23,922 nt of DNA. Source: a virus. How positions within the stretch are numbered: position 1 is the stretch's first letter; each line of letters opens with the position of its first letter. A model generated the notes under the pieces. That model was not told the DNA's origin and made no database searches. It was given only the letters and a program-made list of their open reading frames with translations. Both the position numbers and the translations under genes were made by a program. The DNA lies in IMG/VR virus record IMGVR_UViG_3300018423_001114, positions 1-23,922 of that record; one strand, 5' to 3'. This document shows positions 1-23,922 of the stretch, piece after piece.

Positions 1-2100
1 CGCAGACGGGTTAGGCAAGAACTGCGCCTCATACACCAGGACGTCACGCCCCAGCACGTACTCACCAAGTTTGTACCGCAGCGTCCCCATGCTGACGAAG
101 TTCTCAACGCCCGTGACGTTCGCAACCTCGCCCTGCAAGTCCAGGTCAAGGTGCGGCAGCGATTCGATCTGCGCCTGCAACTCAGCGTCAGCGACCTTAC
201 GATCTATGACTTCCTGCGACAGGTACATCTTCAGTTGGCTGTCGTCGTAAGGCTCCAGCGCGTCAATACGCTCATTCAGCGCCGTGTCGCCAGCCTCACG
301 GTCAGCGATTTCCTGCGCCAGATCCGCTTTGATCTGCGTGTCGTCGTAACCCGCCGATTGGATCGTGTCAATCTGGTCCTGCAAGTTTTGGTCAGCAGCC
401 TTGCGGTCGTCAATCTCTGTCGCGTGCTGATACTGCATGGCCAGGTCAGCCGCTTCGCGGTCATGGCTTTCCTGCTCCAGAAGCACCTTGACCGCATCGT
501 CACCAGCAATACGCTCTTGCTTCTCCGCAGCGTCACCAGCAATGCGTTCTTGCTTCTCAGTGGCGTCCTGCGCGTCCACATACGCCTTGGTCACATCGCT
601 GGACCCGCCGCCGCCCTCATACTCAGGGTGCGAGTGGTTGCTGTCCGCGTAGTTGCCGTGAGCGTGACTCTTGCTCGCGTAATCGTTGTCGTGGTCATGG
701 CCGCCAGCAACCGCGCTGTTGATCTGCGACTGCAAGTCAGCGTCACCCTGCTTCCGCAACGCTGTCTCAGTCTGCAACTCCACCGACGTTGCGTAATCGT
801 CGTGGTCATGGTCAGTTGCGCCGTGGTCGTGATCCTTGTCAGCCTTCGTGGACAACTCCAGCGACGTGCGCTCGTACCGCTGCACCGCGTCCGCTTCTAG
901 TTCGTACTTGGCTCCACCATTGCTGCCGTCGTGGACGTGGTTGTATTCCGACTTCTCAGCAAGCCCCTCGGTGAGCGCCTGATCCTGACGCGCCTGATCC
1001 GTGGACAGTTCCGTCTTTGTGACGTAGTTCGTCAAGTCAGGTGGCTGCACTTCAGGGTGCGTGTGCGTGCTGTCAGCCTTCTGCTTGATCTGGTTCTCCA
1101 GGCTTGCGTCCCTAGCCTCCGACGCAACCTTTGTCTCGTAGTCACTCAGGTCAGGTGTCGCGTCAGGGTGCGTGTGGCTGACTAGCGCCCTGTCATCTAT
1201 TTGGTCTTGGAGGTCTTGGTGGCTTTCTTGGGCTGCGATTTTGGTTTCGAGGTCGATGTGCCCGTGGCCTGTGTCGGCTTTGTCCTGGCTGACTTGCGTG
1301 ATGCGCCCTGAGAGGGAGTCGTGCGCGGTTTGGGCTTCGGCTTTGGTTTCGTAGTCGGCGTGGGTGTGGTCTCCTGCTGCCGCCGCGTCAATCTTCTGAT
1401 CCAATGCTTGATGCGCTGCATTCGCCTCATCCTTCGTAACGAAGCCAGACAAGTCCGTTTCATGCACGTGATCCTTGTCCGACTTACTTGCTAACCCAAC
1501 CTGAATGTCCTGATGGAGGCTGTTGTGAGCAACAGCAGCCTCAGTCTTAGTTTCATAATCCGACAGATCAACTGCGCTGCCGTCGTCAGCGTGAACGTGA
1601 TCCACGTCAGCCTTGCCAGCAATCTCATTGACGATGACCTGGTTCGCTGCCTCCTGCGTCTGAATGTTGCTGCGGTTCAGCGGCCCCGACCCGTTCGTCA
1701 AAACAACGTCAGCCGTTGTCACAGTCCAAGCGCCCCACGGCTCCCCGTTCGGCAACGCTGGATCGCCGTCTGCCGCTTCGCTCGATCCTGTGTAACGCGT
1801 AGGTGCGTTCCACCCGAAACGGTACGTCCCGCCGACATCAACGCTTGCTGCACTCTTACTGCGACTCTTGTACCAACGTGCGCGCTCCATTGCGCTCTCG
1901 TACGGAGACTGATCGTACGTAATGGACTGCGCACCCGTAGTCACACTCTTGACGCCCTGCTCATCAACAGGCATCTCGTTCGCCCAAACTGCCCACGCTT
2001 CAGCAGCAGCCGCAGCAGGGTCGTCAGGGTGCTTCGCAGCGATCTCGTCCTTCTGCTCGTCCGGCATTCCCGGCGGCATCCAATCCTGTGGGATCGCCAC
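1..2100 (-). CDS. Histidine-rich tail-fibre-like protein (3' end cut by window)
   Basis: A GTG start at 2100 has AGGAG six bases upstream, and the frame stays open for 700 codons to the window edge, so the C-terminus is missing. Residues 1-160 look like a particle-anchoring region. From about residue 167 to 490 there are about twelve H-x-H motifs (DHVH, DHTH, SHTH, GHGH, DHDH, NHSH), many beside a D/N-Y-x-T/S-K unit and a coiled-coil-like heptad stretch. In T4 gp37, H-x-H motifs line a trimeric fibre and bind iron, so I infer a trimeric metal-threaded fibre or appendage. After residue 490 come repeats of the type Q-E-x-x-D-R-E-A-x-D, which look like coiled coil. The gene follows the capsid gene after a hairpin. 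Codons near 1197-1385 differ in composition from the rest. The receptor-binding end is not in view. Confidence 0.75.
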   Translation of the reverse strand, partial: MAIPQDWMPPGMPDEQKDEIAAKHPDDPAAAAAEAWAVWANEMPVDEQGVKSVTTGAQSITYDQSPYESAMERARWYKSRSKSAASVDVGGTYRFGWNAPTRYTGSSEAADGDPALPNGEPWGAWTVTTADVVLTNGSGPLNRSNIQTQEAANQVIVNEIAGKADVDHVHADDGSAVDLSDYETKTEAAVAHNSLHQDIQVGLASKSDKDHVHETDLSGFVTKDEANAAHQALDQKIDAAAAGDHTHADYETKAEAQTAHDSLSGRITQVSQDKADTGHGHIDLETKIAAQESHQDLQDQIDDRALVSHTHPDATPDLSDYETKVASEARDASLENQIKQKADSTHTHPEVQPPDLTNYVTKTELSTDQARQDQALTEGLAEKSEYNHVHDGSNGGAKYELEADAVQRYERTSLELSTKADKDHDHGATDHDHDDYATSVELQTETALRKQGDADLQSQINSAVAGGHDHDNDYASKSHAHGNYADSNHSHPEYEGGGGSSDVTKAYVDAQDATEKQERIAGDAAEKQERIAGDDAVKVLLEQESHDREAADLAMQYQHATEIDDRKAADQNLQDQIDTIQSAGYDDTQIKADLAQEIADREAGDTALNERIDALEPYDDSQLKMYLSQEVIDRKVADAELQAQIESLPHLDLDLQGEVANVTGVENFVSMGTLRYKLGEYVLGRDVLVYEAQFLPNPSA

Positions 2101-2122
2101 GATCAACTCCTAGCAATGTCGG

Positions 2123-2162
2123 GGGAGGGGCTGAGGCACGGGGGGCACACCCAGCCCCTCCC
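2123..2162 (-). terminator. Strong GC hairpin after the major capsid gene
   Basis: An 11-bp perfect stem (2123-2133 with 2152-2162) encloses an 18-base loop between the capsid stop and the next start. There is no clear T tract on either side. It could be an attenuator, an RNA processing site or a transcript-stabilising 3' hairpin that separates capsid expression from the fibre gene. An intrinsic terminator is only one option. Confidence 0.5.
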
Positions 2163-2184
2163 GACTGTGGGGTTTGTTCCTGAA

Positions 2185-3096
2185 CTACGGGGTGACGGGC
2201 TGCAACGCCGAAATCGGCAGCAGCGGAGTGTCGTTCAGGATGCTCACCGGGTCAGCGAGGCAGAAAGCAACACGCATCGTGGCGCGGATAGCAATGCTGT
2301 CACGCTCTGCGAGGCTTCCGAACCCTGTGATGTTCGCTTCGGTCAGGATCTTTGTCTTGACGTCGGAACGCAGACCCAGGATTGCGCAGGAGTCATCAAG
2401 CGCAATCGCGGTTGCCTTGCTCTTGTCCCAACCCAGCGGGTACGCAGTAGGCACGCCGTAGATGTAGCCAACGTTCGGATCGCCCTCGGTTGGCACGTAG
2501 ATCGGTGCACCGTTGCCGTCCTTCTGACCACGCAGCGCAGTACGCAGCGCACGATCAGCGAACACGTCAGTCACGTCATGCCCAAGCGCCTCAACTTGAC
2601 CGAACATGGTGTTCAGGTCGTCAGCGATTGCAGCGGTGCCAGGAACAACAGTTCCCTGCGAGAGCGCAGCGCCGTAGATGCCGCCAGCGGGGAACGACGT
2701 GGGAGCGCCCGTGCCGAAGAACACGGCAGCGTCAAGGACGCGACCGAACTCCTGCACGATAAGGCTTGTGGTACGGGAGACAACGTCAATGCTGCTGTCA
2801 GCAATCACGTTCTCAGAGATAGGCACAATGACAGCAATCTCCTCGGCCTGAAGCATGACGTTCTTCCACGCCGTAGCAGACTTCGGCTTGATCTCCTGGT
2901 CAGCAGTAAGGAACTGCGCAGTCGGGAGAGCCGACAGGACGGGGATGCGCTCCGTGTAGGTGCCCATCGGAATGACGGTGAGGTTAGCCAGCGCGGCGCT
3001 GGCCTGCGGCAAACTGTTGATCAGTTCCGCAGCAAGAACCTCATCGAACGTGGCTTCAGCATTGTCGAAACCAACATTGTCTGTTTGAACAGCCAT
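2185..3096 (-). CDS. Major capsid protein, HK97-fold type
   Basis: This 303-aa protein would form the icosahedral shell. The ATG at 3096 is chosen because AAGGAGG lies eight bases upstream; the open frame extends further, but that part overlaps the scaffold gene. The central stretch has the HK97-like spine-helix pattern: PISENVIADSSIDVV, then an amphipathic helix ending in LDAAVFFGTG, where many capsid proteins have D-x-A-x-x-x-G-x-G. It is followed by the usual 'G-x-x-V-v-P' strand region and ends in ISALQPVTP. No N-terminal delta domain or protease is visible, which fits the separate scaffold gene just upstream. The family assignment is by pattern; the position after portal, MuF and scaffold makes it secure. 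Confidence 0.9.
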   Translation of the reverse strand: MAVQTDNVGFDNAEATFDEVLAAELINSLPQASAALANLTVIPMGTYTERIPVLSALPTAQFLTADQEIKPKSATAWKNVMLQAEEIAVIVPISENVIADSSIDVVSRTTSLIVQEFGRVLDAAVFFGTGAPTSFPAGGIYGAALSQGTVVPGTAAIADDLNTMFGQVEALGHDVTDVFADRALRTALRGQKDGNGAPIYVPTEGDPNVGYIYGVPTAYPLGWDKSKATAIALDDSCAILGLRSDVKTKILTEANITGFGSLAERDSIAIRATMRVAFCLADPVSILNDTPLLPISALQPVTP

Positions 3097-3136
3097 GATT
3101 GTCCCTCCTTCAAGGGGTAGTCGTGGCTGCGGTGGC

Positions 3137-3628
3137 TTACCGCTTCCCTGCCACGATTTGTCGTAGTAGGTCGTTGGCGTTTGGCGGTTCGGCTTGCGGA
3201 GCAGGGTTTGTTCCCTTCTTCGCATCAGCCTTGCTCACACTTGGCTTCACAAGGTCTTTCAGCCTCGTCGCGTCCTCGCGCAACTCATCTTCAGTTGTCC
3301 CCACAAGGCGCGTTGCCAAGTCACGGGGCAGCCCCTCAGCGAGCGCAACATCCAGACGCATGGCTTTCAGTTCGGCTTCCTGTGCGCGCTGGTTAGCAGC
3401 CTGCACAGCAGCGTCCTTATCGGCCACCTGATCCGGTGAGAGCATTTGAGTCATCGCCTCTTTGAGTTTCTTCAACTCGGCTGCGGACTCTTTGGCACGC
3501 GCCTCGTGTTTGCGGGACTGCGCTTTCCAGTCAGGACCCTGCGGCTTTGACTCGGCCTGCTCCGGCTCGCCCTGCGGCTGGTCTTGCTGTTCTTCCTCAA
3601 CGGCCTCTGCAGGCTGTTCATCGCTCAT
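3137..3628 (-). CDS. Head scaffolding protein
   Basis: This 163-aa protein is very rich in Glu, Gln, Lys and Ala. It begins with an acidic, Gln-rich segment (residues 1-30), followed by a long predicted coiled coil (about 33-95, with KHEARAKESAAELKKLKEA) and a basic C-terminal region ending in LLRQIVAGKR. This is typical of phage scaffold proteins (gp20/DUF4355-like), which guide procapsid assembly and leave or are degraded before packaging. The ATG at 3628 has GGAGG ten bases upstream. It lies 40 bases before the capsid gene. The assignment rests on composition and position rather than on a sharp motif. Confidence 0.82.
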   Translation of the reverse strand: MSDEQPAEAVEEEQQDQPQGEPEQAESKPQGPDWKAQSRKHEARAKESAAELKKLKEAMTQMLSPDQVADKDAAVQAANQRAQEAELKAMRLDVALAEGLPRDLATRLVGTTEDELREDATRLKDLVKPSVSKADAKKGTNPAPQAEPPNANDLLRQIVAGKR

Positions 3629-3691
3629 GTTACTCGTTCCTCCCGTTCAGGGATAGTTCTACCACAGTTCGGCGTGTCACGGGTTACAGCA

Positions 3692-3829
3692 CTACACATT
3701 GATTCCTCGGCGTCGCAGTTCCTCAATCGCACCTGCCTCTCCGTTCGCCGCTTTGTCCAACAGGACAACGTCGTGCAGGTTCTTGTAGTCATCGTCAGCA
3801 ATCAACTTGTCACGCCACACCGTCGTCAT
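3692..3829 (-). CDS. Small 45-aa head-module protein of unknown function
   Basis: The ATG at 3829 overlaps the MuF stop by four bases (ATGA) and has GGGAGG just upstream. The protein starts MTTVWRDKLIADDDYKNLHD and ends EELRRRGINV. It contains charged helices, no cysteine and no membrane segment. Small proteins of this kind often sit between MuF and scaffold in actinophages; their role is not known to me. Four-base coupling plus a good ribosome site support it as a real gene despite its length. Confidence 0.75.
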   Translation of the reverse strand: MTTVWRDKLIADDDYKNLHDVVLLDKAANGEAGAIEELRRRGINV

Positions 3830-5550
3830 ACTGCCTCCCAGCCAAACATCTTTGCGTACTCGTCAATCCACTCCCGCGCTAACGGGCCAAGGTCAAGTTT
3901 GTCACGCTCCATCCACGTCACGAACGCCTCCGCGTACATCTCGCTCATGTCCGTGCGTGCGTACCCTGTTGGGCCGTCCTTACCCTCATACCGCACTACG
4001 CGCTTCGTGCGCTTGCTGTACGCGCTTGGCGCCTCAGCGCGCACAAGAATGCGCTCGTCCGTCTCCAGGCCGGCGTACCGCCATTTCTGCCACAGCGTTT
4101 TCTTCGCTTGCGTGACAACACTCAAAGTGATGTCAGCGTTGTGCCCAATCTCATGCACAAGCGTTCGGTAGACGCCTTCCGCTGGAACGCGTGTGCCCTG
4201 CGACACGCTCCACTCTGGGAAGAACGGTGTGCCAGGTTTCTTGTCCGCTAGTTCGTCCAACAGTTGCGGGTTCACGTTGATGACTCTGCCGCCAATGTTT
4301 GTGCTGGCGCGTGTGTCGCCCTTCGCCCTGTTGCTGAACGAGAACATGAACGTGCGGTCGTCGTCATGCGGCAAGTGTGGACGCGTAGCCGTGACAGCCT
4401 GCCTCGCTGTGTCCATGAACTCAGGGATCATCTCCTTCTTGATGCGGCGCTCCGCGTCTAGGTGCACAGCAAAGTTGGCGTCCTCGTCCCACCAATACTC
4501 GTCTCCACGGTCGAACCGTTGCTGTGCGTATGAGCGATGGAAGTCATCTGGCCCGAAGATTTTTGTAACTGCTGGATCATCAACAGACGTAACCTGCCGC
4601 GGACCTTGCGTGACAGGCGGTGGCGTGACAGTTGTGGGTGCTGTTGGTTGCTTCGGAGGCGTCTTGGGCTTCGCTGTCTTGCCCTTGCCTTTCTTCTTCC
4701 CCCAATGCGTCCAGCCGGACGGGCTGGTTTGCAGTTCCAGCGTGTCGCTGCCCGTGAAACGCTTCTGCTTCGCCTTCGGGCTGTCCGTAAGCACGGGCAG
4801 GATTGCGCAGCGGCAGTTGGGGTGGCGGTACGTATCCATCTCAATGTCGAACACTTGCCCGTCCAACTCCCCGCAGATAGGGCACGCAGACGAGAACGCT
4901 TGCCACTCCCACGCGTCCACGACACCGTTCTGCCGCGCAATCGCGTACGACGCTCTGGACGTTTGATCGTATGCGCGTGCAAGTTGTGTGCGCGCAATCA
5001 TCACGCTACGTCCCTGCCCGAAACGCACCGGATCGTTGATGCTGTCACGCAACCGTTTCGCTGTTTTCGCTGGCGCCTCACCCAGCGCGACACCCGTTTG
5101 CAAGCCGCTAATCAAGCGCGTCTGCACGTCCTTTGTGAGGCTTGTGAAGTCTGCTGTGAGTTGCCCTGTCCTGCCCTGCACGATTGCGCCCATCGCGTCC
5201 CTGTTCGCAACGTTCGCCCAGCCAAGTTCAGCAGCGTCCTCCGCGACAGTCGCAAGCACGTGATCGGGGAGCGCGTTCAGGGACGCCTGCAACGACGTGC
5301 GTGCAGCGTTGTTCGTTGTGTCGATTGCATACGCAGCAACCTGCGCAGTCTCTCCACTGATCGTTGTCACGTTACGGACAGCCTCCGTGAGAACGCGCAG
5401 CCTGTTACGTTCCGAAACTGTCAGCGGGTCTTTGTTGTTGGCAAGCCGCCGTGCCCACTTGTCAATCTCCCCGTCCAGGTCGTCATACGCCGCCTGCCAC
5501 GCTTCGGCTGCGTACCGCGACGGCGCGGCTGGTGCAGCCGGGATCGTCAC
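3826..5550 (-). CDS. MuF-like head protein fused to a C-terminal zinc-metallopeptidase-like domain
   Basis: This 574-aa protein overlaps the portal gene by four bases. Residues 1-255 form a phage Mu gpF-like minor head domain: a helical N-terminus, then RTQLARAYDQ and the zinc-knuckle-like CPICG (223-226) with HPNCRC (243-248). In other phages this domain sits at the portal and may be ejected with DNA. A Lys/Pro/Thr-rich linker (about 284-318) leads to a second domain. That domain contains HEIGH at 466-470, with SEMYAEAF (536-543) downstream offering a third zinc ligand (E537 or E541), the arrangement of gluzincin-type metallopeptidases. MuF proteins are known to carry variable C-terminal effector domains, so an injected or host-directed protease is possible. 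A maturation role in the head is the alternative. Confidence 0.85.
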   Translation of the reverse strand: MTIPAAPAAPSRYAAEAWQAAYDDLDGEIDKWARRLANNKDPLTVSERNRLRVLTEAVRNVTTISGETAQVAAYAIDTTNNAARTSLQASLNALPDHVLATVAEDAAELGWANVANRDAMGAIVQGRTGQLTADFTSLTKDVQTRLISGLQTGVALGEAPAKTAKRLRDSINDPVRFGQGRSVMIARTQLARAYDQTSRASYAIARQNGVVDAWEWQAFSSACPICGELDGQVFDIEMDTYRHPNCRCAILPVLTDSPKAKQKRFTGSDTLELQTSPSGWTHWGKKKGKGKTAKPKTPPKQPTAPTTVTPPPVTQGPRQVTSVDDPAVTKIFGPDDFHRSYAQQRFDRGDEYWWDEDANFAVHLDAERRIKKEMIPEFMDTARQAVTATRPHLPHDDDRTFMFSFSNRAKGDTRASTNIGGRVINVNPQLLDELADKKPGTPFFPEWSVSQGTRVPAEGVYRTLVHEIGHNADITLSVVTQAKKTLWQKWRYAGLETDERILVRAEAPSAYSKRTKRVVRYEGKDGPTGYARTDMSEMYAEAFVTWMERDKLDLGPLAREWIDEYAKMFGWEAV

Positions 5551-6833
5551 AACTCGTCAGCGAGCAGCGGGTTCGACAGGAACGCGTTTGTCTGCTGCGC
5601 AACAGGACTCGGCGTGACAAGTGCTTGCGCTTCCTCAATCTCCGTCGGCGTCATGCCCAGGTACTTCACCGCAGCCACCTGCCACGGGATACCCGCGCCC
5701 ACAAGCGTCTCCACAATCTTCGCGTTACTCAGGTCGTCATTGACTGTTGGGTCACGCCAGACGGGGTTCGCGTCCACGTCCAGCATCTGGAACGCTTGCT
5801 GCAACGCGCTACCGAACTCCCGCTGGTGGTCAATGATTGCTTCCACGAACGGGCCTTCGTCCGCTTTGATTGCCTCCCCGCTTGCGTCCGACCCTGCATT
5901 GACTCGCATGTGCTTCGGTAGGGAAGCGATTGTGAACAACGCGTCCACTTCGCTGTTCTTCGCGTCGTCGTAGTTGTGCAGGTCCGTGCCGCCCAACTCC
6001 TGCACGCTCGCCCTTGCTTCGCTGTCGCCTGGGTCCAGCACAATCGCCGTGTCCGGCTGCTGCCGTATCGCCTCCGGTGTTACCTCCTGGCGGGTGAAGA
6101 ACACGCGCTGCTTGAACGCACCGAACTCCGCTGCCACAAGTTTGTTCGCCGTGATCTTGTTGATGCGGTCTTGGATTGGGCTTATCTGGTCAATCAGCGG
6201 CGCACCCAGGTAGCCGTACGGGTTCACAGCAATAACAGGAACACGTTCGAAGCCGTGCCTTTCCTCCGTCAGCAACTTGAAGTCTTTCGCGCCTGGAGGC
6301 GTCGTGACGGTGCGTGCCTGCTTACGTGTCTGCCCACGCGCCTCGTAACGGCGCACGTTGTCGTCGTCCCACACGCTCACGTACCAAGTGTTCCCCTCCA
6401 CCCAGCACTTACCCGCCCAAGCGACTGCCATCCAGTCGTCTGGGTCTGGTTGCGCGTACATGACGTTCGCGGGGTTCGCGTGCACACCGTCTTGCGTGAC
6501 AGCGATGTAGGCGTGCCCATGCACAAGCCCCCACCTGTAGAACGCGTCCTGCCGTAACGGGAAGTGATCCTGCTCCCACAACTCCTGCGCCGTGACAGCA
6601 CCGTCGCCGTCCCAGCCGTTGATCTCCATACGGTGGACACGGCTGTTCACAGCGAACCCGCAGTAGTTCTCCGTCAGGCTGTCCGACAAGGCGCGGAACG
6701 TCTCAGCCAACTTAGGCGTGAGATAGATCTTGGGCTGGTTGCCCACGTAGTAGTTCCAGCGCAACGTGAGCGCACGGCTTTGCGTGAAAGCAATCGTCTG
6801 ATCGATTGCGTCTTGATAATCCTCTAGGAGCAT
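5547..6833 (-). CDS. Portal protein, SPP1 gp6-like family
   Basis: This 428-aa protein would form the dodecameric ring through which DNA enters and leaves the head. The start at ATG 6833 has GGAGG six bases upstream. The N-terminal pattern with YYVGNQPKIYLTP and the NSRVHRMEINGWD segment, the middle with FERVPVIAVNPYGYLGAPLIDQI, and the late segment with DASGEAIKADEGPFVEAI are typical of SPP1-type portals in actinophages. It lies between terminase and MuF, the standard order, and its stop overlaps the MuF start (ATGA). Its length is within the usual range for the family. Confidence 0.92.
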   Translation of the reverse strand: MLLEDYQDAIDQTIAFTQSRALTLRWNYYVGNQPKIYLTPKLAETFRALSDSLTENYCGFAVNSRVHRMEINGWDGDGAVTAQELWEQDHFPLRQDAFYRWGLVHGHAYIAVTQDGVHANPANVMYAQPDPDDWMAVAWAGKCWVEGNTWYVSVWDDDNVRRYEARGQTRKQARTVTTPPGAKDFKLLTEERHGFERVPVIAVNPYGYLGAPLIDQISPIQDRINKITANKLVAAEFGAFKQRVFFTRQEVTPEAIRQQPDTAIVLDPGDSEARASVQELGGTDLHNYDDAKNSEVDALFTIASLPKHMRVNAGSDASGEAIKADEGPFVEAIIDHQREFGSALQQAFQMLDVDANPVWRDPTVNDDLSNAKIVETLVGAGIPWQVAAVKYLGMTPTEIEEAQALVTPSPVAQQTNAFLSNPLLADEL

Positions 6834-6870
6834 CGCGTACCTCCAGGCGTGACTCTACCGGGATCGCAGT

Positions 6871-8112
6871 CTACGTGCGCAACAACTGCGCCACTTGCGG
6901 TACGCGTGTTGTCGTGAGCGCGGTAACAGCGTGCACGAGCGCGTCCAGCCTGTCAGGGCTTTGCTTGTCCTCCGGTGTCCAAGACGTCATCTGCTCCTCC
7001 AGGTCAGGGAACGCGCCTACGTGGTGAATCTTGCCCTGCTCCGCGAGCGCAGCGACAGGCTCGGCGCGTAAGCGTTTCCCGCGTGTCGCGTTCACAAGGC
7101 GCACGTTCACGGTTGGGTCCACGCTCTTGATGATGCTTTCGTTCATGTCCCCGCCCTGATTGCTTTCCACGATGACTGCGTCTGCTTGCGCACGGTCGTA
7201 CTCAATGCAGACGCTCCTTGCCCACCCATCAACCGTGTCACGCGTAGTTGCGTCGCGCTCCACGTAGATGTGCCCATTGCTTGTGATGCTTGCCGTGATG
7301 ATGCCTGTCTCGTCGCTCTCCCGCGTGAACGTGACAGCAGGGTCCACGGCTACGTAGCGGCGCACCACGTCGTCAGGCGTGTGCGTCACCCTGTAGTCGT
7401 CAATCATCTTCCACGTCCACAACGCGCCCTCAACGTCGTCCAGCAGTTCCCCGTGCAGTTCCTGCCTGCCTGTGCGTGTCCCGTCGTACAGGGTGCGCAG
7501 TTCCTCCAACGCTGCGGGAGACAAGTTGTCGGCGTTCTCGAACGTGCTGCCCGTTGTGACGATGCTGGTGTCCCTGTCAATGAGGCTGCGCAGCAGTTTG
7601 CGTGGCTTCGGCGTGGTCGTGACAACTGTTTGCGGTGTTTGCCCCAGCCGGAGGCCGAACTGTAGTTGCGTCCACGCGTCGTCGTAACGCCACGCTGCGA
7701 GTTCGTCACACCATGCGCCGTGGTGCTGCGGTCCACGCAACCGTTCTGGTTCTTCCGCGCTGAACAGTTTGATCTTGCTGCCGTTACGCAAGTCAAGTTC
7801 GCCCAGGCTCCTGTTCCACCTGTGGATCATGCGGTACCTGTTCAGGACGCTTTGCAAGCCGCTTTCTCCCTCAACGCAGGTGTCCCGTGCGTCGCTGAAC
7901 GTTGGCGCCACTACAGCCCAGCGCGTCCGGTCGTTGTTCACGGCTTGGTACGCCAGCCACTCCGCGCCTGTGCGTGTCTTGCCCCAGCCGCGACCGCTAA
8001 GAATCACCCAGGTGTGCCACGCCGTTTGGGGAGCCTTCTGGTTGTCCCTTGCTTGCTGTTGGGTCCACACCATTCTGGCGCTGACTGTCAAGTAGTGCGA
8101 GGGTCTCTGCAA
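6871..8112 (-). CDS. terL: Terminase large subunit (packaging ATPase and nuclease)
   Basis: This is the motor that cuts concatemeric DNA and pumps it into the head through the portal. The Walker A motif is GRGWGKTRTG, about 40 residues from the start. The Walker B-like GAWCDELAAW follows, and TTTPKP is a coupling-type motif. The C-terminal RNase H-like nuclease shows VAVDPAV, DAVIVESNQGG and DRLDALVHAV acidic residues. Length is about 413 aa. The start is uncertain: I chose TTG 8112, which has GGAGG nine bases upstream. ATG 8073 or TTG 8133 are alternatives. All three give an unusually long overlap (about 77-137 bp) with the small subunit gene. Confidence 0.92.
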   Translation of the reverse strand: MQRPSHYLTVSARMVWTQQQARDNQKAPQTAWHTWVILSGRGWGKTRTGAEWLAYQAVNNDRTRWAVVAPTFSDARDTCVEGESGLQSVLNRYRMIHRWNRSLGELDLRNGSKIKLFSAEEPERLRGPQHHGAWCDELAAWRYDDAWTQLQFGLRLGQTPQTVVTTTPKPRKLLRSLIDRDTSIVTTGSTFENADNLSPAALEELRTLYDGTRTGRQELHGELLDDVEGALWTWKMIDDYRVTHTPDDVVRRYVAVDPAVTFTRESDETGIITASITSNGHIYVERDATTRDTVDGWARSVCIEYDRAQADAVIVESNQGGDMNESIIKSVDPTVNVRLVNATRGKRLRAEPVAALAEQGKIHHVGAFPDLEEQMTSWTPEDKQSPDRLDALVHAVTALTTTRVPQVAQLLRT

Positions 8113-8506
8113 GACGTTCCACCTCCCTGTCAATGTCCGTGCCGCCCTGGTACGCGGTAACTTCCGCGCTCACCTTCGCAGGTGCGTCAATGCCCAGCAT
8201 CTTCGCTCTGCGCTCCATGATGTTCAGGACTGCGCGCACGCTGCCCAAGTCGCCCTGCAATGCGTTCGCCCACACGCTGCGTTCCAGCCTGTCCAGCCTG
8301 TCTAGTTCTATCTCCCTGACGGCTTCCACGTCGTCCTGCATGGACCGTGCTATGGCGCGTCGGACGGCTTTGTTCGCTGTGGCTGCATCGGCCCAGCCCA
8401 CTTGTGCTGCGATGACGTCGTATGTGACGCCTGCTCTGCGTAGTTCTAGGGCTTTGGCTTCTTTCTCGCGTGCTTCTTCTGCGCGTTTGCCGTGTGTGCG
8501 TGCCAT
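7997..8506 (-). CDS. terS: Terminase small subunit
   Basis: This 169-aa DNA-recognition subunit would bind the packaging site and recruit TerL. The start at ATG 8506 has GGAGG six bases upstream; an upstream ATG at 8527 lacks this. The N-terminal helix-turn-helix is seen in ELRRAGVTYDVIAAQVGWAD (about residues 22-41), followed by a long helical region with RLDRLERSVWANALQGDL and MERRAKMLGIDAP. This order is typical of actinophage small terminases. The C-terminal tail is polar and shares its DNA with the TerL start in another frame. Only 17 bases separate it from the folE stop, so it is co-transcribed with the DNA-modification genes. Confidence 0.85.
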   Translation of the reverse strand: MARTHGKRAEEAREKEAKALELRRAGVTYDVIAAQVGWADAATANKAVRRAIARSMQDDVEAVREIELDRLDRLERSVWANALQGDLGSVRAVLNIMERRAKMLGIDAPAKVSAEVTAYQGGTDIDREVERLAETLALLDSQRQNGVDPTASKGQPEGSPNGVAHLGDS

Positions 8507-8523
8507 GGGTTGCCTCCGGTGTG

Positions 8524-9066
8524 TCACGCGAATGTTTGGTATTCGGATCGTACTTCGGGTTGGTGGAGGAATGCGCCTGTGAGGGCTGTGGTTGTCATTT
8601 GTGCGTTGGGTTGTCGTGCGCCTCTGATGCCCATGCAGTTGTGGTGGGCTGTGAGTGTTACGCCTACGCCTTTGGGGTTGAGTTGTTGTTGGAGTGTGTC
8701 GGCGATTTGTTGTGTGAGGTTTTCTTGGATTTGGAGGCGTGCTGCGTATGCGGTGACGAGTCGGGGGATTTTGCTTAGGCCGACGACGCGTTCTTGTGGG
8801 ATGTAGGCGACGTGGGCTGTGCCTGTGAAGGGGAGCATGTGGTGTTCGCAGAGGCTTATGAACTCGATGCCTGTTACGTGGATCATTTGGTCTACTTGCT
8901 CGGTGGGGAAGGTTGTTTGCAGGTAGTCGGCGGGGTCCACGTTGTATCCCCAGCAGAGTTCTTGTAGGGCTTTGATGACGCGTTTGGGTGTGTCTTGTAC
9001 GCCTTCGCGGTTTGGGTTGTCTCCTACGTGCGTGATGAGGTCGCGTATGTGTTGTTCCAGGTTCAT
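8524..9066 (-). CDS. folE: GTP cyclohydrolase I
   Basis: This 180-aa enzyme converts GTP to dihydroneopterin triphosphate, the first step to 7-deazaguanines. The zinc and active-site motif SLCEHHMLPF is at 71-80, KIPRLV at 99-104, QENLTQQIA at 114-122 and HHNCMGIRG at 141-149; the last supplies the second zinc cysteine. All key residues are present. The start ATG overlaps the queE stop as ATGA. Codon endings here are richer in A and C than in the neighbours. In this context it serves DNA modification rather than folate synthesis. It is last of the preQ0 genes and directly precedes the terminase genes. Confidence 0.95.
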   Translation of the reverse strand: MNLEQHIRDLITHVGDNPNREGVQDTPKRVIKALQELCWGYNVDPADYLQTTFPTEQVDQMIHVTGIEFISLCEHHMLPFTGTAHVAYIPQERVVGLSKIPRLVTAYAARLQIQENLTQQIADTLQQQLNPKGVGVTLTAHHNCMGIRGARQPNAQMTTTALTGAFLHQPEVRSEYQTFA

Positions 9067-9758
9067 CTTCCGCGTTCCTCGTTCCATGCGAGTAGGTGTA
9101 GGCGTGTGCTGATGTTGTATCCGCGTTCCACGATGTGGTCGGCGAGCCTGTGTAGCGTTTCTAGGTGCTGCCTGCTGGTGATTCCTTCGGGCTGCACCCA
9201 CACCTGTTCGCGTGACAGTTTGTGTTGTGTGGTGAACGTGTCTACCCAATCCAGGTCGCTTGTGTCCTTTGCGACGAACTTCCATGCGAGGCTGACGAAA
9301 CTGTCCGCGACGTAACGCCACGCGTTCATGGTGTCTTGGCTTATGTCGCCGCCTGTGAGCGCGCTTGGCGGCTTGGGGCTGACGCTGATGTGGTCCGCGA
9401 GCATCGTGCCTGGGTTGGGCGCGATTGTTCCGTTCGTCTCAATGTGGACGCCCGTGCTGACGCTGCCCAAGCGTTCCATGAGCGTCGTCCAATCTGGCTT
9501 CTTCTGCTGCAACAACGGCTCGCCGCCGCTGATGACGATGACGCCTGGGTCTGGCGGTAAGCGCAGCAGTATCGCCTCCACGCTCTCGTTACTGATCTCA
9601 TCACGCAGGTTGTAACGCGTTGCGTCCCATGTGTACGGCGTGTCGCACCAACTGCACGACAAGTTGCAGCCGCCCAGCCGCACGAACGAGCAGCGTTGCC
9701 CCATGTACGGGCCTTCCCCCTGCACCGTTGGGCCGAAGATTTCACTTACTGCAATCAA
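9063..9758 (-). CDS. queE: 7-carboxy-7-deazaguanine synthase (radical SAM)
   Basis: This 231-aa radical SAM enzyme rearranges 6-carboxy-tetrahydropterin to 7-carboxy-7-deazaguanine. The [4Fe-4S] motif is C31-x3-C35-x2-C38 (CNLSCSWC), preceded by the family hallmark FGPTVQGEGPYMG (8-20) and followed by SGGEPLL (77-83). The TTG at 9758 is chosen because it overlaps the queD stop by four bases (TTGA) and has GGAG six bases upstream. A longer frame exists but would run far into queD. The end overlaps folE. The 3' third shares the unusual codon composition of folE. Confidence 0.94.
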   Translation of the reverse strand: MIAVSEIFGPTVQGEGPYMGQRCSFVRLGGCNLSCSWCDTPYTWDATRYNLRDEISNESVEAILLRLPPDPGVIVISGGEPLLQQKKPDWTTLMERLGSVSTGVHIETNGTIAPNPGTMLADHISVSPKPPSALTGGDISQDTMNAWRYVADSFVSLAWKFVAKDTSDLDWVDTFTTQHKLSREQVWVQPEGITSRQHLETLHRLADHIVERGYNISTRLHLLAWNEERGR

Positions 9759-10201
9759 CGTGGCTCCGAGTAGTGCGCGACGCTCGTTGGTGTCTCCCAC
9801 ACGCTGACCAACTGCAACCACAGCCTGCCCTCGTACGTGCGTTCGATCTGGTTGCCGCATTGCATCCACACCCAGCGCGCCATGTTCTCCGCAGTAGGCA
9901 CAAGCGGGAACACAACAACCTTCCAATCCCTGCCCGACATTGCCTCCAGCAGCGCCTCGTCGTCCTTGTGCACAATCATTGCGTGATCCAGGACGTCGTG
10001 GACAAGCATCGTGAGCATTGTTTTCAGCGCACCGAAGTCAGTCAGCATCCCATACTCAGGGTCCTGCGGGTCCGTAACAATCTCGCCAGCGCACGTCAAG
10101 CGCACCCGATACCTGTGCCCGTGCGGGTTCTTGCACTTGCTGACGTGATTGGGGACGCGATGCCCAGCGTCGAACTCAATCTCCTTGCTGACTGTGATCA
10201 C
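9755..10201 (-). CDS. queD: 6-carboxy-5,6,7,8-tetrahydropterin synthase
   Basis: This 148-aa member of the 6-pyruvoyl-tetrahydropterin synthase family makes the QueE substrate from dihydroneopterin triphosphate. Zinc ligands are H14 (FDAGHR) and H27 and H29 (NPHGH); the catalytic cysteine is C23. LTDFGALK (53-60), LDHAMI (71-76) and PTAENMARW (102-110) are family motifs. The GTG at 10201 overlaps the queC stop (GTGA) and follows GGAGGGAG. It is slightly longer than compact bacterial QueD (about 120 aa), with an insertion around 76-100. Confidence 0.94.
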   Translation of the reverse strand: MITVSKEIEFDAGHRVPNHVSKCKNPHGHRYRVRLTCAGEIVTDPQDPEYGMLTDFGALKTMLTMLVHDVLDHAMIVHKDDEALLEAMSGRDWKVVVFPLVPTAENMARWVWMQCGNQIERTYEGRLWLQLVSVWETPTSVAHYSEPR

Positions 10202-10884
10202 TGCACTCCCTCCGGAACGCTGTACGTCGGTGTCGCCACATACACAGTCGGGTCCATAACGCCGGCGTCGCGGAATGCTTCTCTGCGCTCGTAACACGTA
10301 CCGCAGGAGCCGCAATGCGTTGATCCACCTTTGTAGCAACTCCACGACAAGCGGAACGGCGCGTCAGCGGCTGCACCAATCCTGCAGATGTCCGTCTTTG
10401 TCACGTGAACGAATGGTGCTTCTACCTCAACGTCCCCGAACGTGGCTGTTCCAAGCCTTGTCGCGGCGCTCACGGCCTCAATGAACTCAGGTCGGCAGTC
10501 TGGGTAGATGTAGTGGTCTCCAGCGTGTACGGCTGTCACAACGCGATTCGTGTCACGCGATGATGCAACGCCAGCAGCAACGCTCAACATGATCATGTTC
10601 CTGTTCGGCACAACTGTCTGCCGCATCGTCTGCTCCGCGTAGTGCCCGTCCGGCACGTCCATGTCACCTGTCAATGCGCTACGCAGTACGTCTTGCAGCA
10701 CGCTCAGGTCCACCACAACATGCTCCACGTTGTAGTGCGCTGTGATTGCAGCCGCAGCCTCAATCTCCTTCGCGTGACGCTGCCCGTAGTTGATGGACAC
10801 AGCCACCACAGGGTCTTTCTCCTGCACTTCCACAGCGAGCAGCGCAGTCGAATCCATGCCGCCGCTGAACAGCACAACACTCAT
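10198..10884 (-). CDS. queC: 7-cyano-7-deazaguanine (preQ0) synthase
   Basis: This 228-aa ATP-dependent enzyme turns 7-carboxy-7-deazaguanine and ammonia into preQ0. The PP-loop SGGMDS is at 7-12, followed by the INYGQRHAKE region and HAGDHYIYPDCRPEF (120-134). C-terminal zinc cysteines are C183, C191, C194 and C197. The start ATG 10884 has GGAGG seven bases upstream and overlaps the upstream gene stop (ATGA). There is no glutamine amidotransferase domain, so it is the plain QueC and not the fused form linked to archaeosine-type DNA bases. This points to preQ0 as the product. Confidence 0.95.
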   Translation of the reverse strand: MSVVLFSGGMDSTALLAVEVQEKDPVVAVSINYGQRHAKEIEAAAAITAHYNVEHVVVDLSVLQDVLRSALTGDMDVPDGHYAEQTMRQTVVPNRNMIMLSVAAGVASSRDTNRVVTAVHAGDHYIYPDCRPEFIEAVSAATRLGTATFGDVEVEAPFVHVTKTDICRIGAAADAPFRLSWSCYKGGSTHCGSCGTCYERREAFRDAGVMDPTVYVATPTYSVPEGVQ

Positions 10885-11306
10885 TGCGCCGCCTCCAATC
10901 GTTTCGTCTCGTTCATTAGCCATTTGATTTGAGAACCCATTCGGCCCCTGCCGTCCACAACGTTCACAGCGTGAGGCCACACAGCAAGCGTCACGTCCAC
11001 GTAGCGTTTGCCAGCGGCAACCTGAACGCTCGACTCGGACAGCAAGCCCATCGCGGTTGCCTGCTGCCGCACCTCAGCCTTGCTGATGCAATCCGCGTCA
11101 TCGAACGTCACGTCGTACGGCGCGATGACCTTGTCTACAGGGAGCAGCCCGTACTTCGCGCTCAGGATCAGCACACGCTCAGGCGTTGTCACGCGTAACG
11201 CCCAGCGGAGGCACGCCTTGAAGTAGTTGCCGACGTACATCTCATGCGCTTGGCACGGGTACTCGCGCTTGGCTGCACCGCACGGGATCACGACAAGCGG
11301 TTTCAT
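10881..11306 (-). CDS. DUF6884-like protein between dpdA and queC, function unknown
   Basis: This 141-aa protein starts MKPLVVIPCGAAKREYPCQ, continues with MYVGNYFKACLRWAL, and has the signature LILSAKYGLLPVDKVIAPYD. These match my memory of DUF6884, a small family found in phages and mobile elements. A cysteine (C9) with a lysine two residues after an alanine pair, and the buried SAKYGL strand, suggest a small-molecule or nucleobase pocket, but this is inference. The start overlaps the dpdA stop (ATGA) and the end overlaps queC, so it is made together with the preQ0 enzymes. It could tailor, deliver or proofread the modified base. Confidence 0.7.
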   Translation of the reverse strand: MKPLVVIPCGAAKREYPCQAHEMYVGNYFKACLRWALRVTTPERVLILSAKYGLLPVDKVIAPYDVTFDDADCISKAEVRQQATAMGLLSESSVQVAAGKRYVDVTLAVWPHAVNVVDGRGRMGSQIKWLMNETKRLEAAQ

Positions 11307-12214
11307 GCCGCTACACCTTGCACACGCTCGTAAGCCTCCGCGATGTACGGCAAGTCCTGATTCGGGCTGCACGCCAGGTACATCTTCAGACCATCGCCAA
11401 ATACGCCCTGTGGAGCACGGACAGCGGTTTTTACGCTGCGCAAGTGTTCCTGCCACAGCAGCACACTTAGAGCGCCAGCGAGCGCCATGTAGCGATACTC
11501 CGCTTGTGCTTGCGCACCGTCCTGCGTCTTGCTCACGATCCCGAACCCAGGTGTCTGAAAGCGCGCCAAGTCAAAGCCGTAACGCGAAACGAGCCTTGCT
11601 TCGTCCACGGACAAGCGTTTGCCGGCCTGCACCTTCACGTGCGCTGCACGCTCCACGTCCCACAGTTGCAGCACTCCACCCATCTTGCCGTACTTCCAGT
11701 AAGACGAGTCCACGCTGTAGAACGGCAGCAGCCCAGGAAACGGGTCACGCGTTAGGCCGAAGCCGTGATTGACGACGCCATGCTCCTTGCTGATCCGCAT
11801 TGCTTGCACAAGCCATTGCGTCATCGCTTTCAGCCTGCGGGACACAGCGACAGCACCACCCAGCGCCACAAAGTCGTAGTCCTTGCACAACGACTCCAAG
11901 TCCTCCCACGGCGATCCAACGTGGAAAGTGGGCAGCACCTTGCACACATCGCCCACAGCACTCTGCATTGCGTCCGCGTTTGCTCGCGTTGCCTTCGGGT
12001 CCCCAATCACGTCCAACGCAGCAGCGAAGTTCACGCTCTCCGCGTTGTCACGCAACCAGGCGCAGTAGTCCTCAACTGTGATGCTTGCGCCAGCGTTCAA
12101 TGCGCTGAACGCGCCAGAGTCCACAAACACGTCCAGGCGGTTGCCGTACTCGGCCTGCAAGTCAGCCATGTTGGTGCTGCGGAAGTAGTGGAACGAGCAA
12201 AGGACGGGGATCAC
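11303..12214 (-). CDS. dpdA: DpdA, DNA guanine transglycosylase for 7-deazaguanine insertion
   Basis: This 303-aa enzyme is related to tRNA-guanine transglycosylase and is predicted to exchange guanine in DNA for preQ0. VDSGAFSAL (31-39) corresponds to the TGT DSGGFQ motif, VALGGAVAV (116-124) to the GG loop that contacts the base, and FYSVDSSYW (165-173) carries the predicted nucleophile Asp169. HGFGLTRD (150-157) is typical of phage DpdA. The GTG at 12214 overlaps the ParB-like gene stop (GTGA). The length fits compact phage DpdA proteins, without a C-terminal extension. Its linkage to queC, queD, queE and folE makes the call secure. Confidence 0.93.
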   Translation of the reverse strand: MIPVLCSFHYFRSTNMADLQAEYGNRLDVFVDSGAFSALNAGASITVEDYCAWLRDNAESVNFAAALDVIGDPKATRANADAMQSAVGDVCKVLPTFHVGSPWEDLESLCKDYDFVALGGAVAVSRRLKAMTQWLVQAMRISKEHGVVNHGFGLTRDPFPGLLPFYSVDSSYWKYGKMGGVLQLWDVERAAHVKVQAGKRLSVDEARLVSRYGFDLARFQTPGFGIVSKTQDGAQAQAEYRYMALAGALSVLLWQEHLRSVKTAVRAPQGVFGDGLKMYLACSPNQDLPYIAEAYERVQGVAA

Positions 12215-12765
12215 GGTACGTCCAGCACCGCCCTCATCGCCGTGTCTGCGTCCTCAAAGTTCTGCGCGTGGTCTTGCCACGCCTTGTACGTAGCCGCCGA
12301 CACCTTCATTGACAGCGACGGCCACAAGTCCTTGTCCTGCGGTGCACCAACCTTGTCCAGCAAGTCGTCCAAGTCAGCACCCGTCTCCTGCAACGACAGC
12401 GCCTCCAAGTCCGCGACCTCGTAGCCGCTACCAAGCAAGTCGCTGTCCAGCATTTGCAGGAGTTCCGTTAGGGCAGCCACGTCGTTGTACGCGGTGTCAG
12501 CCGTGCGATTGTCTACGAGCACAATCTTGGCGGCTTGCGTGTCGTCCACGGGTAGAACAACACAGTCAATCTCGTCCCACCGCAGCGACGTGGCTGCCTC
12601 TAACGTGTGATTGCCGGCAAGAACGTGCATCGTGGACTCCTGCACAACCAACGGGCGGTACTGCCCGTGCGCTTTCAGGCTCTCCGCAATCATCTTGACG
12701 TTGCCGCGACGTGGATTGCCTGGGTACGGCACCAGGTCCGTCACTTTGATTGTTTGCACGTTCAT
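12211..12765 (-). CDS. ParB/Srx-domain protein coupled to dpdA
   Basis: This 184-aa protein has the ParB N-terminal fold: PYPGNPRRGNV (14-23), an ESLKAHGQYRPLVV helix and strand (28-41), and GNHTLEAA (51-58), which aligns with the GEHR-type nucleotide-binding motif, then VLVDNRTADTA. There is no clear ParB helix-turn-helix DNA-binding domain. The last 80 residues are helical and acidic. ParB-like domains can act as CTPase switches or nucleases and are common near phage DNA-modification genes. Coupling to dpdA through GTGA suggests that it targets or regulates DpdA on DNA. It is unlikely to be a partition protein, as no ParA is visible. Confidence 0.82.
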   Translation of the reverse strand: MNVQTIKVTDLVPYPGNPRRGNVKMIAESLKAHGQYRPLVVQESTMHVLAGNHTLEAATSLRWDEIDCVVLPVDDTQAAKIVLVDNRTADTAYNDVAALTELLQMLDSDLLGSGYEVADLEALSLQETGADLDDLLDKVGAPQDKDLWPSLSMKVSAATYKAWQDHAQNFEDADTAMRAVLDVP

Positions 12766-12777
12766 GCGTGTGCCCCC

Positions 12778-13158
12778 TTACTCTGGATCAGTATGGCTGT
12801 TCGGAGTGTGCACCAACGTAACGCCACGCCGCAAGCACAGTTCCAGCACGTCGTCCGTGTCGTAGTAACTCCACTTGCCAGCGCGGCCTTTCGGCTCAAT
12901 CTGCCCACGGTGCACAAGTTGGCGCAGGTTCACCGTGGAAATGCCCAGCACGCTTGCCACATCGTCGGCGCGCATTGTGGGCCAGCGCAGTTCTTGCGCA
13001 GCACGCGCAGGCCGGTACATGTCACGCACGCTGTCCGCTGCGGCACGGGCTGCGCATTGTCTGCACATACCGAGGTCCCGCATCACTTTGTAGTTCGGCA
13101 GCGGCGGCACAGCCTGCTCGCAGACAGGACAAACAACGTCGTCAGTCATCACGTCCAT
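12778..13158 (-). CDS. Zinc-ribbon and helix-turn-helix DNA-binding protein
   Basis: In this 126-aa protein, CPVC near residue 10 and CRQC near 32 form a likely zinc ribbon. A helix-turn-helix follows (MRADDVASVLGISTVNLRQLVHRGQI, shown in part), of the excisionase or MerR-like type, with a basic 'KGRAGKWSYYDTDDVLEL' wing. The ATG at 13158 has GAGG seven bases upstream and overlaps the SSB gene by ten bases; an alternative ATG at 13149 lacks a well-spaced site. It stops 12 bases before the ParB-like gene, so it could control the modification operon or act in replication. Function not determined. Confidence 0.75.
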   Translation of the reverse strand: MDVMTDDVVCPVCEQAVPPLPNYKVMRDLGMCRQCAARAAADSVRDMYRPARAAQELRWPTMRADDVASVLGISTVNLRQLVHRGQIEPKGRAGKWSYYDTDDVLELCLRRGVTLVHTPNSHTDPE

Positions 13159-13526
13159 GGGTCTGCCTCATCTTTCGCTGCGGCTTTCCCTGCACGCGGC
13201 ACAATGCCGACGCTGTCAGCGTTGATCTCCAGGCTCCTGCCCTCGGACCCGTCCTTCTTCGTGTACGTGGATTGCGTCAGTTTGCCGTGCACAGCGACAC
13301 GATCGCCCTTGCGCACCGCTTCCGCTGTTGCCTCACCGCGCTTGTCGAACTGCGCAATGCGGAACCAGACAGTCTCCTGATCCACCCACGCGTTCTCATC
13401 TTTGTTGTAACGCGACGGTGTGTTCGCCAGCGAGAACGAGCAAACTGCCTTCCCGCTAGGCAAGAACCGTACCTCTGGATCAGCGCCAACGTTTCCCGTG
13501 ACGCTAATGATTGCTTCACCAGCCAT
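13149..13526 (-). CDS. ssb: Single-stranded DNA-binding protein
   Basis: This 125-aa OB-fold protein begins MAGEAIISVTGNVGADPEVRF (shown in part), with SFSLANT, DQETVWFRIAQFDKRGEATAEAVRKGDRVAVHG and SLEINADSVGIVPR, the usual SSB core. The C-terminal tail is short and mildly acidic (KDEADPWT) instead of the DDDIPF-type tip, so partner binding may differ. It would coat single strands for replication and for the Bet annealing protein upstream. The ATG at 13526 has AAGGGA upstream and overlaps the HNH gene end. Confidence 0.93.
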   Translation of the reverse strand: MAGEAIISVTGNVGADPEVRFLPSGKAVCSFSLANTPSRYNKDENAWVDQETVWFRIAQFDKRGEATAEAVRKGDRVAVHGKLTQSTYTKKDGSEGRSLEINADSVGIVPRAGKAAAKDEADPWT

Positions 13527-13851
13527 GGTGTTTCCCTTCTGTGTGTGTGTTGCCGTCATTGTCATACGTAACAACCCGCCCGTCTGAGAACACGACCGGA
13601 GTTGTTGCTGGATCGCCCCACGACGGGACCATCCACCCACGCTCATACGAGAACGCGGGATTCTGGTGTACGGAGTTCGGCGCGATGTTGTGGCAATGAT
13701 GGTGCAGCGCAATCAAGTTGCACGCCTCGTCCTTGCCGCCCTGCGAGCGCAGTTTCCGGTGGTGAACTGCTGGCAGCACCGGCAGCGGCAAGCCGCACAC
13801 AGCACACCACTTGTCACGCTCAACAACGAGAGCGCGCAGTTTCTTGTCCAT
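13516..13851 (-). CDS. HNH endonuclease
   Basis: This 111-aa nuclease has a zinc pair in WCAVCG (16-21) and the HNH core PAVHHRKLRSQGGKDEACNL (shown in part), then LHHHCHN. The catalytic histidine lies in HHRK, the structural N in CNL and the second H in HHHCHN. The C-terminal tail mentions no known motif. HNH proteins in phages may help TerL cut DNA, home into genes or nick DNA in recombination. Its place beside ssb and far from terminase favours replication or homing. Start ATG 13851 has GGAGGGG upstream. Confidence 0.88.
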   Translation of the reverse strand: MDKKLRALVVERDKWCAVCGLPLPVLPAVHHRKLRSQGGKDEACNLIALHHHCHNIAPNSVHQNPAFSYERGWMVPSWGDPATTPVVFSDGRVVTYDNDGNTHTEGKHHGW

Positions 13852-13868
13852 CGTCCCCTCCGTTATGC

Positions 13869-13909
13869 GTGCGGCGGGGCCATGCTTCCCCTCACGGACC
13901 CCGCCGCAC
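13869..13909 (-). terminator. GC-rich hairpin between lysozyme-like and HNH genes
   Basis: A perfect 11-bp stem (13869-13879 with 13899-13909) has a 19-base loop. A weaker inverted repeat (CCACG/CGTGG type) lies just to its right, around 13912-13935. No T run follows on the minus strand, so a rho-independent terminator is not proven. It may be an attenuator or RNA processing site in the otherwise gapless operon. Confidence 0.45.
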
Positions 13910-13941
13910 CAACCACGGCTATGCCAAGCGTGGTTGCACGT

Positions 13942-14403
13942 CTAGCAATCTTTCACTCCTGTGTACCCAGCGCCGTGCGCGTGCGACGCAGACCAATGCC
14001 CACGTCCACGCAGCCCCGACTTCTTAGGATACGGATTCGCAGCAATCCAAAACACTTCTTCCTGCAAGTACGGCGGCGCCTTGTGTGGTCGCACGCCGAC
14101 ATACCCAGGATCAACCTTCACAACGTATGCGTCCCAGGTACTCTGGACGAATTGAAATGCCCCGCTGCCTCCGCTGGAGTCTGCCTTGAAGTTTGACCCC
14201 GACTCTCTCGCGAGAACACACTTGCGAAACGGCTCCCACTTCTTCTCGTAATGGAAGCCACGGTACAGACTGTTCGGTATGTCCTTGACGTTCTTCGTTG
14301 GCTTCCATGGGTTCTTGTAGTTGAAGTGATCGTCTGCAAGTGCTGGAGTTGCACCGCCAGCGACGCACACCATTGCGGCGACGAGCATTGCTGCAACCTT
14401 CAT
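13942..14403 (-). CDS. Secreted lysozyme/transglycosylase-like protein
   Basis: This 153-aa protein has a clear Sec signal peptide (residues 1-23, basic start, hydrophobic core, cleavage after ALA). The mature part has KCVLARESGSNF with a likely catalytic Glu67, and GAFQFVQSTWDAYV, the lysozyme-superfamily pattern seen in soluble lytic transglycosylases and resuscitation-promoting factors. Cysteines at 62 and the last residue could form a disulfide outside the cell. It sits among replication genes, apart from the endolysin. It may remodel peptidoglycan for superinfection exclusion or growth of the infected cell; a virion-borne role is less likely because of the signal peptide. GGAGG precedes ATG 14403. 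Confidence 0.8.
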   Translation of the reverse strand: MKVAAMLVAAMVCVAGGATPALADDHFNYKNPWKPTKNVKDIPNSLYRGFHYEKKWEPFRKCVLARESGSNFKADSSGGSGAFQFVQSTWDAYVVKVDPGYVGVRPHKAPPYLQEEVFWIAANPYPKKSGLRGRGHWSASHAHGAGYTGVKDC

Positions 14404-14440
14404 TTCCTGCCTCCTTCGTAGGCGTCAATCACCGTACACG

Positions 14441-14458
14441 TGACACGCGTTCGTGTCA
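14441..14458. repeat. Short perfect hairpin in a 52-base intergenic gap
   Basis: TGACACG and CGTGTCA are separated by four bases, forming a 7-bp palindrome that touches the stop codon of the upstream gene. It could be an operator or a short transcript hairpin ahead of the secreted lysozyme-like gene. There is no T tract. Confidence 0.4.
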
Positions 14459-14917
14459 TGCGTCCTTGTCACGCGTCCTGATGCGTGTGTAATCAACTTC
14501 CGTCCTGTAGCCCAGCGGCGCAACCTCTTGCAGCACCAGGCTCAGGCTGCTCCTGCACACAGGGCAAGGCGTTGTCGTGTAGTCGCTGTCGAACCAGCCT
14601 TTGTAGCAGCCGCCTGTGTGCGTGCATTGGCAATCCGGTTGCTTGCAATGCGCCTCGTTCTGCGTACCAACGAGCGTTACGTCGTGCTGGTAGACCTTGT
14701 GGTCCTTCCACGCCTTGACAACGTGGCTTGGCAGCGTCAAGTCGTCCGTGCTGCTGGCGCGCTTTGCTGCCCAGCGCATCACAAACGACGCCTCCATGTC
14801 CGGCGCTTCCTCCGTGAACACGGCAAACCACGCGTCCACTTTGGCCTCGTCAAACGTGTTCAGCGGGTTCGTTCGGTTCAGCAGCGCAACTAGCGCAGCG
14901 ACTTCCGTCTTATTCAC
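14456..14917 (-). CDS. Zinc-ribbon protein next to the replication initiator, possible helicase loader
   Basis: In this 153-aa protein, residues 1-75 are helical (VAALVALLNRTNPLNTFDEAKVDAWF, shown in part), like the N-terminal domain of phage G39P-type helicase loaders and similar actinophage proteins. A cysteine-rich segment follows (HCKQPDCQCTHTGGCYKG and CPVC) that could bind zinc. GTG 14917 has AAAGGAG eight bases upstream and overlaps the replication gene by eight bases. Position suggests that it works with the winged-helix replication protein at the origin. No Walker motif is present, so it is not an AAA+ loader. Confidence 0.65.
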   Translation of the reverse strand: MNKTEVAALVALLNRTNPLNTFDEAKVDAWFAVFTEEAPDMEASFVMRWAAKRASSTDDLTLPSHVVKAWKDHKVYQHDVTLVGTQNEAHCKQPDCQCTHTGGCYKGWFDSDYTTTPCPVCRSSLSLVLQEVAPLGYRTEVDYTRIRTRDKDA

Positions 14918-15614
14918 TTTCGATGCTCCTTTGCTGTTGTTGGTCGTACTCCATTGCGTTACGCATCACGCGTGACAGTTCGTCATCGCGAGCCTCACCC
15001 GTTGTTTTGCGTCCAGCGCGTGCAGGCAACGGGTCGTCCTCCCACCTGCCTTGGTTGAGCCACGTTGCAGGATGCGGAGTGAACTCGTCCTCACGGTTCG
15101 GGTCGTCCCGAAACGCAGCAGCGGCAGCAAGCACAATCACCGAAGGCGTGTCCTTGACTGCCTTGTCCCACGCCTTGCGCGCTGCCTGTTTGCCAGCACG
15201 ACGCGGGTACACCTTCCAGAAGTCATCAAAAGACACATTGTCTTTTTTAGTTTCTTGTAACTGAGACTCCTGTAGTTGTAGTTGTGTGTTGTTTATTAGT
15301 TCGTGTTGCAGATTTGCACTACCCGGGTGTTGCAGATCTGCTACACCTGGAACTGTGTAGAGGTTGGACGTTTGACCCACTTCCGTAACGCGACGCTCAA
15401 CGAGAACGTGTCCAGCGTCTTCCAACTTGCGCAGCCAACGCAGCACAGACGCACGTGACACGCCCAGGTCAGCAGCCATTGACTCATGCGACCACCACGA
15501 CTTGCCCGTTGCGTTGTCAGCCCTGTAACGCAGCAGGCAGAACAACGCCAACGGACCGTCGTACTCACGCCAAACAGAGTTGGGCACAGCAGCAAAGCCC
15601 TGGTCCCCGATCAT
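14910..15614 (-). CDS. Winged-helix replication protein (initiator / DnaD-like)
   Basis: In this 234-aa protein, the N-terminal winged helix covers about residues 5-85, with WWSHESMAADLGVSRASVLR as the helix-turn-helix and HVLVERRVTEVG as the wing. A Gln-rich linker (about 115-130) is followed by a second domain with FDDFWKVYPRRAGKQAARKAW (shown in part), a pattern common in phage DnaD- or RepA-like replication proteins, and TPHPATWLNQGRW. It likely binds the origin and recruits the helicase. ATG 15614 has GGAGG six bases upstream and overlaps the nuclease stop (ATGA). A low-GC patch around 15230-15310 encodes the linker. Confidence 0.8.
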   Translation of the reverse strand: MIGDQGFAAVPNSVWREYDGPLALFCLLRYRADNATGKSWWSHESMAADLGVSRASVLRWLRKLEDAGHVLVERRVTEVGQTSNLYTVPGVADLQHPGSANLQHELINNTQLQLQESQLQETKKDNVSFDDFWKVYPRRAGKQAARKAWDKAVKDTPSVIVLAAAAAFRDDPNREDEFTPHPATWLNQGRWEDDPLPARAGRKTTGEARDDELSRVMRNAMEYDQQQQRSIESE

Positions 15615-16267
15615 TGCTTGCCTCCGCAATGCGTGCCGTAGAACTCGCAATACTGCGCACACACAACCCCCGACAAAGCCGGAGCAGGCGCCTCAACAGC
15701 ATTTTCTACGTCAGCCAACCATTCCAACGCCTCCGCAGTTACAGAGCCGTCGTAGTCCTGGAGATGCGCTTTCACGTCACGCTCAGTTCCGTCACGCGAA
15801 AGGCACACCAGCGCGACACGCTGCGCGTCGTAGCCCATGCCTTGCAACATCCACGCGTACAGGTGCACTTGCATCAACTGACTGTGCGACGGGAAATACC
15901 GACGGTTCTTCTTCGTCGTCGTTTTCCAATCCACGACAAGCCCCTGCCCAGGCACATACAGGTCCACATGCCCAAGCAAGCCGTCACGCTCCACAGTCAC
16001 TTCACGCATCAGTTCGCCAAACGGATCGTCCAGCGCCAACGCAGTCTCCAACGCGGCATGAATAGCCGTGCCGTAGAACGTTGGCGCGTGCACAACCTCG
16101 TTCCTGCCCTGATCGTTGCGCAGCCTGTGCCACGTCTTACGCGCACAGAACCCAACCTCGCTTGGCCCAATACGCGTCTGCTGCGAACGCTCCGTGCTAG
16201 TGGACGCAATGCGTAACAGGTCAGCAGTCCAATCAACCAAGTCCTGCTCATCACTCACGTTACGCAT
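15611..16267 (-). CDS. Cas4-like PD-(D/E)XK exonuclease with Fe-S cysteines
   Basis: This 218-aa protein resembles Cas4/RecB-type nucleases. The helix H70 (FYGTAIHAALE), D102 (GHVDLYV), D113 and K115 (VVDWKTT) form the active site, and QLMQVHLYAW (130-139) matches motif QxxxY. Four cysteines, C41 upstream and C203, C207 and C214 downstream, fit the Cas4 [4Fe-4S] cluster. It probably resects DNA ends to give single strands for the Bet annealing protein in the same operon. ATG 16267 overlaps the previous stop (TGATG) with GGAG eight bases upstream. An upstream start would overlap further. No CRISPR array is present. Confidence 0.87.
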   Translation of the reverse strand: MRNVSDEQDLVDWTADLLRIASTSTERSQQTRIGPSEVGFCARKTWHRLRNDQGRNEVVHAPTFYGTAIHAALETALALDDPFGELMREVTVERDGLLGHVDLYVPGQGLVVDWKTTTKKNRRYFPSHSQLMQVHLYAWMLQGMGYDAQRVALVCLSRDGTERDVKAHLQDYDGSVTAEALEWLADVENAVEAPAPALSGVVCAQYCEFYGTHCGGKQ

Positions 16268-16629
16268 CACACCAACTCCATCGCTGCTCGCTGGCTGCTG
16301 TTCAGGCTGCGCCAAATGTCCACCTGGACTTGCACGCGCTTCAGGTTTGCACGCGCTGCACGAACATACGCGTCAGCGGTAACGAAAGCCAGGTGCTGGT
16401 CAGACGTTTGCACAAACGCCATGTCGTCCTTCTCCTGCACCGTCAGTTTGACTCCCTTGTCCGCATAGCGAGCCTGCACGCTCATGCGCGCATTGCTGGA
16501 CGCCATCTTGTAGGCGTGCTCAGCCTCAGCAAAGCGCGTCTCAGCGGCCTCCAACTTCTCCCAGGCAGAGTCCAACTCCTTGCTCAACGCAACACCACGC
16601 GCAGTCAATGTCTGGTTGCTCAACTCCAT
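16267..16629 (-). CDS. Coiled-coil protein in the recombination operon, function unknown
   Basis: This 120-aa protein is mostly helical. Residues 10-60 form a coiled coil with a run of Glu and Ala (DSAWEKLEAAETRFAEAEHA), then an ARYADKGVKLTVQEKDDMAF segment and a second helix. It has no cysteine and no membrane part. ATG 16629 has GAGG upstream and overlaps the 30-aa gene. Placed between a zinc peptide and the Cas4-like nuclease, it may be an accessory factor for end processing; that is inference. Confidence 0.72.
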   Translation of the reverse strand: MELSNQTLTARGVALSKELDSAWEKLEAAETRFAEAEHAYKMASSNARMSVQARYADKGVKLTVQEKDDMAFVQTSDQHLAFVTADAYVRAARANLKRVQVQVDIWRSLNSSQRAAMELV

Positions 16630-16712
16630 GACCGCACCTCGCACGTCTTGCACGCGTGCGTGCACCACTTCCACGCGCCGCAGTTGCCGCAACGCTCAAC
16701 GCTCGCGCTCAC
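16620..16712 (-). CDS. 30-aa zinc-finger peptide
   Basis: GTG 16712 overlaps the upstream stop by four bases (GTGA), with GGGAGG five bases ahead; its own stop overlaps the next start by ten bases. The peptide has five cysteines (C8, C11, C17, C21, C24) and one His in CGNCGAWKWCTHACKTC, enough for one zinc site. It is too short for most gene callers. The close fit on both sides and the dense, ordered cysteines argue that it is translated. Function unknown. Confidence 0.65.
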   Translation of the reverse strand: MSASVERCGNCGAWKWCTHACKTCEVRSWS

Positions 16713-17146
16713 AACTGCCTCCCGAACACCATGGACCGCCAAACGCGTGACGGACGACCGTGCCCTGCAAGGCTCGGACTCATCACGTACTCGTCAGTCG
16801 GCGTCAAGATTGCGTTCTTGTTCAGCCGACGCATGACAGCACCCATTGCGCGCTTCTCATGCGTCTCCACGGTTGTAGGCATCGCGTCAAAAATGTCCTC
16901 AGACAAAATGCGCTGCTGCTGCGTAGCCAGCCGCACACCTGTCTCGTACGCAACGTCCTTCCAATCCCTGTTCGCGTTACGTTCCACGCGGGAGATTGCC
17001 TCCTCACGCGTGAACGCAATCACGTCGCGCCTGTCCTGCTTGACTTGCGCGCTGTCGCAGTAGCCACACGGCTCGCGGTCAATGCACTCGCCAAACAGGT
17101 CAGGCTTGATGAAGTAGCCGCGACCGCCACACATGCTGCATGTCAT
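16709..17146 (-). CDS. DnaJ-type zinc-finger protein, function unknown
   Basis: This 145-aa protein starts MTCSMCGGRGYF, with a CxxCGGRG half of a DnaJ-like zinc finger and a second half EPCGYCDS near residue 27. The rest is helical and basic (KQDRRDVIAFTREEAISRVE, MGAVMRRLNKNA). It may recognise DNA or protein partners in replication. ATG 17146 follows GGGAG by about eight bases and overlaps the 25-aa membrane peptide stop (ATGA). Small zinc-knuckle proteins of this sort are common in actinophage replication regions. Confidence 0.72.
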   Translation of the reverse strand: MTCSMCGGRGYFIKPDLFGECIDREPCGYCDSAQVKQDRRDVIAFTREEAISRVERNANRDWKDVAYETGVRLATQQQRILSEDIFDAMPTTVETHEKRAMGAVMRRLNKNAILTPTDEYVMSPSLAGHGRPSRVWRSMVFGRQL

Positions 17147-17220
17147 CGGTGCGCTCCCATCTCGTGCGCAATCACGCACGCGCCAATCACAATCGCTACG
17201 CACAGGAGAACAGCAGTCAC
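17143..17220 (-). CDS. 25-aa single-span membrane peptide
   Basis: GTG 17220 overlaps the Bet stop (GTGA) with AGGAGG five bases upstream, and its own stop overlaps the next ATG (ATGA). The peptide reads MTAVLLCVAIVIGACVIAHE and ends MGAHR: one hydrophobic span of about 17 residues with a short polar C-terminus. It is perfectly coupled on both sides, which supports translation. A membrane peptide inside a recombination operon has no obvious job. It could anchor the complex, alter membrane state, or be a superinfection or toxin-like peptide. Confidence 0.6.
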   Translation of the reverse strand: MTAVLLCVAIVIGACVIAHEMGAHR

Positions 17221-18017
17221 GACGCCTCCTGCACGTTGTCAGCCAGCACGCTGTCCACATGCGCCTTGAACAGCACGCGCAGCGTCTTGCCCTCACCAAT
17301 CGGGCAGTCCAGCAGGCTCTCATTCGACTTCCACAGCGACAGCAGTTCGTCACGCTCAGTCAGCGACAACGCAGTCGCCAACACAGTTTGCGCGCTGTCC
17401 ACGTCCTCGTCAGTCCACTCTGCGCGCTCCACAGCGGCAGGCTTCTCAACGGGCGCGGCTGGCGTGCGCTGCGCTTGATCCATTTCCTCGCTTGCGTACA
17501 CACCGGACAAGTCCTGCGGGAACGCCTTACGTAACGCCAACGCCTCAGCGCACTTCGACAGCATGACGTCGGGCATCTGCTTCCACACACCTTGCGGCTT
17601 GCCGTCACGCGTCAGCGGCATGTACGAGTCGCGGCGAGCAACTGCGTACAACGGCTCCGCAAAGCCTGTGCGCCACACACCCACCTTGGCAGCAAACGGC
17701 GGCTCCTTGTCCAGCCACACGTCTTTCCACTCGCCGTCCTCACCGCACCACAGCGGCTCAGTCTGCCCCGCGTACTCACCAGAACGCTGCGCAATGACAC
17801 GGAAGCCGTCAATGCTGGCCTGGATTGTTGGCTTGCCGCCACGGGAGATGAAATAGATCTGCCTTGCAAACGGGTCCAAGCCCGTGCGCACGCAGTAGTT
17901 GAAGAACACAGCCATGTCGGCTTTGCTTTGCGTCTCGCAGCCAATGGACCGCAATGCGCTCAACTGCTTGTCTGACCAGGTTGTCTGCTCAGACGTAATC
18001 ATGAGTTCCGTACTCAT
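17217..18017 (-). CDS. bet: Single-strand annealing protein, Bet/RecT family
   Basis: This 266-aa recombinase pairs complementary single strands. Family signatures include SDKQLSALRSIGCETQSKAD (shown in part), FFNYCVRTGLDPFARQIYFI, TIQASIDGFRVIAQRSGEYAG and the later LSKCAEALALRKAFPQDLSGVY, all typical of lambda Bet-like proteins. The C-terminal part (from about 185) is Pro/Ala-rich then acidic and probably binds SSB or the nuclease. It is first gene of its transcript, after a strong terminator and a leader with a hairpin and a CAA-repeat. ATG 18017 has GGAAG upstream. Its expected partner is the Cas4-like nuclease at 15611-16267. Confidence 0.93.
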   Translation of the reverse strand: MSTELMITSEQTTWSDKQLSALRSIGCETQSKADMAVFFNYCVRTGLDPFARQIYFISRGGKPTIQASIDGFRVIAQRSGEYAGQTEPLWCGEDGEWKDVWLDKEPPFAAKVGVWRTGFAEPLYAVARRDSYMPLTRDGKPQGVWKQMPDVMLSKCAEALALRKAFPQDLSGVYASEEMDQAQRTPAAPVEKPAAVERAEWTDEDVDSAQTVLATALSLTERDELLSLWKSNESLLDCPIGEGKTLRVLFKAHVDSVLADNVQEAS

Positions 18018-18066
18018 TCCACACTTCCAATCTGCACCGTGATAGAGTCACGACGCTGTTGTTGTT

Positions 18067-18097
18067 GCCCCTGCCGAATCTGCTGCCCGGCAGGGGC
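18067..18097 (-). promoter_or_regulatory. Leader hairpin before the CAA repeat upstream of bet
   Basis: Ten perfect base pairs (18067-18076 with 18088-18097) enclose an 11-base loop. On the plus strand it is followed by a pyrimidine-rich stretch (18098-18106), so it could end plus-strand transcription. On the minus strand it forms a stable stem directly before the CAACAACAACAG element. Confidence 0.5.
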
Positions 18098-18225
18098 GCT
18101 TTCTTTGTTGGACCCAGCACAGCATGACGGTGTGACATTGCACGTATTCATGTTGTGAGGGGAACAACGCGCACGATGTTACGCGTCTCCAATGCTCGCG
18201 CAAGCATCAACGCGCCACGCGCTAA

Positions 18226-18270
18226 GAAAAATGAAGGAGGCCCACCAGACACGCGGTCTAGTGGGCCTCC
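18226..18270 (-). terminator. Rho-independent terminator
   Basis: A 15-bp stem with one G-T wobble (18256-18270 paired with 18236-18250) and a 5-base loop is followed on the minus strand by TTCATTTTTC. It starts about 15 bases after the stop of the helix-turn-helix gene at 18285, so it ends the upstream transcript. Confidence 0.92.
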
Positions 18271-18284
18271 CGACAACAGAACAG

Positions 18285-18491
18285 TCAGGACGCAAACGTG
18301 GACGGTCGCCAACGCCGAAGCGTTGTCGGGCGCCAGAGCGCAGTTACTCCGTAGCGCACATCAGGCTCGGGCATTTGGCCCCGCGCCAAGTAAGCGCGGA
18401 TCGTGCTTGGTTGAACGTGTAGTGCTTCAGCGACTTGATTGGTTGTGAGCAAGTTCTCCATGCTCACATCGTATCGCTGTAGCGCGCTCAT
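18285..18491 (-). CDS. Small excisionase-type helix-turn-helix DNA-binding protein
   Basis: This 68-aa protein has LTTNQVAEALHVQPSTIRAY as the helix-turn-helix and LARGQMPEPDVRYGVTALWRPTTLRRW (shown in part) as the wing, the layout of the HTH_17/MerR-like excisionase family. The ATG at 18491 overlaps the upstream stop (ATGA), though GGAGG is 13 bases away; ATG 18461 is an alternative start. It is the last gene before the terminator and lies next to palindromes upstream of bet, so it may regulate the bet operon. No integrase is in the window. Confidence 0.78.
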   Translation of the reverse strand: MSALQRYDVSMENLLTTNQVAEALHVQPSTIRAYLARGQMPEPDVRYGVTALWRPTTLRRWRPSTFAS

Positions 18492-18826
18492 GTTGCGGTA
18501 CTTGCCTCCGTGTCTGCTGCCGACACGGACGCCATGTATTCGTCCGCCGTAGTCAAACGCACCCAATCAATGTCGAGTACGTCCAATGTGACAAACGCGG
18601 GCTCATGCGAACCCAGCACCTTGGCGAAAACAAACACGCGATGATGCAGTTCGGTGCTGTGCGAGCCGTTGTGGCCCCACAGCACCAACTTCAACAGGTG
18701 CGTGCCTTCTTCGTCCAACTCACGCGCAGCCCAATCCAGGTTCACCTGGCGGTTGAACTTGTGTCTGCGCGCCTGCTGTGCAAGGAACTGCAATGTCTGC
18801 GTGTCGCACACGCGGTTCTGACTCAC
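18488..18826 (-). CDS. Unknown protein
   Basis: This 112-aa protein starts at GTG 18826, overlapping the previous stop (GTGA). It begins MSQNRVCDTQTLQFLAQQA, is rich in His, Val and Leu (LKLVLWGHNGSHSTELHHRV) and ends with a Ser/Ala/Thr tail. It has no membrane span and no motif I recognise. It is coupled to both neighbours, so probably works with them. Confidence 0.7.
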   Translation of the reverse strand: MSQNRVCDTQTLQFLAQQARRHKFNRQVNLDWAARELDEEGTHLLKLVLWGHNGSHSTELHHRVFVFAKVLGSHEPAFVTLDVLDIDWVRLTTADEYMASVSAADTEASTAT

Positions 18827-19119
18827 GCAGTCACCAACTCAGCGCGCTTCACGTCCAGCCCTGCGACGCAGCCCTTGGCAAGCAGAATGGACTTCACTGC
18901 CTGCTTCAGATTCGCACGCGGTTCCAGATCAACCTTCTTGCCGTTGATCGTGGAGGGCACGTACACCTGCGCCTCCTTGTCACGCACAACAGTTCCCACC
19001 TTCACATCGCTGTCCTGGAACTCAACGTACAGAACACCACCAGCGGTGTCATTCTTGTACGTCTTGCTCCACTCCAGACGTGCGGCAACTGCCTGAGAGT
19101 AATCTCGTGCCTTACCCAT
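18823..19119 (-). CDS. Unknown small basic protein
   Basis: This 98-aa protein starts at ATG 19119, with GGAG six bases upstream; an earlier ATG at 19131 lacks a good site. The sequence MGKARDYSQAVAARLEWSKT leads to a beta-rich middle (GGVLYVEFQDSDVKVGTVV) and a C-terminal helix. I do not recognise the family. It follows three small hairpins and may start a sub-operon with the two genes after it. Confidence 0.72.
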   Translation of the reverse strand: MGKARDYSQAVAARLEWSKTYKNDTAGGVLYVEFQDSDVKVGTVVRDKEAQVYVPSTINGKKVDLEPRANLKQAVKSILLAKGCVAGLDVKRAELVTA

Positions 19120-19140
19120 AACGGTCTCCATTCATTGGAT

Positions 19141-19197
19141 GCCGCTTCCGCGGCTTGTCACCAACCTGGTGACAGGAACGCCCACGGTTTCCCGTGG
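19141..19197 (-). repeat. Three consecutive short hairpins in the DUF932-18823 gap
   Basis: Stems are 5 bp (19141-19145/19150-19154, loop TTCC), 8 bp (19156-19163/19167-19174) and 6 bp (19182-19187/19192-19197). They fill most of the 101-base gap between the DUF932 stop and the next start. No long T run is present. They may slow transcription, stop RNA decay or hide the next ribosome site. Confidence 0.5.
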
Positions 19198-19220
19198 ACG
19201 AACCTGCTGCAAGGTTGCTG

Positions 19221-20210
19221 CTAGAGCAGCGCCAAAGCACGCTGCTTCATCTGGTCGGACTTGCCGGACAGCGTGCGCATTGCTCGCCGTGCGTCCTTGT
19301 CCTTGCCCTTGACGGGACGTGCCCAATCCACCCACTCAGCCACGGTGTTGTACGCAGCCCAGCGCGTGCCCTGGATGTTGGCTTGCGTGTCAGCACGCCA
19401 CAGCGCCATGAGTTCGCGCTGCCTGTTCTCCGCGTTCGATGCGCTGCGCTCAGTCTCACGACCAGGCACAACCAACTTCTTGGCGAACGCTGCGAACTGC
19501 TTGTCCGACATCTCCTGCGCAATCAGTTCCTCAGCCTTCTTCTCAAAGGCCTCCATGTAACGGAACGTCAAGCCCAGCGTCTCGCGTGCCTGGTGCACAC
19601 GGCTGCTCACGTTACGCGTGTGCTTCATTGCGTAACGCTGCCGTGCGCCGCCACGACCCAGCGCCATGTTCAGCGTGTTCTGGCAAACGACACGGATCGG
19701 AGTCACAACCACCTGGAAGGCGCCTGTGCCGTCGTGCGCAGTTGTGCACACCACGTACGACTCAATCATGTCCTCGCCGCCGACCAGCACGTCCTTCGGC
19801 ATTTTCATGCTGATGAACACCTGCTTGCCGTCGTTGATGCTGCCAGCCGTCTCAAACGCTGCGCCATGCTCGTCCACAAGCAGCGACAAGAATGCGAACG
19901 CTTCCGCGTTCTGCACCGGCTCGTACTGATTGCCAACGATGCCCAGCGTTTGCACGCCCAACTTGGGGTGATTGCGGTACGTGGCGAACTTGCCCTCAAC
20001 AGGCAGCGTCGCCACACCATCGTCCGTCAGAACCGTTGTCGTGACAGGCTCAGTCGCTTTGTAGACGCGCCAATCCAACTGCGCAATCTTCAACGCGTCC
20101 TCCGCTGTCAGCGCGCCTTCCGTTACCTCGCCCAACTTGTGCCAAGCCGGAACACGGTTGGAGAAGAACGCGCTAGTTCCATCTTCGAACTGCTCAATGG
20201 CATGTGCCAT
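19221..20210 (-). CDS. DUF932 / TIGR03299 phage-plasmid protein
   Basis: This 329-aa protein begins MAHAIEQFEDGTSAFFSNRV and continues with PAWHKLGEV, the hallmark start of the DUF932 (phage/plasmid-like TIGR03299) family, then FATYRNHPKLGVQTLGIVGNQYEPVQNAEAF (shown in part), and VCQNTLNMAL near the middle. The C-terminal part is helical and charged. The family is common in actinophages and plasmids; its function is unknown. ATG 20210 has AGGAAG eight bases upstream. The leader carries the first tRNA-minihelix-like element. Confidence 0.88.
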   Translation of the reverse strand: MAHAIEQFEDGTSAFFSNRVPAWHKLGEVTEGALTAEDALKIAQLDWRVYKATEPVTTTVLTDDGVATLPVEGKFATYRNHPKLGVQTLGIVGNQYEPVQNAEAFAFLSLLVDEHGAAFETAGSINDGKQVFISMKMPKDVLVGGEDMIESYVVCTTAHDGTGAFQVVVTPIRVVCQNTLNMALGRGGARQRYAMKHTRNVSSRVHQARETLGLTFRYMEAFEKKAEELIAQEMSDKQFAAFAKKLVVPGRETERSASNAENRQRELMALWRADTQANIQGTRWAAYNTVAEWVDWARPVKGKDKDARRAMRTLSGKSDQMKQRALALL

Positions 20211-20261
20211 TTCAATCACTTCCTTTTTCTGTATTGGTGCAACTGCATTGTTGCGTTGCGT

Positions 20262-20300
20262 GCCCTGCCAGGAGTCGAACCTGGCTGCGACCATCAGGGC
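20262..20300 (-). ncRNA. tRNA-minihelix-like RNA element, copy 1
   Basis: The 39-nt minus-strand element has an acceptor-like stem GCCCTG/CAGGGC stacked on a T-arm-like stem CCAGG/CCTGG with the exact tRNA T-loop TTCGACT. A 10-nt linker ATGGTCGCAG replaces the D and anticodon arms, so it cannot decode. It sits between the 93-aa gene and DUF932, at the 5' end of the DUF932 leader, and shares its plan with copy 2. No CCA is encoded. Confidence 0.7.
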
Positions 20301-20308
20301 GCCCCGAA

Positions 20309-20590
20309 CTAACGGATCGGAGTAGTCACAAACGGCGCGCTGCTGCACTCGCGACAAGTTGTGTCATCAACGAAGCAAACGTGTCCATCACACACAAACT
20401 CAGCGCCGCGTGCTGACCCTTGGTACCAAGTGCCGTCCGTTTGATCGGCGGTGCGGTTGCAGCACTTGCACTCAATCTTGCGTGCATACGCGAGCCAAGC
20501 ATTGTTGTTTGCCTTCGCCAAAGCGTTCTCTGCCAACCGACCAGGGCGGCGCGTGAACGGGCCACGAGGACGGTAGTAGTTCTCAGGCAT
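20309..20590 (-). CDS. Cysteine-rich putative zinc protein, function unknown
   Basis: This 93-aa protein has a basic N-terminal half (YYRPRGPFTRRPGRLAENAL) and a cysteine-rich C-terminal half with KCCN, CDGHVCF and CREC, likely one or two zinc sites. ATG 20590 has AGGAG six bases upstream. The leader carries CAACAACAACAG 15 bases upstream of the start, and copy 2 of the tRNA-like element lies further up. No family recognised. Confidence 0.75.
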   Translation of the reverse strand: MPENYYRPRGPFTRRPGRLAENALAKANNNAWLAYARKIECKCCNRTADQTDGTWYQGSARGAEFVCDGHVCFVDDTTCRECSSAPFVTTPIR

Positions 20591-20604
20591 GTGTATCTCC
20601 TGCT

Positions 20605-20616
20605 CTGTTGTTGTTG
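20605..20616 (-). promoter_or_regulatory. CAACAACAACAG leader motif (one of three)
   Basis: The 12-nt motif CAACAACAACAG lies 15 bases before ATG 20590. The same motif occurs at 21274-21285 with the same spacing to ATG 21259, and at 18056-18067, further from bet. Unstructured CAA repeats are known to enhance translation in general. A protein or small-RNA binding site is an alternative. Confidence 0.5.
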
Positions 20617-20654
20617 GACGGTGTTGCTACAAGACCATTGGAAGGTCGTTGCGC

Positions 20655-20695
20655 GCCCTGCGCGGGAGTCGAACCCGCGCTGCGACCGTCAGGGC
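20655..20695 (-). ncRNA. tRNA-minihelix-like RNA element, copy 2
   Basis: The 41-nt copy shares GCCCTG/CAGGGC, the linker A-C-GGTCGCAG and the loop TTCGACT with copy 1, but the T-arm stem is CGCGGG/CCCGCG in place of CCAGG/CCTGG. The stem bases changed on both sides and still pair, while loop and linker are kept, which is what selection on RNA structure looks like. The sequence CGCAACG follows both copies. It begins six bases after the stop of the upstream gene. Confidence 0.7.
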
Positions 20696-20701
20696 TACTT
20701 G

Positions 20702-21259
20702 CTAGTCAGACCAAAGTGTGCGTCCAACCTCGCAGTCAGCAATCTCAAAGTCATCAACGTCCAGCGTCTCCTTGCTCCACGCTGTGAACGTGATGCCTTC
20801 TGGGTCAATGCCAACGTCCACGTTGTTCAAATCAACAAGGTCAGCACCGATTGGAACCTCAACCTCCAACTCAACTGTGACCTTTACCTCCACAGTCTTT
20901 GTCAGCGGAATGCTGTGCTGTTGGCACAGCGATTCGAACCCATCAACAATGGACGCAACGTCCGCACCAGGGTCAGCAGCGCGCAGGTCGTTGTAGAACT
21001 GCTGCATTGCTTCTTCAAGGCGGTTGTACGCCAGGCCCTTTTCCATGTACCGATCTCGTGCTGCGTTGAGTTGCCGCTGCGTCGTCTGCAACTTGTGCGT
21101 CACTTTGTCGTGCGCCTCAAACTCAGCACCAACCAGCAGCGTGTTTGCAGTCTCCAGCATTTCGATGCGGTCCTCGCACGCAACTTTGTTGTCGCTGCCG
21201 TGGTCGTACTGCGCTTCGTTGTACGTGAAAGACGTGACGTCCTCTTGTACGTTCTGCAT
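20702..21259 (-). CDS. Acidic coiled-coil protein, function unknown
   Basis: This 185-aa protein starts at ATG 21259 with AGGAG six bases upstream. It begins MQNVQEDVTSFTYNEAQYDH, with a helical coiled-coil region of about residues 30-95 (KLQTTQRQLNAARDRYMEKG), then a beta-rich acidic domain (VEVKVTVELEVEVPIGADLV) and the end CEVGRTLWSD. No family recognised. It is the first gene after the structured 424-base gap, so probably the first gene of its transcript. Confidence 0.75.
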   Translation of the reverse strand: MQNVQEDVTSFTYNEAQYDHGSDNKVACEDRIEMLETANTLLVGAEFEAHDKVTHKLQTTQRQLNAARDRYMEKGLAYNRLEEAMQQFYNDLRAADPGADVASIVDGFESLCQQHSIPLTKTVEVKVTVELEVEVPIGADLVDLNNVDVGIDPEGITFTAWSKETLDVDDFEIADCEVGRTLWSD

Positions 21260-21683
21260 GTTGTTCTCCTGAACTGTTGTTGTTGTCAGGAGTGCGGTCT
21301 GCACTCCACCCCAAGCACGAGGTCATGCCGAAGCAAACCCCGTGCCTGAGATCCAATACAGACCGTCCACGCCCATCGCTACAGGAGTTCGCTCGCCGTG
21401 CATTGCGCTTGATAGAGGCTTGGCCTCGTGCGGTGCACTTCTGCTTCTCCGCGCTGCCACCCACCAGCCGACCTGGGGGCGCGTGTGCGCTGCGCCGTTG
21501 CGTCCTGTGTTCTGTTGTCAAGTGCCGTGCGCGTGACCCGGTCTACTGCCGAAGCGTCGCCCTGTCGGGGGCTCAACCTGTCTAGCGCATGGCGCTAACC
21601 CTACAGCGGCACGCTGTACGTGTGAAACACCGGGTCCGAAATCGCCTCTATCAGCGGGATCTACGCGTGGCGCAGGAGCAGCA
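21260..21683 (-). ncRNA. 424-base structured non-coding region, possible novel RNA
   Basis: I see no convincing gene here. The minus strand can form a stem of 8 bp (21535-21542 with 21629-21636) that closes hairpins of 7 bp (21602-21618), 6 bp (21583-21597) and 4 bp (21559-21572), a cloverleaf-like plan. A second stem of 11 bp with one wobble (21315-21325 with 21421-21431) closes another domain. A 7-bp hairpin (21289-21307) and then CAACAACAACAG (21274-21285) precede the next gene. It could be a structured RNA, a leader with regulated termination, or an origin. Confidence 0.5.
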
Positions 21684-21968
21684 CTACCACTTCACCTTGT
21701 CGGCCCAATACGCCGCGCTCATCTTGCCCTTTGCAATGTTGGACGCGTGCCTGGACTTGAACGCCTTGCGACGCTTCCGGTCAGCCTCGCTCTCACCCTT
21801 CTTCGCAGGTGAGCCAGACACGCCCTGCTGCCCAAACCGAATCGTCTTGACGTTGCTGCCCTCCTTCGCAACAACAACGTGGCTCTTGGTGGGGTGGTTC
21901 GGCGTGCGCTTAGGTTTGTTGAAACCGTCCACGCCAGCCGCAACCAGCCGCCAATCCTTCTTCGCCAC
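21684..21968 (-). CDS. DUF5872 family protein
   Basis: This 94-aa protein starts at GTG 21968, overlapping the endolysin stop by one base (TAGTG) and preceded by AAAGGTG. It carries the family pattern GFNKPKRTPNHPTKSHVVVA, then IRFGQQGVSGSP, RRKAFKSRHASNIAKGKMSA and AYWADKVKW. This matches DUF5872, which I know from phages and large viruses of aquatic microbes. Function unknown; the basic, conserved C-terminus suggests nucleic acid binding. It lies beside the lysis genes. Confidence 0.85.
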   Translation of the reverse strand: MAKKDWRLVAAGVDGFNKPKRTPNHPTKSHVVVAKEGSNVKTIRFGQQGVSGSPAKKGESEADRKRRKAFKSRHASNIAKGKMSAAYWADKVKW

Positions 21969-22675
21969 TACACACCTTTCTTGAAGATGCGATCGAACGC
22001 TTTCGGACCCATCACAGTCGGGTCCTCCATTCCAGGGCCATGCACTTCGTTGTACGACTCCATCATTTTCACGGGCCACGTCTGCTCGTACTTGATCGGA
22101 ACGTACTTCTTAGAAGCAAACCCGAGATCAGCCAGCCTGCAAGAAAGCCTCCAGACAGCGGCATTAGCAAGACTGCGATCGTCGTCAGCCGCTTTGACGT
22201 TCTCATACGGAGGAATCTTGCCGTCCCACAAGTCCACACGCAATCCCTTGAACCTGTGTTGGTTGTCCGTGTACCACTGACAGCCGTCAATCCATCCCAC
22301 CGTTGCCTGGTAGTACGAGTTCCAGCCTTTGAGCCGTATGTCTACGAGGTCGATGTACCCACTCCGTTTGTAATCTACGCTCCACGCGCTCATGTCCCCA
22401 GCGGCAACCCACGCGTGACCGTACTTACTGTTCGACGGGATGGAGTAGATGATTGCGCCAGCGGGAATGCTTGCCCACCATTCCTTGTCGTCGTACCGCG
22501 TGATCGGGTGTTTGTATTTCGACCCGACCGCTGCCCACGCGTCCTTGGCCGATGGAGCCCACGCCGGCATGGAGTAGCACGATCGAGCACTGCTTTGACA
22601 AAGTCCCTTCCACGACTGCGAAGGCGTCTTGCTTTCCTTCTCCAACCAGGCAAGTGCCTGTTCCACGTTACGCAT
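21968..22675 (-). CDS. Endolysin, cysteine amidase/peptidase type
   Basis: This 235-aa protein has the actinophage endolysin layout: WKGLCQSSAR with likely catalytic C26, PSAKDAWAAV, IPAGAIIYSI, then KYGHAWVAAG with H87, and a YYQATVGWIDGC segment. This is the NlpC/P60- or CHAP-like papain fold that cuts peptidoglycan peptide bonds. The C-terminal part (about 150-235) may be a cell-wall binding domain. There is no signal peptide, so release needs the adjacent holin. ATG 22675 has GGAGG ten bases upstream and overlaps the 42-aa gene by eight bases. Confidence 0.82.
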   Translation of the reverse strand: MRNVEQALAWLEKESKTPSQSWKGLCQSSARSCYSMPAWAPSAKDAWAAVGSKYKHPITRYDDKEWWASIPAGAIIYSIPSNSKYGHAWVAAGDMSAWSVDYKRSGYIDLVDIRLKGWNSYYQATVGWIDGCQWYTDNQHRFKGLRVDLWDGKIPPYENVKAADDDRSLANAAVWRLSCRLADLGFASKKYVPIKYEQTWPVKMMESYNEVHGPGMEDPTVMGPKAFDRIFKKGV

Positions 22676-22796
22676 CTTTCGACACCTCCTCAACGGTGTC
22701 CTGCGGGTGATCCTCGCCAGGGTGCTTCTCCGCGACAATGTCTTTCAGTTTCGACAGCATCTCGTCACGAGCGTCATCAAACTTATTTTTCTCCAT
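22668..22796 (-). CDS. 42-aa charged protein between holin and endolysin
   Basis: ATG 22796 overlaps the holin end by 14 bases and the stop overlaps the endolysin start by eight. The protein starts MEKNKFDDARDEMLSKLKDI and ends TVEEVSKDA. It is highly charged and helical, with no membrane span. GGAGG lies eight bases upstream. Its place between holin and endolysin suggests a role in lysis timing, for example binding holin or endolysin, but no homologue is known to me. Confidence 0.7.
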   Translation of the reverse strand: MEKNKFDDARDEMLSKLKDIVAEKHPGEDHPQDTVEEVSKDA

Positions 22797-22974
22797 CACC
22801 TTTCCCTCCGTTCTTTGTAGCGAACAGCGCAACGATTGCGCCCAGGACAGCGATCAGCCCACCGGCAATCGCCTCATTGACTTGCCTATCACGGAACGTC
22901 GCGCCGATAAGCACCAACGCGAACGTGATCGGAACCGTTACAGCCAGCGTGAACCGCAGCCACTTCTCATTCAT
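22783..22974 (-). CDS. Holin, two membrane spans
   Basis: This 63-aa protein has two hydrophobic helices (about residues 8-25 and 35-53) separated by a short polar turn with RDRQVNEAIAGG, and a Lys/Gly-rich charged C-terminus (TKNGGKGDGEK). This is the class II holin plan, forming membrane lesions for endolysin release. ATG 22974 has GGAGG six bases upstream; a TTG just before it is less likely. It overlaps the RusA stop by eight bases. The endolysin gene lies two positions downstream. Confidence 0.82.
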   Translation of the reverse strand: MNEKWLRFTLAVTVPITFALVLIGATFRDRQVNEAIAGGLIAVLGAIVALFATKNGGKGDGEK

Positions 22975-23335
22975 CAAGAGCCTCCACCAGCAGTTCCATG
23001 CGAGCGTGCTTACCCGCAGGCTCTTTGATCACGGGCATCTCTTTGACCATGAACTCTGGCGTGTCATCAGGCACAACACCCGCGTCCACAATGCCGTCGC
23101 AGATCGGCTTCAGCATCCCGACAAGGTTGTCGGCATCCCTGCGCCGCTTGTCCCGTGGCGCGTAAGACAGGACGACACGCACCTTGTCAGCCCGTGCAAC
23201 GTCCCTGCACAACAACGCTGTCACGCTTCGCACCTGCTCCGTGTCACGCGCCTTCGCTGCCCAATGCTGACGGCTGTTCAGGTTCAGCAGCGGCTTCGTC
23301 CACGGCAGGACAATCGTCTTGCTCTCCCTAGGCAC
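22967..23335 (-). CDS. rusA: RusA-like Holliday-junction resolvase
   Basis: This 122-aa enzyme cuts four-way DNA junctions. It has the RusA pattern NSRQHWAAKARDTEQVR near the start, then RRRDADNLVGMLKPICDGI with D67 and D69, and AGVVPDDTPEF with D91, the three acidic catalytic residues of the family. It would debranch replicating DNA before packaging. GTG 23335 has GGAG seven bases upstream and overlaps the hydrolase stop by eight bases. A resolvase beside lysis genes is unusual. Confidence 0.88.
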   Translation of the reverse strand: MPRESKTIVLPWTKPLLNLNSRQHWAAKARDTEQVRSVTALLCRDVARADKVRVVLSYAPRDKRRRDADNLVGMLKPICDGIVDAGVVPDDTPEFMVKEMPVIKEPAGKHARMELLVEALDE

Positions 23336-23922
23336 GGAACTTCTCCAACTCTCCCCACGTCAGCGTGCCCTCTTTCATCAAGCCGCCCGTGCCCCCCAAA
23401 TCCGGCCTGTCATACGCATACCAAAATACATACCCCTTGTGCTTCTCACGCACCTTCCGCATCATGTTCTGACCCTTAGCGTCATCCGTGACAGGCCCTA
23501 ACAAATCCCACGCAGATTCCGTGACCCACACTTTGCCTGGGCCTCCGCGCTCCTTGCTCGCTGACTTCACTTCCTTGTAGTAGTCAGCCCATTCAGGGTA
23601 GTTCTCCCCAATGGTCGGGTAAATGTGGCAAGCCACGAAATCAGCAGGCCACGCCTTCTGCTTGCCGCTGCTCGTCTTGCCAGCAACCTTGGCGATCTCG
23701 TCCAGGTACTTGCCGCCCTTCTTCACGCCACCCGATGACTTCCTGGGCAAGATGGACGCTGTGCCCACCAGGGCGTCAGGGTCCACCGTCTTGATCGTGT
23801 TGTAAGCCCTCTTGTGCATCTTCGCGCACGTCTTGCGGTTCGCCTGATCCCACGGGAACAGGAAATCCGGCAACTGAAGTTCGTTGCCAATCTCGTAGGC
23901 GTGAATACGTCCTTTGTAACGC
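23328..23922 (-). CDS. Clan GH-A-like glycoside hydrolase (5' end cut by window)
   Basis: The frame is open from the right edge, so the N-terminus is missing; at least 197 codons remain. HAYEIGNELQLPDF carries an N-E pair typical of the clan GH-A acid/base residue, ACHIYP is a strand-4/6-type histidine motif, and KVWVTESAWDLLG carries the likely nucleophile Glu. YVFWYAYDRPDLGG matches the last strand. This is the pattern of TIM-barrel glycosidases, here probably acting on host cell-wall glycans or capsule as a tail or lysis enzyme. The precise family is unsure. Confidence 0.72.
   Translation of the reverse strand, partial: RYKGRIHAYEIGNELQLPDFLFPWDQANRKTCAKMHKRAYNTIKTVDPDALVGTASILPRKSSGGVKKGGKYLDEIAKVAGKTSSGKQKAWPADFVACHIYPTIGENYPEWADYYKEVKSASKERGGPGKVWVTESAWDLLGPVTDDAKGQNMMRKVREKHKGYVFWYAYDRPDLGGTGGLMKEGTLTWGELEKFRA

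Follow-up and report, generated by a model that had tools for sequence, protein, structure and literature searches.

The window, the entire 23,922-nucleotide stretch of viral DNA analyzed here, covers part of the genome of a tailed phage and includes terminase, portal, capsid, RecT, RusA, and DUF932 genes. Two minihelices, elements A and B, lie between genes on its minus strand and were located by sequence, by a structural descriptor, and by a covariance model, R2. Element B (41 nt; 20695 to 20655) starts 6 nt past the stop codon of an ORF with no family match (20702 to 21304, minus strand) and ends 64 nt upstream of a 93-aa ORF, likewise with no family match (20309 to 20590, minus strand). 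Element A (39 nt; 20300 to 20262) starts 8 nt past the stop codon of the 93-aa ORF and ends 51 nt upstream of the gene for the DUF932 protein (19221 to 20210, minus strand; Pfam PF06067, E = 6e-62; phrog_1221). The position past a stop codon and ahead of the next gene that the first-pass annotation had described was thus confirmed for both.

On the minus strand, element A reads GCCCTG-ATGGTCGCAG-CCAGG-TTCGACT-CCTGG-CAGGGC, then A-CGCAACG, and consists of an acceptor stem (20300 to 20295 and 20267 to 20262), a D-loop-like linker (20294 to 20285), a T-stem (20284 to 20280 and 20272 to 20268), and a T-loop (20279 to 20273). Element B reads GCCCTG-ACGGTCGCAG-CGCGGG-TTCGACT-CCCGCG-CAGGGC, then G-CGCAACG, with its acceptor at 20695 to 20690 and 20660 to 20655, linker at 20689 to 20680, T-stem at 20679 to 20674 and 20666 to 20661, and T-loop at 20673 to 20667. 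As first noted from the two copies alone, they share the acceptor GCCCTG/CAGGGC, a 10-nt linker (AYGGTCGCAG), the 7-nt T-loop TTCGACT, and the downstream CGCAACG. The T-stems (CCAGG/CCTGG in A versus CGCGGG/CCCGCG in B) differ by two pairs changed on both sides and one whole pair inserted, with pairing kept, so that the combined acceptor and T helix is 11 bp in A and 12 bp in B. Directly 3′ of each element is a dinucleotide resembling N73-C74 of tRNA, AC for A (20260 to 20261, minus strand) and GC for B (20654 to 20653, minus strand). A second minus-strand hairpin can be folded 3′ of A (20239 to 20259; −8.9 kcal/mol, z = −1.9), at a place where hairpins are in excess family-wide, and another 3′ of B (20626 to 20654; −10.5 kcal/mol, z = −2.2). 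A descriptor scan of the window found no further minihelices of this geometry. Both elements are present in the only close relative of the window, IMG/VR 3300017968_001129, which matches it at 98.6% identity across the stretch they share.

Folded singly, A and B have energies that fall short of significance (z = −0.3 to −0.7), which is common among GC-rich 40-mers, and the evidence for these two elements is therefore comparative. Genuine tRNAs were rejected at both sites, since ARAGORN called none, Rfam was negative, and a 10-nt linker alone joins the acceptor to the T-arm, with no cloverleaf. At gathering thresholds, Rfam identified no family in the window, and its sole match in ten loci that carry elements was an ordinary tRNA; the best subthreshold match of A, the mascRNA-menRNA family (RF01684), was rejected at 21.9 bits against a cutoff of 42.5.

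Searches with a descriptor that specified only pairing geometry and the T-loop, and did not require the linker GG, returned 151 matches in 771 kb, compared with zero to one in shuffled sequence, and the matched acceptors vary freely. The family as sampled here counts 137 distinct members across 53 phage loci; because the element sets were drawn from related phages, these counts do not represent independent events. One element, in locus L158, a distant terminase relative, also lies past a stop codon and ahead of a gene. When a seed pattern built from A, B, and the L158 element was run against IMG/VR, most of the matches listed were minihelices and nearly all lacked a tRNA call. Matches in loci L164 to L166, which show no flanking pairing in the sequence, look like chance and were set aside, and false matches to tRNA genes beside DUF932 relatives were removed with ARAGORN.

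Cultured carriers include Streptomyces phages (e.g., Joe and phiCAM), the Mycobacterium phages Fowlmouth, Cuke, MyraDee, and Mulciber, and the Gordonia phage VanLee. Elements also occur in pneumococcal prophages of Streptococcus, such as EJ-1, and in phages of Riemerella and Elizabethkingia. We found no minihelix in phiC31, in the early region of HK022 that encodes the put RNA, or in Bxb1 and Kampy, although Mulciber has one, and BLAST searches with the L214, L177, and L202 regions returned no cultured relative. One pattern detected only nine stretches in 85,000 bacterial genomes, some of them by chance, and at least 2 of 198 actinobacterial genomes contain elements, a lower bound given the strict filters. 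The minihelices are mainly a phage feature and are rare in bacterial chromosomes.

The stems of these elements covary. A motif-only search that specified the linker GG and the T-loop and made no use of pairing yielded 154 distinct non-tRNA matches; 117 had full acceptor pairing, representing 25 acceptor sequences, whereas permutation gave 13.6 on average and 23 at most. Neither this acceptor test nor the linker pairing of the GGC class reported below was computed on descriptor-chosen elements, as some of the other statistics were. When 54 elements were aligned without gaps, changes on both sides were found at 10 of 11 pairs, and covariation reached 0.836, compared with 0.169 when shuffled and at most 0.19 when slid; the percentage paired in this alignment is uninformative because its elements were chosen by the pairing descriptor. 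Loss of pairing in other phages' homologues had been proposed by the first-pass annotation as the observation that would count against its reading. Pairing was instead kept: in flank-matched element pairs, double changes account for 46 paired positions and single-sided changes for 6. The R2 model, built from the 54-element alignment with window sequences left out, recovered both window elements in a search of 340 kb (E = 9.6e-6 for A and 1.2e-3 for B); it had no matches in phiC31, phi80, or two tRNA-bearing loci. At the level of sequence comparison, these results demonstrate a conserved RNA structure of the minihelix family. The idea that the elements are chance hairpins or ordinary intrinsic terminators, for which the insignificant single-sequence fold scores could be cited, has negligible probability and is refuted by the comparative data, namely, the excess over shuffled sequence and the stem covariation; moreover, runs of four or more T's occur in only 2 of 137 elements, and no terminator was called at A or B.

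The linker has a structure of its own. GG is present in 137 of 137 linkers, within the consensus A-N-Y-G-G, despite not being required by the descriptor (for a minority of elements, a partial version of it was specified by the seed pattern), and it resembles G18G19 of the tRNA D-loop. Within the GGC class, Watson-Crick pairing joins linker positions 2 and 8 in 60 of 61 elements (25 expected), and linker position 9 pairs with T-loop position 60, as A-U or G-C, in 61 of 61. Conservation within the elements is highest in the D-loop and T-loop. Based on this covariation, the linker is shown to be a D-loop remnant, with predicted D-loop/T-loop contacts. The first-pass annotation was right that A and B lack an anticodon arm and are not tRNAs; what it called a linker, however, retains the invariant GG of a D-loop and covaries with the T-loop. 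Its structural reading of a covarying tRNA-like minihelix without an anticodon arm is correct and far more general than the window alone.

More elaborate forms occur elsewhere in the family. Several VanLee linkers form complete D-hairpins whose loops contain GG and whose stems show compensatory changes, and at L316:7798-7912 in this phage the D-hairpin and the 5′ strand of the T-stem are tandemly duplicated inside one element. Also in VanLee, a 91-nt tRNA-Val called by ARAGORN (L316:4245-4335) overlaps the end of a gene and a complete minihelix (4288-4333) and is probably a false call. Two Fowlmouth gaps are occupied by elements that carry large structured inserts at the anticodon position (L290:11868-11931 and L290:12925-13137).

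The best parallel that we found is the tRNA-like domain of tmRNA (RF00023), which likewise has an acceptor, an A-N-Y-G-G D-loop without a D-stem, and a T-arm with TTCGATT. Actinobacterial host tmRNAs begin GGGGGTG-ACCGG or GGGGGTG-AATGG; relative to the tmRNA D-loop consensus, the GG of A and B is shifted by one. An 81-nt stretch past a gene end in another phage locus (L182:7989-8069; IMG/VR 3300028587_000159) matched the Rfam tmRNA model at 51.6 bits (cutoff, 47) and has no room for a tag or pseudoknots, leaving the tRNA-like domain of tmRNA alone. The phage elements differ from tmRNA in being 40 nt long, in occurring in many copies between genes, and in lacking the tag reading frame, pseudoknots, G3:U70, and CCA. 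In A and B, the acceptor and T-arm are 10 nt apart, the tag reading frame and pseudoknots are absent, and so are G3:U70 and an encoded CCA, which occur in 2 of 137 and 1 of 137 family elements, respectively. A homology with tmRNA is suggested. SmpB binds the tRNA-like domain of tmRNA. The elements might act uncut, in cis: their tRNA-like elbow would recruit a factor that binds tRNA or tmRNA (SmpB, a phage protein, or an enzyme that modifies tRNAs, for instance), and this factor would stabilize the mRNA, influence reinitiation, or target RNA polymerase. The tmRNA likeness and the strong conservation of the D-loop and T-loop fit such a role, which we nevertheless consider rather unlikely: elbow binding alone would not need conservation of R73-C74 and G1, and no factor gene was linked to the elements.

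Placement relative to genes is as regular as structure. Across the 53 loci, with ORFs of at least 60 codons, 113 of 137 elements (82%) are positioned between −12 and +20 nt relative to a stop codon on the same strand, compared with 75 of 685 random positions (11%), and 97 of 137 are 30 to 60 nt ahead of a start with a Shine-Dalgarno sequence, compared with 74 of 685 at random. The elements are thus shown to lie right past stops and ahead of starts, and A and B conform, being located between same-strand genes, a few nucleotides past a stop and 30 to 65 nt before a start. In Joe, Fowlmouth, and VanLee, an element was found in 27 of 36 gaps of at least 70 nt and in 0 of 39 smaller gaps, and some of the empty larger gaps contain element variants. 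Complete tRNA genes in family loci also adopt this stop-tRNA-start geometry in 10 of 77 cases. In phiC31, a tRNA-Gly called by ARAGORN between genes 13 and 14 and unannotated in the record (L291:31424-31511) is likewise placed between a stop and a start, at distances of 14 and 33 nt. At L239:1038-1110, a minihelix is followed directly by the apparent start of a tRNA gene. A T-arm-like repeat, TATAGGTTCGAATCCTATTG, is found upstream of the tRNA genes of an AT-rich phage (L062:1010-1080), with a geometry unlike that of the minihelix family.

Strands are never mixed in the 26 loci with multiple elements. This observation argues against another early suggestion, that the elements are remnants used for recombination, and against the wider reading in which remnants of tRNA genes serve for attachment or recombination or delimit gene cassettes. 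Their recurrence beside small accessory genes fits such an origin, but the stems show compensatory rather than sequence conservation, several diverged copies lie between the genes of one genome, and the genes examined next to A and B yielded no integrase call; we consider this origin extremely improbable.

The second hairpin is also recurrent. It starts 2 to 5 nt past the acceptor and is variable in sequence, and stems of at least 7 bp are found at 54 of 137 elements, where ∼8 are expected (mean z, −1.7). A variable hairpin at this place could mean that two stacked hairpins simply shield mRNA ends or insulate neighboring genes, the tRNA likeness being incidental, yet the strict T-loop, the GG, and the tertiary covariation far exceed what a generic hairpin calls for and make this highly improbable. 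Alternatively, the functional molecule might be the excised minihelix itself, acting as a small, stable decoy RNA for RNase P, RNase Z, or a different host factor that binds tRNA. Many copies per genome and the absence of aminoacylation signals are compatible with a decoy, whereas a trans-acting RNA would need neither the second hairpin nor a fixed stop-element-start geometry, and we view it as improbable.

RNase P identifies its substrates by the T-loop and elbow and gauges the helix formed by stacking of the acceptor and T stems; it also contacts G1-C72 and base pairs with R73-C74-C75 (PMC11143913). The family keeps a helix of 11 to 13 bp, R73 and C74 in 76 of 77 elements of the 11-bp class, and G1 in 96 of 137 elements; A and B themselves fit in their T-loop, stacked helix near 12 bp, and R73-C74. 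Cutting by host tRNA-processing enzymes is proposed because these RNase P features are kept while the anticodon, CCA, G3:U70, and terminator U-runs are missing. Against it, the commonest helix, at 11 bp, is one short of the 12 bp of tRNA, C75 is not conserved, and N−1 is mostly A. Among the three roles advanced by the first-pass annotation, cutting by RNase P or RNase Z is the best supported, by R73-C74, the 11- to 13-bp helix, the stop-start placement, and the lack of a terminator signature. We consider it somewhat probable that the elements are RNase P-type processing signals that would cut phage mRNA between genes as a reduced form of tRNA punctuation, our confidence being limited by the nonconserved C75 and the helix one pair short of that of tRNA.

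Under this processing model, the element would fold within the phage polycistronic mRNA, where host tRNA-processing enzymes, most likely RNase P, would recognize the elbow, the stacked helix, G1-C72, and R73-C74. A cut at the 5′ end of the element, and perhaps at its 3′ end too, would part the upstream from the downstream mRNA; the upstream mRNA would end a few nucleotides past its stop codon, and the minihelix, the second hairpin, or both may shield the new 5′ end of the downstream mRNA. Separately from the structural result, we infer that the elements are transcribed through and cut and that this affects expression.

Several known systems bear comparison. Acceptor and T-arm hairpins alone suffice for RNase P cleavage in vitro, as the model substrates AT1 and pMini are cut at the canonical site; these constructs were made in the laboratory, carry a 3′ RCCA, and lack a D-loop, whereas the phage elements are a natural family (PMC11143913). 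Phage RNAs are also natural substrates of host RNase P, namely, M3 of phi80 and the C4 antisense RNA (PMC11143913). M3 is annotated as an oop homologue and was rejected as a minihelix, and the window and ten loci of the family were all free of C4 matches at the gathering threshold. In mitochondria, tRNA punctuation follows the logic proposed here, with RNase P and RNase Z cutting at tRNA folds between genes; the phage elements differ in that they are not functional tRNAs, belong to bacterial viruses, and are only proposed to be cut. Plant mitochondrial t-elements and mascRNA/menRNA are tRNA-like folds, not tRNAs, that act as processing signals; they belong to another kingdom, and the phage elements lack an anticodon-side arm.

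Elements A and B are best explained as members of a widespread phage family of mini-tmRNA/mini-tRNA elements. This family occurs in cultured phages, among them Joe, Fowlmouth, and the prophage EJ-1, has no Rfam entry, and is unannotated at the sites examined. We found no published description of it in the openly licensed literature, although an earlier one elsewhere is possible. Chances are about even that it represents a new phage RNA class, a counterpart of mitochondrial tRNA punctuation spread over phages of Actinomycetota, Bacillota, and Bacteroidota, in which reduced tmRNA/tRNA-like domains between genes would turn host RNase P into an mRNA-segmenting enzyme. The family suggests a general phage route to splitting polycistronic mRNA by host RNase P, and it offers natural minimal substrates for work on RNase P and elbow recognition as well as a natural series of tRNA mimics ranging from D-arm-bearing to D-loop-only forms. 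If the processing model is true, processed 5′ ends in phage RNA-seq data may have passed for start sites.
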